Origin: Candidatus Nanoarchaeia archaeon
GTDB taxonomy: Archaea > Nanobdellota > Nanobdellia > SCGC-AAA011-G17 > JAFCDX01
Direction of reading: 5' to 3'
Assembly (NCBI GenBank): GCA_028716945.1
Contig: JAQUOT010000001.1
Span: 62,001-126,000, forward strand
DNA length: 64,000 nucleotides
Shown: positions 1-64,000 of the stretch, in pieces
Position numbering within the stretch: position 1 is the first letter of the stretch
Layout: each line of letters begins with the position of its first letter
Notes under the pieces: generated by a model
Database searches by the model: none
The model's input: only the letters and a program-made list of their open reading frames with translations
What the model was told of the DNA's origin: nothing
Position numbers and translations under genes: made by a program

Positions 1-271
1 TCAACAAAGCAAAAAACATCAAATATTTTCCTTTTTCCCCAAGATATTTATTAGCATAACCAGTTAACTGATGTTTTCCTTTTGTTCTTAAAACAACTTC
101 TCCTAAATAAAAATTAAGTATTAAAATTAAAATTCCTATTAAAATTATATCAACTAAACCTGTAAAAAATCCTGCTTTCGCAACAACATAAGGTATTCCA
201 AGAACTCCAGCTCCAATAACGCAACCAGTTATAGTTGCTATTGCTTCGAGTAATAAAGTCTTATCCTTCAA
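1..271 (-). CDS. Amino acid permease-like transporter, N-terminal part (runs off window start)
   Basis: Reverse-strand reading from TTG at 271: (M)LKDKTLLLEAIATITGCVIGAGVLGIPYVVAKAGFFTGLVDIILIG...; typical TM1 GxGxxGIP motif of APC/aromatic amino acid transporters; no stop before base 1. Confidence 0.6.
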   Translation of the reverse strand, partial: MKDKTLLLEAIATITGCVIGAGVLGIPYVVAKAGFFTGLVDIILIGILILILNFYLGEVVLRTKGKHQLTGYANKYLGEKGKYLMFFALL

Positions 272-442
272 TATAACACCTCTTTAAGATTTAATTGGTT
301 TAAATTGTTTATAAAAGTTTTGTTAGAATAAAATAGAGATAATCACCTCTTTTTTACACCTCTCAAGACAATAAGTCAATTTTTACAGTTTATAAACATT
401 TTGATAGCATAAATTTATATATTTATAGGAAAAGATAGTACT

Positions 443-1117
443 ATGATAATTTCACAGATTATTAATTTTGTATTACATATGGATGATAGTTTAATTGTAT
501 GGACATTTAAATATGGAACATTCATTTATGGTTTATTATTTTTGATAATATTAGGAACAGGATTTGTATTTACTCCATTTTTACCAGGAGATTCTTTAAT
601 ATTTGCCGCAGGAACATTAGCAGCACAAGGAGTTTTGAATCCTTTTTATTTAGTTATTGTATTAACTTTAGCCGCAGTTCTTGGAGATATAATAAATTAT
701 TATCTTGGAAAACATGTAGGAAATTTATTAATAAGAAAAAAGTATGTTAAACAAGAACATATTGATAAAACTCATCATTTTTATGAAAAATATGGTGGAA
801 AAACAATTATAATTGCTAGATTTGTTCCAATTGTAAGAACTTTTGCTCCTTTTGTTGCAGGTATAGCAAAAATGAAATATTCTAGATTTAGTTTTTATAA
901 TATAACTGGAGCTGCAATGTGGGCAACTGGTTTTGTTTCTTTAGGTTATTTCTTTGGTAATTTGCCTTTTGTAAGAGAAAATTATAGTGTAGTAATTGTT
1001 GGAATAATTTTTGTTTCTTTACTTCCTGTAATAATAGAGGGACTAAGACACCATATTAAAAAAAGAAATAAACCAGAAAATATAGCTGAACTATCTAAAC
1101 TAGTTAATAAAAATTAA
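443..1117 (+). CDS. DedA family (SNARE-associated/VTT) membrane protein
   Basis: FTPFLPGDSLIFAAGTLAAQG and ARFVPIVRTFAPFVAGIAKM motifs typical of DedA. Confidence 0.9.
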   Translation: MIISQIINFVLHMDDSLIVWTFKYGTFIYGLLFLIILGTGFVFTPFLPGDSLIFAAGTLAAQGVLNPFYLVIVLTLAAVLGDIINYYLGKHVGNLLIRKKYVKQEHIDKTHHFYEKYGGKTIIIARFVPIVRTFAPFVAGIAKMKYSRFSFYNITGAAMWATGFVSLGYFFGNLPFVRENYSVVIVGIIFVSLLPVIIEGLRHHIKKRNKPENIAELSKLVNKN

Positions 1118-2193
1118 AGCCACCCAAAAATAACACTAGCTAACATTACAATACCTAAAAGTAAAATAATTGAACCCGTAATTAAATGTAAAGTTCTTAA
1201 TTTTCTTGTTCTCCATTCTTCTGCTTTTTCTGTTGTAGTAATTCCAAAATAAACTGCAAGAGTAATGATTAACATAGGTAAAACAAATATTAAATTATAT
1301 AACAATAATAAAGGAACCGCATTTGCTCTTGTTGCTGCTTTAGCTAATAAACCTAATATAACAATGTAAGGACCAGAAGTACAAGGTAATAAAAATAAAC
1401 TTACTAAAATCCCTATACCGAAAGCACCAGGAACAGAAGCTACACTTTTAACAAGAGATTTCATTCTTGGTCTCCAAGACAAAGGAACTTCCATAATAAA
1501 CCATTTACCATACCACAAATAATCTTTCAAATTAAATAATCCAACTAAAATTGCTAAAATAGAAACTACAATGTAAATTATATGAATAATTCCTGAATAT
1601 TGTATTGCTGAATATAAACCAAAACCCATTAATAAATAAGAAATGAATATAGCTGCACTAAAAGCAAGACCTGCAAACAAAGCTTTTTTCTTGTTTCCTG
1701 CAACTAAAATGGTTGTTAATAAAATTATTAATACTGCAAATTCACATGGATTAATTGAATCAACTGCCGCAGCAGAAATTACAGCAGGGATTGTTAATTT
1801 ATCCCATATTCCTGTTTGTTGCTCTTGTTTTATTTCACATTTTTCTAGAGAACATTTTTGTATTTGTTCTATTATTCCATCTTTAACTTCTTGAGATTCT
1901 CCTACAAAGAATTTATCTCCAATGAAAATTGTTGGAACACCCTCAACTTTAGTTCCATACGCTGTTGCTAATTGTTGTAAATATTCTCTATCTTTTTCAT
2001 TGAAATAAATCTCAAAGGTTTTAACATTTAAATTAGAATATTCTTTTTGTGTATCTTCTAAAAAGGTTTCCATAGCTGCACAGTGTGGACAACCTCTTCC
2101 ATAAAAGAAATAAACATCAACTTGTTCTGCTGCATAAATTATCGGACTAAGCAAAAGTACAAATAAAATTATAGATAATAATATTTTTTTCAT
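1114..2193 (-). CDS. Thioredoxin-fold domain (CPHC) fused to CcdA/DsbD-like transmembrane domain
   Basis: YFFYGRGCPHCAAMETFLE then multi-TM region with SINPCEFAVL and LLPCTSGPYIV; internal Met (2193) gives a proper signal peptide MKKILLSIILF. Confidence 0.8.
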   Translation of the reverse strand: MKKILLSIILFVLLLSPIIYAAEQVDVYFFYGRGCPHCAAMETFLEDTQKEYSNLNVKTFEIYFNEKDREYLQQLATAYGTKVEGVPTIFIGDKFFVGESQEVKDGIIEQIQKCSLEKCEIKQEQQTGIWDKLTIPAVISAAAVDSINPCEFAVLIILLTTILVAGNKKKALFAGLAFSAAIFISYLLMGFGLYSAIQYSGIIHIIYIVVSILAILVGLFNLKDYLWYGKWFIMEVPLSWRPRMKSLVKSVASVPGAFGIGILVSLFLLPCTSGPYIVILGLLAKAATRANAVPLLLLYNLIFVLPMLIITLAVYFGITTTEKAEEWRTRKLRTLHLITGSIILLLGIVMLASVIFGWL

Positions 2194-2195
2194 TT

Positions 2196-2663
2196 TCAAA
2201 ACAATTGTATTAAATAACTTAAATATAAAACTATGCCTGCCCCTATCAAACACCCAGCCATTTTTCCTATTGCTGAACTTAATATAGTCCTTTTTTCAGA
2301 GATTTTATTTTTTCTTAAAGTTTCTGCAGCAAATCCTTCAAAAATACCAGCTATTCCATCAGTTATTGAATTTCCAACTACTCCCCCAATAATAGCTCCA
2401 ACAACCCCTGCTATATTTGCTCCAACTAAAGCAAAAATTGCTAAAATCCCATTATCAATTAACCCAAAAACAATATCTGGCCAAACATTTTTTATTTTTA
2501 CATTAAATAGTTTTAAACTTAATAAACATAAAATCCCTAATCCAATTAAAATTAAACCTATCCATCTATCATTATACACAAAATAAGCACTCACTGCACC
2601 AATAATAATACATAAAACAAGAATATTAATTAATACCGGAAGGAAATGGTTTTTGTTTTTCAT
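2196..2663 (-). CDS. Small glycine-rich membrane protein, unknown function
   Basis: 155-aa ORF with several TM segments, overlaps next gene start by 4 nt. Confidence 0.6.
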   Translation of the reverse strand: MKNKNHFLPVLINILVLCIIIGAVSAYFVYNDRWIGLILIGLGILCLLSLKLFNVKIKNVWPDIVFGLIDNGILAIFALVGANIAGVVGAIIGGVVGNSITDGIAGIFEGFAAETLRKNKISEKRTILSSAIGKMAGCLIGAGIVLYLSYLIQLF

Positions 2664-3229
2664 TTTAGAGCTTCGTTGAATACTTTTTTATTGCTTTCTA
2701 TGAATTCAGGTCTTATTTTGTCTGTTATTGATTTCCAAATTTTGTCTTTATTCAAGATTAAAATATTTTTCTTTAAAGCATAACCCAAAATATAAGTATT
2801 TGCATCCATAATATTTCCTGTTAGTTTTTCAACTATATCGTCTGCTTTTACAATTTCTATTTTCTTAGAGAATTTTTTAATTTTTGTTATTAAACTTTCT
2901 GGAGAAAGTTCTTCAACCAGATAAGGTTTTGAAGTTTTATAATTAATTAAAATAGTTGTGTTTGGATTAGCCCAATAACAAGCCCTTAATGCTTCTAAAG
3001 GATCTAAAGCAATTATTAAATCAGCACTTCCAACCAAAATTAATTCAGAATTTATTTTTTTATCAGAAATTCTTATATGACATTGTAAAGATCCACCTCT
3101 TTGTGCTAGTCCATGTAATTCTGTTTGTGAAATATTATATCCTTGACTTAAAGCAGCTTTTGCAATTACTTCTGCAATTGTTAAAACTCCTTGTCCTCCA
3201 TATCCTGTTATTATTATATCTGATTTCAT
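2660..3229 (-). CDS. iorB: Indolepyruvate oxidoreductase subunit beta
   Basis: IIITGYGGQGVLTIAEVIAKAA...QTELHGLAQRGGSLQCHIRI; pyruvate/ketoisovalerate oxidoreductase gamma domain; coupled to IorA. Confidence 0.88.
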   Translation of the reverse strand: MKSDIIITGYGGQGVLTIAEVIAKAALSQGYNISQTELHGLAQRGGSLQCHIRISDKKINSELILVGSADLIIALDPLEALRACYWANPNTTILINYKTSKPYLVEELSPESLITKIKKFSKKIEIVKADDIVEKLTGNIMDANTYILGYALKKNILILNKDKIWKSITDKIRPEFIESNKKVFNEALK

Positions 3230-5043
3230 TGTGTTTTTATTTTTATTGAACTAGGTGCTAATTGCTTGCAAACAGTACAACCCCAACATAAATTTGCATC
3301 GATTGAATATTTTCCATTTTCTTTGAAAATTGCTGGACATTTAAAATTGTCAAGCTCTTTTAAATCAGGATTTTGCTGATAAACTTCAAATCTGAAATAA
3401 TTTTTCTTTTCTTTTGCTAATCTTCTCAAATAAGCTAACTTACACTCTCCTTTAGCAATCAAAACAGAAACTCCTTTTTTTGAGTATAAATCTTTTACAG
3501 TTTCTAGCAATTCATTCATATTGTATACATTTGCACTTGCGTAATTATCAACTTGACAAGCTTTAACAATTTCTGCTATATCAATTATCTTTGCTTCTTC
3601 TGTTGCATTTCTTCCTGTTGTTAATGTAGGTTGATGACCTGTCATTGCAGTCCATCTATTATCTAAAATAACTAGTAAAATATCTGATTTGTTATAAACT
3701 AGATTTAATAATGCTGGAACACCTGCATGGAAAAATGTTGAATCTCCGATAAAAGCAACTGTTTTTTTATTTGTAGACTTTGAAACTCCATGCGCTAAAC
3801 TTATTCCTGCACCCATGCTTACAATTATATCTTCTATTTTTTCTGGTTTCCAGGAACCTAATAAATAACAACCAATATCTCCTAATTTTGGAGCATCTGG
3901 AATTATTTTTCTTATAGCATAAAATGTAGCTCTATGAGGACACCCTGCACATAAAAATGGAATTCTTGGTTCTATTTCTGTATTATTATATTGTTTACCT
4001 ATATTTTCTATGTCTTTTGGGAATTTTTTATTTAATATTTTAGATATTCCATGTAAAACAATTTCAGTATTATATTCTCCAACAGAAGATAAAAAATCCT
4101 TACCATGAACTTCCAAATTATTTGTTAAACATTTTACTTCGTTTTCAATTATAGGATCAACTTCTTCTATAACTAAAACTTTTTTTAATTTTTTACAAAA
4201 ATTCTTTATTTTTTCATCAGGCAGAGGATAACTCATTCCTATTTTTAATAAAGGCAATTTAATTTTTAAATCATCAAAAACTTCTTTTACATATCTGTAA
4301 GAAACTCCAGAAGTAATAATTCCTATATTTCCTGTTCCTGATTCAGTAAAATTTAATTCAGATTTTTCAGATAATTTCTTTAATAATTCTATTTTATTTA
4401 ATAATTTTTCATGACCTAAAACAGTATGACTGCAAGAACCTTCATAATTTATTGGTTTTTCAAATCTGCCAATAGAATTTATTTTTGGTATTTTAGACAA
4501 ATTAATTATTGATCTTGTATAGCAAACTCTTGTTGTTAATCTTATTATAACTGGGATTTTATATTTCCAAGCAATTTCAAATGCTTTTTTTGTTACATCC
4601 ATTGTTTCTTCAGGAGAACTTGGTTCTAACATAGGAATATAACCCATCTTAGAATACCATCTTGTATCTTGTTCTGTTTCAATAGAACTAAAACATCCTG
4701 GATCATCTGCTACAACAACAACCAAAGGACATTCTAAATAAGTTAAAGGTAATAATGAATCTGAAACTACATTTAAACCATAATGTTTCATTGCAGTTAT
4801 TGATTTTACTCCAGAAAATGCTGCACCTGCTGCTGCCTCTAAAGCAACTTTTTCATTAGTAGACCATTCAAAATATAATCCTGTTTCTTTTGATATTTCT
4901 GCTAATACAGTACCTATTTCAGAAGCAGGAGTTCCTGGATATGAAGCCGAAAAGCCTACACCAGACTCTAAACAGGCTCTTACAACAGCTTCATTACCAA
5001 ACAATAAAGTTCTTTTTTCTTTAGATAAAACTTCTTTTGACAT
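3226..5043 (-). CDS. iorA: Indolepyruvate ferredoxin oxidoreductase subunit alpha
   Basis: TPP motif GDSTFFHAGVPALLNLVYNKSDILLVILDNRWTAMTGHQPT; N-terminal POR domain; C-terminal CWGCTVC cluster remnant. Confidence 0.9.
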   Translation of the reverse strand: MSKEVLSKEKRTLLFGNEAVVRACLESGVGFSASYPGTPASEIGTVLAEISKETGLYFEWSTNEKVALEAAAGAAFSGVKSITAMKHYGLNVVSDSLLPLTYLECPLVVVVADDPGCFSSIETEQDTRWYSKMGYIPMLEPSSPEETMDVTKKAFEIAWKYKIPVIIRLTTRVCYTRSIINLSKIPKINSIGRFEKPINYEGSCSHTVLGHEKLLNKIELLKKLSEKSELNFTESGTGNIGIITSGVSYRYVKEVFDDLKIKLPLLKIGMSYPLPDEKIKNFCKKLKKVLVIEEVDPIIENEVKCLTNNLEVHGKDFLSSVGEYNTEIVLHGISKILNKKFPKDIENIGKQYNNTEIEPRIPFLCAGCPHRATFYAIRKIIPDAPKLGDIGCYLLGSWKPEKIEDIIVSMGAGISLAHGVSKSTNKKTVAFIGDSTFFHAGVPALLNLVYNKSDILLVILDNRWTAMTGHQPTLTTGRNATEEAKIIDIAEIVKACQVDNYASANVYNMNELLETVKDLYSKKGVSVLIAKGECKLAYLRRLAKEKKNYFRFEVYQQNPDLKELDNFKCPAIFKENGKYSIDANLCWGCTVCKQLAPSSIKIKTQ

Positions 5044-5083
5044 TAGTAATATTCTCTTTTTAATAATTTAAATGCTTTGTGAT

Positions 5084-5419
5084 TTATAATTCAATGAGTA
5101 TAAGGCTTAAAATACCCAAACTTATACCTATTTTGTTTATTAATGATAAATTTTCCTTAAAAAATATAACCCCCACTAAAACAATTGCTATAAGATTTAA
5201 AATTGTAAAAATAGATATCGCCTTTGATAAATATTCATATTTTAAAGATATTGCCCAAAAAACAGTACCTATAAAGTAAATTATTAAACCAACTATTAAT
5301 AAAACATTTTTATTTTCTAAAGCAAATTTTTTGAAGAATATATCCCCTATAACCTCTAAGGTTACGGCTAAAATAATTAATCCAAAGAACATAAACTTTA
5401 CAAATAATTCTGAATTCAT
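5084..5419 (-). CDS. EamA/SMR-like small membrane transporter
   Basis: 111 aa, 4 TM, EVIGDIFFKKFA...IVLVGVIFFKENLSLINKIGISLGILSL typical of DMT superfamily. Confidence 0.65.
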   Translation of the reverse strand: MNSELFVKFMFFGLIILAVTLEVIGDIFFKKFALENKNVLLIVGLIIYFIGTVFWAISLKYEYLSKAISIFTILNLIAIVLVGVIFFKENLSLINKIGISLGILSLILIEL

Positions 5420-5472
5420 AATATAATTTATTAACTCAAATTTAAAAGGTTTATGATTTTATTGTATAGAGG

Positions 5473-6456
5473 TTAATTTGCACTAGAATAAATAGTATCA
5501 AATCTTTTTAAGAATTTCTCAGCAAGTTCTGGAGAATGAATTATTAGTATATTCTCATCATTTGCATTATTTCCCGAAGCAGTGGGATTATAACTCCCAG
5601 TTATTACAATTTTTCTGTCAATTATCCACACTTTATCATGAAGTAAATAAGGATTTGAATCTGTTTTTATATCGATTCCATTTTCTTTTAAAAATTTGTA
5701 CTTTTCATACTGCATATTTATTCTTTGTTTCTCAACAACCAGTTTAATATCAAGATTTTTCTTTTCAACTAATTTTTCTGCAATATAACTATCTGTAAAG
5801 GAAAATAATAATCCATAAATACTTGAATTTGCTTTATCCATTTGTTCTAAAACGTGTTTTTGGCAAGAATCCTCTGGGCAAAAGTAATTTTCTATTAAAA
5901 TATCTCCATATTGTACTTTTGGATATCTTACTTTAGCTCCAGAACCAAATATTCCAAAAAATAATTCTTCAAACTCATCCCTGTAATTCTGAGATAGATA
6001 ATCTGATTGAATTACTATTAAATTATTATAATCCTTGAATAAACTATTTGTTTTTGGATTAAAAGAACCTGAAGAAAAGGTATTATTTGAATAAATGCAA
6101 AATTTATCATGCATTAGCGCTTTGTTAGTATCAAATTTGTGTGCTAAGCTAACTTTACTATGATCATTAGTAACTAATCTATAATTTTTCTTAGATAATT
6201 CACTAACCATATTTTTCAAATCAATATCATAAAAAGCACAATCCGGATTTTCTGTATCTTTTATCAAATCTGCATGAATTTTACCACAATCATCAGTCTC
6301 ACAGAAATAAACTTGCATAGACTTATAATCTTCTTGTATTATTTTTGGTTGCTCGAGAACAGCCATAGGAGAAATATTCTTCTGGCTATAACCAATTAAA
6401 CCTGCTCCTATTAAAAAAGCAAACAACACAAGTTTCATCAGAGTTTTATTTCTCAT
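5473..6456 (-). CDS. Secreted phospholipase D-like (HKD) protein
   Basis: N-terminal signal; two HxK motifs: MHDKFCIYSNNTFSSGSFNP and LLHDKVWIIDRKIVITGSYNP. Confidence 0.85.
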   Translation of the reverse strand: MRNKTLMKLVLFAFLIGAGLIGYSQKNISPMAVLEQPKIIQEDYKSMQVYFCETDDCGKIHADLIKDTENPDCAFYDIDLKNMVSELSKKNYRLVTNDHSKVSLAHKFDTNKALMHDKFCIYSNNTFSSGSFNPKTNSLFKDYNNLIVIQSDYLSQNYRDEFEELFFGIFGSGAKVRYPKVQYGDILIENYFCPEDSCQKHVLEQMDKANSSIYGLLFSFTDSYIAEKLVEKKNLDIKLVVEKQRINMQYEKYKFLKENGIDIKTDSNPYLLHDKVWIIDRKIVITGSYNPTASGNNANDENILIIHSPELAEKFLKRFDTIYSSAN

Positions 6457-6516
6457 GTCATTAACTTAATCTTTTGATTTAAATAATTTTATATATTAGA
6501 AAACATTAGTAAAGAT

Positions 6517-6651
6517 ATGTCAGATTACGAAAATGCTAGTTATAGAAAATCAAGAAAAGAAAAAAGAAACAAAAGAAGATATAATCCTTATAAGCACGGT
6601 GGAAAGTTTAGAACCACAAATATAACTAATTCTGCTACAAAAAAAGAATAA
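6517..6651 (+). CDS. 44-aa highly basic small protein
   Basis: ATG..TAA reading MSDYENASYRKSRKEKRNKRRYNPYKHGGKFRTTNITNSATKKE; preceded by TATA-like TTTATATATT. Confidence 0.5.
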   Translation: MSDYENASYRKSRKEKRNKRRYNPYKHGGKFRTTNITNSATKKE

Positions 6652-7365
6652 TTAAAACAATAAAAATATAAGTCCTGCTAAAATTAAGCCATTACCAAGA
6701 TCTGCTATTGCAGTTGCTAAAGGAACAAGGAAATTATTAGGATCTTCTTGCTTTCTAAAATAATATCTTCCTGCAAATATTGCAATTGCAAATAGGATAT
6801 TAACCAAAATAAAAACGTCTAATAAAACAATACCATAAATTTTTAATGCAATTGTTGTAGTAACTATATACTTTGAAAAATGAGATAAAATTATAGCTAC
6901 TGTTGAACTTAATGCACCTGTTCCCAAGGCAATAGTTACTATCTGATAATATAATCTTCTAAGTTCTTTATTTGTCCACCATCCATCTTTTACTTTTCCT
7001 TGATGGAGCATAGTTCCAAATTTAGATGAAATAATCGAACCATAATCACCTATCATATCATTTAAAGTAGGATATAATATTACAAAAGGAATTATAATTA
7101 TAAAAATTTGTTTCATTTCTTCTAAAGCAATTCCACCAAAAGCACTCATCAAAGTTGCCAAAAGAAGTATGAGAATACTTTCTCTTATAATTACATGACT
7201 CACATGTGAATGAGAACCATATTCTTTAATATAAAAAAGAGTTTTATGGGATATTCCATGTTTCTTATGAATATGATGTAATAAAGGGTGATGTTTATGT
7301 CTTTTAATTTTTATTAAACGCCTTAGTTCTCTTTTCAATTTGTGATTTTTGGTGTGATTAATCAT
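6652..7365 (-). CDS. MgtE/SLC41-type divalent cation transporter domain, with His-rich N-terminus
   Basis: IIPFVILYPTLNDMIGDYGSIISSKFGTMLHQG; PLATAIADLGNGLILAGLIFL; N-term HKHHPLLHHIHKKHGISH. Confidence 0.75.
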   Translation of the reverse strand: MINHTKNHKLKRELRRLIKIKRHKHHPLLHHIHKKHGISHKTLFYIKEYGSHSHVSHVIIRESILILLLATLMSAFGGIALEEMKQIFIIIIPFVILYPTLNDMIGDYGSIISSKFGTMLHQGKVKDGWWTNKELRRLYYQIVTIALGTGALSSTVAIILSHFSKYIVTTTIALKIYGIVLLDVFILVNILFAIAIFAGRYYFRKQEDPNNFLVPLATAIADLGNGLILAGLIFLLF

Positions 7366-7910
7366 AGTATAAATAATGTAATAAGCAACGAAATAACGCT
7401 TATTATGTCTCCTGTAGAGGTTATGAATGGACCCATGATATTATTTGGATCATAACCTCGTTTAAACAAAGCCAAAGTTGTAAATAAAGTCAAAGGTAAT
7501 TCGATTAAATTTGCAAAAATTCCAGCAATAAGAGGAATCAAAATTATTTTGGGCATGAAGATTTTCAAGATGAAATAATTAAATCCGAATGCAACCAAGC
7601 CAAGAACTAATGAAACCATAATTCCCAGAAGAAATGCTGCAATTAAATTTCCTTTTATTATTTTAGTTTTTGTATGTTTTGGATTGATAATATGTAAAAA
7701 TAATCCTGCACTCAATCTAGAAGCAAATGAACCATCTATACTATTTCTCATTTCTAGTAAACCAGGTATAAGGATAAGCATTCCAGGAATTAAAAATACT
7801 TTATCAGTATATATTGCTAACATTGTTCCTGCAATTAATCCACCAATTACAGAAACTAATTGTACGCCTACTATTTCAAAAAAATCTTTATTAAATATAC
7901 TACCTTTCAT
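7362..7910 (-). CDS. MgtE/SLC41-type transporter domain (second half)
   Basis: LIPGLLEMRNSIDGSFASRLSAGLFLHII...GPFITSTGDIISVISLLITLF; 4-nt overlap with the next MgtE ORF. Confidence 0.75.
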   Translation of the reverse strand: MKGSIFNKDFFEIVGVQLVSVIGGLIAGTMLAIYTDKVFLIPGMLILIPGLLEMRNSIDGSFASRLSAGLFLHIINPKHTKTKIIKGNLIAAFLLGIMVSLVLGLVAFGFNYFILKIFMPKIILIPLIAGIFANLIELPLTLFTTLALFKRGYDPNNIMGPFITSTGDIISVISLLITLFIL

Positions 7911-7914
7911 TATA

Positions 7915-8580
7915 TCACCATAAATAAGGGATTATCCTATATTTTACTTTTTTCATATATTCTTTATAACCTTTTAAATCTCTTGTTAAAACTTTTTCTT
8001 CGTTTAAAGTTCTAAAGATTATTACAAAAATCATCGGGATTGAAAAAATTGATGCGTAATAAGATCCAAGAGTTAAAGGCATAAATAAATACATTAAAAT
8101 TACTCCCAAATACATTGGATGTCTTATTATTGCATAAGGTCCTGTACTGACTAATTTTTGTTTTTTATAAACTTCTACTGTTCTTGAAGTAAAACTATTT
8201 TCTTTAAAAACAAAAAATACTATTGAATATCCTATTAATACAATAATTGCTGAAATAATAACTAAAAACACTGGAACATTTGACCAATGATATCTATAAT
8301 CAAATCCAGGAATTAAAAAACCGATAAAGAAAACAAAAGTTGATATTTTAATAAGCCATTTTTGCTGAACTTCTTTTTCTTTGAATTTTAATCTTCTTTC
8401 TAAAAGTCTTGGATCGTGTTTTAAAAAATAAAATACAACAAAAAGACAAGGAATAAATAAAATAGCTATGAATAACCAACCTTGCCAATAACTAAAAGAA
8501 CCTGCTGGTAAAAATAACATTAATCCTATAACTAAAAGCGATGATAAGAATAATAAAAATGCTTTCCTCTTTAATTTCAT
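7915..8580 (-). CDS. Isoprenylcysteine carboxyl methyltransferase/NnrU-like membrane methyltransferase
   Basis: LVSTGPYAIIRHPMYLGVILMYLFMPLTLGS...RTLNEEKVLTRDLKGYKEYMKKVKYRIIPYLW. Confidence 0.85.
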   Translation of the reverse strand: MKLKRKAFLLFLSSLLVIGLMLFLPAGSFSYWQGWLFIAILFIPCLFVVFYFLKHDPRLLERRLKFKEKEVQQKWLIKISTFVFFIGFLIPGFDYRYHWSNVPVFLVIISAIIVLIGYSIVFFVFKENSFTSRTVEVYKKQKLVSTGPYAIIRHPMYLGVILMYLFMPLTLGSYYASIFSIPMIFVIIFRTLNEEKVLTRDLKGYKEYMKKVKYRIIPYLW

Positions 8581-8680
8581 ATATTTAATAAATAAATTGA
8601 TTATTTAAAGGTTTTTAATGAGCTAAGATTAAAGTTTTATCACCACAACCTATAAAAACAAAAGAATTCTTTTAATATTA

Positions 8681-9175
8681 ATGAAAGAGGCAAGTTTTTC
8701 TAAATTAAAACAAAGTTCTCCAGATAATGCAAGAGAATTCTTAATAGATCAGAAAGTATTGTTAATATTTCTAAATTCTCCAGCAAGAACAAAATGGTTA
8801 AAATTTATTGGATTAAACAATTTAGAAATAAAAAAGATAATGAAAATAGTGGATTATTATGCTAAATTAAAAATATCTTTAGAAAAAAAGAAAAAACCAA
8901 AAACAAGAAAAGAAATAATTAAAATAGAAGCAGAATGCTTAAAAAAAGTTTACAAAGGAGAATTATTAAAATTCAAAAGTATAGAAGAACATAAAATAAA
9001 AATAGCTAAAAACATTGCAAAAGCTGAATATCCTGGTTCTATAGTAATAGATACCTTAAAAGCTGAAAAACTAGCAACTTTAACAGGATTAAAAAATAAG
9101 GAATTTCCTTCTGAGTTATTAGTATTTGATATTAAAAATAAGAAAATAATAGGGTTAAATATAACCAATAAATAG
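8681..9175 (+). CDS. Hypothetical protein
   Basis: 164-aa ORF with archaeal spacing; no family recognised. Confidence 0.5.
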   Translation: MKEASFSKLKQSSPDNAREFLIDQKVLLIFLNSPARTKWLKFIGLNNLEIKKIMKIVDYYAKLKISLEKKKKPKTRKEIIKIEAECLKKVYKGELLKFKSIEEHKIKIAKNIAKAEYPGSIVIDTLKAEKLATLTGLKNKEFPSELLVFDIKNKKIIGLNITNK

Positions 9176-9213
9176 CAATATTTATAAGTAATTTTAGTTC
9201 TTTTTTGGATTAT

Positions 9214-9325
9214 GTGGGAGTGGCAGAGCGGTCAAATGCGCTGGACTTAAGATCCAGTAGCTTAGTGCTTGCGAGGGTTCAAAAGGACTTTCCTAGAAAG
9301 CCCTGAACTTATCCCTTCTCCCACA
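9214..9325 (+). tRNA. tRNA-Leu(TAA) with a 28-nt non-canonical intron in the T-loop (9283-9310)
   Basis: Acceptor GTGGGAG/CTCCCAC, anticodon arm CTGGA-CTTAAGA-TCCAG, long variable arm, T-stem GAGGG/CCCTT. Removing 9283-9310 restores TTCAAAT T-loop; BHB: H=GTTC/GAAC, bulges AA|A and TT|A, inner helix AGGACTTTC/GAAAGCCCT. Confidence 0.9.
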
Positions 9326-9434
9326 CTTATTTTTTCTTATAAAAAGTATATTCTACAAAATATATATTACAACAAATTGCAACTTGCAAACGGGTGTGCG
9401 TGAGATTTATAAATAAAAAAAGCACCATAGTGGT

Positions 9435-10094
9435 ATGAGCATAAATAAAAATATAATTTTACCAAAAAGATGGAATAATGATTTAGCTTATTTTTGTGGT
9501 TTAATTTTAGGGGACGGAAGTTTACCTAAAGCATTTACAAAAAGACCGAATGGAAAAATACAGAAAAGACACCTTATTTATTTTTTCTGTAATTCTTTAA
9601 ATTTCTGTAAAGAAGTGTACATTCCTCTATTTGTTAGATTATTTAATATAAATCCGCGATTAGAAATTAGAAAAAAGAAAGATAGAAAAATTTTATATAA
9701 TTGCCCAATAGAATCCAAAAAGATATACTTATTCTTAAAAAATAAAGGAATTACCACCGGTAAAAAAGCAAAAATTGCTAAAATTCCAAATTTACCAAAA
9801 AAGTATTATGCCCCCTTACTTGCAGGATTATTAGATACAGACGGAGGTAAAAAGGGAAGTGGTTTTGGGCTTTCTACAGCAAGTAAATATTTAGCTAAAT
9901 TTTGTGATAATATGTTTAAACAATTTAAATTTTCTTATCATTCTTGCCCTTGGAAGTATAATAATCATGTTTACCATCAGATTTATATACATAAAAAGGA
10001 TTTCTATAAAATATTAAAATACATACCTTTAAAAAATAAAGAGAAGGTAGATTTTATTAAAAGCGCCCCGATGGCTCAGTCGGTAGAGCACTAG
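9435..10094 (+). CDS. LAGLIDADG homing endonuclease-like protein; C-terminus overlaps tRNA-Thr
   Basis: Two LAGLIDADG motifs: FCGLILGDGSL and LLAGLLDTDGG. Confidence 0.85.
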   Translation: MSINKNIILPKRWNNDLAYFCGLILGDGSLPKAFTKRPNGKIQKRHLIYFFCNSLNFCKEVYIPLFVRLFNINPRLEIRKKKDRKILYNCPIESKKIYLFLKNKGITTGKKAKIAKIPNLPKKYYAPLLAGLLDTDGGKKGSGFGLSTASKYLAKFCDNMFKQFKFSYHSCPWKYNNHVYHQIYIHKKDFYKILKYIPLKNKEKVDFIKSAPMAQSVEH

Positions 10095-10159
10095 TTTGAT
10101 GAAAACTGCTCAGTTCCTTGGTAAGGAAGAGGTCCCGGGTTCAATTCCCGGTCGGGGCT
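10065..10159 (+). tRNA. tRNA-Thr(GGT) with a 22-nt non-canonical intron at position 27/28 (10092-10113)
   Basis: Acceptor GCCCCGA/TCGGGGC, D-stem GCTC/GAGC, T-arm CCGGG-TTCAATT-CCCGG. Removing 10092-10113 gives anticodon arm CTTCC-TTGGTAA-GGAAG. BHB: H=GAGC/GCTC, bulges AC|T and AG|T, inner helix AGTTT/AAACT. Confidence 0.9.
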
Positions 10160-10173
10160 TATAATCCTTTAAA

Positions 10174-10653
10174 ATGGAAAAAACAAACTTAGAAAAAGAA
10201 TATAATAAATTAAAAGTAAAATATAGTTTATCAGATTTTAATAGTTTGGACAAGGAATTCGAGCTATCAAATGTTAATCTAGAAAATGTAAATGAAAAGT
10301 TTTTATTAGATGTTATAAGAAGGAAGATGAGTGAAAAATTAATCTTTACTTGTAATAATTTTCAAGCAGTTTTAATACCTAATCCAGGGGTATTTGTTTC
10401 TATAAAACAAAATAGTTTCTTTGATGAAGTGGAAAAGGAGAATATTTCAAAATTACTAAACCATATGATGATATTTGAAAGAAGATCTGCCTCTTTAGAA
10501 ATAGAATCAAAAGAAGAAGAAAATGCTAAATTTATAAAAGAATTTTATCAAGATTGGAATGAAAACAAAGACAAAATAAAAAAGATTTTTGAAAAATTAA
10601 TAAAAGGTTGGGAATCCTCAGAGAAAAAAGAAAAAGTACAGTACTTTGGTTAA
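10174..10653 (+). CDS. Hypothetical protein
   Basis: 159-aa ORF immediately after tRNA-Thr. Confidence 0.5.
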   Translation: MEKTNLEKEYNKLKVKYSLSDFNSLDKEFELSNVNLENVNEKFLLDVIRRKMSEKLIFTCNNFQAVLIPNPGVFVSIKQNSFFDEVEKENISKLLNHMMIFERRSASLEIESKEEENAKFIKEFYQDWNENKDKIKKIFEKLIKGWESSEKKEKVQYFG

Positions 10654-10668
10654 GGTTTAATATATCTT

Positions 10669-10923
10669 TTATTGAGGGAGTCTTCTTTGTAATAATACTT
10701 GTAAATCACTATAATCTAACTTTAATTTTTTTCTAAGACTATCTACTTTATTAAGAACGCGACCATAATCTTTACCATACTCTAAATTAAATCTCAAAAC
10801 TTCTGGTTGAATATCGGGAGTATTTGGGATATAAATTGACTCTTTTAAAATTTTTAAATCAATTCCAATAAATCCTAATAAAAATTGGTCTAAATACTCA
10901 GAGGTTTTTGTTGTGTTTGACAT
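10669..10923 (-). CDS. Hypothetical protein, 84 aa
   Basis: ORF with archaeal TATA-like upstream sequence. Confidence 0.45.
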   Translation of the reverse strand: MSNTTKTSEYLDQFLLGFIGIDLKILKESIYIPNTPDIQPEVLRFNLEYGKDYGRVLNKVDSLRKKLKLDYSDLQVLLQRRLPQ

Positions 10924-11095
10924 TTTATATCTCTTTATCCATTATTTATAAGATATATTTAAATCTTTCCTTTTATTACTACTCTTAAGTTTATACCTTT
11001 ATTAGCAACACTATTAGTAATCTTACAATTTACTCAATTAAAATTAATAGAAAACTATATAATTGAATAATTCTTTTAAATTAAAAAGAGGTAAA

Positions 11096-11695
11096 ATGAA
11101 ACTAGCAATAATAGGTCCACCTGGATCTGGAAAAGGAACTTATGCTCAACTTCTAGAAAAAAAGTATCATTTAAAAAGGATTACTGTTGGAAATATCTTA
11201 AGAAAAGCAGCAAAAAAAGATAAAAAATTAGAAAAAATATTAGATTCTGGAAAATTAGCACCACATAAACTAGTAAATAGATTATTAATGAAAAATATTC
11301 CAAAAGATAATTATATTTTAGATGGTTCTCCAAGAAGATTTGAAGAAGCTAAAAGTTTAATTAAAAATAATCAAATAGACAAAGCAATTTTGATTAAAGT
11401 TTCTGATAAAACAGTAAAATTGAGATTAAAAGGGAGACTACAATGCCCTAAATGCGGACGTACGTATCATATTAAATTTTTAAAACCAAAACATGATAGA
11501 ATTTGTGATTATGATGGAACAAAACTTGAAGTTCGTGAAGATGAAGGTGTAATAGATGAAAGATTAAAGGTTTATAGGAAATTTGAAACCCCTATTATAA
11601 AATATTTTAAAAAATTAGGAATTATAAAAGAAGTTAATGGTGAAAGGCCAATTAAAGTCATTTTTAAAGACGTAGAAAAATTATTAAAGGATTAA
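11096..11695 (+). CDS. adk: Adenylate kinase with zinc-ribbon LID
   Basis: MKLAIIGPPGSGKGTYAQLLEKKY; ILDGSPRR; lid CPKCGRTYHIKFLKPKHDRICDYDG; start chosen at internal Met after an RBS-like GAGGT. Confidence 0.9.
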   Translation: MKLAIIGPPGSGKGTYAQLLEKKYHLKRITVGNILRKAAKKDKKLEKILDSGKLAPHKLVNRLLMKNIPKDNYILDGSPRRFEEAKSLIKNNQIDKAILIKVSDKTVKLRLKGRLQCPKCGRTYHIKFLKPKHDRICDYDGTKLEVREDEGVIDERLKVYRKFETPIIKYFKKLGIIKEVNGERPIKVIFKDVEKLLKD

Positions 11696-11710
11696 AGAGG
11701 TAATATACTA

Positions 11711-12370
11711 ATGAATAAAAGAGGTCAATTTTTTATTTTAATAGCAGTAATACTTTGTGGAGTAATATTAATCTTATCTTCTAGATTAAATACCTATGAA
11801 GAAAGAATTTTATTAGAAGATTTTCCAGATTTGTCTGCTAATTATGCTGAAGAAACACCAAAAGTTGTTAACGATGCAATATTAACTAATGGAAATCCAG
11901 AAACAGCTTTAGAAGATTTCACAAAGAATTTTACTAATTATGCTAGGTCTATTGATCCAAGTCTTGGGGTTATTTATGTTTATAGAAGTATAAAACCTGG
12001 AACTGATGAAAATGTACACACTTTTAAAATAGGTAATTTCTTAAGCAAAGAAAATGAAGATCCCACCTATTCGGATGCGGCTTGGGTATGTAGTAATACA
12101 GAACAAAGTTCTTGTACAGATAGTTTATTTTCTGATACTAGTAAAACAGTTAATGAATTAAGTTTAGATGTGGCTGGGATGAAATTTACTAAAACCGTTC
12201 CTACAAAAGTAACTAATTTTGATTCTGAATTAAGTACAGCAAATGTAGACTTAACTACCGGACAATTTTATTTACAAATAGCAGGAGTCTTTTATAAAAT
12301 AGGAAATCAGCCTTTTTCTTCAATAACAAAAAGTAAAGAAGGAAATAATATAAAAGTGGAAGTAAAATGA
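11711..12370 (+). CDS. Type IV pilus-associated membrane-anchored protein
   Basis: MNKRGQFFILIAVILCGVILIL class III-like signal; start of pilus operon. Confidence 0.6.
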   Translation: MNKRGQFFILIAVILCGVILILSSRLNTYEERILLEDFPDLSANYAEETPKVVNDAILTNGNPETALEDFTKNFTNYARSIDPSLGVIYVYRSIKPGTDENVHTFKIGNFLSKENEDPTYSDAAWVCSNTEQSSCTDSLFSDTSKTVNELSLDVAGMKFTKTVPTKVTNFDSELSTANVDLTTGQFYLQIAGVFYKIGNQPFSSITKSKEGNNIKVEVK

Positions 12371-12951
12371 AAAAATCAATAAGTCCATTAATTGCGTATG
12401 TTATGCTAGTTGGATTTACGGTTATAATTGGGGTTTTTGTTTCTAATTATATAATAAACCAAACAAGAGAACAAGTAAGTAATATAGAAAAAGGTTCAGA
12501 TTTGTATTGTCCAGATACAAGTATTAATGTACAATTAGATTGTTATAAAACTTTTGGAAATGAAAATAATAATGAAGCTACAAGAAAATTAAATTTTACT
12601 TTTAAAAATACTGGTTCTTTTAATATAATAAATATAACTTTATATTTAAAGTATGGTACTGAATTAATAGAATTAAAAAAAACAGAACACTTTTCAATTA
12701 CAAGTGATTCAGAAGGAAATATAAATCTTGCTTCTGTTGAACCAGGAATAAATGCTCATTTATTATTAAGTACAAACAAACCCTTAAAAGATGAAGATTT
12801 AGATGCAAGTGATAATGATTTAGATTTAACTTCAAAACCTTTAGAAGTGATTATAACTCCAATAATACATGTAGAAGACAAAAATATAATTTGTAATGAA
12901 AAGGTTTTTAAATTAAAGGATATTAAAAGTATTAGAAAATGTTTAGAATAA
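12367..12951 (+). CDS. Archaeal type IV pilin-like protein
   Basis: MKKSISPLIAYVMLVGFTVIIGVFVSNYI N-terminal pilin/archaellin motif. Confidence 0.8.
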   Translation: MKKSISPLIAYVMLVGFTVIIGVFVSNYIINQTREQVSNIEKGSDLYCPDTSINVQLDCYKTFGNENNNEATRKLNFTFKNTGSFNIINITLYLKYGTELIELKKTEHFSITSDSEGNINLASVEPGINAHLLLSTNKPLKDEDLDASDNDLDLTSKPLEVIITPIIHVEDKNIICNEKVFKLKDIKSIRKCLE

Positions 12952-12965
12952 AAAGAGATGATTTA

Positions 12966-13394
12966 ATGAATAAAAAAGCAATTAGTCCATTAATTGCTAC
13001 AGTACTTCTAATTGGTTTCACTGTAATAATAGCTGTTGCAATTTGGATGTGGTATGGAAGTATTATTAGAGAACAAATGCAAAAAGATGGAGCTTTAAAT
13101 GAAATTAAAACTGATTGTACAACTCAAATTTCATTAATTATATTAAGTGCTCAAAAAGTAAGTGGAAATGCAGTTCTTGAAATTAAAAACGATGGAACTG
13201 CTTTATTTAATGGCATAAGAATAATGGTTCAAAGTAATGGAGAAAGTCTTGTAGAAAAAGAATCTTTTAGTCCTGGAGAACAAAAATCTTTAACTTTTCC
13301 AGGAAAAACAGGTAAATTAGATGTTATGCCAATGATAGTAAGACAAGGAGTTACTGGAACTTGTGCTGAGAAAAAAGTTACAGTTGATATTTAA
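12966..13394 (+). CDS. Archaeal type IV pilin/archaellin-like protein
   Basis: MNKKAISPLIATVLLIGFTVIIAVAIWMW; start revised to internal Met. Confidence 0.85.
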   Translation: MNKKAISPLIATVLLIGFTVIIAVAIWMWYGSIIREQMQKDGALNEIKTDCTTQISLIILSAQKVSGNAVLEIKNDGTALFNGIRIMVQSNGESLVEKESFSPGEQKSLTFPGKTGKLDVMPMIVRQGVTGTCAEKKVTVDI

Positions 13395-13419
13395 TAAAAA
13401 ATGATAACGGAGGTGAAAA

Positions 13420-13971
13420 ATGAATAAGAAAGCAATTAGTCCATTAATCGCAACAGTTTTGATAATTGGATTTACTATTGTACTTGCAGCAGTTGTCTTG
13501 CAATGGGCAGGTGGTTTTGTTAAAAACTTAACAGCTGAACAAGAAAAAACAGTAAACTTACAAACTGCTTGTATGGGTATGAATTTAGAAATTACTAGTG
13601 CAAAATTAACAAACCCTACAGTTAATACAGTTACAACAGGTACATTAACAGTGAAGGTTGCTAACAATAATGCAGAAAAAGAACTTGCAGGAGCAATTGT
13701 GTTAATAGAAACAGCTACAGAAAGAATAACAGGTGATGCAGATACAACAAATGCAAATACAATACCTATTTTAGGTTCTAAGGATATAATTATTCCTACA
13801 ACAATAAGTTGGAATAGTGCAACAACACCAGCAATACAACAGATTAACATAACAAGCGCTATAAAACCAATAATAGTAGGAAATAAAATATTCGTAGTTC
13901 CAAAGGTTAAAATTGGAACAGATACAAAACCTTGCGATATAGGAGTAGCAGCTACAGCAACAATAGAATAA
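13420..13971 (+). CDS. Archaeal type IV pilin/archaellin-like protein
   Basis: MNKKAISPLIATVLIIGFTIVLAAVVLQWAGGF; RBS-like GGAGGTG upstream. Confidence 0.85.
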   Translation: MNKKAISPLIATVLIIGFTIVLAAVVLQWAGGFVKNLTAEQEKTVNLQTACMGMNLEITSAKLTNPTVNTVTTGTLTVKVANNNAEKELAGAIVLIETATERITGDADTTNANTIPILGSKDIIIPTTISWNSATTPAIQQINITSAIKPIIVGNKIFVVPKVKIGTDTKPCDIGVAATATIE

Positions 13972-14013
13972 ATTTATTTTTTTTATTTTTTTAAATTTTT
14001 TATATAAACAAAC

Positions 14014-14544
14014 ATGAACAAAAAAGCAGATATTTGGATTTCAGCAGTAATTTATGTAGCTCTTGGTGTAGTAATTCTTGCAGTAGTATTAGCAGCAACA
14101 ACACCAGCAATAAATAAAATGAGAGACAGAAATACTTATTTACAAACAAAAGAAGTTATGCATAAAATAGATTCTACAATAAAAGATGTTTTAAGAGAAG
14201 GTCCTGGAGCACAAAGAACAGCTTCAATTGAAATACAAAGAGGAGAGTTTAGTATAACTACAGGAACAGATAATCCTACCACAACACCCCCAACAATAGC
14301 ACCAAAGAAAATAAATTGGGTAGGTCCTTCAAGATATATTGCATCTCAAGAAGGTTCAACAATAACAGAAGGAAATATTAAGATATCAACAACAAAACAA
14401 GGAAGCCAATACCAAATTACATTAACTTTAGACTATACAAATGCTTTAGCAGGATTAACTACAGATTTAAAAACACTTTCAGGAAAATATAATCTCCTTA
14501 TAAAAAACGAAGATGCAGGCAAAATATCAATAAAGAGCATATAA
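14014..14544 (+). CDS. Pilin-like membrane-anchored protein
   Basis: MNKKADIWISAVIYVALGVVILAVVLA. Confidence 0.7.
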   Translation: MNKKADIWISAVIYVALGVVILAVVLAATTPAINKMRDRNTYLQTKEVMHKIDSTIKDVLREGPGAQRTASIEIQRGEFSITTGTDNPTTTPPTIAPKKINWVGPSRYIASQEGSTITEGNIKISTTKQGSQYQITLTLDYTNALAGLTTDLKTLSGKYNLLIKNEDAGKISIKSI

Positions 14545-14617
14545 AAAGCCTAATTTTACCAATTTTCTAAATTCGAAACCTATTTATATATACAATTTTT
14601 ATATTAAATTAGGTAAG

Positions 14618-17600
14618 ATGTTTAAGTTATTTGGAAAAAAAGAGGTAGATAAAAAAGTAGATAGTTCTATAAAAGAAGAGACTCTTTTCAAAATAAATCG
14701 TATAGAGAAACTTCCGGTATTACCTGATTTTCCAAACAAAGAAAAAATTGATATTCAATATCCTTTAATCGAACCTTATGCTTCTGTTCATATTCATTGG
14801 GATCCAAAAGAAGGCGATGTTATTTATGAAGTAATAGAACCAAAATTAGATGATAGAGAAAAAGAAGTTCTAAAAATATTAGAAAATGGAGTAAAAGAAT
14901 TCATCAATGTTAGTTTTATTAGTATTAAAAAAGGAGAAGCAGTTATTGAATATTTAGAAAGAAATATTAAAACTTTATTAAAAGAATTAGGATTAAAAAT
15001 TTCTAATGATACTTTTTTAAAAATAATGTATTATGTTTATAGAGATTTCGTTGGTATGAATGAGATTGAACCTTTATTATGTGATTATTTCATAGAAGAT
15101 ATTGAATGCAATGGAATAAAAAGTCCAGTTTATATAGTGCATAGAAAATACAGAAATTTAAGATCAAATATTACATTTAATGAATTTCCATATTTAATTT
15201 CTTTTGTAGAAAAATTAGCACAAAAAGCAGGAAGATATGTTTCTTATTCAAATCCAATTTTAGATGGATCTTTACCAGATGGGAGCGTAGAATATAATGA
15301 ACCTTTTATTTACAAAGAAAATGGAACAATTAAGATTTCAAAAATTGGAGCTTTCATAGACAAATATTATAATAAAAATGAATCAAATATTCCAAAAAAA
15401 AGTTTTAATTTAGAAGTTCCTGTTTTTGATGAAAAATATAAAATTAAATGGGAATCTGCAGATTATGTATATAGACATAAAACAAAAGATTCTTTATTTA
15501 AAATAAATCTTGAAACTGGAAAGGAAATAACTTTATCTAGTTCTCATAGTGTCTTTGTTCTTAAAGATAACGGTATTAATACTCTAAAAACAACTGAAAT
15601 TAAAGAAGGGGATTATGTTGTAATACCCACAATAATACCTGAAATTGAACCAATTAAAGAGATAAATTTAGTAGAAAGATTCTTAAAAAGCAACTTAAAA
15701 AATAAAGTTGTAATTAGAAACGTCCCTTCTTATATTTTTAAAGAAAAAGGATTAACAATTAAAGATTATTTAAAAGAAAATTACAAAAAGAAAAATCAAT
15801 CATTTTATGATTTTAAAAACAAAAATATTTTACCTTTAAGTTTATATAATATCTTATCTAATAAAGAACTTAGAAATTGTAAACTAGCTACCTCTTCTCA
15901 TCAAGAAGTTCCTACCTTTTTAAAAATAGATAAAGATTTAATCCGGTTAGTAGGATATTATACTGCTGAGGGATGGCTAACTAAAGTAAAAAATCACCAT
16001 AGAATCCATTTCTGTTTAAATATAAATGAAAAAAAATATATAAATGAAATTTGTAAATCATTTAAAAATTGTTTTAATGTAATTCCCTACTTAGAAAAAG
16101 AATACAAAAATGCCATAAAAATTACAATAAATAGTATACTTATTAAACATATATTTGAAGAAATATTAGAAGTAACAAAATATGCTAAAACTAAAGAAGT
16201 TCCTTGGATAATTTATAATGTTTCTAACAAATTAAAAAAAGAATATATTAAAACTTGGAGTAATGGAGATTATAACTGTACGGCAAGTAAAAAATTAATA
16301 TCGGATTTAAGTTATTTATCTTTATTTAATGAAGATATTTTATCTATTTGTTCAAGAACTAGGAATGGTAAAATAGAAGAAAGGGACATTACTTCCACAG
16401 AATTTTATTCAAATGAAATTATAAGAAATCCCATTAAAAGATATATAGAAATGATTCCAATGGAAATATTTAATCCACTAAATCAAATGCATATTAAATT
16501 AAGAAATAAAAGAATTAGTAAAAAAAGATTATTAGAAACTTTAAACGACATTAGATTCCAGAGATTTGAAAAGTTAAACTCAAATTTACCTAAACAATTT
16601 TTAATAGAATGGAGCAAAAGAGGATTTATTAAAGATAATGAATTAACAATAAAAGGATTAAAAGCATTAAATGAAAAATTAATTGTAGATACTTTAATCA
16701 ATTCAGATTTAGGATTTGCTAAAATTAAAAAAATACAAAAAACAGAATCAAATCATGAATATGTTTATGATATTTCAGTACCTAACTATGAAAATTTTAT
16801 TAGTGGATTAGGAGGGATATTTTGTCATAATAGCAGAGTAAATGCAACGTACACAACAGATATTTCTTCAAAAGGACCCACTTTCACACTTCGTAAATTC
16901 ACTAAAGAGCCATGGAGCCCTGTAAAAATGATTGATATGAGAACAGTAAGCCCAGAAATTTTAGCTTATCTATGGATTTTAATTGAACACGAATTTAATG
17001 TTATGGTTATTGGTGGAACTGGTTCAGGTAAAACAACTTTCTTAAATGGATTAGCCTTTTTTATCCCACCTCAAGCTAGAATAGTTTCAATTGAAGACAC
17101 GAGAGAATTAAATTTAGAACATGAAAATTGGTTACCAAGCGTAGCTAGAGAAGGTATTGGTCTAGCAAATATTGTTGGTCAAAAATATGGAGAAGTTACT
17201 TTATTTGATTTATTAAAAGAATCTTTCAGACAAAGACCAGATTATGTAATTGTAGGAGAAATTAGAGGACAAGAAGCTTTCGTTTTATTCCAGGGAATGA
17301 GCTCAGGACATCCATCAATGGGAACAATGCACGCAAATGATGTAGAAAGTATGATAAAAAGACTTGAAAGTCCTCCAATTAATTTATCTGCAACCTTAGT
17401 TGAAGCTCTTGATGTTGTTTGTGTTATTGGACATGCAAAAGTAAATGGCCAAGATGTAAGAAGAATAAAAATGATTCAAGAAATTATTTCTGTGGGAGAA
17501 TCAGGACAAGCACAAATCAATATTCCATTTAAATGGGATGTTAATACAGATACTTTTTTCTTTAAAACAGATAGTTATACTTTTAAAAAATTAACAGAAG

Positions 17601-17767
17601 AATTTGGATTTGGTAAAGAAAGATTATTAGAAGAATTCCAATTAAGAACGAAACTATTAGTTGCTATGTACAAAACTAAAATTTTTGATTATAAACAAGT
17701 TCAAACAGTAATTAATGAATATGCAAGAAATCCAAAAAAAGTTTTAAAGCAATTCGGCGTAATTTAG
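14618..17767 (+). CDS. Type II/IV secretion (pilus/archaellum) ATPase interrupted by an intein
   Basis: Walker A VIGGTGSGKTTFLNGL, Walker B DYVIVGEIRGQEA, MGTMHANDVESMIKRL; extein junction LPDG/SRVNATYT. Confidence 0.93.
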   Translation: MFKLFGKKEVDKKVDSSIKEETLFKINRIEKLPVLPDFPNKEKIDIQYPLIEPYASVHIHWDPKEGDVIYEVIEPKLDDREKEVLKILENGVKEFINVSFISIKKGEAVIEYLERNIKTLLKELGLKISNDTFLKIMYYVYRDFVGMNEIEPLLCDYFIEDIECNGIKSPVYIVHRKYRNLRSNITFNEFPYLISFVEKLAQKAGRYVSYSNPILDGSLPDGSVEYNEPFIYKENGTIKISKIGAFIDKYYNKNESNIPKKSFNLEVPVFDEKYKIKWESADYVYRHKTKDSLFKINLETGKEITLSSSHSVFVLKDNGINTLKTTEIKEGDYVVIPTIIPEIEPIKEINLVERFLKSNLKNKVVIRNVPSYIFKEKGLTIKDYLKENYKKKNQSFYDFKNKNILPLSLYNILSNKELRNCKLATSSHQEVPTFLKIDKDLIRLVGYYTAEGWLTKVKNHHRIHFCLNINEKKYINEICKSFKNCFNVIPYLEKEYKNAIKITINSILIKHIFEEILEVTKYAKTKEVPWIIYNVSNKLKKEYIKTWSNGDYNCTASKKLISDLSYLSLFNEDILSICSRTRNGKIEERDITSTEFYSNEIIRNPIKRYIEMIPMEIFNPLNQMHIKLRNKRISKKRLLETLNDIRFQRFEKLNSNLPKQFLIEWSKRGFIKDNELTIKGLKALNEKLIVDTLINSDLGFAKIKKIQKTESNHEYVYDISVPNYENFISGLGGIFCHNSRVNATYTTDISSKGPTFTLRKFTKEPWSPVKMIDMRTVSPEILAYLWILIEHEFNVMVIGGTGSGKTTFLNGLAFFIPPQARIVSIEDTRELNLEHENWLPSVAREGIGLANIVGQKYGEVTLFDLLKESFRQRPDYVIVGEIRGQEAFVLFQGMSSGHPSMGTMHANDVESMIKRLESPPINLSATLVEALDVVCVIGHAKVNGQDVRRIKMIQEIISVGESGQAQINIPFKWDVNTDTFFFKTDSYTFKKLTEEFGFGKERLLEEFQLRTKLLVAMYKTKIFDYKQVQTVINEYARNPKKVLKQFGVI
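15284..16831 (+). mobile_element. Intein (~516 aa) with DOD/LAGLIDADG-type endonuclease domain
   Basis: In-frame insertion starting S-VEYNEPFIYKENG, block B-like LSSSHSVFV, endonuclease VGYYTAEGW, block F YVYDISVPNYENFI, block G GGIFCHN followed by Ser+1; excision joins LPDG to SRVNA. Confidence 0.9.
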
Positions 17768-17774
17768 GTGAAAT

Positions 17775-18737
17775 ATGAAAAAAAATCCTGAAATAAATCC
17801 TTATATTAAGAAATTTGCTAAGAATTACAAAAAAGTAAAATCAAAACCCGCAGTAGTTCCATATACTTTATACAAACCAAACCAATTTGCAAAAATATCA
17901 AATAGATTTGTAGAACCTATAACTCTTTTTTTACTAAGAAAATTTCCAGAATTGTTCAAGCCTTTATTTAATTCTTTAAAATTAATAAGATTAAATATGC
18001 TTTCTGAAAGTTATGTAAGTATAATGATATTTTCAAGTATTTTAGCTTTTTTTGTAGGAACAATCCTATTTTCAATAATATTAAAAAATATTCTTAATGG
18101 ATTAGGTTTAGGGGTATTGTCTCTATTTTTTACAATAATTATTTTTTTCTTCTATCCAAAATCAAACATTAATAGCAGAAGGAAAAAAATTAAATCAGAA
18201 TTACCTTTTGCCATTATTCATATGGCGGCTATTGCTGGCTCAGGTACTCCACCAATAAATATTTTTAGTTTGTTAATACAATCCAAAGAATATCCTGAAT
18301 TAGAAACAGAATTTAAAAAAATAATGAATCATATTAATATTTTTGGTTATGATTTAAGTACTGCTTTGAAATCTGTTGCATCAACTTGTCCAAGCCCAGA
18401 ATTTGGAGAATTATTAAATGGAATTGTATCAACAGTTAATTCAGGTGGAGATTTAAAAACATATTTAGAAACAAAAGCACAAGATGCTCTTTCAACATAC
18501 AAACTTGAAAGACAAAAATATGTTGAATCTATTGCAACATATTCAGATATTTATACAGGAATATTAATTGCAGCACCCTTATTGTTTATTACAACTTTAG
18601 CAATCATTAATGTTATTGGAGGAGCAGTAGGAGGATTAACTGCAACAGTAATTGCTCAATATGGAACTTTTTTAGTTTTACCAATACTAAATGTAGGTTT
18701 CATAGCCTTCCTTAATTTAACTGCAACCGAGATATAA
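17775..18737 (+). CDS. TadC/FlaJ-like pilus assembly membrane protein
   Basis: T2SSF domain features; follows the ATPase; AFIIHMAAIAGSGTPPINIFSLL. Confidence 0.85.
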   Translation: MKKNPEINPYIKKFAKNYKKVKSKPAVVPYTLYKPNQFAKISNRFVEPITLFLLRKFPELFKPLFNSLKLIRLNMLSESYVSIMIFSSILAFFVGTILFSIILKNILNGLGLGVLSLFFTIIIFFFYPKSNINSRRKKIKSELPFAIIHMAAIAGSGTPPINIFSLLIQSKEYPELETEFKKIMNHINIFGYDLSTALKSVASTCPSPEFGELLNGIVSTVNSGGDLKTYLETKAQDALSTYKLERQKYVESIATYSDIYTGILIAAPLLFITTLAIINVIGGAVGGLTATVIAQYGTFLVLPILNVGFIAFLNLTATEI

Positions 18738-18738
18738 A

Positions 18739-19629
18739 ATGGAAATAAAACTTCAATCAAAACATATATTGTTTATAATAATTGGAATATTAATTCTTAT
18801 AATTGATTTTATTTATTTTTTAAATGAAAGGTGGTTTAAACCTGTAATAATTATTGGATTCGTCGTAATGGTAATACAATTCTTCCTAGATTTTTTAGCT
18901 GAAAACAAAAGACAGCAAGAAATAGAAACAAAATTCTTAGAATTTGTAAGAGCCTTAGTAGAAACAGTAAAATCTGGTATTCCTATTCCAAAAGCAATTA
19001 TACAAATTTCAACAGAAGATTATGGTGCTTTAACTCCCCATGTTAAAAAAATGGCTGCACAAATAGAGTGGGGTTTTCCTTTGGATGATGTTCTAGAAGT
19101 ATTTGCAAATGATGCAAAGAATAAAGTTATAAATAAATCTATTTCTATAGTTACAGAGGCAGAAAAGTCAGGCGGTAATATGGCAGAGGTGTTACAAGCA
19201 GTAAGCAATTCAGTATATTCTATTAAGAAAATAAAAGAAGAAAGAAAATCTTCTGTATATTCGCAAGTTGTACAAGGGTATATTATCTTTTTTATATTTA
19301 TTGCAATAATGTTAATGATGCAAGTTTATCTTATGCCAAAAATAAGTAATTTGGGTGGAGAAGAATTAAGTATAGGCAGTTCTCCTATTTCCGGAGTTCC
19401 TGGAATTTCCTTAGGAAGTAGTTCAACTGCAAAATTAGATGAAAAAGTCATGGCAAGTACTTTTACTTGGATGGTATTAATACAAGGATTATTTGCAGGA
19501 TTATTAATAGGAAAATTTTCAGAAGGGGAATTAAAATATGGAGTAAAACATAGTTTGATTTTTGTAATTGTTGGATATTTAATTATTTCAACAGTCTCTT
19601 GGACTCCAGCAGCTGTAGGTGTTATATGA
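18739..19629 (+). CDS. TadC/FlaJ-like pilus assembly membrane protein (second)
   Basis: EFVRALVETVKSGIPIPKAI...WGFPLDDVLEVFA...EAEKSGGNMAEVL T2SSF pattern. Confidence 0.85.
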   Translation: MEIKLQSKHILFIIIGILILIIDFIYFLNERWFKPVIIIGFVVMVIQFFLDFLAENKRQQEIETKFLEFVRALVETVKSGIPIPKAIIQISTEDYGALTPHVKKMAAQIEWGFPLDDVLEVFANDAKNKVINKSISIVTEAEKSGGNMAEVLQAVSNSVYSIKKIKEERKSSVYSQVVQGYIIFFIFIAIMLMMQVYLMPKISNLGGEELSIGSSPISGVPGISLGSSSTAKLDEKVMASTFTWMVLIQGLFAGLLIGKFSEGELKYGVKHSLIFVIVGYLIISTVSWTPAAVGVI

Positions 19630-20348
19630 ATAAAAAAGCAATAGGTCATCATTTAGATTGGATGCTTGCAATAGGTTTATTTATGGTATATATCTTATTT
19701 GTAATTGTAATGTTAAAACCAGGAATTGATCCGTTGTATAAAGGATCTGTTTTATTAGATTTAGTTCAAGATAATTTAATGAATGAAATAAATTGGGAAA
19801 TTACCAAAGTTCCTATACATATAAAAATAAGTAGCACTTGTCCTGTAGAAAATGGAGATATAAAAATAAATTTTCCTTTTGATTGGAATGAAAAATTAAG
19901 ATTATTTAGAGAAAATGGGAATGAATTAGCATTTTCTGCAAGCCCAAAAGTAAATTTAATATTAGATGATGTTTGGTCGGGAACTGGAGAAGAAACCCTA
20001 TCTTTAATGTATTCTCCAGATTTTACAAATGGAGAGAGTGGAATTTCTGGAAGTTGCTCTCCAGCAGATTATACATATGGAATTGCTGAAATGATTAAAG
20101 GAATCTGTGATAATGGAAATTGTGGAGATAAAATAGATGTTTTATTTAATAAAAATTATGCAGATGTAAAAACAGAATGGAATTTCCCACCAAATAAAGA
20201 ATTTAGTATACAAATAGAAAATAGAAAATTCCCACAAAATTTAGTTCCTCCTACAAGCGCAGATGTATTTGTAAGACAAATACCAAATTATTTATTAAAG
20301 CAAAATGGAGAATTAATACCTGTAACAATAACAATAATAGCCTGGTAA
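19626..20348 (+). CDS. Pilus-locus membrane-anchored protein
   Basis: MNKKAIGHHLDWMLAIGLFMVYILF; overlaps previous stop by 4 nt. Confidence 0.65.
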   Translation: MNKKAIGHHLDWMLAIGLFMVYILFVIVMLKPGIDPLYKGSVLLDLVQDNLMNEINWEITKVPIHIKISSTCPVENGDIKINFPFDWNEKLRLFRENGNELAFSASPKVNLILDDVWSGTGEETLSLMYSPDFTNGESGISGSCSPADYTYGIAEMIKGICDNGNCGDKIDVLFNKNYADVKTEWNFPPNKEFSIQIENRKFPQNLVPPTSADVFVRQIPNYLLKQNGELIPVTITIIAW

Positions 20349-20349
20349 A

Positions 20350-20787
20350 ATGAATAAAAAAGCATATATAAGGACAGTAGAAGCAGTAATTGCAATATTA
20401 CTTACTTTCATTTTTATAATGACTATATTAACTCCAAAAGAAAGTCAAAAAGAAAATACATTAAGTTCTATTCAAAAAAATACCTTAAAAATAATAGAAT
20501 TGAATAGTTCTTTAAGAAAAAATGTATTAGAATCCCAATTAGGCGTTCCATTTAATCCTACAGACCCAAATAGAATACAACTATATAATACCATAAAAGA
20601 TAATACAAAAAAATTTGTTACTCTTGATTTTAATTTTACAGTATGTGATCAAAAAAATACAAATTGCAATCCAAATATAAAAAATGATTTCATACCTAAG
20701 AATAAAGATGTTTATGCAAAAAGCATTATGATGTCTAGTTTAGATAAAACAAGAATTTTTAGATTGTATTTATGGGAAAAATTCTGA
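20350..20787 (+). CDS. Pilus-locus membrane-anchored protein
   Basis: MNKKAYIRTVEAVIAILLTFIFIMTIL. Confidence 0.65.
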   Translation: MNKKAYIRTVEAVIAILLTFIFIMTILTPKESQKENTLSSIQKNTLKIIELNSSLRKNVLESQLGVPFNPTDPNRIQLYNTIKDNTKKFVTLDFNFTVCDQKNTNCNPNIKNDFIPKNKDVYAKSIMMSSLDKTRIFRLYLWEKF

Positions 20788-20828
20788 AATAGATAATTTT
20801 AAAAGCAATTATTTCTTTAGATTTATAT

Positions 20829-20967
20829 GCCGAGATCGCATAACCTGGTATTGCGCCAGATTACTAAGATAGAGTAAGGCGAACCTCGAAGTAAGGCGAA
20901 CCTGGAAAGGTTGTGCAAGAAAGCTGGTTTCCGAAAGGATGTGCAGGTTCAAATCCTGCTCTCGGCG
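20829..20967 (+). tRNA. tRNA-Ser (class II) with two introns; anticodon GGA or CGA depending on which tandem 3' splice-site copy is used
   Basis: Acceptor GCCGAGA/TCTCGGC, T-arm GCAGG-TTCAAAT-CCTGC, variable arm TCC-GAAA-GGA. Intron 1 BHB: H=CGCC/GGCG, bulges AG|A and AA|C, inner helix TTACT/AGTAA; splicing gives perfect anticodon stem CCAGC/GCTGG with loop CTGGAAA (or CTCGAAA). Second small intron at 37/38. Confidence 0.82.
20874..20907 (+). repeat. Two tandem 17-nt copies GTAAGGCGAACCT[C/G]GAA inside tRNA-Ser
   Basis: 20874-20890 and 20891-20907 are identical at 16 of 17 positions; the single difference is C20887/G20904, i.e. anticodon position 34. Confidence 0.97.
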
Positions 20968-21093
20968 TTTATACTCCTTTAAAACCCTTTTAAGTAGGGT
21001 ATAAGTTGTTACCTACAGGTAGTTACAAAAGCGAAAGGTTTATAAATAAGTTCTACTACTAGAATATATAAAATTTGAGGATAAAAAAACAAA

Positions 21094-21831
21094 ATGCCAA
21101 ACCCAACATTAGAACAAAGAATAGGATTAGGAACACCAGAATTTTCTTTAAAGGAAAATTTATTTAGTATGGGATCAATTTATGCTATCGATAGAGAACT
21201 TCAAGAACCACAAACTGATGAAAAATTAATAGATTTATATGATAAATTAGCAAAAGCTATGAGTGATAATGATAAACCTACTTATAAACAACTTATAAAA
21301 GAATTTGAAATGCACCCTGTAACCGCTACAAAAAAAGCCAAAGAAAATTTTGGTGAAAGAGCAAGACTTTTAAAACCAATTTATGAAGCAAATAAAGAGG
21401 CTGTAATAAAAGAAGTAATTGATCAAATAACAGCAGAAATTAAAGATGAAGATTATGTTAAAGCAACATTTAAAGTAGCAGGTTATTTCCAAAATTTATT
21501 CAAACCAACTAAATTAGATCAAAAAACTGCCGACGAATATGCTTCAGAAGAATCTGCAGCAAATATAGGTGTATCTAGTATGTATAGTGTAACTGGAAAC
21601 ATTGAAGAATACACTCCTCGTCATAAAGCATTACAAGCAAAAGCCTTTGCAAGTAAATACTTTGATATTATTGAACAAGAAAAAGATGGAACAGTAACAA
21701 AATACAAATTCAATGAAGAAAAGTTCAAAAAAGCTATGGAAGACGTTATAGCTGGTTCAATAATTTACAAAAATGCAAAGACAATACAAATTAGACAAGC
21801 ACAAGAAGCTCAAGAACAAGCACAACATTAA
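21094..21831 (+). CDS. Hypothetical alpha-helical protein
   Basis: 245-aa ORF preceded by TATA-like TTTATAAATA. Confidence 0.6.
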   Translation: MPNPTLEQRIGLGTPEFSLKENLFSMGSIYAIDRELQEPQTDEKLIDLYDKLAKAMSDNDKPTYKQLIKEFEMHPVTATKKAKENFGERARLLKPIYEANKEAVIKEVIDQITAEIKDEDYVKATFKVAGYFQNLFKPTKLDQKTADEYASEESAANIGVSSMYSVTGNIEEYTPRHKALQAKAFASKYFDIIEQEKDGTVTKYKFNEEKFKKAMEDVIAGSIIYKNAKTIQIRQAQEAQEQAQH

Positions 21832-21832
21832 T

Positions 21833-22660
21833 TTATTTTTTTTCTATTTTAACTATTTTTTCTCTTTTTAACAAATTATCTGTTATTTTATACATTGCAC
21901 TTACAAAGAGTTCAGCTCTTTTAGAATGCTCATTTAAATCTGCAGGTTTTACAGAAATTATTTTTCCTTGTGAAATACCCCTAGCAAGATCTTGTAATTC
22001 ATGATACCATTCAACATATTTTCTATGTATTTTTCCTTGTCTAACAAAAGTAGAACTTAACATATCTGGAATATGTTCCGGACTTGGAGGGATTTCATTT
22101 GAAGCCATTAGTGCAGCATGTGCTGAATCTACCATAGACCAATATAAACCTTCTACACTAGCAAGCATATTATATCTTGCTTTTGAAAGACTATCAGGGG
22201 CTCTTCTTAAAGCAGTATAAACTGCCTCAGGAGTAGGTCTTATTTTTCCTTTTGCTAATAAAACTTTTAAGGGTTCAAAAAAACCACCAAAGTCAAGCAT
22301 AGCTTGACCATATCTTAAAACATTAATTATAAATGGTTCTCCTACACGAACTTCTTCCCAAAACGCAGATAAAGTAACTGTATTAACATGCACTTTTGTA
22401 GCATATTTTTGTTTAGCAATTAACTTTCCTAGTTCTTCTCTATACCAAGCAATTAATTCTTGATCCCAATCTATTGTACAATCATCAACTATAACAATAA
22501 CATTAATGTCTTTTAAGGTATTATCTGTAGGATTAAATAGAATTACGGTCTTTATAACCTCTTTAAATTGTTTATAAGCTTTAACAGCAAAATCATAAGC
22601 TATCTTATATTCTTCTTTAGTTTTATCTTCAGAAACCCTTAATTTCTTGTATTTCATCAA
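21833..22660 (-). CDS. Hypothetical protein, possible nucleotidyltransferase-like fold
   Basis: 275 aa; NVIVIVDDCTIDWDQELIAWY segment; weak inference. Confidence 0.5.
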   Translation of the reverse strand: MMKYKKLRVSEDKTKEEYKIAYDFAVKAYKQFKEVIKTVILFNPTDNTLKDINVIVIVDDCTIDWDQELIAWYREELGKLIAKQKYATKVHVNTVTLSAFWEEVRVGEPFIINVLRYGQAMLDFGGFFEPLKVLLAKGKIRPTPEAVYTALRRAPDSLSKARYNMLASVEGLYWSMVDSAHAALMASNEIPPSPEHIPDMLSSTFVRQGKIHRKYVEWYHELQDLARGISQGKIISVKPADLNEHSKRAELFVSAMYKITDNLLKREKIVKIEKK

Positions 22661-22786
22661 ACACCTCTTTTTATTCTTAAGAGTTCTTTATTTTATAAAG
22701 TTTTTGTATTATTGCTTTAGAGTTACAAACCCCTTTTTTGTAATTAGAAAATTTTAAAAACCCCTAAATTCATTTAAAGATGTAAA

Positions 22787-23677
22787 ATGCAACCCTCTGT
22801 AAAACATAAAAAGCAAGAAATAAGGTATTTTTTGGATAAAGTTAATTTAGCTAGAGCTAAAGAGTTAGCAGAAGAAAACAAAGAAAAGGCTTTTGGTATG
22901 TTTCATGGTATTGCTAGAAAATTTGGTAGACAAGAAGAAATAAAAGTTGTTGGTATGCTAAAAAGATATTATCCATTCTGGCACATTAATGCATTCTCAT
23001 ACATAGAATATGAAAGAAAAAATAAGTATAAAGTAGAAGTTGAAAAAGAAGTTAAAACTTTTGTAGTTGATTCAGAAAGATTTGATGTTGAAAAAGGAGA
23101 AAAAAGAAACGCTTTAGTTATTAATGGTACAGATATATGTGAAGTAAAAAAAGATAGAGATTTATTAATAGATGCAACATTAGAACATAAAAAACCAGAA
23201 GATCTAAAAAATAATACTAAATTTGAAAAATATTTGAATTTTGAAACAAGAAAAATAAAAGAAATTGAAGATTTAATTGCTAATGAAAGTACACAAGTTT
23301 ATGCTATAGAAACAAAAGCAGAATTCATAGTAAGAAGCATTTTACAAGCAATTATGCATCCTGTAGATGCAGACAAAGTATTAAACGAAGAAATTTCTGT
23401 AGAAAAATTGATATTATATTTCCATCCTATTTATATTTTTGAGTGCATTGCTTATCCTCAAGGAGGAAAGAGATTTATTTTTGTAGATGGGTTAACAGAA
23501 GAAGTGTCTTCTTCAAGTAAGTTAGAAAACAAAAAAACAGAAACCTCTTTTGCAGAATCTGAAATATTAGAAATAGGTGGAGAGGCTTTATCTAGTTTTA
23601 TACCTGGTGGACAAGCGGCTTATACAGTATTTAAACGTCTTAAAGAAAAAAGAAGAAAAGACAAATTTAGGGCTTAA
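22787..23677 (+). CDS. Hypothetical protein
   Basis: 296-aa ORF, no recognised family. Confidence 0.55.
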   Translation: MQPSVKHKKQEIRYFLDKVNLARAKELAEENKEKAFGMFHGIARKFGRQEEIKVVGMLKRYYPFWHINAFSYIEYERKNKYKVEVEKEVKTFVVDSERFDVEKGEKRNALVINGTDICEVKKDRDLLIDATLEHKKPEDLKNNTKFEKYLNFETRKIKEIEDLIANESTQVYAIETKAEFIVRSILQAIMHPVDADKVLNEEISVEKLILYFHPIYIFECIAYPQGGKRFIFVDGLTEEVSSSSKLENKKTETSFAESEILEIGGEALSSFIPGGQAAYTVFKRLKEKRRKDKFRA

Positions 23678-23716
23678 AAAGCAAAATTCTTAAATCTTAA
23701 AATACTAGCATAAAGT

Positions 23717-26287
23717 ATGCCTTTTTATGATAAAAGCACAAAAGAAGTGTTGGATGTTCTAAACACAGATTTAACTAAAGGATTAACTGAAAAAGAAGCT
23801 TCTGATAGATTAGAAAAATATGGCTTAAATTCTATAAAAGCAAAAGAATCAAAAGGACCAATAAAAATATTTTTATCACAATTTACAAATATCTTAGTTA
23901 TAATTTTAGTAGTAGTAGCTTTAATTTCTTTGTTTATTGGAAGATTTAGTGATTTTGTATTAATATTAGTTATATTATTATTAAATGCTATACTTGGATT
24001 TGTACAAGAATACAAAGCTGAAAAAGCATTAAAGGCTTTAAAAAAATTAGCCGCTTTCAAAGCAAATATAATCAGAGATGGAATTAAAAAAACAATTGAT
24101 TCAGAAGAATTAGTTCCAGGAGATATTATTTTAATTGAACAAGGAAGTAATATTCCTGCTGATGCTCGTTTGATAGAAGCAATTAATTTAAAATTAGATG
24201 AAAGCATTTTAACAGGAGAATCTTTACCTGTAGAAAAGAATACAGACAAATTAAAGTCAGATATTGTTGTAAGTGATCAAAAAAATATGATTTTCTCTTC
24301 TACAACTTGTGTATATGGACATGCAAAAGCAGTTGTTGTAGAAACAGGAATGCAAACTGAGATTGGAAAAATAGCATATTCTCTAAAAACAATAAAAGAA
24401 ACAGAAACGCCATTACAAATAAATATAAAAAAATTAGGAACTTTTATCTCAATTGCAATTGTATTAATTTGTTTAATTACTTTTTGTATCGGATATTATA
24501 TTGATAGAAATCTTATTGATACTTTTTTAGTTGCTACAAGCTTAGCTGTTGCTGCAATTCCAGAGGGTTTACCTGCCATAATAACAATTACTTTAGCATT
24601 GGGATTACAAAGAATGTTGAAAAGAAATAGTTTAATAAGAAAATTAAATGCTGTTGAAACTTTAGGTTCTACTACAGTAATTGCAACAGATAAAACAGGA
24701 ACTATTACTAAAAATGAAATGACTGTAAAAGAAATATTCATTAATGATGAATTAGTTAAAGTTACAGGAGAGGGTTACGATATTAAAGGAGATTTTCTTT
24801 ATAATAATAGAAAAATAGATATAGAAGAGCTACAACCATTAATGCAAGTTGCTTATTCATGTAATAATGCAGATTTAGAATACAAATCTGGAGATCCAAC
24901 TGAATTAGCTTTGTTAACTGCTGTAGCAAAATCCAATTTAAAAATAAAACCTTATTTAAGAATAAAAGAAATTCCTTTTTCTAATGAAAAGAAATTCATG
25001 GCAACTTCTCATAGAATAAAAGACAGAGAAGTATATTATTTCAAAGGAGCCCCAGAAAAAATAATGGAATTCTGTTCTTATTATTATATTAATGGAAGAA
25101 CAAAATGGTTTGGAAAAGAAGAACGTGAAGAAATATTAAAAACTTTAAATAATATGGGTAGTAGAGCATTAAGGGTTCTTGCTTTTGCTTATTCAAAAAC
25201 AGACAAACCAGAAAATTTGGTTTTTGTTGGATTAATGGGAATGATAGATCCTCCAAGACCAGAAGTTAAAGATGCAATTGACTTATGTGAGAGAGCAGGA
25301 ATTAAAGTTATTATGATTACTGGAGACCATAAAGAAACTGCAAAAGCAATAGCACAACAAGTAGGAATTAAAGGCAAAGTAATTACAGGAGAACAACTAG
25401 ATAAATTATCTAAAAAAGATTTTAAAAGTTTAATAGATGATATTGCAGTATATGCTAGAGTAACTCCAAAACACAAATTAAGAATTGTAGAAGCTTTGCA
25501 AGAAAAAGAGCACGTTGTTGCTATGACAGGAGATGGAGTAAATGATGCTCCTGCATTAAAAGCAGCAGATATAGGAATTGCAGTTGAACGTGGAACAGAT
25601 ATTGCTAAACAAGAATCAGATATGATATTATTAGATAATAATTTTGCATCTATTGTTGCTGCTGTAAAAGAAGGCCGTGGAATATATTCCAATATTAAAA
25701 AGTTTATTAATTATCTATTATCTTGTAATTTAGGAGAAATATTAACAATATTTATTGCAACTATAATTGGATTACCGTTGATGTTATTGCCTATACAAAT
25801 ATTATGGATTAATCTAATTACAGATGGATTACCTGCTCTAGCTTTAGGATTAGAACCAATTGAAAAAGATATTATGACTAAACCTCCAAGAAAGAAAAAA
25901 GAAAGCATTATTACTAAATCTAATATCATAAATATGTCTTTGATTGCAATACTAATGGCAATAGGAACATTATTTATATTTAAATTATATAATTATTATT
26001 ATAATCTAGAATATGCTAGAACAATGGCATTTTCCACCTTAGTAATGTTCCAGATGTTTAATGCAGTTAATTCAAGAAGTGAAAGTTCTGTATTTAAGGC
26101 TGGATTATTTACAAATAAAAAATTATTATATGCTTTAGGTTTATCAATATTATTACAACTAATTATTATTTACTTTAGTTCAAGTTTATTCGGAGTTGTG
26201 TCTTTAAAATTAATTGATTGGATATATGTTTTATTAATCTCTGCAAGTGTTTTTGTATTTGTAGAAATTAAAAAATTCTTAAAATGA
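23717..26287 (+). CDS. P-type cation (Ca2+)-transporting ATPase
   Basis: DKTGTITKNEMTV, TGDGVNDAPALKAADIGIA, LDESILTGESLPVEK, AAIPEGLPA. Confidence 0.95.
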   Translation: MPFYDKSTKEVLDVLNTDLTKGLTEKEASDRLEKYGLNSIKAKESKGPIKIFLSQFTNILVIILVVVALISLFIGRFSDFVLILVILLLNAILGFVQEYKAEKALKALKKLAAFKANIIRDGIKKTIDSEELVPGDIILIEQGSNIPADARLIEAINLKLDESILTGESLPVEKNTDKLKSDIVVSDQKNMIFSSTTCVYGHAKAVVVETGMQTEIGKIAYSLKTIKETETPLQINIKKLGTFISIAIVLICLITFCIGYYIDRNLIDTFLVATSLAVAAIPEGLPAIITITLALGLQRMLKRNSLIRKLNAVETLGSTTVIATDKTGTITKNEMTVKEIFINDELVKVTGEGYDIKGDFLYNNRKIDIEELQPLMQVAYSCNNADLEYKSGDPTELALLTAVAKSNLKIKPYLRIKEIPFSNEKKFMATSHRIKDREVYYFKGAPEKIMEFCSYYYINGRTKWFGKEEREEILKTLNNMGSRALRVLAFAYSKTDKPENLVFVGLMGMIDPPRPEVKDAIDLCERAGIKVIMITGDHKETAKAIAQQVGIKGKVITGEQLDKLSKKDFKSLIDDIAVYARVTPKHKLRIVEALQEKEHVVAMTGDGVNDAPALKAADIGIAVERGTDIAKQESDMILLDNNFASIVAAVKEGRGIYSNIKKFINYLLSCNLGEILTIFIATIIGLPLMLLPIQILWINLITDGLPALALGLEPIEKDIMTKPPRKKKESIITKSNIINMSLIAILMAIGTLFIFKLYNYYYNLEYARTMAFSTLVMFQMFNAVNSRSESSVFKAGLFTNKKLLYALGLSILLQLIIIYFSSSLFGVVSLKLIDWIYVLLISASVFVFVEIKKFLK

Positions 26288-28303
26288 TTTTCTTTTAAAT
26301 ACATAGAATAAAGTTAGAATAAACACTATTGATATTGCTGAAATTAAATTGAAAAAAGGAACTTGTTTTTGTTTTGGTAATATTGAACAAGGTTCTTGGT
26401 AAGATTCAGAAGGTGTACTATCTAAATATTGCTTAATCATCAATCTTGTCCCTATTCCATCTTCATTTGCATCCATACACTCTCCAGCAGATAATTCATA
26501 TGAACCAATTCCAGCTAAATTAAAACTTTCAATACCACATGTTCCAAGAATACAACATTTTCCAGTTGCAGAATCACTTGATAATATAAAAAATCCTCCA
26601 ATACATTCTTGTTCTGCTGCACAAACTGTTCCAAAAAGATCTTCACATAAAACATTTGGTTGATCTACAATTTGGGGGCATATTGTTTCTGTAGGATCTA
26701 AACAATTAACACATTCTATTTGATCTAAAGTACAACTTGTATCTCCGTCTACACAAGGATCACAAGCATCTCCTATTCCATCTCCATCACAATCTTCTTG
26801 TAAAGGATTATTAATATTTATACAATTATCTGGAATATCATCACAAATTCCATCTAAATCAGAATCTCCAAGAGGACAATTTGAATTTAGAATACAAGAA
26901 GTACCCTCCAGTTCACAAAAAGGAATACCGCAATTATTGTTTTCACAATTATCAACAAAATCATAACAAGTTGGTCCAGATGCACAATCTTTACAAATAT
27001 TTCCTAAAGTTTCATCATAACCCCAATAACAAACAGGATTAGTATTACAATCAGATTCTGATAATAAACTACATGTTTCTAAAGTAGAACTACATACATT
27101 ATTAATACATGTTTCTGGAGAAGTACAATCACTATCAATTAAACACTCAACACAAGTTCCACCAGTACTACATTTTGGAGTATCTCCAGAACAAATTAAA
27201 GTTCCAGAAACTTCTACATTACCGCAATTTGGAGTATTTACTGTTTGAATTCCACAAAATAAGTCGAGAGAAGGAGAATATGATTCTGGAACACATGTAG
27301 AAGTACCACATACATTATCAATACAAGTTTCAGGAGAAGTACACGTTCCAGTTGTTCCACAAGTCCAAATTCCACCACAACCATTACTTACAGTTCCACA
27401 ATTTTTATCAGCACAAGCAATAGTTTTAAGAATTAAAGTACAACAATCCCCATCATAACAAACTTTTCCTGATGCACAAGAGGTACCATCTGTAACATCT
27501 GTATGAGTACAGGTATTTGAAGTAGTACATCTGTCTGTTGTACAAATCTTACTATCATCACAACTTAAAGTACCAGTAATAGACTGAGTTCCACAATCTG
27601 TTATAACAGATTTAATTCCACAAAATGAACTAAGAAGTGGATTCCAAGAAGAAATTATACAACAAGCATTATTATAACAAACCTGTCCAGAAGTACAACT
27701 AGTAGAAGTACAACAACTTCTAGAAACAGAAGAACATTCATCAGAATTTGCAGTACAAGTTTGAAGTCCTCCAGAACAAGCACTCCAACTTGTACAACTA
27801 GTAGCATCAAAACACTCACAAGCCCCATTTTCACAAACATTTGGACAAGTTGTAACTTCAGATAACATAGTTCCACCAGCACAATAGTATTCTCTTATTT
27901 CATTACCAATACAAGAATCAGAATATACATTTCCAGTAACATCTGTAACAGTTCCATAAGTATAAGGTTTATTTCCTCCATCCGTTTCTATACAATTAAA
28001 AACACATTTTCCTCCCCTGCATATTTTATTAATATTAGAACAATCATATTGAACATTTACTGCACTTCCGAAAGAACTACAATACCATTCATTTAAAATA
28101 TCTCCATTTTCAACAGAACACCAATCATAACCTGTTGACGAATCACATTGATTTGGTGCAAATATCTGTCCTTGAACTAAAGTGTTCAAAGAAGAAGAGG
28201 TAGAACCATCAGATTTTGTACAAGTTAAACAGGCAGCATAAACAAAATTTAAACTTAATAAAACAAACAACAAAGAAAATATAATTAATACTCCTCTTTT
28301 CAT
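26279..28303 (-). CDS. Large Cys-rich secreted/surface protein with thrombospondin type-3-like repeats and C-terminal TM anchor
   Basis: Signal peptide, many CxxC spacings, DSDLDGICDDIPDNCINI / DCDGDGIGDACD, C-terminal TM plus KRK. Confidence 0.75.
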   Translation of the reverse strand: MKRGVLIIFSLLFVLLSLNFVYAACLTCTKSDGSTSSSLNTLVQGQIFAPNQCDSSTGYDWCSVENGDILNEWYCSSFGSAVNVQYDCSNINKICRGGKCVFNCIETDGGNKPYTYGTVTDVTGNVYSDSCIGNEIREYYCAGGTMLSEVTTCPNVCENGACECFDATSCTSWSACSGGLQTCTANSDECSSVSRSCCTSTSCTSGQVCYNNACCIISSWNPLLSSFCGIKSVITDCGTQSITGTLSCDDSKICTTDRCTTSNTCTHTDVTDGTSCASGKVCYDGDCCTLILKTIACADKNCGTVSNGCGGIWTCGTTGTCTSPETCIDNVCGTSTCVPESYSPSLDLFCGIQTVNTPNCGNVEVSGTLICSGDTPKCSTGGTCVECLIDSDCTSPETCINNVCSSTLETCSLLSESDCNTNPVCYWGYDETLGNICKDCASGPTCYDFVDNCENNNCGIPFCELEGTSCILNSNCPLGDSDLDGICDDIPDNCININNPLQEDCDGDGIGDACDPCVDGDTSCTLDQIECVNCLDPTETICPQIVDQPNVLCEDLFGTVCAAEQECIGGFFILSSDSATGKCCILGTCGIESFNLAGIGSYELSAGECMDANEDGIGTRLMIKQYLDSTPSESYQEPCSILPKQKQVPFFNLISAISIVFILTLFYVFKRKSF

Positions 28304-28337
28304 ATTAATAATTAAGAATTTAAATATTTAAACCTTT

Positions 28338-31300
28338 TTATTTCAATTTTCTATTGAGTTTAGCTTTTTTTTCTTTTATAATTTTATTAAAAACAAAATC
28401 TAATTGTTCTTTTTTCCAACCTTTTTTAACTAAAATACTTTTAATTTGTATATCGGGTAATCTATTTGCTTGTTCTTTTTTAATATAAGCTTCCAATCTT
28501 ATTTCTGATTCCTTATTTACAAAAGGATATTTTTTCTTTGTTCCATATTTTTCATATAAATAATACCCTCCAATACCCAATACAATAATTATCAATACAA
28601 TAATAAAAATATAAAATAAAATAGGAGATTTTATTTCACAATCTGCCTTACAAGTTGTTTCTTCTCCTAAATCACAGATATTATCTCCACAAGTATATTT
28701 TTCTACAGATTCTTCTGTAATAGGTACGAATAGAAAAGTTCTTGTTTTTGATAAAGATTCTAAATCTCCAGAACTTAATTTATAAGTTATTTCTACTGAT
28801 GAAGAAGCAGGCCAACTTATAATTGGATCTGCAGCAATTATAGTAAACCCTGAACTTAAAATATTTTTATCAGTTATAGATTGCTCTGCTTCTTTAGGAA
28901 TATATTCTACTATTGAAGAACCTTGAGGTATATCTGAAACAGAAACTGTTTTCTTAACCAATCTTAAAGTTTCTTGTTCTCCAGCTAAATATTGTAAATT
29001 AACTAAATAAGCTTTTGAAGTTACCTCTATTTTGTCTTGTATTGCAAAAATATCGTTCTTAGCAGTTCCTATATCACTTACTGAAGAGAATAATTTATCT
29101 GGTATTTGGTCAGGTATAGATAACTTTGGACTAAAACCAAAATTTGAAATAGAAACTTGTGAAACAGTAGTTTTTCTTAAAGTTAATAATTTATTGTATA
29201 TTGCACTGATTTTTTGTTCTTTTGCTACACCTGTCATTATCAAAGCAGAATTATATTCTGAATTATATCCGTCAACAGCGAGTTTTGCATCATTTACTTT
29301 TTGTTTTAAATTTAAAGTAGTGGTTACAGAAGAAACATCTCCAGATAAAGAATTTAATTGTTGTAATACATTATCTAATTGTAACTTTGTAGTATCTAAC
29401 AAAGTAATCAAAGTTTGTTCTGCTGAAATAATTTCTATGGATTTTTCAAAAGTAGAAACAACACCATTAAGATCTGTTACCTGTAAAGTTATATTATAAA
29501 ATCCAATATTATCATAACTATGTTTTGCTTCTTTAATAGTTGCATTTTTTCCGTCTCCAAAATTCCAAGAAAATTTAAATCCTGTTGAATTATCTATACT
29601 AAAATTACAAGGTATGTCTGTATTTACAATTCCAGTTTCTGGGACATCTAAAGAAGCACTTGGTGTTGGAAAAACTTCTATTTCAAATTCTTTTGAAGCA
29701 TATTGTGATGTTCCATAAATCAATTTTACTTTTAAAGTATAATCTCCTTCAGATAGAGGAGTTGTTAAATTCATAAAGTCTTTATTTGTTAAATTTAAAG
29801 ATCCAGCATAATTTAATGTTTCTGGATTATAATTAACCCCTATTAATTTAGAACTACTCATTCCTCCATATTCCAAGTTCAAATTAGTTAATTGTAATTT
29901 CCCTTGAGAATTAGAAACAAAAGTCAATGGAAAGATACAATTAGCAATATTATTTATTGATGAAATATAATTACACTGAACTTCGGAAAAGGAATTTATT
30001 AAATTTACATTTTCTGTTGTACTAAATTTAGGATCAAAGGCAGCAAAATAAGCTCTTATAAAATAATCAAAACCTTCTGCATATACACAATTTTCTGGAT
30101 CGCATTTATATCCTTTATTTATTAAAGAATAATCTTCTGTTGCTATATCATAATAAGCAGCTTCATCATTATCTGCTTTTGAATAAACACAAATTAAATT
30201 ATATTCTTCATTTAAATCTACATTAGAAACGTCTATTTCGCAGGATTTCCAAGAGTAACTTGTTGAAGGTTCTTGTGAAGTACATTCTAAATTTCTAATG
30301 TTTCCTTCTTTATCATCAAATTCTGTAGAATAACCAAGAGCTCCATCATGTCTTATTCTAAAGTTTAATTGTCCACCTGTTTGTGAAGTTTTTTTAACAT
30401 AAGCTTCTAACAAATATTTTTTTGTTTTGGGTAATTTAACTCTTTCACAATATTCGTATCTTTCTCCACCATAAATTTTATAGGTTTCTGATGAAGGAAT
30501 TAATGAAGCTAAATAATCTGAATTAATTTTTTGATAAATAACTGCTCCAGAACCATCTAATTTCAAAGGACCTGTATATTCCCAATCATATTTTCCATCT
30601 GCTTGATTTAAATCTAACTTTGGAGAATTTGGATAAAAAGAATTTTTAGGAAGTCCAGTTAAACTAAATTCTGCTTTTTGTATATCATTAACTCCTACTT
30701 GAGGTATAACTAATGCATATTTTGTTATAGTGTCTGCTTTTGCAAATTCAATAATTCTAGATTCTTCAGGAATATTTTGTCCTTTATTAGAAAGATTATA
30801 AAATTCTTTGATAGTACCACAATTTTTACATAAATCAATTAAATTTTTTGTTATTCTTTTATCTCCAACTTCTACTATTACTTTTGTTGAACTAGGTAAT
30901 CTTTTTAAATTATTAAAACTAATTAAACCTTGTATTTTTTCTCCAGGACCATAATTTTTTATTAAAGAAATATTTATTGTTGGATTTTTTGGAAGACTAA
31001 TTGAAGTTGTTGCACAAAAATCTTTACATTCGCTATCTGCACAATCCATTGAACCATCACAATCATCATCAATATTGTTAGCACATAATATTTCTGTATC
31101 TTCTGTTTCTGAAGTTGAAATACATCCAGAAACGATAGTTATTGCTCCAGTTCCAGTTGTACAGGATTTAGTTAATGAATTACAATTTGTAGCAGTACAA
31201 TATTGACTTCCAGAAACACATGTTGACCATGAAGGACAAGTTGATGTAGTATATGAACAGGTTGCTCCAGTTCCTCCACCACTTCCAATTAAACTATTAT

Positions 31301-31682
31301 CACAATTTCTAGAACAAGTAACGATAGTTCCTGAGATACAAACATTATTCAAACAAGTACAATTATAAATGCCTGCAGATAAAGCAATTTTTTTTCCCAA
31401 TTCAACATTATCGGTAATTTGAGGAAGTTCAGAAGCAGAGAGACAATTATATTCAAAAAGAGTTTTTTGATAATTAGTACAAGCATCTTTTAAAGTAAAA
31501 TTTCTTAAAATTCCATCTACTTTAAAAGAAACAACTACGCTTCCTTGGGTAAAAGGTTTATTTCCACCATCGCTATCTATACAAGTAATATCACTCACAA
31601 GATAAGGAATACTATAAACTAGATTGATAGATAGAATTAAAACAAAACAAATTAAGATTATATTACCTAATACTTTATTCAT
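28338..31682 (-). CDS. Giant surface protein with PKD domain, C-terminal TM and cytosolic tail
   Basis: Signal peptide; FKFSWNFGDGKNATIKEAKHSYDNIGFYNITLQVTD (PKD); TM near C-term. Confidence 0.75.
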   Translation of the reverse strand: MNKVLGNIILICFVLILSINLVYSIPYLVSDITCIDSDGGNKPFTQGSVVVSFKVDGILRNFTLKDACTNYQKTLFEYNCLSASELPQITDNVELGKKIALSAGIYNCTCLNNVCISGTIVTCSRNCDNSLIGSGGGTGATCSYTTSTCPSWSTCVSGSQYCTATNCNSLTKSCTTGTGAITIVSGCISTSETEDTEILCANNIDDDCDGSMDCADSECKDFCATTSISLPKNPTINISLIKNYGPGEKIQGLISFNNLKRLPSSTKVIVEVGDKRITKNLIDLCKNCGTIKEFYNLSNKGQNIPEESRIIEFAKADTITKYALVIPQVGVNDIQKAEFSLTGLPKNSFYPNSPKLDLNQADGKYDWEYTGPLKLDGSGAVIYQKINSDYLASLIPSSETYKIYGGERYEYCERVKLPKTKKYLLEAYVKKTSQTGGQLNFRIRHDGALGYSTEFDDKEGNIRNLECTSQEPSTSYSWKSCEIDVSNVDLNEEYNLICVYSKADNDEAAYYDIATEDYSLINKGYKCDPENCVYAEGFDYFIRAYFAAFDPKFSTTENVNLINSFSEVQCNYISSINNIANCIFPLTFVSNSQGKLQLTNLNLEYGGMSSSKLIGVNYNPETLNYAGSLNLTNKDFMNLTTPLSEGDYTLKVKLIYGTSQYASKEFEIEVFPTPSASLDVPETGIVNTDIPCNFSIDNSTGFKFSWNFGDGKNATIKEAKHSYDNIGFYNITLQVTDLNGVVSTFEKSIEIISAEQTLITLLDTTKLQLDNVLQQLNSLSGDVSSVTTTLNLKQKVNDAKLAVDGYNSEYNSALIMTGVAKEQKISAIYNKLLTLRKTTVSQVSISNFGFSPKLSIPDQIPDKLFSSVSDIGTAKNDIFAIQDKIEVTSKAYLVNLQYLAGEQETLRLVKKTVSVSDIPQGSSIVEYIPKEAEQSITDKNILSSGFTIIAADPIISWPASSSVEITYKLSSGDLESLSKTRTFLFVPITEESVEKYTCGDNICDLGEETTCKADCEIKSPILFYIFIIVLIIIVLGIGGYYLYEKYGTKKKYPFVNKESEIRLEAYIKKEQANRLPDIQIKSILVKKGWKKEQLDFVFNKIIKEKKAKLNRKLK

Positions 31683-31731
31683 TAAACACCCTCTTTTTTA
31701 TATATAGAATAGAATTTAGATATTTATAAAT

Positions 31732-32256
31732 TTATTCTTTGAGCTTTTTAACATTCTTTCCTAGGTTTTGAGGTATAATTAACATTTTTCCATTATTAAA
31801 GTTTTTATCTAATTCTTTTCTATCAAAATACATATCTAAAAACAATCCCAAAGCCATTACTTCAGAATGTGGCTGTCCTGTTACAGCAATATTTTTATCT
31901 GCAATTTTATAAAATTCAGGCAATACTTTTTCAGAACCAACTAAAACTAAAATATTCTTTTGTTTTTTAATGTCTTTTATTTCTTTTTGTATTTGCAAAC
32001 CATACATTGTTAGATGCACTATAAAAAAACCTTTTTTCTTTTTTTCTTCTGCTAGTTTTAATGCATCTTTTACATATTCAATTTCAAAAGGACCACCAAA
32101 ATTTTCAGTTATTTTATTAACAGTATCTTCTACATTAGAATCTTTTTGTCCAGAATAGTATATTTTAGATGCTCCAAAAGCCCTTGCTGTTAAAGCTACA
32201 TGAGTGCTAATTCTAGGGTCTCTAGACACTCTATGAGACAGTCTTAAAACTTCTAT
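31732..32256 (-). CDS. tRNA (cytidine(56)-2'-O)-methyltransferase (aTrm56)
   Basis: MIEVLRLSHRVSRDPRISTHVALTARAFGASKIYYSG; IAVTGQPHSEVMALGLFLD. Confidence 0.88.
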   Translation of the reverse strand: MEVLRLSHRVSRDPRISTHVALTARAFGASKIYYSGQKDSNVEDTVNKITENFGGPFEIEYVKDALKLAEEKKKKGFFIVHLTMYGLQIQKEIKDIKKQKNILVLVGSEKVLPEFYKIADKNIAVTGQPHSEVMALGLFLDMYFDRKELDKNFNNGKMLIIPQNLGKNVKKLKE

Positions 32257-32338
32257 CATTTTTAAAGGATATACCTCTTTTATATAAATATTTTGCAATT
32301 CCATAATGTTTTTAAATCATTAAATTCCAGAATAATAT

Positions 32339-33214
32339 ATGATAAAACAGCAAGTAGAAGAATTTTATAACAAGCATTACAAACTATTAATGATCTTGCC
32401 TTTAATAGTCGTAGCTTTATCCTTAATTAGTATTGTAAGTTTTTATGCTAAAACCGGAGATATAATTAACAAAGATATTACCTTAAAAGGAGGTATTTCT
32501 GCTACAATTTATACTGAAAAACAAGTTAATACTGCTGAAATTGAAAAAGAACTAGTAGACGCTTCTGTAAGAACTTTAACAGATTTAAGCACAGGAAAAC
32601 AAATCGGGATTTTAGTAGAAGTTTCAGGAAAAACCTCAGATGAATTAAAATCTTATTTAGAAAAAAAAGTAGATTTAACTTTAGATGATCAAAATTATTC
32701 TGTTGAAGAAACAGGTCCTTCTTTAGGAAGTTCATTTTACTCAGAATTATTAATGGTTTTATTCTTCGCTTTCATATTAATGGGAATAACTGTATTTATA
32801 ACTTTTAGAAATTTTATTCCAAGTATTGCAGTTATACAAGCAGCATTTGGAGATATGGTAATTGCTCTAGCAGCAGTCAATTTAATGGGTATGAAAATTT
32901 CAAGTGCAGGAATTGTTGCATTTTTATTAGTTATTGGTTATAGTATTGATACAGATATTTTACTAACAACAAAAGCGCTAAAAAAACACGAAGGAAAATT
33001 ATTTGATAGAATGTGGGGAGCGATGAAAACAGGAATTACTATGGTTCTTACTGCAATGGCTGCTTTAACAGTTGCAATAATCTTCAGTAATTCAGTTGTT
33101 ATAAAAGAAATGTTTACTATAATTTTGATTGCTTTATTCGCAGATCTATTCACAACTTTCTTTACAAATGCAGGAATAGTAACTTGGTATTGTAAAAAGA
33201 AGGGAATACAATGA
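32339..33214 (+). CDS. secF: Protein translocase subunit SecF
   Basis: LKGGISATIYT, GYSIDTDILLTTK, ADLFTTFFTNAGI. Confidence 0.9.
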   Translation: MIKQQVEEFYNKHYKLLMILPLIVVALSLISIVSFYAKTGDIINKDITLKGGISATIYTEKQVNTAEIEKELVDASVRTLTDLSTGKQIGILVEVSGKTSDELKSYLEKKVDLTLDDQNYSVEETGPSLGSSFYSELLMVLFFAFILMGITVFITFRNFIPSIAVIQAAFGDMVIALAAVNLMGMKISSAGIVAFLLVIGYSIDTDILLTTKALKKHEGKLFDRMWGAMKTGITMVLTAMAALTVAIIFSNSVVIKEMFTIILIALFADLFTTFFTNAGIVTWYCKKKGIQ

Positions 33215-34767
33215 AATTAGGAAAATTATTTAAAAATTGGAGAATGATTGTATTAATTTTATTTTTATTGTTCTCATATATTGTAATAAATCCTCAATTT
33301 GGAGAAAAAGGAGTTGTAATAAAATCTGTTGAACTTAATAGTACTTCTTATTTAGCAGGAATGGTAAGTCCATCTCCTTCTACAGTTCAAACTAAACTAG
33401 AAACTATAAAATCAGTAAATGGAAATACGATAACTAATTTACAAGAATATTCTAAGGCTCTCGATACAATAAAAGACGGAGAAATTATTAGACTTACTAC
33501 AGATAAAAGAGAATATGCTTTTATGAAAACAAATTATTCAGGATTAACTGTTGCTAACAAACCATTTTCTAATATTAAAAAAGGTTTAGAATTGGCTGGT
33601 GGAACAAGAGTATTAATACAACCTGAAGGAAAAGTTACTGCTCAAGAAAGAGACGATTTAATTTCTACTATGGAAAATAGATTAAACGTTTATGGTTTAT
33701 CTGATATAAAATTAAAACCTGTAAATGATTTATTTGGAAATAACTATATTTTAGTTGAAGTTGCAGGAGCATCCAAAGAAGAAGTTAGACAATTAATAGG
33801 TCAGCAAGGAAAATTCGAAGCTAAACTTGGAAACGATACTGTTTTCTCTGGAGGACAAGAAGATATTAAATTTGTATGTAGAAATGATGGTACTTGTTCT
33901 GGAATAAGAGAATGTTCTACAAATCAAGATGGATCTGAATTTTGTAAATTTGAATTCGCAATTAAATTAAGTGAAGCTGCAGCAAAAAACTTTGCAGATA
34001 TAACTTCAAAAATACCTTTAATAACAACTCCAGAAGGTTCAGAAGTTCTTGAGAAAAAATTAGACTTTTATTTAGATGATAAACAAGTTGATAGTTTGCA
34101 AGTTATGGGAGATTTAAAAGGAAAAATTGCTATGGATATTTCAATTACTGGTCCTGGAACAGGGAAAGATAGAAACGAAGCAATTTTAGATGCAGAAAAA
34201 CAAATGAAACATTTACAAACTGTTTTAATTACTGGTTCCTTGCCTACAAAATTAAACATTGTAAAATTAGATTCTATCAGTCCATTAATGGGAGAACAAT
34301 TTTTAAAAAATACCTTGCTTGTTGGAATATTAGCAATCATTGCTGTTGACTTGATTATCGTATTAAGATACAGAAATATTAAAGTTACTTCTCTTATTAT
34401 ATTAATTTCTTTAGCAGAAATTTTTATTATGTTAGGTGTAGCTGCATTCTTAAAAAATAGTTTAGATATGGCTTCAATAGCAGGAATTATTGCAGCAATT
34501 GGTACTGGAGTTAATGATCAGATTATTATTACAGATGAAGGATTAAGAAAAGAAGTTTATACTAACTGGAAGGAAAGAATCAAATCTGCATTTGGAATTA
34601 TATTTGCAGCTTTTGCAGGAATTGTAGCAGCTATGTTCCCTCTATTATTCGCAGGAGCAGGATTGTTAAGAGGATTTGCTATTATGACCATTATAGGTAT
34701 ATCTGTAGGTGTATTTATTACAAGACCTGCTTTCGCTATTATGATGGAAAATATAATGGAAGATTAA
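33211..34767 (+). CDS. secD: Protein translocase subunit SecD with PDZ-like N-terminal insertion
   Basis: IKKGLELAGGTRVLIQPE, GTGVNDQIIITDEGLRK; 4-nt overlap with secF. Confidence 0.9.
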   Translation: MKLGKLFKNWRMIVLILFLLFSYIVINPQFGEKGVVIKSVELNSTSYLAGMVSPSPSTVQTKLETIKSVNGNTITNLQEYSKALDTIKDGEIIRLTTDKREYAFMKTNYSGLTVANKPFSNIKKGLELAGGTRVLIQPEGKVTAQERDDLISTMENRLNVYGLSDIKLKPVNDLFGNNYILVEVAGASKEEVRQLIGQQGKFEAKLGNDTVFSGGQEDIKFVCRNDGTCSGIRECSTNQDGSEFCKFEFAIKLSEAAAKNFADITSKIPLITTPEGSEVLEKKLDFYLDDKQVDSLQVMGDLKGKIAMDISITGPGTGKDRNEAILDAEKQMKHLQTVLITGSLPTKLNIVKLDSISPLMGEQFLKNTLLVGILAIIAVDLIIVLRYRNIKVTSLIILISLAEIFIMLGVAAFLKNSLDMASIAGIIAAIGTGVNDQIIITDEGLRKEVYTNWKERIKSAFGIIFAAFAGIVAAMFPLLFAGAGLLRGFAIMTIIGISVGVFITRPAFAIMMENIMED

Positions 34768-34804
34768 AAGATAGGTTTTTAAAGGTGATTACGGGGGTTA
34801 GAGT

Positions 34805-35089
34805 ATGGAATATAAAACAAAGGCACTAATAATAGGAAGGAAGAAAGGATTCATGGGTTTTAAAAAATTAGAACCTTTTATTGAATTATGTGATGTAAAT
34901 GATCCGCATAAAAGTCCTGACTGCCCTAAAAAAATATTAGAATTTCCAAAATGCAAAGAAGTTAAAATTATAAATGGAAATGTAAAATATATGGTTGCAG
35001 GAAATGACTTAATTATCAATGATTTAGAAAAAGTAACAATAGAAGAGCACAATAGTGATTTGATAGTAAAATGCGTTCATAAACTTTAA
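34805..35089 (+). CDS. Hypothetical protein
   Basis: 94-aa ORF. Confidence 0.5.
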   Translation: MEYKTKALIIGRKKGFMGFKKLEPFIELCDVNDPHKSPDCPKKILEFPKCKEVKIINGNVKYMVAGNDLIINDLEKVTIEEHNSDLIVKCVHKL

Positions 35090-35139
35090 AACGTTAGATT
35101 TTTAAATAAGTAATTCTTAATATTAATAGAGGTGATTTA

Positions 35140-35286
35140 ATGGTATTAGATGGAAATACATATCTGTTGCTTTTAATTCTAGGTTTAAGTCTAGGAAATT
35201 TATATGGACTAAAAAGAATATTTATCCTAGAACAGAAAATTGAAGCATTAGATCTAAGTATTGCAAGATTAAGAAGAAAAAGATAA
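35140..35286 (+). CDS. 48-aa small membrane protein
   Basis: MVLDGNTYLLLLILGLSLGNLYGLKRIFILEQKIEALDLSIARLRRKR; preceded by GAGGTGATTTA RBS. Confidence 0.55.
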   Translation: MVLDGNTYLLLLILGLSLGNLYGLKRIFILEQKIEALDLSIARLRRKR

Positions 35287-35289
35287 TTA

Positions 35290-35457
35290 TTAATAAGGTA
35301 ATTTTGGTTGTCTGCGATATAAATGATATTGTCTAGGGTCTACTGGGGTTTTTTCAATTTCTTTTTCTAATTCTGAAGGTTTAACATTTTCTCCTATATT
35401 AATTTTGAATAAAGGTAAATATGAAAAATAAAATGTAAGTTGTTTTGGTTGTCTCAT
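35290..35457 (-). CDS. Small hypothetical protein
   Basis: MRQPKQLTFYFSYLPLFKINIGENVKPSELEKEIEKTPVDPRQYHLYRRQPKLPY; TATA-like TTATATATAA upstream. Confidence 0.45.
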   Translation of the reverse strand: MRQPKQLTFYFSYLPLFKINIGENVKPSELEKEIEKTPVDPRQYHLYRRQPKLPY

Positions 35458-35554
35458 TTTCAAAAGAAACAAGAATTTATATATAAGTTTTATTGTTGTT
35501 GTAAATATATTTTAAAATCATAAACCTTTTAAACAAATTTTATTTGTAAAATAG

Positions 35555-36013
35555 ATGTTACCTACAATACATATACTATTAACTTTGCCCTTTTGTTTTA
35601 TTTTGTATCACTATTTTCATGTTTCTTTATTAAATAATCTAATTGTATTTTTTTCTGCATGGTTATTTGATGTAGACCATTATATTTGGTTTGTAGTTAG
35701 AAAAAGAAGTCTTTCTTTGAAAAAATGTTATCATTATCATCACCCTTGGCCAAGCAGAGAAAGAGATTTGCTACATTTTTGTCATACCATAGAATTTTAT
35801 ATTATATTATTAATATTAAGTTTATTTATAAAAGAATTTATTTATGTATTTATAGGAGCAGCTTATCATATGCTTTGGGATATAGTAAGAAAAAGTTATT
35901 TAGTATATTATAAGAAAAAGACTTTCTTAAAAGGAGTAAGAGCAGGATCTACAATAATGTGGATAAAAAGGCACTATTCTCCTTCGAAATCAACCAAACT
36001 AAAAACTTTATAA
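35555..36013 (+). CDS. Membrane-bound metal-dependent hydrolase-like protein
   Basis: AWLFDVDHYIWFV, KCYHYHHPWPSRERDLLHFCHTIEF, AAYHMLWDIV. Confidence 0.55.
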   Translation: MLPTIHILLTLPFCFILYHYFHVSLLNNLIVFFSAWLFDVDHYIWFVVRKRSLSLKKCYHYHHPWPSRERDLLHFCHTIEFYIILLILSLFIKEFIYVFIGAAYHMLWDIVRKSYLVYYKKKTFLKGVRAGSTIMWIKRHYSPSKSTKLKTL

Positions 36014-36504
36014 CCTGCCTTTTCTAGTTTCTTTCTTCCACCCAATTCAGGCAAGTCTACTATGAAAGAACATTCAAGAATATTACCACCAAGTTTTTCA
36101 ACTAATTTACATGAAGCTAAAGCAGTACCGCCAGTTGCAATTAAATCATCAAAAATTAAAACTTTATCTTCTGGTCTAATTGCATCCTTGTGAATCTCAA
36201 TTTTATCTGTTCCATATTCCAAATCATATTCTTCAGAAACAACTTCTGCAGGTAATTTACCTTTTTTTCTTATAGGAACAAAACCAACATTCAATCTATG
36301 TGCTAAAACAGAACCTGTAATAAATCCTCTTGCTTCTATTCCAATAACAACATCAACCTTAGAATCTTTGTATCTTTCATACAATAAATCAATCATATGT
36401 TTAAAACCATGAGCATCTTTTAACAATGTCGTAACATCTCTAAACATAACCCCTTGCTTAGGCCAATTTGGTACTGTTCTTATTTTTTCCTTGATTTTAT
36501 GCAT
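35974..36504 (-). CDS. apt: Adenine phosphoribosyltransferase
   Basis: IRTVPNWPKQGVMFRDVTTLLKD; VLIFDDLIATGGTALASCKLVEKLGG. Confidence 0.95.
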   Translation of the reverse strand: MHKIKEKIRTVPNWPKQGVMFRDVTTLLKDAHGFKHMIDLLYERYKDSKVDVVIGIEARGFITGSVLAHRLNVGFVPIRKKGKLPAEVVSEEYDLEYGTDKIEIHKDAIRPEDKVLIFDDLIATGGTALASCKLVEKLGGNILECSFIVDLPELGGRKKLEKAGYKVFSLVDFEGE

Positions 36505-36579
36505 AAATTTAGAAATATTAACTGGTTTTTATAGATTATGGTGATAGAATTACAAAAACAGATAGGTTTATATATATGT

Positions 36580-36593
36580 TTCATTTATATGAA
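36580..36593. promoter_or_regulatory. Inverted repeat TTCAT-TTAT-ATGAA upstream of MNT-HEPN pair
   Basis: Perfect 5-bp arms between the TATA-like GTTTATATATA and the MNT start codon. Confidence 0.45.
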
Positions 36594-36608
36594 TATATGT
36601 TCAATAAA

Positions 36609-37139
36609 ATGAATTTAACTTCATCAGAACTAGAACTTTTAAATTATCTAGTTACTAATCCAGAAGCTTCATACTGTAAAAAAATTTCAAAAGAAACCAA
36701 GATTAGTGCAGGTGCAACAAGCCAAAGTTTAAGAAAATTAAATAAACTAAACTTAATAAAAAAAGAAATAAAAGGAAGAGAAGTATATTATTCTGTAAAT
36801 ATTCTAGAACCACTAATAAAACATTTTAAAATATTTTCAAACTTATTTTTAATAAATCCATTAATAAATAAATTAAAAGATAAATCCAAAAAAATAATAT
36901 TATTTGGAAGTTTTTCTAAAGGAGAAGATACTACTGAAAGTGATATTGATATATTTATACTCACTGATAAAAAAACAGAAATTAAAGAAATAATACATAA
37001 TAATTTAATAAAATTTAAAAAAGTCTCTCCAATCATAACAGATTCTAATGAATTTATAATATTAAAAAATAAAGATAAAGCTTTATATAATCAAATAAAT
37101 GAAGGTATAGTAATTTGGTCTGAAAAAGATGAGTATTGA
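36609..37139 (+). CDS. wHTH-MNT nucleotidyltransferase (antitoxin-like)
   Basis: N-terminal winged helix; KIILFGSFSKGEDTTESDIDIFIL (GSxxxG..SDIDI); followed by HEPN gene. Confidence 0.8.
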   Translation: MNLTSSELELLNYLVTNPEASYCKKISKETKISAGATSQSLRKLNKLNLIKKEIKGREVYYSVNILEPLIKHFKIFSNLFLINPLINKLKDKSKKIILFGSFSKGEDTTESDIDIFILTDKKTEIKEIIHNNLIKFKKVSPIITDSNEFIILKNKDKALYNQINEGIVIWSEKDEY

Positions 37140-37557
37140 ATTTAAAAGATTATTGGAAAAAGGAAAAATAGAAAAGAAAGAAATAGATAAAGATATGATT
37201 AATAAAGAAATTGAAGGAGCAGAATATGACTTAGAAACCTCAGAAGAGTCAATAAACAACGAAGATTTTAAATGGGCTACAATTCAAGCTTACTATTCTA
37301 TGTTTCATTCTATAAGGGCTTTAATTTACTTTAAGGGTTATAGAGAAAATTCACATTATGCTCTACTTATTGCTTTTAAAGAATTGTATGTTCACTCAGG
37401 TTTAATAGATAAAAGATTTTCAAATTATTTCGAAGAGGCTATGGATCTAAGAGAAAGTGCAGATTATAATCTAACCTTTTCTGAAAATTCTGCAAAAGAA
37501 GTTTTAAAAAGGGCTAAAGAAATGCTTATAGAAATTAAAAAACTTATAAAATGGTAA
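37129..37557 (+). CDS. HEPN domain protein
   Basis: AYYSMFHSIRALIYFKGYRENSHYALLIAFKELY; overlaps MNT gene. Confidence 0.8.
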   Translation: MSIEFKRLLEKGKIEKKEIDKDMINKEIEGAEYDLETSEESINNEDFKWATIQAYYSMFHSIRALIYFKGYRENSHYALLIAFKELYVHSGLIDKRFSNYFEEAMDLRESADYNLTFSENSAKEVLKRAKEMLIEIKKLIKW

Positions 37558-38282
37558 AATTAAGGTTACATCAGGTATTATCCAAATCAGGAGCTTTTAG
37601 GACTAAGGATGAGGTACTGAGAGCTATAAGAAATAATGAAATTAAGATAAGAAATGAGATAATTACTAATCCAAACTATAGAGTTGATACAAAAGAAACC
37701 AATGTTTATCATAATGAGGTTAGATTAGAACCAGCTAAAAAAGTTTATTATTTATTTAACAAACCAAAAAAAATCAGCTGCCAGAAAAATGAGCCAAAAT
37801 CTATTTATAATATTATAGAAAGAGAATTAAAGGTTGATGAAGCAACAAGAAGATCTTGTTTTACTGTAGGGAGATTAGATGTAGATTCTTCAGGACTAAT
37901 AATAATAACAAATGATGGTATGTTGGCTTCTAAAATTTCAAATCCAAAAAATAAAATAAAAAAATCTTATCAAGTTTTATTAGATAGAGATATTTCAGAT
38001 TATGATTTAGCAAAATTAGATACAGGAGTAGTTATTCAATTAGACGATAAAGATTATAAAACAAGACCTGCAAAAGCACATAAGATTGGTCCTAAAGAAA
38101 TAATAATTACTATAAAAGAAGGTAAAAAAAGACAGATAAGAAGAATGTTTGGTGCTTTGGGTTATACTGTTAAAGAATTAAAAAGAATTTCTATAGGAAA
38201 AATAAAATTAGAAAAATTAGGATTGAGACAATTTAAAGAAATTCCTAAAGACGAAATCTATGACAAATTATTCAAAGATTAA
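37551..38282 (+). CDS. RsuA/RluB-family pseudouridine synthase
   Basis: S4 domain; CFTVGRLDVDSSGLIIITNDGMLASKI; EGKKRQIRRMFGALGYTVKEL. Confidence 0.9.
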   Translation: MVKLRLHQVLSKSGAFRTKDEVLRAIRNNEIKIRNEIITNPNYRVDTKETNVYHNEVRLEPAKKVYYLFNKPKKISCQKNEPKSIYNIIERELKVDEATRRSCFTVGRLDVDSSGLIIITNDGMLASKISNPKNKIKKSYQVLLDRDISDYDLAKLDTGVVIQLDDKDYKTRPAKAHKIGPKEIIITIKEGKKRQIRRMFGALGYTVKELKRISIGKIKLEKLGLRQFKEIPKDEIYDKLFKD

Positions 38283-38996
38283 TTTATAATTCCTGTATAT
38301 TTGCTCTTCTACGTTTTCTTCTGTAATATGTTTTATTTCTGCAATTACTTTTATTGTATGTTTAACATTCAAAGGTTCATTTCTTTGACCTTTTATTGGA
38401 CTTAGATAAGGAGCATCTGTTTCTGTTAGAATTCTGTCTATAGGGACTATTTTTACTAATTTTTTTAAGTTTTTTGAAGTTGATATATTAGTTGGAACAG
38501 AAAAATAAAATCCATATTCTAAAGCTGTTCTTACTGCTGTTGTGTTTCCATTAAAACAATGCAAAACTATTTTAACTTTTGAATTTTTTAATAGTTCTAG
38601 AACTTCTAATTCTGCTTTTCTTGAATGTATAATTAAAGGTTTTTTTATTTCTTCTGCCAATTTTAGTAATTTTTTTAAATTAATTATTTGTTTTTCTCTT
38701 TCTTGACTTTCTTTGTATTCTAATCCTATTTCACCTAAAGCAATTATATTGTCTTTATTTTCTCTTATGAAAGATAATGCTTTTTCAAAGTCTTTTTCAC
38801 TTAATTCTAAAGCTCTTGTTGGATAAACACCAAAAGCTAATTTAACATTAGAATATTTCTTTGCTATTATTAATGATTTTTTCATAGAATTAATATCAAC
38901 TGCATTTTGGATTATTATTCCTGGAAATCTTTTTACAATAACAGATATTTCTTCTTCTGGGAAAAAGTCTAGATGGCAATGCGAATCCACTAACAT
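38268..38996 (-). CDS. tatD: TatD family metallo-DNase
   Basis: MLVDSHCHLDFF; ALGEIGLEYKESQEREKQI; ILTETDAPYLSPIKGQRNEP; start revised to internal Met. Confidence 0.9.
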   Translation of the reverse strand: MLVDSHCHLDFFPEEEISVIVKRFPGIIIQNAVDINSMKKSLIIAKKYSNVKLAFGVYPTRALELSEKDFEKALSFIRENKDNIIALGEIGLEYKESQEREKQIINLKKLLKLAEEIKKPLIIHSRKAELEVLELLKNSKVKIVLHCFNGNTTAVRTALEYGFYFSVPTNISTSKNLKKLVKIVPIDRILTETDAPYLSPIKGQRNEPLNVKHTIKVIAEIKHITEENVEEQIYRNYKLIFE

Positions 38997-39085
38997 AAAT
39001 TTGATAGAATTAAAGAATTTATAAATTAATGGTTTACATATATAAACTGGGAGTTTACATAGAAAAAGCACCAAAAATACTAAAA

Positions 39086-39141
39086 TTAAACTAGAGTTAA
39101 GGAATAGTTACCCTAAAGTTAAACTAGAGTTAAGGAATAGT
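39086..39141 (+). repeat. Two direct repeats TTAAACTAGAGTTAAGGAATAGT (39086-39108, 39119-39141)
   Basis: Identical 23-mers at a 33-nt period immediately upstream of the ATPase gene at 39175. Confidence 0.95.
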
Positions 39142-39174
39142 AAGATTTATATATAAGGTTATATTCATCTTAAT

Positions 39175-40365
39175 ATGGAAAATTATATTGAAAGAGAAAT
39201 TAAAGAGGATTTTGATAAAATTAAAAACCATTATCCTATCATTGCTTTAGTTGGACCTCGTCAAGCTGGTAAAACTACATTTTTAAAAGAACAAGTCAAA
39301 AACTTAAAAACAAAATATATTCTTTTTGATGATCCTGATGCAAGAAATTTATTTGAAGAAGATATTAAAAAATTTGAAAAACAATATGTAGAAGGAAATG
39401 AAATTACAATATTAGACGAAGTTCATTATTGTAAAGAAGCCGGAAAAAATTTAAAATATCTTGCAGATAAAGGACATAAATTATGGATTACTTCCTCTTC
39501 TGAATTGATTTTAAAAAAAGAGGTTTTATCTTTTCTTGTGGGAAGAGTTTCTATTTTAAAATTATTTCCTTTTTCCTTAAAAGAATTTTTAATTGCAAAA
39601 AAACAAAAAGAATTTAATGAAAAAATAATTGAAAGATTAATTTGGGAACATTCAACTTATGGAGGATATCCAAAAGCGGTTTTAACTGAAGAAATAGAAA
39701 TTAAAAAAATTATACTTAAAGATTTATATGAAACTATGCTCCTAAAAGATATTGCACAAAATTTTTCAATAGAAAACATAAAATCTTTAGAAGAATTTAC
39801 AAAATATATCTCTATTTCTGTTGGAGGTTTAATCTCATATGAAAGTATAGCTAAAAATATTAATCTTTCCTTTCAAACTATCAAAAAGTATCTAGACGCG
39901 ATGGAAAAGAGCAATTTAGTTTTTATAGTTTCTCCATTTTTTAAAAATAAATTAAAAGAAATTGTAAAACAACCAAAAATTTATTTTATTGATTGTGGAT
40001 TAAAAAATTATATATGTCGAGAATTCAAAAATGAAATTAATGGGGGGTTATTTGAAAATTACGTATTAAGTGAATTAATTAAAATGAATTTTATTCCAAA
40101 GTACTGGAGATCTAAATCAAACGCAGAAGTGGATTTTGTTTTAGAGCACAATAATAACATAATCCCTCTTGAAATAAAAATATCAAATCCAGAGAAAATA
40201 GAAAAGAGTTTAATTTCTTTTATAAAAGAATATAAACCTAAAAAAGCCTTGATTATATTTTATAAAGGAAAAGAAAAAACAATTAAAAAGGAAAACTGTG
40301 AAATAGAGTTTATTAATATTTTAAACCTTAAAAAATATTTAAAAGAGGAATTAAAATATGAATAA
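39175..40365 (+). CDS. AAA+ ATPase with DUF4143 C-terminal domain
   Basis: ALVGPRQAGKTTFLKEQ; LDEVHYCKEAGKNLKYLADKG; KYWRSKSNAEVDFVLEHNNNIIPLEIK. Confidence 0.9.
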   Translation: MENYIEREIKEDFDKIKNHYPIIALVGPRQAGKTTFLKEQVKNLKTKYILFDDPDARNLFEEDIKKFEKQYVEGNEITILDEVHYCKEAGKNLKYLADKGHKLWITSSSELILKKEVLSFLVGRVSILKLFPFSLKEFLIAKKQKEFNEKIIERLIWEHSTYGGYPKAVLTEEIEIKKIILKDLYETMLLKDIAQNFSIENIKSLEEFTKYISISVGGLISYESIAKNINLSFQTIKKYLDAMEKSNLVFIVSPFFKNKLKEIVKQPKIYFIDCGLKNYICREFKNEINGGLFENYVLSELIKMNFIPKYWRSKSNAEVDFVLEHNNNIIPLEIKISNPEKIEKSLISFIKEYKPKKALIIFYKGKEKTIKKENCEIEFINILNLKKYLKEELKYE

Positions 40366-40726
40366 GAAAAATTTAAATATTTTTAAAATAGAATATGATT
40401 GGCATGAAGGAGAACACGAAGAAACTCTTTTAACAAAAGAAATAGAAAGAGAAGGATTTGAAAAAGATTTAGTTGAAGCAAAAAAATTTGCTGAAAGTTT
40501 AATTAGTAAAAAAGAGATTAAAACTGGAGAAAAACGTCTTGGGAAGGGGTATTATATGGGATGTACTCCAGAATATTATGAACAAATAATTTGGTTTTTA
40601 ATCAATAAAAAAGGGTATATTGAATGTTATTTTGATAAGGGTGTAACTTATTTCATAGGTGATGAAACAAATAAGAAAATCGAAGTAATTAAATCAGAAA
40701 AAGAAATAAAACAAATTGAATTATAA
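40358..40726 (+). CDS. Hypothetical protein
   Basis: 122-aa ORF overlapping the ATPase stop. Confidence 0.5.
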   Translation: MNKKNLNIFKIEYDWHEGEHEETLLTKEIEREGFEKDLVEAKKFAESLISKKEIKTGEKRLGKGYYMGCTPEYYEQIIWFLINKKGYIECYFDKGVTYFIGDETNKKIEVIKSEKEIKQIEL

Positions 40727-40791
40727 ATTGTTGATTCAAGACTTAGAAGTTCTAGAGAATAAACAATTAATAAAAGTTTAAATTAAAGAAT

Positions 40792-41382
40792 TTATAAGTT
40801 TATACCTAGAAACGCTATTTGCTCCCTGAGCATCTGTTTTGCTTCCTTCTTTGAAATATGTAACCCTTCCATAAACCTTGTTAATTCTTCTGATTCGTAT
40901 TTTTTAAGATCATTTACAGTTATTTCCTTCTTTCTTCCAGAGAATAAATCTGCATAAATCAGTTTACTAGGATATAAATCAATACTAAGAAAAGATAAAA
41001 TATTTTTTTGTTCAGAAGTTTTAACCGGTCTTTCCAACGTTTTTAATCTTGGATAAAAGTGAATAAAATCATTACTTTTTAATTTTATACTTGATATTTT
41101 AGTAGTTACTTCTTTTAAAGTTCCTAATTTTTCTTGAAAGTTCATTATTCCTAAAATTAACTTACCTTCTTCTATATCAAAATCTTTTTCTGTAGTAGGT
41201 TCCAAATCCTTTCTTACATAATTAAAAAAACAATGTAAATTATATAAATTGTATAAACCTACTTGAGGAAAAACATTAAAATGAACTATTTGAACTTCTT
41301 CTCCATTACCAGAACCTCTAGCAGAATTATACAATAAATGTTTTTCAATTAAACTTTGTTCTATTTTTGTGATTAAACTCAT
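40792..41382 (-). CDS. Hypothetical protein
   Basis: 196-aa ORF. Confidence 0.55.
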   Translation of the reverse strand: MSLITKIEQSLIEKHLLYNSARGSGNGEEVQIVHFNVFPQVGLYNLYNLHCFFNYVRKDLEPTTEKDFDIEEGKLILGIMNFQEKLGTLKEVTTKISSIKLKSNDFIHFYPRLKTLERPVKTSEQKNILSFLSIDLYPSKLIYADLFSGRKKEITVNDLKKYESEELTRFMEGLHISKKEAKQMLREQIAFLGINL

Positions 41383-41395
41383 TTTAAATGCAAAA

Positions 41396-41557
41396 CTAAA
41401 TACCTTTTAAAGCTTTCCTTATGTTATTTAAAAATTGATTAGATAGATATTCTCCATACTGCCCCGGAGTCATTTTTGATAATCTTTGCTTTTCATAATC
41501 TTTTGGAAGATAGATTCTATTAAATTCATTCAGTGATTTAATCTCTAAATTTGTCAT
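41396..41557 (-). CDS. 53-aa small hypothetical protein
   Basis: MTNLEIKSLNEFNRIYLPKDYEKQRLSKMTPGQYGEYLSNQFLNNIRKALKGI; immediately upstream of the 40792-41382 ORF. Confidence 0.45.
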   Translation of the reverse strand: MTNLEIKSLNEFNRIYLPKDYEKQRLSKMTPGQYGEYLSNQFLNNIRKALKGI

Positions 41558-41618
41558 AAAAGAATTAGTACCTAAAAATATATAAATTTAACTAAAAAAA
41601 TAAATGAAAAGAAAGAAA

Positions 41619-42668
41619 TTATTTAAATTTCTTCCAGTAAAATAAACCTGCTACTACAATTAATGCCAAAAGTATTAAACCAAGGGTTAAACCGCTTGTT
41701 CCATTATTTCCTGCATCAGTTGTTGCTGCACCTGTAACTGCATTATTTTCTTGTGTTTCTTGAACAGGCTCTTGTTTAGGTTCTTCTATAATTGGGATTG
41801 GAACAACAGGTGTTACTATATTTGTAACTTGTTTTGCTTTACCTCTTGAACTTCCGCCACCGCCGCCTCCACCACTAGATGAAGTTGTAGCTGGACAAAC
41901 ATCCACATTTCCATCACAATTATAATCTATAGATCCACACATAGTTGAACCAGGATGTATATTTCCATCATTATCTATACAATCAGTACTATCTAAAACA
42001 TAATTTAGTACTAATGCACAAGCATTTTGTGTTACTGCTAAATTTCCATATCCATCTGCATCAATATCTTCATAATAATTAGAAAATACTAATCCATCAT
42101 CTATTAGACCATTACAATCATTGTCTTTTGCATCGCAAATTTCTGCTATAGGTATATAATTTGTTAAATCATCAGACCATATTCCTGCTGAACAAGTTTG
42201 AGTATTAGCTAAACATTCTCCAGCGATATTATCTGCTGCTTTAGTTAAAGATTCGTCAATTGAACCATCACAATTATCATCTATATTGTTACATGTTTCT
42301 GTTGCGCCAGGATATATTGTTGCATCTCCATCATTACAATCTACTATTGCACCGGTTGCATCAGTTGAATCGAATCCATCATTATCTAAATCATGAATCC
42401 AATAGGTCATAGTTTGGCGCGCAAATACTAATTTAAAAGCATTATTATCTACAACCTCAAATATACCATTGCCATCAAAATCAAAATTAGCACAATTTGT
42501 AATATAACAATCGGGCATCTGATTAGCCATGATTAAATTCATACATAACCTATCAGGTAATTCAAGAACACCATTCCCATCACAATCTCCCATAAGTACA
42601 GGGTGAGCTAATGTTAAAGGCATTACTAATAGAATAAAAAGTCCTAATATAAATTTTAAATTTTTCAT
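41619..42668 (-). CDS. Secreted MopE-like/dockerin-like Ca-binding surface protein with C-terminal TM
   Basis: CDGNGVLELPDRLC..., DCNDGDATIYPGATETCNNIDDNCDGSIDE repeats, GGGGGG linker, C-terminal TM + KKFK. Confidence 0.8.
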   Translation of the reverse strand: MKNLKFILGLFILLVMPLTLAHPVLMGDCDGNGVLELPDRLCMNLIMANQMPDCYITNCANFDFDGNGIFEVVDNNAFKLVFARQTMTYWIHDLDNDGFDSTDATGAIVDCNDGDATIYPGATETCNNIDDNCDGSIDESLTKAADNIAGECLANTQTCSAGIWSDDLTNYIPIAEICDAKDNDCNGLIDDGLVFSNYYEDIDADGYGNLAVTQNACALVLNYVLDSTDCIDNDGNIHPGSTMCGSIDYNCDGNVDVCPATTSSSGGGGGGGSSRGKAKQVTNIVTPVVPIPIIEEPKQEPVQETQENNAVTGAATTDAGNNGTSGLTLGLILLALIVVAGLFYWKKFK

Positions 42669-42784
42669 TTTTGTTTTACCCCTAATCTACACACTTAAGT
42701 ATATAGGTTATCTATTTATTCAATTTAATAGTATTTAAATCTTTTTATTCCTTTACTTCATTTGGTCTATATAAATCTAACCTT

Positions 42785-43144
42785 TTAAGAAAATAATCCT
42801 TTAAACCAATTCCAAATACTACTAAAAAAACTCTTTTCTTGTGTTTCAACAACAGTTTCTCCTGTAATAGATTCTATGGATTTATACACTGGTTCTTCAG
42901 TAACATAAAAACAATCTTTTTCAATTTCAGGAACATATACTTTTTCATTTACTCTACAATGATTATCAAGTAAAGTATAACTTCTTACTGCTTTTCCACC
43001 TTCTACGCATTTAGACCATTCAGTAAAATTATAATCATTTTCAACACAAGTTGTTTCACCAAAATTTTCTTTAAAGGTTTCATTAGAAGCATTTACTAAA
43101 CCAATTACAAATAATAAACTTAAAATTAATAATATCTTTTTCAT
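42785..43144 (-). CDS. Small secreted hypothetical protein
   Basis: Signal peptide MKKILLILSLLFVIGLVNA. Confidence 0.55.
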   Translation of the reverse strand: MKKILLILSLLFVIGLVNASNETFKENFGETTCVENDYNFTEWSKCVEGGKAVRSYTLLDNHCRVNEKVYVPEIEKDCFYVTEEPVYKSIESITGETVVETQEKSFFSSIWNWFKGLFS

Positions 43145-43250
43145 TTTAAACCATACCAAGAGGGTCATATATAAATCTAACTCTTTAAGAAAATCAAAAG
43201 ATTTATAAATACCTAAATATAGGTATATCTATCCCTAAAAAGAGGTAATA

Positions 43251-43871
43251 ATGATAAAGAAAGAATCAGATATATTATATTGTTTTGCAAAAGAACCCTG
43301 GAAAAAATATACTTTCACAGAATTAAAAAAAGTATCCAAAAAGAAATCTAGAAGTTATATTGAAAACGTTCTTAAAAAATTCGTTAAAGATAAAATTATA
43401 AAACAAGAATATGTAAGTCACTTGCCAATTTATTCATTAAATCTTGCTTCAACAAAAGCCAGGATTTTTTCCGGATTTGTTTTAGAATATTTTGGATGGA
43501 ACAAAAAATACATCCCTTACAATAATCTACAAAAATTGATGGATAAAATTTTATATAAAAATTATATCTTTCTTATTACTGGAAGTTATGCTAATGAAAA
43601 ACAAACAAAAAAGTCAGACATAGATATCGTTATTTTAATAGAAGATTTATGTGAATCTAAAAAAGTCTATGCTGAATTATCTCAACTAGCTGAACTTAAT
43701 ATTCCACAAATTCATCTTTATGTATTCAAACACTCTGAATATAAAGAAATGCTTTTAAATAAAGAAAACAATTATGGGAAAGAGATTGCTAAAAATTGTT
43801 TAATCTTAACAGAAGGACAAACTTATATAAAATTAATAAAGGAGGTAATGGAAAATGGATTCAATGGTTGA
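43251..43871 (+). CDS. wHTH-MNT nucleotidyltransferase (antitoxin-like)
   Basis: YIFLITGSYANEKQTKKSDIDIVILIED; followed by HEPN. Confidence 0.75.
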   Translation: MIKKESDILYCFAKEPWKKYTFTELKKVSKKKSRSYIENVLKKFVKDKIIKQEYVSHLPIYSLNLASTKARIFSGFVLEYFGWNKKYIPYNNLQKLMDKILYKNYIFLITGSYANEKQTKKSDIDIVILIEDLCESKKVYAELSQLAELNIPQIHLYVFKHSEYKEMLLNKENNYGKEIAKNCLILTEGQTYIKLIKEVMENGFNG

Positions 43872-44331
43872 AATTTTTATGGACAGATCCAATAATGAAA
43901 TATCAATAGCAGAATCTCTAAAGAAACTCTCAGAAGACAATAAATTAAAGGAAGAATTTAAGATTCCTGAAAATATGACTTTTTATAGTTCTGTAATATC
44001 TCATTCTTATTATGCTATTTTTTATGCAGCAAAAGCAATTTTATTAACTAAAGGGATAAAAACTTCTTCTCCAGAGGTTCATAAAAAAACATTTGAAGAA
44101 TTCAAAATTAATTTAATTGACAATGGTCTTCTTGATGTAAAATTATTAAAAATATATAAAGAAATGGTTGTAAAAGCAGATGAATTACTTGAAATATTTA
44201 AAGTAGAAAAAGGAAAGAGGGGAGACTTTACTTATAAAACAATACCCCAAGCAAATAAAGGACCTGCTGAAGAATCTTTAAGAAACTCAAAATTTTTTGT
44301 TTCAAATATATTAAAAATTATTCAAAATTAA
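43855..44331 (+). CDS. HEPN/UPF0332-like protein
   Basis: SVISHSYYAIFYAAKAILLTKGIKTSSPEVHKKTFEEF. Confidence 0.75.
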   Translation: MDSMVEIFMDRSNNEISIAESLKKLSEDNKLKEEFKIPENMTFYSSVISHSYYAIFYAAKAILLTKGIKTSSPEVHKKTFEEFKINLIDNGLLDVKLLKIYKEMVVKADELLEIFKVEKGKRGDFTYKTIPQANKGPAEESLRNSKFFVSNILKIIQN

Positions 44332-45113
44332 ACCAACGCACTCTTTAAAGAATCTCTACAAATACAATGATCATAATTTATTTTTTCAATAACTTTAACT
44401 AAAATATTTTTAACATTGTCTGCATTTTTTTTCATAGTATTAAATATTTGCTCCCAACTAACATTCTCTTTATGCTCCATAAAACAATCATAATCAGTTA
44501 CCATTGCAATAGCTTGATAACATAAACCTGCTTCTCTAGCTAAAACAACTTCAGGAACAGTTGACATATTAACAATATCTCCACCAAATTTTTGATTCAT
44601 TAAACTTTCTGCTCTTGAAGAAAATCTTGGACCTTCAATTGTAACAACAGTCTTATCAGTTTGATAATCTAATTTTAATTCTTTTATTGTTTGTCCAATT
44701 AATAATCTCAAAGCTCTACAAAAAGGCTCTTCCATAGATATATGACATACTTTTCCTTTTTCAAAGAAAGTTTGTTTTCTTTTAGTTGTTCTATCAATAA
44801 ATTGATTAGGCAATACTAAAGTTCCTGGTTTTATTTTTTTATTTAAAGAACCACAAGCAGTTGTAGCAATTATATGAGTACAACCTAATTTTTTAAGAGC
44901 AAAAATATTTGCTTGAGAATTTACATTTGTAGGCATGATAGTATGATCTTTTCCATGTCTGGATAAAATAACAACATCAACATTATTTATTTTTCCACAA
45001 ACTAATTTAGAACTTGGTGATCCATATGGAGTTTTTACACTAACTTCTTTGTAATCATTCAATAAACCTGGATTATCCAACCCAGAACCCCCAATAATAC
45101 CTATTTTTACCAT
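44328..45113 (-). CDS. mtnP: S-methyl-5'-thioadenosine phosphorylase family
   Basis: IGIIGGSGLDN; TPYGSPSSKL; RHGKDHTIMPTNVNSQANIFALKKLG; NMSTVPEVVLAREAG. Confidence 0.92.
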   Translation of the reverse strand: MVKIGIIGGSGLDNPGLLNDYKEVSVKTPYGSPSSKLVCGKINNVDVVILSRHGKDHTIMPTNVNSQANIFALKKLGCTHIIATTACGSLNKKIKPGTLVLPNQFIDRTTKRKQTFFEKGKVCHISMEEPFCRALRLLIGQTIKELKLDYQTDKTVVTIEGPRFSSRAESLMNQKFGGDIVNMSTVPEVVLAREAGLCYQAIAMVTDYDCFMEHKENVSWEQIFNTMKKNADNVKNILVKVIEKINYDHCICRDSLKSALV

Positions 45114-45134
45114 TAATATTCGTAGAGGAGAAAA

Positions 45135-46481
45135 TTATTTAAACCTTATTATAGAATTTACTGTTTTTAAAACTACCTTTATATCCTCAATTGTTATTAA
45201 TTTTAATAAAAATAATAAAGGTATTACTAAAAGAATTAAGATTAATCCATAATATTTTAGATAATAAGCTAATAATATTGTAAAAGACAAAGGATAAACC
45301 CATATAAAATTCTTTAAATGCCCTATCTTTAAACTTAATAAAGTAAAAGCAAGTATGTTTGCTAGTAATGTAGCAAAACAAATACCAAACAAACCATATT
45401 TAGGTATTAAAACTATATCTAAAATTATATTTAATGAAGCTGCAGCAACAATTGAAAATAAAGATTTTCCTGGTTCTAATTTTCCTGACAAATATGTACT
45501 TGAAAGAATCCAAAATGTAAAGAATAACATACCTATAGATAGTATTATAGCATATACTTCAATACCAATATATTTTGGGAAAAATATTTTTATTAACAAA
45601 GGCATAATGGAAGCAATAAAAATTGTTAATAACAAAGAAAAAGAATAAGATATTCTTGATGCACGATTCAAAATATTTTTAGATCTTTTTGAGTTTTTTA
45701 ATTCAGATATTCTTGTAAGTAAAAATAAAGAGATTGCAGCAGGAATTGCAGGAACGATATTTGAAATAGCGCTAGCAATACCATATTTAGCTACGTTTTC
45801 GAATGTTGATAAGGCTCCTAAAATTATCGTGTCTATCCAACCCATAATAGAAACAGAAACAGCAATGATAGAGATTATCAACCCTTTTTTAATATATTCG
45901 AATACAACAGGAAATTTAAGCTTTACATCTAATATTATTTTCAAAAGTTCTTTTCTTGTTAAATAAATAATTCCCAAGGAAGAAAATAAATACCCCAAAG
46001 AGTACCCTAATGTAATCCCTAATTTATCTAAATCTTTTAGAAGAAAAACGAAAATTAAAGTTATTATTATCCATGCAAGATTAAAAAATCTTAATAAATG
46101 ATATTTATATTGCATACAAAGGATAGCAGATCCAATTCCATTAAAAAGTAAAAAAGGTAAAGCAATAACAAAAGGAAGTACCCAACTATAACTAATTGAA
46201 ATAAATAAACCTGCTATGAAAAATATTACATTTAAAATAATTAAAAAATAAAAAACAGACGAAACATCTTTTTTATTAATCATCCAAGGAACTAATAGAT
46301 TAGGAAGACCCATTACACTAAAAAAAAGAACCAAATTAAAGATTGATAGTACAAAAGATATTTTCCCATAAGAAGATACTGCATAATAATTAGCTAATAC
46401 TAATAAAAGTAAATAAGTTATAAACTTTGATAACCACCCCAATCCAAAAATATAAACTATCTCTTTTTTACCTTTTTCCAT
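45135..46481 (-). CDS. Polysaccharide biosynthesis (Wzx-like) flippase
   Basis: 448 aa, ~12 TM, oligosaccharide flippase pattern. Confidence 0.8.
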   Translation of the reverse strand: MEKGKKEIVYIFGLGWLSKFITYLLLLVLANYYAVSSYGKISFVLSIFNLVLFFSVMGLPNLLVPWMINKKDVSSVFYFLIILNVIFFIAGLFISISYSWVLPFVIALPFLLFNGIGSAILCMQYKYHLLRFFNLAWIIITLIFVFLLKDLDKLGITLGYSLGYLFSSLGIIYLTRKELLKIILDVKLKFPVVFEYIKKGLIISIIAVSVSIMGWIDTIILGALSTFENVAKYGIASAISNIVPAIPAAISLFLLTRISELKNSKRSKNILNRASRISYSFSLLLTIFIASIMPLLIKIFFPKYIGIEVYAIILSIGMLFFTFWILSSTYLSGKLEPGKSLFSIVAAASLNIILDIVLIPKYGLFGICFATLLANILAFTLLSLKIGHLKNFIWVYPLSFTILLAYYLKYYGLILILLVIPLLFLLKLITIEDIKVVLKTVNSIIRFK

Positions 46482-46487
46482 TTTAAA

Positions 46488-47291
46488 TTAAGCTTTTAAA
46501 TCTTCTATTCTATTGCAATAAACCTTGTTCTTGAAATCTTTTCTCATTGTCTTTAAATCAGGATATACTTTATGTAACCTATCACAAGGCATTAATTCTC
46601 CTTTTGCAGTCACGTATATTTTATGTTTTCCTGCAGGACAAGTATTCCATCCAGCCCAGAACATGTTATCTTCTCTTACAATAGGATCATTTCTGTATTT
46701 GAAATAAGTTTCTCTATCAAAAAGTTTAACCAAACTTCCAGAAGGAACATTCCATAGAACATGCCAGTTGCTTTTTCTTGCTTCTATCATTGCTTGTTCA
46801 ATATATTCTCTATTAGGTTTTGTATTTGTAACACTTAAACAAACATTTATTCCTTTAGCAGCAGATCTAACAATATCTAATTTATTTATGTAATTTTTAC
46901 CATAACTCAATTGTAAAGTGTTAAGTCCAGCTTTTTTTAAGTTTCTTAATTTTTCTTCTGTAAGTAAAACTCCATTTGTAACCATACTTACTACAACTCC
47001 TTTAGGAATTGCTTCTATTATTTCACAAATATCTTTTCTAAGTAAAGGTTCCCCACCTGTAATATTAATATGAAATGGTTTATATTTTTTAACAATATCT
47101 TTAACTTGTTCTTGAGTCAAGAAAGCAGGATCTTTTAAATCACCAGCATAACATCCAGGACAATTTTGATTGCAAGCATAAGTCACAGCTAATTCCATGG
47201 ATTTAACTTTACAAGTAAAATAGTTTATTATTTGACTGGGTCTTTTAAGATATCTTCTCTGTCCAAACATTTTTCTTAATCTTACTAACAT
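46488..47291 (-). CDS. Radical SAM protein (SPASM-like C-terminus)
   Basis: TYACNQNCPGCYAGDL, INITGGEPLLR, C-terminal CPAGKHKIYVTAKGELMPCDRLH. Confidence 0.85.
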   Translation of the reverse strand: MLVRLRKMFGQRRYLKRPSQIINYFTCKVKSMELAVTYACNQNCPGCYAGDLKDPAFLTQEQVKDIVKKYKPFHINITGGEPLLRKDICEIIEAIPKGVVVSMVTNGVLLTEEKLRNLKKAGLNTLQLSYGKNYINKLDIVRSAAKGINVCLSVTNTKPNREYIEQAMIEARKSNWHVLWNVPSGSLVKLFDRETYFKYRNDPIVREDNMFWAGWNTCPAGKHKIYVTAKGELMPCDRLHKVYPDLKTMRKDFKNKVYCNRIEDLKA

Positions 47292-47866
47292 TTTTTAATC
47301 TCCACTAACATTGTTGGTCCAAAAGGCAATCTGATATGCGATATTCCATAAAAAAGTGAATTAACTGAGCTTGATAAATCTGGCGTTTTTCCAGAAGTGA
47401 ATTTTCTAATATAATAAAGAGGAAGCAAAGGTCCAAAAAGAAATTTAATTCTATAATCACAATTTACATTGTTTTTCTTGAAGAATTCTTTTATGTCTTT
47501 TGAAGAATATCTTCTGTAATGACCAAGAGATTTATCATAATTTGACCAAAGCCATTGATATGCAGGAACAGTAATAATAACTTTTTTGCTTGAAACTCTT
47601 ATAGATTCAGTTAATGCTTTTTGCCAATCTTCAATATGTTCAATAACATCAGATAATATTACTGTGTCAAAAGAATTATCTTTGTAAGGTAATTTAGTTG
47701 CATCTTTATCAATGTTTACTGCGTTTTTAATTAGATGACCACCACAACCAACATTCAAACATTTACCTTCTATCAAACCCTCTACAATTTTTCTTTTATA
47801 TTTGAAATAAAAGTTTAATCTGCCTTGAAGCCATTCTTTGTTAACTTCGTCCATTTTAATTTCCAC
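47285..47866 (-). CDS. SAM-dependent methyltransferase
   Basis: GKCLNVGCGGHLIKNAVNIDKDATKLPYKDNSFDTVILSDVIEHIED. Confidence 0.85.
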   Translation of the reverse strand: MEIKMDEVNKEWLQGRLNFYFKYKRKIVEGLIEGKCLNVGCGGHLIKNAVNIDKDATKLPYKDNSFDTVILSDVIEHIEDWQKALTESIRVSSKKVIITVPAYQWLWSNYDKSLGHYRRYSSKDIKEFFKKNNVNCDYRIKFLFGPLLPLYYIRKFTSGKTPDLSSSVNSLFYGISHIRLPFGPTMLVEIKKC

Positions 47867-48579
47867 CAGAGTTTGAACATATATAAGAATATTTTAGATT
47901 CTCTAGGAATATTTAATTTTGACCATCTCATTTCCTGCCATCTAACTGGAATTACATCTATACTATATCCTAATCTGTTTGCATAAACTAACATTTCTGC
48001 ATCCCAAAACATGCTTCTCATTTTGTTTCCAACACCAGTATATTGTACAATATGATTTATTGTATCTTTATGGAATGCCTTGAATCCACAAAAATGATCT
48101 CTGCTTCCCATAGTAAAATCAAAAAATAAAGATTTAGTAAGATAATTGAAAAATTTGCTTATAAAATATCTTTTTGTACTTCTCTTTGCATTGCTTGATT
48201 CATTGTATCTATCTCCAATAACTACATTTTTCTTAGTAACCATAGAATATAATTTTGGTAAGTCTATAATATCTGTAGATAAATCCGCATCTGTAAAAGC
48301 AAGAATATCTCCTTTTGCTAATGCAAAACTTCTTATCAAATTTTCTCTTCTTGTTGGTTTTACACCTTCATAATGTATGGCTCTTATCTCTTTAAAGTCT
48401 TTAGATAATTTATCTGCTATCTCTTTAGTTCTGTCTTTAGAACAATCATTTACTATATTAATTTCAAAGGAAAATTTAGGGTCTTGTTTTTTATAATCTC
48501 TTAAAACAGCTAAAATCTTCTTAGTATTATCTTCCAAACATCTTTCTTCATTATAACATGGAACGAACAAACTTAGCAT
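47815..48579 (-). CDS. Glycosyltransferase family 2 (dolichyl-phosphate type)
   Basis: MLSLFVPCYNEERCLEDN; INIVNDCSKDRT; ILAFTDADLSTD. Confidence 0.88.
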   Translation of the reverse strand: MLSLFVPCYNEERCLEDNTKKILAVLRDYKKQDPKFSFEINIVNDCSKDRTKEIADKLSKDFKEIRAIHYEGVKPTRRENLIRSFALAKGDILAFTDADLSTDIIDLPKLYSMVTKKNVVIGDRYNESSNAKRSTKRYFISKFFNYLTKSLFFDFTMGSRDHFCGFKAFHKDTINHIVQYTGVGNKMRSMFWDAEMLVYANRLGYSIDVIPVRWQEMRWSKLNIPRESKIFLYMFKLWWKLKWTKLTKNGFKAD

Positions 48580-48684
48580 TTTATAACCCTTTAAACAGTG
48601 ATTTTATAGGCAATAATAAACTTTATAAATTTTTGGGCTTATAGTTCTTAAGTAAAGAAGTGGCATATATTTGATGTGGGGGGC

Positions 48685-49215
48685 ATGAGTAAGATTAAGA
48701 GATATTTAATACATACAGAAAAGATTTGGAATGATACTAATTGGAATAATTTAACAGAATTTCTAAAAGTACATGGAAAGGAATCTCATGTGTTTGTTAT
48801 GCCACCGCAATATGAATATCAATACTCTGTCTTGGGATTTAGAGGTTCAAAAGAGGAATTGAACAAAATTTTAACTAAAAGATATGTAGAATTAGCAGAA
48901 TTACAAAAAGTTTATGGCTTTTCAACAGGTATACATCTGCACGTAAGCATTCATACCAAAGACGTATCTGAAAAAGCTAAAGCAGAAATGTTAGATACAG
49001 GAATGAAATGTTTATCTAAGTATTTTAAAATTGATGGAATAACTTTTGGTTGGTATAAATACGATGATTATCTAAACAATCTTTGTAAAATTAACAATTT
49101 AGCAGTAATGCATTACAATTTTTTCTCAGTTAATTTACACGATTATGATTTACCAATATCCAAATCCAAAATTGCAGAAGAATGGTTAAGAGCTTTGGTG
49201 AGAAAGTTAAGATGA
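48685..49215 (+). CDS. Hypothetical protein (surface-glycan cluster)
   Basis: Coupled (ATGA overlap) to FemAB-like gene; GIHLHVSIH motif might be polysaccharide deacetylase-like. Confidence 0.5.
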   Translation: MSKIKRYLIHTEKIWNDTNWNNLTEFLKVHGKESHVFVMPPQYEYQYSVLGFRGSKEELNKILTKRYVELAELQKVYGFSTGIHLHVSIHTKDVSEKAKAEMLDTGMKCLSKYFKIDGITFGWYKYDDYLNNLCKINNLAVMHYNFFSVNLHDYDLPISKSKIAEEWLRALVRKLR

Positions 49216-49829
49216 AAGACATAAATGCAACGGTAATAGTAAATATAGAACCTTCAGAAGAAGATATACTTAAAAATTTACAAAAAGATGCAAGATGGGG
49301 ATTAAACAAAGCAAAGAATGAAGGATTAACTGTAAGAGAAATAAGTTCAGATGAAGAGTGGAATAATTTTTATGAAGTTTACAAAAAAACAGTAATTGAA
49401 GGTGGAATAAATCCCGATTCACTTGAAGAATTAAAAAAGAACACTGCGGTTTTATTTATTTGTGAAAAAGAAGGGAAAATAATTGCAGGAGCAGGAATAT
49501 TTTTTACAGATATGTATGATAAAGAGATTCCAAGACTTTACATCAATGCTTCTTTACGAGAATATCTCAATTCTCAGCCAAATAATTTACTTTATTGGAA
49601 TTGTCTTACCTGGGCTAAAAATAAAGGATATAAAAAATTTGATCTAGGTGGATGGCAGATAAATGCACAAGGACATTTGGTTGGAGTAAACAAATTCAAA
49701 GAAAGATGGGGGGAAGTAGTTTATTACAAAAAAGATTATCCTTTTCCATTAGCAATTGGAAGAAAATTAATAAGGAATGTAAAAGTTGCTAGATGGACCT
49801 GGGATAGAATAAAAGGAAGACCCCTATAA
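49212..49829 (+). CDS. FemAB/GNAT-like aminoacyl- or acyltransferase
   Basis: DARWGLNKAKNEGLTVRE; LYINASLREYLNSQPNNLLYWNCLTWAKNKGYKKFDLGG..NKFKERWGEVVYYKKDY. Confidence 0.75.
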   Translation: MKDINATVIVNIEPSEEDILKNLQKDARWGLNKAKNEGLTVREISSDEEWNNFYEVYKKTVIEGGINPDSLEELKKNTAVLFICEKEGKIIAGAGIFFTDMYDKEIPRLYINASLREYLNSQPNNLLYWNCLTWAKNKGYKKFDLGGWQINAQGHLVGVNKFKERWGEVVYYKKDYPFPLAIGRKLIRNVKVARWTWDRIKGRPL

Positions 49830-49830
49830 A

Positions 49831-50499
49831 ATGAACCCAGACGAAGAAAATAAAAAAGCTTACGAAACAGACGAATCTATAACACATTATGGTATTGAAT
49901 ATATAACTCCTTCTGAACAAAAATTAATTGAAGAATATTTCAAAGGAAAGATTTTAGATTTAGGTTGTGGATGTGGAAGAACAACAAAATATCTTGCAGA
50001 TAAAAAATATAATGTTATTGGTGTAGAAATTGTAAAAGGAATGGTTGATCTTGCAAAAAAAAGATATTCTAAGATTAAATTTATAGTAGGAGATGCTTGT
50101 AAATTAGATTTTCCTGATAAAACCTTTGATGTAGTTTTTTTCTCTTATAATGGAATGGATTATATCTTCCCAGAAGAAAAAAGAATTTTAGCAATTAAGG
50201 AAATTTCAAGGGTTTTAAAAAATGGAGGAATCTTCGTCTATAGTTCTCATAATCCAAGAGCTTTATTGAAACAATTTAGACCAAAATTTATTCTTAGAAA
50301 CATATTTAAAGGGACTATTTTTTCTAAATACAAATATGAAAAACAAGATTTTGGAAATCTTTGCACATATTACGCTAGTCCAAAAAAACAAAAGATTTTA
50401 GTTGAAAAAAACAGCCCAATGACCTTACTTAAAATGCATGTTGATAAAAAAGACAAGCTTCATCCTCATTATGTTTTCATAAAAATGGAGAAAAATTAA
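49831..50499 (+). CDS. SAM-dependent methyltransferase
   Basis: GKILDLGCGCGRTTKYLADKKYNVIGVEI. Confidence 0.88.
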   Translation: MNPDEENKKAYETDESITHYGIEYITPSEQKLIEEYFKGKILDLGCGCGRTTKYLADKKYNVIGVEIVKGMVDLAKKRYSKIKFIVGDACKLDFPDKTFDVVFFSYNGMDYIFPEEKRILAIKEISRVLKNGGIFVYSSHNPRALLKQFRPKFILRNIFKGTIFSKYKYEKQDFGNLCTYYASPKKQKILVEKNSPMTLLKMHVDKKDKLHPHYVFIKMEKN

Positions 50500-50500
50500 A

Positions 50501-52006
50501 ATGGTTAAAATTGTAATGATTTCATTGTATGATCCATTATCTATTGGACATAGAATTATGCATAAAATTCTTGCTGATAAAGGAATAGATATATATGGTA
50601 TTTTTCTTAAATCTGAAAATGAATCTCATATAAAAGACGAAGAAATTAAACTTCTAGTGGATAAAATTAAAGAAATCCAACCAGAGTTAGTAGGAATTAG
50701 TTTAAGATCTAGATTTTTCAAAATTGCTGAGAAATTAACTGAAGAAATAAAAAAAGAAGTTAATACTAAAGTAATTTGGGGAGGAGTTCATCCTACATTA
50801 AAACCTTTGAATTGTTTAAAATATGCAGATATGGTTTGCATAGGTGAAGGAGAAAATGTAATAGTAGAAATTGCTGAGTTATTAAACAAAGGAAAATCTA
50901 TTAAAAAAGTTAATAGTGTCTGGATTAAAGACGGAAAAAAGATAATTAAAAATAGTTTAGGAAAATTAGAAGAAAATCTTGATAAAATTCCATTCCCTGA
51001 TTATTCTGATACAAATAAATTTTATATAGAAAATGGGAAATGTTCAACTGTAAATCCATTCCCAGATCATCAAGTAGTTTATTCAATTATGACTTCAAGA
51101 GGTTGTCCTTTCAATTGTTCATTTTGTAATTGTGGTGCTTTCAAGGAAATTTTCCATGGAAAAGGTAAATATCTCAGAAGAAGAAGCGTTAAAAATGTAA
51201 TTGATGAATTAATATTAGCAAAGAAAACCTGGCCATCTATTAAAAAAATATATTTCGTTGATGATGTTTTCTCTTCAGACTTAGAATGGGTTAAAGAATT
51301 CGGACCTTTATACAAACAACATATTAATCTTCCATTTTATTGTTATGTTCATCCTCTTTGTGTTAGTGATGAGTCTATAAGAATTTTACAAGATGCAGGA
51401 TTATTTGAAGTTAATATGGGAATACAGAGTGGTTCAGAAAGAGTTAGAAAAGAAATTTGTAATAGATTTGAATCCAATGAAAGTATTGTTAATGCAGTTA
51501 CAATTTTAAATAAATATAAAATTAGGATTATGGCTGATTTGATTTTAGGAATTCCATATGAAACTGAAGCAGATAAAAAAGAAAATCTAGATTTGTTAAT
51601 GAGATTACCTAAACCAATATATTTACTTACATATACGTTATTATATTTCCCAAATAAATTAACAGAAATGGCACTAAAAGGCGGACTTATCACTGAAAAA
51701 GATTTGGAAGAAAATAAAAATATGGAATATTTCAGATGGCATGATAAATTTTCACAACAATTTTCAAATACAGATTTATTTTGGAATAGTTTATACTATC
51801 TTGCCTCACAAGGATATTCTAAGAAATTAATTTATAAATATTATAATAATGAAGAGATAAGAAAAAATCCTGCTAAATTAGTTAGATTAACAAAACGTAT
51901 TGAAAGAAGAAAGTTTATAATGGCTTCAATCCCTAAAGCAATGGGATATATTGGTAGAGGACAATTTAAATTATTAGCTGAAAAAATAAAGACGAGGGTA
52001 TTTTAA
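50501..52006 (+). CDS. B12-binding-domain radical SAM protein
   Basis: TSRGCPFNCSFCNCGAF CxxxCxxC; N-terminal cobalamin-binding-like Rossmann region. Confidence 0.88.
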   Translation: MVKIVMISLYDPLSIGHRIMHKILADKGIDIYGIFLKSENESHIKDEEIKLLVDKIKEIQPELVGISLRSRFFKIAEKLTEEIKKEVNTKVIWGGVHPTLKPLNCLKYADMVCIGEGENVIVEIAELLNKGKSIKKVNSVWIKDGKKIIKNSLGKLEENLDKIPFPDYSDTNKFYIENGKCSTVNPFPDHQVVYSIMTSRGCPFNCSFCNCGAFKEIFHGKGKYLRRRSVKNVIDELILAKKTWPSIKKIYFVDDVFSSDLEWVKEFGPLYKQHINLPFYCYVHPLCVSDESIRILQDAGLFEVNMGIQSGSERVRKEICNRFESNESIVNAVTILNKYKIRIMADLILGIPYETEADKKENLDLLMRLPKPIYLLTYTLLYFPNKLTEMALKGGLITEKDLEENKNMEYFRWHDKFSQQFSNTDLFWNSLYYLASQGYSKKLIYKYYNNEEIRKNPAKLVRLTKRIERRKFIMASIPKAMGYIGRGQFKLLAEKIKTRVF

Positions 52007-52837
52007 ATGAAAAAGAAAAATCCGTTAATATCGATTGTACTTCCAGCACATAATGAAGAAGCACATATAGAAGTTTGTCTAAATTCTTTATTAAATCAAT
52101 CTTACAAACCTATTGAAATTTTTATTGTTGATGATGGAAGCAAAGATAAGACCGCAGAAATTGTTAGAAAATTTGCTCCAAAAGTAACTCTTCTTCAACA
52201 ACCACAATCTGGACCAGGAATTGCATGGAATACTGGTTTCAAACACACAAAAGGAGAAATATTAATGTTTTGGGCATCTGATCATATTTATGGAAAAGAT
52301 TACATAAAAGATTTAGCAACACCAATAATTAAAGGAGAGGCTCTTAGAACAGTACAATCAAGAGAAGACATTGCAAATGCAGATAAGATTTGGGCAAGAG
52401 GTTGGGGAGAAAGAGAACCTAGAGACATTAATGAAACAGAAAATACAACTGCTGCTTTAACTTCAAGACAAGTATTTTTAAAAGCAGGAGGATTTGATCC
52501 TAAAAGAGGATATGCAGATGACCAATCAATATATGATAAAACAAAAATAAAAACTAAGATAGTTCATACAACAATATCTCATTTTAATCCAGAATCTTTA
52601 AAAGAATCTTTTGCTCAGGCTGCTTGGATTGGAGCTTCTTTCAAAAGACCATATTTAACTTTGTTATCTTTACCATTATTTCCATTTTATGTAGTTGGAA
52701 AATCAGTAAGACATTTTATAAAAGATCCTTATATTCCATTTATAGTATTCTTGCCTATTTTTTATACTGTAAAATATTTTGGACATTACTTTGGAATTTT
52801 AAGAAAAATAGTTTTAAAGAAAAATACTAGAATCTAA
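52007..52837 (+). CDS. Glycosyltransferase family 2
   Basis: LISIVLPAHNEEAHIEVCLNSLLNQSYKPIEIFIVDDGSKDKT. Confidence 0.9.
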   Translation: MKKKNPLISIVLPAHNEEAHIEVCLNSLLNQSYKPIEIFIVDDGSKDKTAEIVRKFAPKVTLLQQPQSGPGIAWNTGFKHTKGEILMFWASDHIYGKDYIKDLATPIIKGEALRTVQSREDIANADKIWARGWGEREPRDINETENTTAALTSRQVFLKAGGFDPKRGYADDQSIYDKTKIKTKIVHTTISHFNPESLKESFAQAAWIGASFKRPYLTLLSLPLFPFYVVGKSVRHFIKDPYIPFIVFLPIFYTVKYFGHYFGILRKIVLKKNTRI

Positions 52838-54418
52838 TTATTTAAAAAACTCTTCTCTTAAAGATTGTAACATTTTATCATCTCTTTCAGCTTTTTTAAT
52901 ATCATCCCATCTTTCTTTTGGTAATTTCACATACAAATTAAAAACTCTTCTTATACCTTCAAGTTCTTCAGCAGTTAAAGCTCCGTTATTAAAAGCTCCA
53001 TAAATCCTATTGTCTTCTGCCCTCTCTCCTGCAGGAATTAAATTTTTTTCAATACACACTCTTCTTAACTCTGTTCCAGAATATGGTCTAAATGCATTAA
53101 CAATTGTATTATTAGGATGAATTTTTCTGTTTAATTCAATTGTTTTCATTATATCTTCTCTTGTTTCTCCAGGAAAACCAATAATATTATTAGCAGAGAC
53201 CCTTATTTTTGTTTTTTCAAATTCTTTGAAAGCATTAATAATTTGTTCATCAGACATAAAACGTTTTAATAGATTTTTTCTTAGTTCAATACTTCCACTT
53301 TCAACACCCATTGCTACTCCTTCACATCCAGCAGATTCTAAAGCTTCTGCATATCCAGGTTTTACTGTTTCTACTCTTGCTTCTATGAAGAAAGGTAAAT
53401 ATATTCTTTTTTTGTATTGATCTATAAATTCTTTGAATCTATCAGGAGTCATTGATAAGAAACTTTCATCTGTGAAATAAACATAATCTAATCCATGATT
53501 TTTTATTAAATCTTCAACTTCAGAAATAAAAGAAGGTATAGGTTTGTATCTTCTATATGGATATTCTTTTTTTAATTGTTCTTCACTTATACCTGTATGT
53601 TCACTATATTTTTTTATAGATTCTTTATGTTGATATTGGAATACTGGAATGCAACAGAAAGTGCATGAAAAAGGACATCCTCTGCTTAATTCAAAAGCAA
53701 CAGTTCTTACAGCTTTTCCACCCATTCTTTTCCAGAATCTTCTATCATCAAAAATAGAATAATCTGGTGCTAAAAGAGTTTCAAGATTTGTTGGAGGTCT
53801 TCTTAGTCCAGTATTTTCTCCGTAGATAGTATTTCCTGTTGGTAAATCTTCTAAATTTATAACTTCTCCAGATCTGTAAATTTTTCCATCTTTTTTTACA
53901 ATAAGATTTAATATTTTAGTAATATCATATCCTTTTTCTAAAGCAGTTGCTAATTCTGGAAGCATTTCTTCGCATTCCCCTTCACCAATCATATCAATTG
54001 AAGGTTCTTTGAAAACAACTCTTGGAGCAAAAGTAGGATATACTCCCCCAAATATTTTAGGAACAGGTATATCTTGTATTCCTTTTACAAGTTCTAAACC
54101 TTGATCATAGGACATTTCTAAAGAAGAAAAACCAACTAAATCAGGATGATAATCTAAAACTGCTTTTCTAAAATCAGATTTAAGTTCATCCATTGTAACT
54201 GTTTTTCTTTTAACTCCATACTTTTCAAGATCAACAGGAGTAACTTGTCCTAAACTTTCTCTAAAAGAATCTCCAACAGCTTTTCCAGTATCAAAAAAAG
54301 TAGTATCATAAAGTTTTACTTGATGCCCAGCTTTCTTAAGATGTGCAGATAGTAAGGGTATACCAATACCTACTAAACCATCCATTCTATCATTCGGATA
54401 AACTAACATTACTTTCAT
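52838..54418 (-). CDS. B12-binding-domain radical SAM protein
   Basis: ELSRGCPFSCTFCCIPVFQ; GECEEMLPELATALEKGY; N-terminal YPNDRMDGLVGIGIPLLSAHLKKAGHQVKLYD. Confidence 0.88.
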   Translation of the reverse strand: MKVMLVYPNDRMDGLVGIGIPLLSAHLKKAGHQVKLYDTTFFDTGKAVGDSFRESLGQVTPVDLEKYGVKRKTVTMDELKSDFRKAVLDYHPDLVGFSSLEMSYDQGLELVKGIQDIPVPKIFGGVYPTFAPRVVFKEPSIDMIGEGECEEMLPELATALEKGYDITKILNLIVKKDGKIYRSGEVINLEDLPTGNTIYGENTGLRRPPTNLETLLAPDYSIFDDRRFWKRMGGKAVRTVAFELSRGCPFSCTFCCIPVFQYQHKESIKKYSEHTGISEEQLKKEYPYRRYKPIPSFISEVEDLIKNHGLDYVYFTDESFLSMTPDRFKEFIDQYKKRIYLPFFIEARVETVKPGYAEALESAGCEGVAMGVESGSIELRKNLLKRFMSDEQIINAFKEFEKTKIRVSANNIIGFPGETREDIMKTIELNRKIHPNNTIVNAFRPYSGTELRRVCIEKNLIPAGERAEDNRIYGAFNNGALTAEELEGIRRVFNLYVKLPKERWDDIKKAERDDKMLQSLREEFFK

Positions 54419-54463
54419 TTTGTATTATATTTTGTATTAGGAAAAATATTTAAATGCTCTGCC

Positions 54464-55594
54464 TCATTCTAGAGTATTTAAAAGTTTTCTTAAATTTTCT
54501 TCTGTTAATCGTCTAGGATTATTTTTTACTCTTTCTGTATTAAAACCTTCTTTTATTATAATATCTTTATCAAAAACTTTTAATTCTGACAATTTTGTTT
54601 CAAGTCCTGCTTCCTCCATCAAGCTATTAATTTTAGATCTAGCAGATTCTACATCTTTTGAATCTAATAATTTAACAATTTCATTTATTGTTTTTTTAAC
54701 ATAATCAACTCCTCTTTTATCTAAACAATCTTCTTTAGTTACATTTGAATTATAAACTAACATTTCTCCCAGAGTTAGACTTACAGCATGTCCATGAGGT
54801 ATATTAAAACGAGAAGTCAAAGGATAAGATATTGCATGTGAAGCAGTAGTTTTTGTGATGTTAATTGCTTTTCCTGCTAAATGTGCTGCTTTTGCCATTG
54901 CTAATTTTGGATTTCTACGTATATTATTCATAGAATCAGAAAAATTATTTATTATAAGAGAAATTGCTTCTTTAGAATATTTTTTAGATTCTTCTGTAGA
55001 ATTAATATTCCAATAAGATTCAATAGCTTGACCTAAGGCATCCATTCCACAAGAAGCTGCTTCTCTTGGAGATAAAGTTAAAGCTAAATTTGGATCAACA
55101 ATACTATATCTTGGTAATATACTTTCATGAGCAAGAGAATATTTTATTCCATCTATGTAAATAACTGCAAAATGAGTTGATTCACTTCCACTTCCAGCAG
55201 TAGTAGGTATTGCTACAAGTTTTTTAGGTTTGAATATAATTTCATTTTCATTTTTTAAATATTGAACTGGATTTCCTGGTTGAGCTGCTAAAATATTAAT
55301 TAATTTTGCCATATCAATAGCACTTCCTCCTCCAACAGCCACAACTAAATCATAATTATCTTCTTTGAATAATTTTAAACCTTTTTCAAGATCTGATAAT
55401 TTTGGACTTGGAGAGAAATCAGAAAATCTTGTAGTTGAACAATAAGGATTTAAGATTTCTAATTTAGCTTCAGCTCCAGAAACCCTATAAGAATTTTTTC
55501 CTGTAACTAAAAATATTTTTTTAGGTTTCTCAAAAGATAAAATCTCTCTAAATTTATCTATACATCCAAATCCAATATATTCTGTTTGATTCAT
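54464..55594 (-). CDS. Iron-containing alcohol dehydrogenase, candidate phosphonoacetaldehyde reductase (FomC/PhpC-like)
   Basis: VAVGGGSAIDMAKLI, AIPTTAGSGSEST, KTTASHAISYPLTSRFNIPHGHAVSLTL; located after Ppd. Confidence 0.85.
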   Translation of the reverse strand: MNQTEYIGFGCIDKFREILSFEKPKKIFLVTGKNSYRVSGAEAKLEILNPYCSTTRFSDFSPSPKLSDLEKGLKLFKEDNYDLVVAVGGGSAIDMAKLINILAAQPGNPVQYLKNENEIIFKPKKLVAIPTTAGSGSESTHFAVIYIDGIKYSLAHESILPRYSIVDPNLALTLSPREAASCGMDALGQAIESYWNINSTEESKKYSKEAISLIINNFSDSMNNIRRNPKLAMAKAAHLAGKAINITKTTASHAISYPLTSRFNIPHGHAVSLTLGEMLVYNSNVTKEDCLDKRGVDYVKKTINEIVKLLDSKDVESARSKINSLMEEAGLETKLSELKVFDKDIIIKEGFNTERVKNNPRRLTEENLRKLLNTLE

Positions 55595-56722
55595 TTAAGC
55601 TTTATTTAAGAATTCCATAAAAGCTTTCTTATTATCTACTGGAGCTATTGTAGGTCTTCCTAAATTTTTCCTCGCTCCTCTTTTTGTTTTTACGATGAGC
55701 ATGTAAGGTCCTTCTAAATCTGTTAAATTTTTTACAGTTTTAATCAAATCTTCTTTTGTTTCTACTACTTTTGCAGATTTATATCCACAAGCTAAAGCCA
55801 TTTTTTCAAAATTGAGAGTTGAAGACGTTGTGGGTTGTCCGCCGGTTGAATCATATGAATTATTATCAAAAATTATATGGTAAAGATTTTTTGGTGAATA
55901 ATATCCGATAGTAGATAGATTTCCAGCACTCATAATTGCTGCTCCATCTCCATCAAAAATTAATATTTTTTTATTTGGTTTTTGAAGTGCAATTTCTGCT
56001 GCAAAAGAAGAAGCTAATCCCATAGAACCAACCATTAAAAAGTCTTTATTATGGCCTTGTTTTAATTCTTCTCTGTATTCAAACAATTCTCTTGAAGCTT
56101 TTCCTGTTGTAGAAACGATTACTTCGCTTCCATTTAAATTATCAATTATAGATTTAATTGCCTCTTCTCTTAATAATTCATAATTTGTTTTTATAGGATT
56201 TTTAGATTTATATTCTTCAAAGGTTCCTTCTTTTACTATTAAAGCAACAGGAGCACTTCTTTTTTCTGCAATTTGTTTCATTTCTTTTATAATTTGTTTA
56301 GCATCTTGTAAATTATCTGGAAGAATTTTATAAGGAATTTCTAAAACATCAAGTAAAGGTAAAGTTATTCTACCCATTTTTTTATGTTGAGGTTCATCGT
56401 GTTTATTTGGTTCTCCTCTCCATCCAATCATTAAAAGCAGAGGTAAATTATATATTTCTGGATCTGCTAGAGAAGTTATTGGATTTACTACATTGCCTAA
56501 ACCAGAATTTTGCATATAAACAACACCAATTTTTCCAGTTGAAGCATGATAACCTGCAGCCCAACCTATTGCTTCTCTTTCAATTGAAACAATTCTATTT
56601 GTAAGACCTTCTTTGTCTGATAAAAATTCCATCCAATCTTTAAATGTTGAATCAGGAACTCCTGTAAAGAAAGTTAATCCATTATCTTCAAAAATATTAT
56701 ATAGATTGTTACAATTAAGCAT
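55595..56722 (-). CDS. Phosphonopyruvate decarboxylase (Ppd/Fom2-like)
   Basis: FFTGVPDSTFKDWMEFL; TPP motif FDGDGAAIMSAGNLSTIGYYSPKNLYHIIFDNNSYDSTGGQPT. Confidence 0.9.
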   Translation of the reverse strand: MLNCNNLYNIFEDNGLTFFTGVPDSTFKDWMEFLSDKEGLTNRIVSIEREAIGWAAGYHASTGKIGVVYMQNSGLGNVVNPITSLADPEIYNLPLLLMIGWRGEPNKHDEPQHKKMGRITLPLLDVLEIPYKILPDNLQDAKQIIKEMKQIAEKRSAPVALIVKEGTFEEYKSKNPIKTNYELLREEAIKSIIDNLNGSEVIVSTTGKASRELFEYREELKQGHNKDFLMVGSMGLASSFAAEIALQKPNKKILIFDGDGAAIMSAGNLSTIGYYSPKNLYHIIFDNNSYDSTGGQPTTSSTLNFEKMALACGYKSAKVVETKEDLIKTVKNLTDLEGPYMLIVKTKRGARKNLGRPTIAPVDNKKAFMEFLNKA

Positions 56723-58096
56723 TTAATTTCCTCCAGGAATTAAATTTAAAATTTCCTTGATAGATACACAGTTTTCTTCTGCTTCTTTACCTCTATCACA
56801 AGCTAAAATTAATTCTGCTGTTTTTTTCATAGTAAGATAAGAACTTCTTAACAAATGATTTGCATATATAACAACATTAACTCCCATAGTTTCTAGTTGT
56901 TTTTCAGTAACTTGGCTGTAAGTTGTTGGAACTACGACTAAAGGTTTTTTATTTTCAAATTTAGAATAATGTTCACAAAATTCTAAGATTTCATTTGGTT
57001 CTTTTTCTTTGCTGTGAATCATTATTGCATCTGCGCCTGCTTCAATGTATGCTTTTGCCCTTTTCAGTGCATCTTCCATTCCTTGTTTTAATATTAAACT
57101 CTCAATTCTTGCTATGATCATAAATTCATTTGTAACTTGAGCATTTTTACCTGCAGCAATTTTCTTTGAAAAGTTTTCTATAGTATCTTGTGTTTGTTCT
57201 ACTTCTGTTCCAAATAAAGAATTTTTCTTCAATCCAATTTTATCTTCAATTATAATTGCAGAGATTCCTAATCTTTCAAGAGTTTTTACAGTATAAGGAA
57301 AATGTTCTATAAGTCCACCAGTATCTCCATCTACAATCATTGGTTTAGTGGTTATATCTAAGATTTGATGTATTGTATTTAATCTTGAAGTTAAATCAAC
57401 AAATTCTATGTCTGGTTTTCCTTTTGCGGTTGAATCTGTTAAGCTGCTTATCCATACTCCATCAAATTCTTTTGGTATTTCATCTTTCAAGATTTTAGTA
57501 TTTTCTACAATTAAACCAGTTAAACCATTGTGTGCTTCTAAAAATCTACTCAAAGGTTTTGCATGTAAAAGTCTTTTTAGTTTTCCCATTCTCATTTCAG
57601 GAGTAACTCCTAATTTTTTTACATTATTATTAAGTTGTGTTGAAGAAATTCCTTTTGTGTAAGGAACATCTATAACAGAACCTCCCCATTCTTTTAAAGT
57701 TTGAATTACTCTTTCTCTTACTTCTCTTTGAAAACCTGTTTTCCAATCATCACCATGAATAACATAATCAGGTTTGTATAATTTTAAATTAGGAACATAA
57801 TCCAAAGTATCTTGTGGAACTACTTTCTTTATTCCCTTAAGATTTTCTACAATTACTTTTCTTTGTTCATAAGTTAGATAAGGAAGTCTTTTGTAACTAG
57901 CTATAGCTTTATCTGTTAAAACCCCAACAATTACATCTCCATATTTTTGTGCTTCATTCAAAATGTTCAAATGGCCTGGATGCAGTAAATCTGCACAAAG
58001 TCCCATATAAACTGTTTTGGGTTTTTCAGTATTTTCCTGGTTCAAATTGTTTGACTCTTGTATCATTTTGATTATACTCCTTGTTAAATCTTGCAA
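56723..58096 (-). CDS. Cytidylyltransferase-phosphoenolpyruvate mutase fusion (Fom1-like)
   Basis: N-term [38 protein letters not shown]-term PEP mutase signature [16 protein letters not shown] and MIVDGDTGG. True start may be an internal Met at 58066. Confidence 0.93.
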
Positions 58097-59426
58097 CTAA
58101 TTCCTGAACTTGTTCTGCTCTAAATTCAGGGGTGTTAATATGACTTAATTTAAAACTGGTTGTTGCATATTTTACATTTCCTTTCATATATCCATTTTTT
58201 TGACATATATCTAATAATTCTGAACCAACCAAAGGATTTGCAGCGAAAAATGAAGCACTATCAAATCCACAACCTTTAACAAAATCATAAGTTTCTTGCA
58301 TTTGTTCTAAAGTTTCTCCTGGTAATCCACAAACACAAAAAGCATGAACTTTAATTTCAAGATCTTGAGCTTTTTTTAATAAAGGTTTAACTTTTTGTAA
58401 ATTCAATGGTTTTTTTACAATATTATCTAAAACATATTGATTTCCACTTTCTACAGCAAAAGTTAACTGATAACATCCAGAAGCTTTCATTTTTTCAAGT
58501 AAATTTTCATCCAGAGCCCAAATAGCAATTCCTTGAGGAGCACACCATTTTAATCCATAATCTTTCATTCCATCAAATATTTTTGCTGCTCTCTTTCTAT
58601 TCAAAGTAATATTATCGTCTGTAATTTGAATTTCATCAATATTATAATTTTCTTTTAATCCTCTTATTTCTTCAATAACATTTTCTGCAGATCTTCCTCT
58701 GTAATGATTTCCCCAGAAGTTTGTTGTTGTACAAAAAATACATCTAGCAGTACATCCCCTAGAAGTTACTAACTGAGCTACTCTTTTACCTTGTGGATAT
58801 GGATTTTGAGGCATATTTATTTTAAAGTATTGTTCCATATCTAATAAGTGCCAAGCTGGTAAAGGTAAAGAATCTAAATCTTTTACATATTGTAAATTTC
58901 TATTAACAATTATCTCATCGCTTCCTTTAAATGCTAATCCTCCAATGTTTGAAACATTTCCACCATTATTCAATTCTTTCATAAGTTGTAAAGTAGGTAA
59001 TTCTCCTTCTCCTAAGATTACAAAATCAAGAGAATCTAATTTTAACATATCTTCTAATGCATAAGTTGGATGAGAACCGCCTGTTAAAGTTATTATTTCT
59101 TCATCAACGTCTTTAACTAATTTTAAAGTATGTGCTGCATTTTCAGCTTGTGTAGAAAAGATACAAGAAACACCTGCAACATCAGGTTTAAATTCATTAA
59201 TTCTTTTTTTAACTTCTTCATCATCTAAACCATATGTAACAAAGTCTCCATTTTCTTTAACATTATGATAACCTTCATTAGCAATATCCATAATTTTTAC
59301 TTGATGTCCTTCTCTTTCTAAAAATCCTGCTAAATATCCCAAACCAATTGGAGTAATACATCTTCTAACATCTTTTTTAAATAGAGTATATCTAGGAGTC
59401 ATCAACATTATTTTTTTCTTATCCAT
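58026..59426 (-). CDS. B12-binding-domain radical SAM protein, candidate phosphonate C-methyltransferase
   Basis: [61 protein letters not shown]; its 3' end overlaps the PEP mutase ORF. Confidence 0.85.
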
Positions 59427-59973
59427 AATTCTTCACCTTTCCATCTTTATGAATTTTAAAAATCTTTGAAATAATCTTTTCTTTGGATAATTTGCTGTAA
59501 AAAGGTAATTGTACAACTTCTCCACCAATCTTTTTAATAAAAGCACTTCCAGGAACTTTTTTCCATTTTGGAGCAGATATAAGAATTATTTTTGGTTTTC
59601 CATATTGTCCATAAATCTTTTTTAAATTTTCAGTAGGATCAATTTCTTGTTGGGTTATTACTACATCAACACATCTTAACCCAGAAATAATAGCAACTCT
59701 TTCTTTCAAATCTGCAATAGGTTCCTCTTTGTAAGATTTTATTGCTTCATCAGTTAATACACCACAAATATGGAAATCTCCTAACAAATTAGCACTTTCT
59801 AAAGCCCTGAGATGTCCATAATGAAACATATCGGCAGTTATTGGAGAATAAACTATCTTTCTTATTTTTTCTTTTTCTACGTTAACAACATCTCCAACCT
59901 TTATTCCTGAGTTTTTAGGAATAGTAATACATAATTGTCCGTTGGATTTATTCTCCCAGACTTGCTTTTTCAT
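59419..59973 (-). CDS. SpoVT/AbrB-like domain fused to cytidylyltransferase
   Basis: N-term GQLCITIPKNSGIKVGDVVNVEKEKIRK (AbrB-like) followed by IVYSPITADMFHYGHLRALESANLLGDFHICGVLTDEAI. Confidence 0.82.
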   Translation of the reverse strand: MKKQVWENKSNGQLCITIPKNSGIKVGDVVNVEKEKIRKIVYSPITADMFHYGHLRALESANLLGDFHICGVLTDEAIKSYKEEPIADLKERVAIISGLRCVDVVITQQEIDPTENLKKIYGQYGKPKIILISAPKWKKVPGSAFIKKIGGEVVQLPFYSKLSKEKIISKIFKIHKDGKVKNYG

Positions 59974-59975
59974 GC

Positions 59976-59994
59976 CTACTAGTAATACCAGTAG
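59976..59994. promoter_or_regulatory. Inverted repeat CTACT-N9-AGTAG directly upstream of AbrB-cytidylyltransferase fusion
   Basis: Lies between the start codon (59971-59973 complement) and a TATA-like TTTAAATA on the minus strand. Confidence 0.4.
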
Positions 59995-60078
59995 TATTTA
60001 AAGTTTATTGTACTTAAATATAGTAATCGTTTTCATAACATTTATAAATTGTTTAAATTCAATTATTTAGGGGTTTTA

Positions 60079-60858
60079 ATGAAGGAAAAGATAACTCTAG
60101 CTGATTTAAAAAAGGATAGACATGGTAAATGTAAAAATTTACCTATTGAGTTTAAACCTTTAAGTAGAGTCTCTCCTTATGTTTCATATTTCTTTATAAA
60201 ATTCTTGCCCTTTACTCCAAACCAAGTTAGTTTTATGTGGGGTATCCTTGGTTTAATTAGTGTTTTAGTTATGAGTTTTGGAGGATATTGGAATTTATTA
60301 ACTGGAATATTAATTTTTCATCTTTCTATTTTATTAGATTATGTTGATGGAGATATGGCTAGGGCTTTGAAGAAAAAAACCATTGGAGGAACTTATCTTG
60401 ATGCTTTTTTTTCATGGACTTTAAGAGCTCTTTTAATGTTAGGATTAGGAACTGGTCTTTTCAATTATTCTAATAATATTATTTATTACTATTTAGGAAT
60501 TTGGTGTTGTATTTTGCTTCTTATAGACAACTTAACTAAATTAAAAGTACATGAAACTATGGTAAGTCTTGGAAAATATGATCTATTAAAGAAGTTAATC
60601 GATGAACGAGAAGAGAATTATGAAAAAGGACGTAAAGACAGTACAGAAAACTGGAAACAAACAAGTATATTCCAAAAAATAAAATTCTATCTTCCAAGAT
60701 TCTTAACTCCAAATGGAATGTTCTCTTTATTATTCTTCTCTATAATTTTTAATTTCTCACAGTATTACTTAATTTTAATGTCAATTATAGTTCTTCCATT
60801 CTTCATAAGAAATTTCATAGCAATTTATAAGAGAATAGGAAACATAGCTAATAATTAG
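60079..60858 (+). CDS. CDP-alcohol phosphatidyltransferase family protein (altered motif)
   Basis: DYVDGDMARALKKKTIGGTYLDAFFSW = D-x2-DG-x2-AR-x8-G-x3-D-x3-S. Confidence 0.85.
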   Translation: MKEKITLADLKKDRHGKCKNLPIEFKPLSRVSPYVSYFFIKFLPFTPNQVSFMWGILGLISVLVMSFGGYWNLLTGILIFHLSILLDYVDGDMARALKKKTIGGTYLDAFFSWTLRALLMLGLGTGLFNYSNNIIYYYLGIWCCILLLIDNLTKLKVHETMVSLGKYDLLKKLIDEREENYEKGRKDSTENWKQTSIFQKIKFYLPRFLTPNGMFSLLFFSIIFNFSQYYLILMSIIVLPFFIRNFIAIYKRIGNIANN

Positions 60859-60865
60859 GATAAAC

Positions 60866-62965
60866 ATGACTGAAGAGAAAAAAAATTGTTTAGATAGAGT
60901 AATAGATTTTATCTTTTCAAAGGATTATAGAAAATATTTAGTTTTATTTGTAATAATTGGAGGACTTTTACGTTATCTTTTAGTTAATAGTATCTCTTTT
61001 TTGGGAGATGAAATGGTTCACGGACCACACGCTATTAATATTATTAGCACAAACAAAATAGGAATTTTACAACAATCTATCTTATGGTTTTATTTAACAG
61101 ATATAGGATATAAGATCTTAGGAGTAACTGCCTTTTCTGCGAGATTTTTATCTTTCTTTTTTGGAGTATTATCAATTTTAGTTTTATACTTAGTAACAAA
61201 AGAAATATTCAGTAAAAAGACCGCAATGGTTGCTTCTTTCTTGTTAACCATCTCTGCTTTCACAATAAGATTTACTTTAATTGAAATGGATATTACTATG
61301 ATATTTTTCTTATTGTTAGCAACTTATTTCTTTATAAAAGAATTAAAAAAAGGACAACTTTCTTATATAGCTGCAGCAATTATCGGTATTGCTTCTTTAA
61401 TTAAATCAATTGCATTATTTTTTGCTGTAGGATTTGGTGTTTCATATATTTATTATAAATATAAAACCGCAGAAAACAAAAAACAAATACTAAGCTCAAA
61501 AGATTGGGGTCAAGGTATAAGATTTACATTAATAATTTTATTATTTTTTAGTACAGTATTAATTTTTAATTTCTTATTATATCAAGATAAAGGTATTACA
61601 GATACTATATTTGCTAAATTCTTTGATATTAATAAAGAAGTTTATGCAAACCAAGCAGGGTTTAATGAAGGATTTTCTGTAATCAATATGTTTGTTGGAG
61701 CAGGCAGTGTAATTAAATCTGTTTTCTTAATACAAGACCCTATTTTGTTTATACTTGGAATCTTAGGAATTTTATTAATCTTCTTACACAAAGGAGATAG
61801 ACTTTGGAAAAATGTTATTTTAATCTTGATGATTGTTCCATTCTTTATACAAACTGGTTCAGATTTATTATCTACGCATTTTGTGCCTTACATTCCTTTG
61901 TTATGTATGTTTGGTGCATCTTTTTTAATATTTATAGAAAATAAAACAAAAAAATATTCAAAAAATATCTTGCCTGCAATATTGCTTTTAATTTTTATTG
62001 TTAATTTATTTTTTATTCCAATTGGTTCTCCAACAATTAGTCACATAACTAGTAAGAGTGCAAATATAGAAATGAGAGATTATGCAATTAAAAACATTGA
62101 AGATAATGCTATTGTATTTGTTGACCCAAGAGTATATGGTGGAAGAACAGCATGGATGTTTAATGATAAATATTATTTAGATGCTTCTTACACTGCTGAA
62201 TTTAATAATAAATTAGCAAGTTCTGCTGGAAAAGAATCCGCTACTCCAATATATTACATCGAATGTGCAAGAGATGATTGTGGTTGGGGTACTGTTACAG
62301 ATAATGCACTTAACAAAACCTCAGAAGGGATATTACAATTCTTCCAATCAAACGCAAAATTAGTTGAAAATATTAAAGGAGGGGGAAATTACGATGAAAA
62401 AGCAGGAGAATCCTATTATAATATTTATAAAATGCAAATATTAGTAAAACCAGCAATCTATGATTATGTTATTAATACCCATGAATGGTTCTACTATCCT
62501 GTAAGATATAATAAGGAATCTTTTGATCAGTATGAAGTACACAATTTCTTTTATAGAATCTTAGATATTTTCGGGCATATTGTACTTTACTTTGCAATAC
62601 TAGCATCCTTACTAATCCCAATTTATTTGGTATATCTATTAGCTAAAGATAAAGAAGGAAAAGATGAAGAAGAAGTGAAAGGTAAATTCGAAATAAATTA
62701 CAAAAGAACATTAATAATCTTAGGAATTATTTTTGTAGCATTCATTGGAATAGCAACTTATTTACATTATTCACATAAAAGTATGATGGTTGAACATTGT
62801 AACTCGTTAGGAATGGATATGGATCATTACGCTAATGGAGAATTATATTGTTTGAATAAAACAGACAGTTCTTATAGAGCATTCTATTACGTAGGAAAAG
62901 GTTTAAGTTATGAAATAACTACAGAAATGCAATTGCATGACGAATGGAGAACTAATTCAAAGTAA
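60866..62965 (+). CDS. PMT/ArnT-like GT39-type membrane glycosyltransferase
   Basis: GGLLRYLLVNSISFLGDEMVHGPHAI, TAFSARFLSFFFGVLSILVLYLVTKEIF, multi-TM. Confidence 0.8.
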   Translation: MTEEKKNCLDRVIDFIFSKDYRKYLVLFVIIGGLLRYLLVNSISFLGDEMVHGPHAINIISTNKIGILQQSILWFYLTDIGYKILGVTAFSARFLSFFFGVLSILVLYLVTKEIFSKKTAMVASFLLTISAFTIRFTLIEMDITMIFFLLLATYFFIKELKKGQLSYIAAAIIGIASLIKSIALFFAVGFGVSYIYYKYKTAENKKQILSSKDWGQGIRFTLIILLFFSTVLIFNFLLYQDKGITDTIFAKFFDINKEVYANQAGFNEGFSVINMFVGAGSVIKSVFLIQDPILFILGILGILLIFLHKGDRLWKNVILILMIVPFFIQTGSDLLSTHFVPYIPLLCMFGASFLIFIENKTKKYSKNILPAILLLIFIVNLFFIPIGSPTISHITSKSANIEMRDYAIKNIEDNAIVFVDPRVYGGRTAWMFNDKYYLDASYTAEFNNKLASSAGKESATPIYYIECARDDCGWGTVTDNALNKTSEGILQFFQSNAKLVENIKGGGNYDEKAGESYYNIYKMQILVKPAIYDYVINTHEWFYYPVRYNKESFDQYEVHNFFYRILDIFGHIVLYFAILASLLIPIYLVYLLAKDKEGKDEEEVKGKFEINYKRTLIILGIIFVAFIGIATYLHYSHKSMMVEHCNSLGMDMDHYANGELYCLNKTDSSYRAFYYVGKGLSYEITTEMQLHDEWRTNSK

Positions 62966-63005
62966 TGTTTATAAACTCTTAATTTTTAAATTTATTCGCA
63001 TTAAA

Positions 63006-64000
63006 ATGAAAGTTTTATTTGTTTGCCCACCAACAAGCCAAGAAGAAAGGTATGGTAAACTAAAGGATATAGGAACATTGCATCCTTCTTTAGGAATAGC
63101 ATATGTAGCAGCTGCTGCAGAAAAAGCAGGACATATTGTAAAAGTAATAGATTCAGAAGCATTAGGTTATACTTATGAAAATATTAAAAAAGGAATAGAA
63201 GAATTCAAGCCAGAAGTAATAGGAATGCAAACTTATTGCACAAACCTATCTAGATGTTATAAAATTGCAGAAATTGCAAAGAATTTTGATAAAAATATAA
63301 AAATTGTTCTTGGTGGAGCTCAAGTAACTTTATTCCATGATAGTATAAAAGAAAAGAATACTGATTTTATTATTTATGGAGAAGGAGAAGTTGCTTTTGT
63401 TAATCTTTTAAAATGTTTACATGAAAAAAGTCCTTTAAAAAATGTAAATGGTTTAATCTGGAAAAATAAAAACAAAATAATAACAAATAAACCGCAGGAA
63501 TTAATAAAAGACGTTAGCGAATTACCTTTTCCAGCAAGACATTTATTTCCTATGGAAAAATATCATTCTTCAGCTAACTTAAGAGGTAAAAAAACATTAA
63601 ATATAATGACTTCAAGAGGTTGCCCATTCAGATGTGCTTATTGCGCAGGACATAGAACCTTTGGAAGAACTCATAGATTTAACAGTCCAGAAAAAGTAAT
63701 TCAAGAAATAAATATTTTAGTTGATGAATATAGAGCAGACAGCATACAATTCTATGATGAAACTTTTACTGCAAACAGAGAAAGAGTTATGAAATTATGT
63801 GATGCTTTAATAGAAAATAATAAACAAAGAAAGAAAAAATTAACTTGGTCTTGTTTTACCAGAGTACATTTAGTTGATCTAGAATTGTTAAAGAAAATGA
63901 AACAAGCAGGTTGTTATTTAATATTTTATGGATTTGAATCAGGAGTTCAGAGATTATTGGATTTAATTAAAAAAGATATAACTTTAGAACAACAAAAAAA
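63006..64000 (+). CDS. B12-binding-domain radical SAM protein (partial, runs off window end)
   Basis: MKVLFVCPPTSQEERYGKLKDIGTLHPSLGIAYVAAAAEKAGH...TSRGCPFRCAYCAGHRTFGRTHRF. Confidence 0.88.
   Translation, partial: MKVLFVCPPTSQEERYGKLKDIGTLHPSLGIAYVAAAAEKAGHIVKVIDSEALGYTYENIKKGIEEFKPEVIGMQTYCTNLSRCYKIAEIAKNFDKNIKIVLGGAQVTLFHDSIKEKNTDFIIYGEGEVAFVNLLKCLHEKSPLKNVNGLIWKNKNKIITNKPQELIKDVSELPFPARHLFPMEKYHSSANLRGKKTLNIMTSRGCPFRCAYCAGHRTFGRTHRFNSPEKVIQEINILVDEYRADSIQFYDETFTANRERVMKLCDALIENNKQRKKKLTWSCFTRVHLVDLELLKKMKQAGCYLIFYGFESGVQRLLDLIKKDITLEQQK

What the first reader, a model, noticed from the sequence alone, without database searches (positions are those of the whole stretch)
20829..20967. One tRNA-Ser gene that could encode two anticodons (CGA and GGA) through alternative intron splicing
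Seen in sequence: the tRNA-Ser intron carries tandem 17-nt copies, GTAAGGCGAACCTCGAA (20874-20890) and GTAAGGCGAACCTGGAA (20891-20907). Each copy holds the full 3' half of a BHB motif (inner helix AGTAA, H strand GGCG, bulge AA|C) that pairs with the single 5' half (H CGCC 20854-20857, bulge AG|A, inner TTACT 20861-20865). Each copy also carries anticodon bases 31-37. The only difference between copies is wobble position 34. Using copy 1 removes 20860-20883 (24 nt) and gives CCAGC-CTCGAA.. (anticodon CGA). Using copy 2 removes 20860-20900 (41 nt) and gives CCAGC-CTGGAA.. (anticodon GGA). With a second 37/38 intron ending at 20921, both routes give an 84-nt mature tRNA with a perfect CCAGC/GCTGG stem. 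Cis-alternative splicing giving two anticodons from one tRNA gene is not something I know to be described; trans-split tRNA halves shared between isoacceptors are the nearest precedent.
Basis: partly seen in the sequence, partly recalled or inferred. Interest (0 to 1): 0.95.

Follow-up and report, generated by a model that had tools for sequence, protein, structure and literature searches.

The report
One tRNA gene encoding two tRNAs
In a small family of uncultured archaea, one serine tRNA gene carries two alternative anticodon pieces in a row, and comparative evidence indicates that the cell cuts and joins the transcript in two ways to make two different tRNAs, an arrangement I could not find described anywhere.

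Summary
The dual-anticodon reading survives every comparative test I could run; no RNA data exist here. The tRNA-Ser gene (20829-20967) of a Woesearchaeota-type genome has a shared 5' splice half and two tandem 17-nt units. Each unit holds a 3' bulge-helix-bulge half plus a 7-nt exon (nt 31-37) with anticodon CGA or GGA. Either route gives an intact 84-nt tRNA. The genome has dedicated Ser(UGA) and Ser(GCU) genes but none for CGA or GGA, although UCU is its commonest serine codon. All four held genera of the family keep the tandem; none of 379 other genomes of the class shows it. In relative G001 the pair is CGA+UGA, and there the dedicated gene is GGA: the sets are exactly complementary. Synteny shows that each dual gene sits at the locus of its second anticodon, so the CGA unit has been added at two different loci. 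I also found that the 37/38 intron pairs with the gene's own D-arm, here and in nearly all two-intron tRNA-Ser genes of the order; this clamp implies a splicing order. Use of unit 2 is nearly forced by the genetic code; use of unit 1 rests on conservation.

The parts
20829..20967 (+). tRNA-Ser precursor gene with two mutually exclusive anticodon mini-exons
   Evidence: RF00005 38.6 bits; Ser model R1 70.6 bits
20829..20859 (+). shared 5' exon, tRNA nt 1-30, ending CCAG
20854..20865 (+). shared 5' half of the BHB: H strand CGCC 20854-20857, bulge AG|A 20858-20860, inner strand TTACT 20861-20865
20860..20883 (+). intron 1 of route 1 (24 nt, position 30/31)
20873..20884 (+). 3' half of the BHB in unit 1: AGTAA, GGCG, bulge AA|C
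   Evidence: GGCGAAC identical in G000-G003
20884..20890 (+). mini-exon 1 CCTCGAA (tRNA nt 31-37), anticodon CGA at 20887-20889
   Evidence: identical in four genera
20891..20921 (+). intron 2 of route 1 (31 nt, position 37/38), contains unit 2
20860..20900 (+). intron 1 of route 2 (41 nt), contains unit 1
20890..20901 (+). 3' half of the BHB in unit 2: AGTAA, GGCG, bulge AA|C
   Evidence: conserved as GGCGA[A/T]C
20901..20907 (+). mini-exon 2 CCTGGAA (tRNA nt 31-37), anticodon GGA at 20904-20906
   Evidence: GGA in G000, G002, G003; UGA in G001
20908..20921 (+). intron 2 of route 2 (14 nt, position 37/38); AGGTTGTGC 20908-20916 is the clamp strand
20838..20846 (+). D-arm strand GCATAACCT that pairs with the clamp strand in the precursor
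   Evidence: duplex -14.0 kcal/mol, shuffle p 0.002
20922..20967 (+). shared 3' exon, from tRNA nt 38 to discriminator G73

Best explanation
This is one tRNA gene that yields two serine isoacceptors by mutually exclusive cis-splicing of a 7-nt anticodon mini-exon. Steps. (a) The precursor folds with its 37/38 intron paired to its own D-arm (the clamp); this pairing is inferred from statistics over many genes. (b) The shared 5' half (CGCC-AG|A-TTACT) pairs with the 3' half of either unit to form a BHB; the endonuclease EndA cuts and RtcB joins, so nt 30 is linked to C31 of mini-exon 1 or of mini-exon 2. (c) The joined anticodon stem (CCAGC/GCTGG) then presents the 37/38 intron, which is removed; on route 1 that intron carries unit 2 away, and on route 2 unit 1 has already left with intron 1. 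(d) The two products are identical 84-nt tRNAs except at position 34: CGA (reads UCG) or GGA (reads UCU/UCC). Both keep the serine body, so the code stays unambiguous. Shown by sequence and comparison: the anatomy, the two equally stable folds, conservation, complementary gene sets, presence of EndA and RtcB. Inferred: the actual cleavages and the existence of both RNAs.
For: Own genome: dedicated Ser genes only for UGA and GCU, yet UCU is the commonest serine codon (507 UCU, 44 UCC, 320 UCA, 17 UCG in 19,619 codons of the window). G001: dual gene CGA+UGA, dedicated GGA and GCU; G002: dual CGA+GGA, dedicated UGA and GCU, so each set is exactly complementary. G001's copy 2 also switched position 37 to G, as in most UGA genes of the order. 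The tandem is in 4/4 genera of the family and 0/100 other genomes of the order; a looser pattern over 383 genomes of the class adds only one non-tandem hit. Synteny: the GGA locus holds the dual gene in G000, G002 and G003 and an intronless GGA gene in G001; the UGA locus holds single UGA genes in G000, G002 and outgroup G009 and the dual gene in G001. GGCGAACCTCGAA of unit 1 is identical across these although neighbouring proteins are only about 30-65% identical. The two folds are isoenergetic. The clamp is found in 17 two-intron Ser genes (Fisher p 7.6e-19) and replicated in a held-out set (p 3.7e-5). EndA and RtcB are present.
Against: No RNA evidence. UCG can in principle be read by Ser(UGA), so unit 1 is not strictly required; I found no dedicated CGA gene in 3 of 16 good outgroup genomes. 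The second-intron helix is weak (mismatch at position 34, about 3 pairs). The outer helix is separated from the BHB by an internal loop, so the motif is relaxed. Only a catalytic EndA subunit was found, so the enzyme type that accepts relaxed motifs is not shown. G000 is 97.6% complete in two contigs; a Ser gene in the gap is not excluded. Only four genomes of the family are held.
Confidence: 0.78

Rival explanations
1. Only unit 2 is spliced into tRNA (GGA, or UGA in G001). Unit 1 is an unused duplicate or a structural part of a long intron 1, and UCG codons are read by Ser(UGA) wobble.
For: UCG is rare (17 of 19,619 codons) and U34 can read G; 3 of 16 good outgroup genomes showed no dedicated CGA gene.
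Against: Unit 1 keeps its splice half, bulge and a perfect CGA anticodon loop in four genera and at two different loci, with neighbouring proteins at about 30-65% identity. All four genera lack a detected dedicated CGA gene while 13 of 16 outgroups have one. Unit 1 is as good a splicing partner as unit 2, so it would have to be actively avoided.
Confidence: 0.17
2. Only unit 1 is used; unit 2 is a slippage duplicate.
For: Unit 1 is the proximal 3' half and needs the shorter intron.
Against: It would leave G000 and G002 without a tRNA for UCU/UCC and G001 without one for UCA. Unit 2 is matched to its locus by synteny.
Confidence: 0.02
3. Assembly artefact: two strain variants or two Ser genes collapsed into one locus.
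For: These are metagenome-type assemblies, and in G003 a contig break falls in this gene.
Against: The same tandem occurs in four separately assembled genera with different intron sequences and at two genomic positions; in G000 it lies inside a 536-kb contig.
Confidence: 0.02

Closest known systems
Tri-split and split tRNAs of Caldivirga maquilingensis (trans-splicing; reviewed in PMC4033280)
   Same: A short anticodon-bearing piece between a non-canonical position and 37/38 is exchanged to give synonymous tRNAs; BHB motifs guide the joining.
   Different: There the pieces are separate transcripts joined in trans. Here both pieces lie in one 139-nt gene and are chosen in cis, each excluding the other.
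Nanoarchaeum equitans tRNA-Glu, one 3' half shared by two 5' halves (PMC4033280)
   Same: One RNA segment serves two isoacceptors.
   Different: Trans-splicing of separate genes; no alternative splice sites within one transcript.
Archaeal tRNA genes with two or three introns (e.g. Thermoproteales; PMC4090602, PMC4033280) and the single-unit two-intron Ser genes of this order (G009, G016, G025 etc.)
   Same: Same kind of intron positions and same BHB logic; the single-unit genes of this order share the 30/31 and 37/38 positions and the D-arm clamp.
   Different: One anticodon mini-exon, hence one product; the family studied here has two mini-exons.
Mutually exclusive exons of eukaryotic mRNA genes (own knowledge)
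   Same: Tandem duplicated exons, one chosen per transcript.
   Different: Spliceosome and mRNA there; EndA/RtcB and a 7-nt tRNA exon here.

Membership tests
Archaeal BHB-spliced intron-containing tRNA gene | tRNA body recognised by a covariance model | tested here: met
   RF00005 38.6 bits; R1 70.6 bits
Archaeal BHB-spliced intron-containing tRNA gene | 3-nt bulges flanking a 4-bp helix at the intron 1 junctions | tested here: met
   CGCC/GGCG with AG|A and AA|C bulges plus a 5-bp inner helix for either unit
Archaeal BHB-spliced intron-containing tRNA gene | BHB at the 37/38 intron | tested here: inconclusive
   3' bulge AA|A in all four dual genes, but the helix is weak and mismatched at position 34 (sequence inspection)
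Archaeal BHB-spliced intron-containing tRNA gene | EndA and RtcB encoded in the genome | tested here: met
   PF01974 104 bits; PF01139 477 bits
Archaeal BHB-spliced intron-containing tRNA gene | Cleavage and ligation observed in RNA | not testable with these tools
   no RNA data or bench work available
Split / tri-split tRNA | Mature tRNA assembled from separate transcripts | tested here: not met
   all parts lie within 139 nt on one strand
Split / tri-split tRNA | Anticodon-bearing piece exchangeable to give synonymous tRNAs | tested here: met
   two mini-exons, CGA with GGA or UGA, sharing one tRNA body
Permuted tRNA | 3' half encoded upstream of the 5' half | tested here: not met
   normal 5'-3' order
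tRNA pseudogene / slippage duplicate | No constraint on the duplicate; intact genes elsewhere | tested here: not met
   both units conserved in four genera and the gene sets are complementary

The most novel reading that the evidence does not exclude
A type of tRNA gene not previously described: one gene, two tRNAs, by cis-alternative splicing of tandem anticodon mini-exons. The spare CGA mini-exon has been placed in two different isoacceptor loci of the family, replacing a dedicated tRNA-Ser(CGA) gene, and two precursor folds of equal stability may set the supply ratio of the two isoacceptors.
Probability: 0.7. Interest if true: 0.95.

Novelty: new variant of a known kind. Interest (0 to 1): 0.92.

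Why it matters
It would break the rule that one tRNA gene specifies one anticodon, and would bring alternative splicing, usually thought of as an mRNA process, to a non-coding RNA of the translation machinery. It gives a cis counterpart to the trans-split tRNAs of Caldivirga and suggests how anticodon modules can be duplicated, diverge at one base and move between loci. Practically, standard tRNA finders can report one anticodon or none here (ARAGORN missed the gene), so gene counts in these archaea can look incomplete when they are not. The D-arm clamp gives a testable rule for the order of removal of neighbouring tRNA introns.

Tried and rejected
Looking for a hidden dedicated Ser(CGA) or Ser(GGA) gene with RF00005, a custom Ser model and blastn: none, nor high-identity halves that would suggest a split gene. 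Looking for the same tandem elsewhere: 104 genomes of the order and 383 of the class gave only the four family members; G016 matched the loose pattern, but its second CTGGAG lies in intron 2 without a GGCG half. Searching for a second EndA subunit with PF01974 at E up to 10 found none, so the enzyme type is open. Pfam on neighbouring proteins gave nothing. Literature searches for alternative splicing of tRNA found no such case in the held library; Fujishima 2009 itself is not held, so its content is taken from the review PMC4033280.

Full report
Observation. The sequence at 20829-20967 is as described. It is a tRNA-Ser gene (RF00005 38.6 bits; ARAGORN misses it) with two tandem 17-nt units at 20874-20890 and 20891-20907 that differ only at tRNA position 34. 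Each unit contains AGTAA-GGCG-AA|C, the partner of the single upstream CGCC-AG|A-TTACT, followed by nt 31-37 of a tRNA. It is the only such tandem in the window. Splicing with either unit plus a 37/38 intron ending at 20921 gives an 84-nt cloverleaf. The free minimum-energy fold of the precursor is the unit-2 BHB conformer at -44.7 kcal/mol, and the unit-1 conformer has the same energy.

Gene set of the genome. The window lies in an 803,636-bp, two-contig genome, 97.6% complete. Named relatives are Candidatus Woesearchaeota. RF00005, a Ser-specific covariance model and blastn agree on three Ser loci: this one, Ser(UGA) at C1:151958 and Ser(GCU) at C1:9397. In the window's reading frames UCU is the commonest serine codon (507), with UCC 44, UCA 320 and UCG 17. 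Archaea read UCU/UCC with a GGA anticodon (established knowledge), so without unit 2 the main serine codon would have no cognate tRNA.

Relatives. The family has four held genomes, each of a different genus, and all have the tandem. Unit 1 is always CGA. Unit 2 is GGA in G000, G002 and G003, but UGA in G001 (CCTTGAG, with the G37 seen in most UGA genes of the order). G001 has a dedicated Ser(GGA) gene and no other UGA gene; G002 has a dedicated UGA and no other GGA. G003 is only 81% complete, and its remaining set could not be judged. Thus wherever the set could be read, the two anticodons of the dual gene are exactly those without their own gene. None of the other 100 genomes of the order has the tandem, and a looser pattern over 383 genomes of the class adds only one non-tandem hit. 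In 16 good outgroup genomes I found dedicated CGA genes in 13 and dedicated GGA genes in 15; detection thresholds mean these are minimum counts.

Synteny. The proteins flanking the window's gene (19626-20348, 20350-20787 upstream; 21094-21831, 21833-22657 downstream) flank the intronless Ser(GGA) gene of G001 (L061, 30-61% identity). The upstream ones also flank the dual genes of G002 (L033, 40-44%) and G003 (L086, 37%). Conversely, the dual gene of G001 (L067) lies next to the proteins that flank the single Ser(UGA) genes of G000 (64.5% identity over 231 aa), G002 and outgroup G009. So the dual gene sits at the locus of its unit-2 isoacceptor, and the CGA unit is an addition present at the GGA locus in three genera and at the UGA locus in one. 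The similar intron 1 of G000 and G001 (ATTACT...GAGTAAGGCGAA) points to a common origin and transfer between loci. Gene conversion is plausible, since the dual and UGA genes of G000 share 50 identical 3' bases. This transfer is inference.

Clamp. In the G000 precursor fold, AGGTTGTGC of the 37/38 intron pairs with GCATAACCT of the D-arm. I tested this over the two-intron Ser genes of the order: in 17 genes the 37/38 intron is more complementary to its own D-arm than its shuffles on average, and in 15 of them at p below 0.05 (median p 0.008, Fisher 7.6e-19). In 11 one-intron genes it is not (median p 0.33), with G012 as a single exception. The genes are related, so the combined p overstates the evidence. 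Six genes parsed afterwards (five Ser genes from the last search and the own Thr(UGU) gene) replicate it (Fisher 3.7e-5). One of these, G065 Ser(GCU), shows no clamp (p 0.94). The own tRNA-Thr(UGU) gene is the strongest (-16.3 kcal/mol, p 0.0002). Introns match their own D-loop variant: CAGAT(T) where the loop is AATCTGG in G065 and G048, CAGGTT where it is AACCTGG. The clamp uses D-arm bases needed in the mature tRNA and lies inside intron 2, so intron 1 is probably removed first. That order also makes the two mini-exons mutually exclusive.

Machinery. One EndA gene (PF01974, 104 bits; nearest solved structure the catalytic subunit of Nanoarchaeum equitans, 3iey_A, E 4.8e-40) and RtcB are present. 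A second EndA subunit was not detected, so I cannot say which EndA architecture handles the relaxed motifs.

Assessment. Use of unit 2, which requires skipping unit 1, is nearly forced by codon logic and synteny. Use of unit 1 rests on conservation of a complete splice half and a perfect CGA loop in four genera and at two loci, the absence of detected dedicated CGA genes in the family, and equal fold stability; it is likely but unproven. The nearest published systems are the trans-split tRNAs of Caldivirga, where anticodon pieces are swapped to make synonymous tRNAs, and the shared tRNA-Glu half of N. equitans (PMC4033280). No cis-alternative splicing of a tRNA gene turned up in the held library, which lacks most subscription journals.

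Noticed in passing
L016 1501-1599 (G000:C1:374780-374878); outside the window: tRNA-Thr(UGU) with introns at about 30/31 and 37/38; its 37/38 intron CCACTAGTGAG pairs with its own D-arm (-16.3 kcal/mol, p 0.0002), so the clamp is not limited to Ser genes.
   Followed up: partly
L033, L062, L063, L087, L250, L278, L285: tRNA genes of this order with an additional intron in the T-loop region, so some have three introns.
   Followed up: no
L243 and L246 (G000:C1:251421, C1:488093): tRNA genes with insertions in the D-loop that look like further introns; standard models score them very low, so gene counts by routine tools will be short.
   Followed up: no
G000:C1:498996-501707: The RtcB ligase gene has its homology interrupted by about 1.4 kb after profile position 50, with a 952-aa open frame over the main part, as expected for an intein.
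   Followed up: no
G012 L263: Ser(UGA) gene with only a 37/38 intron that still carries a strong D-arm clamp (p 0.0005); perhaps it has lost its 30/31 intron recently.
   Followed up: no
own tRNA genes, including window 20826-20828: Many tRNA genes of G000 are directly preceded by TAT; RNase P RNA is present, so this is not simply the N. equitans situation.
   Followed up: partly
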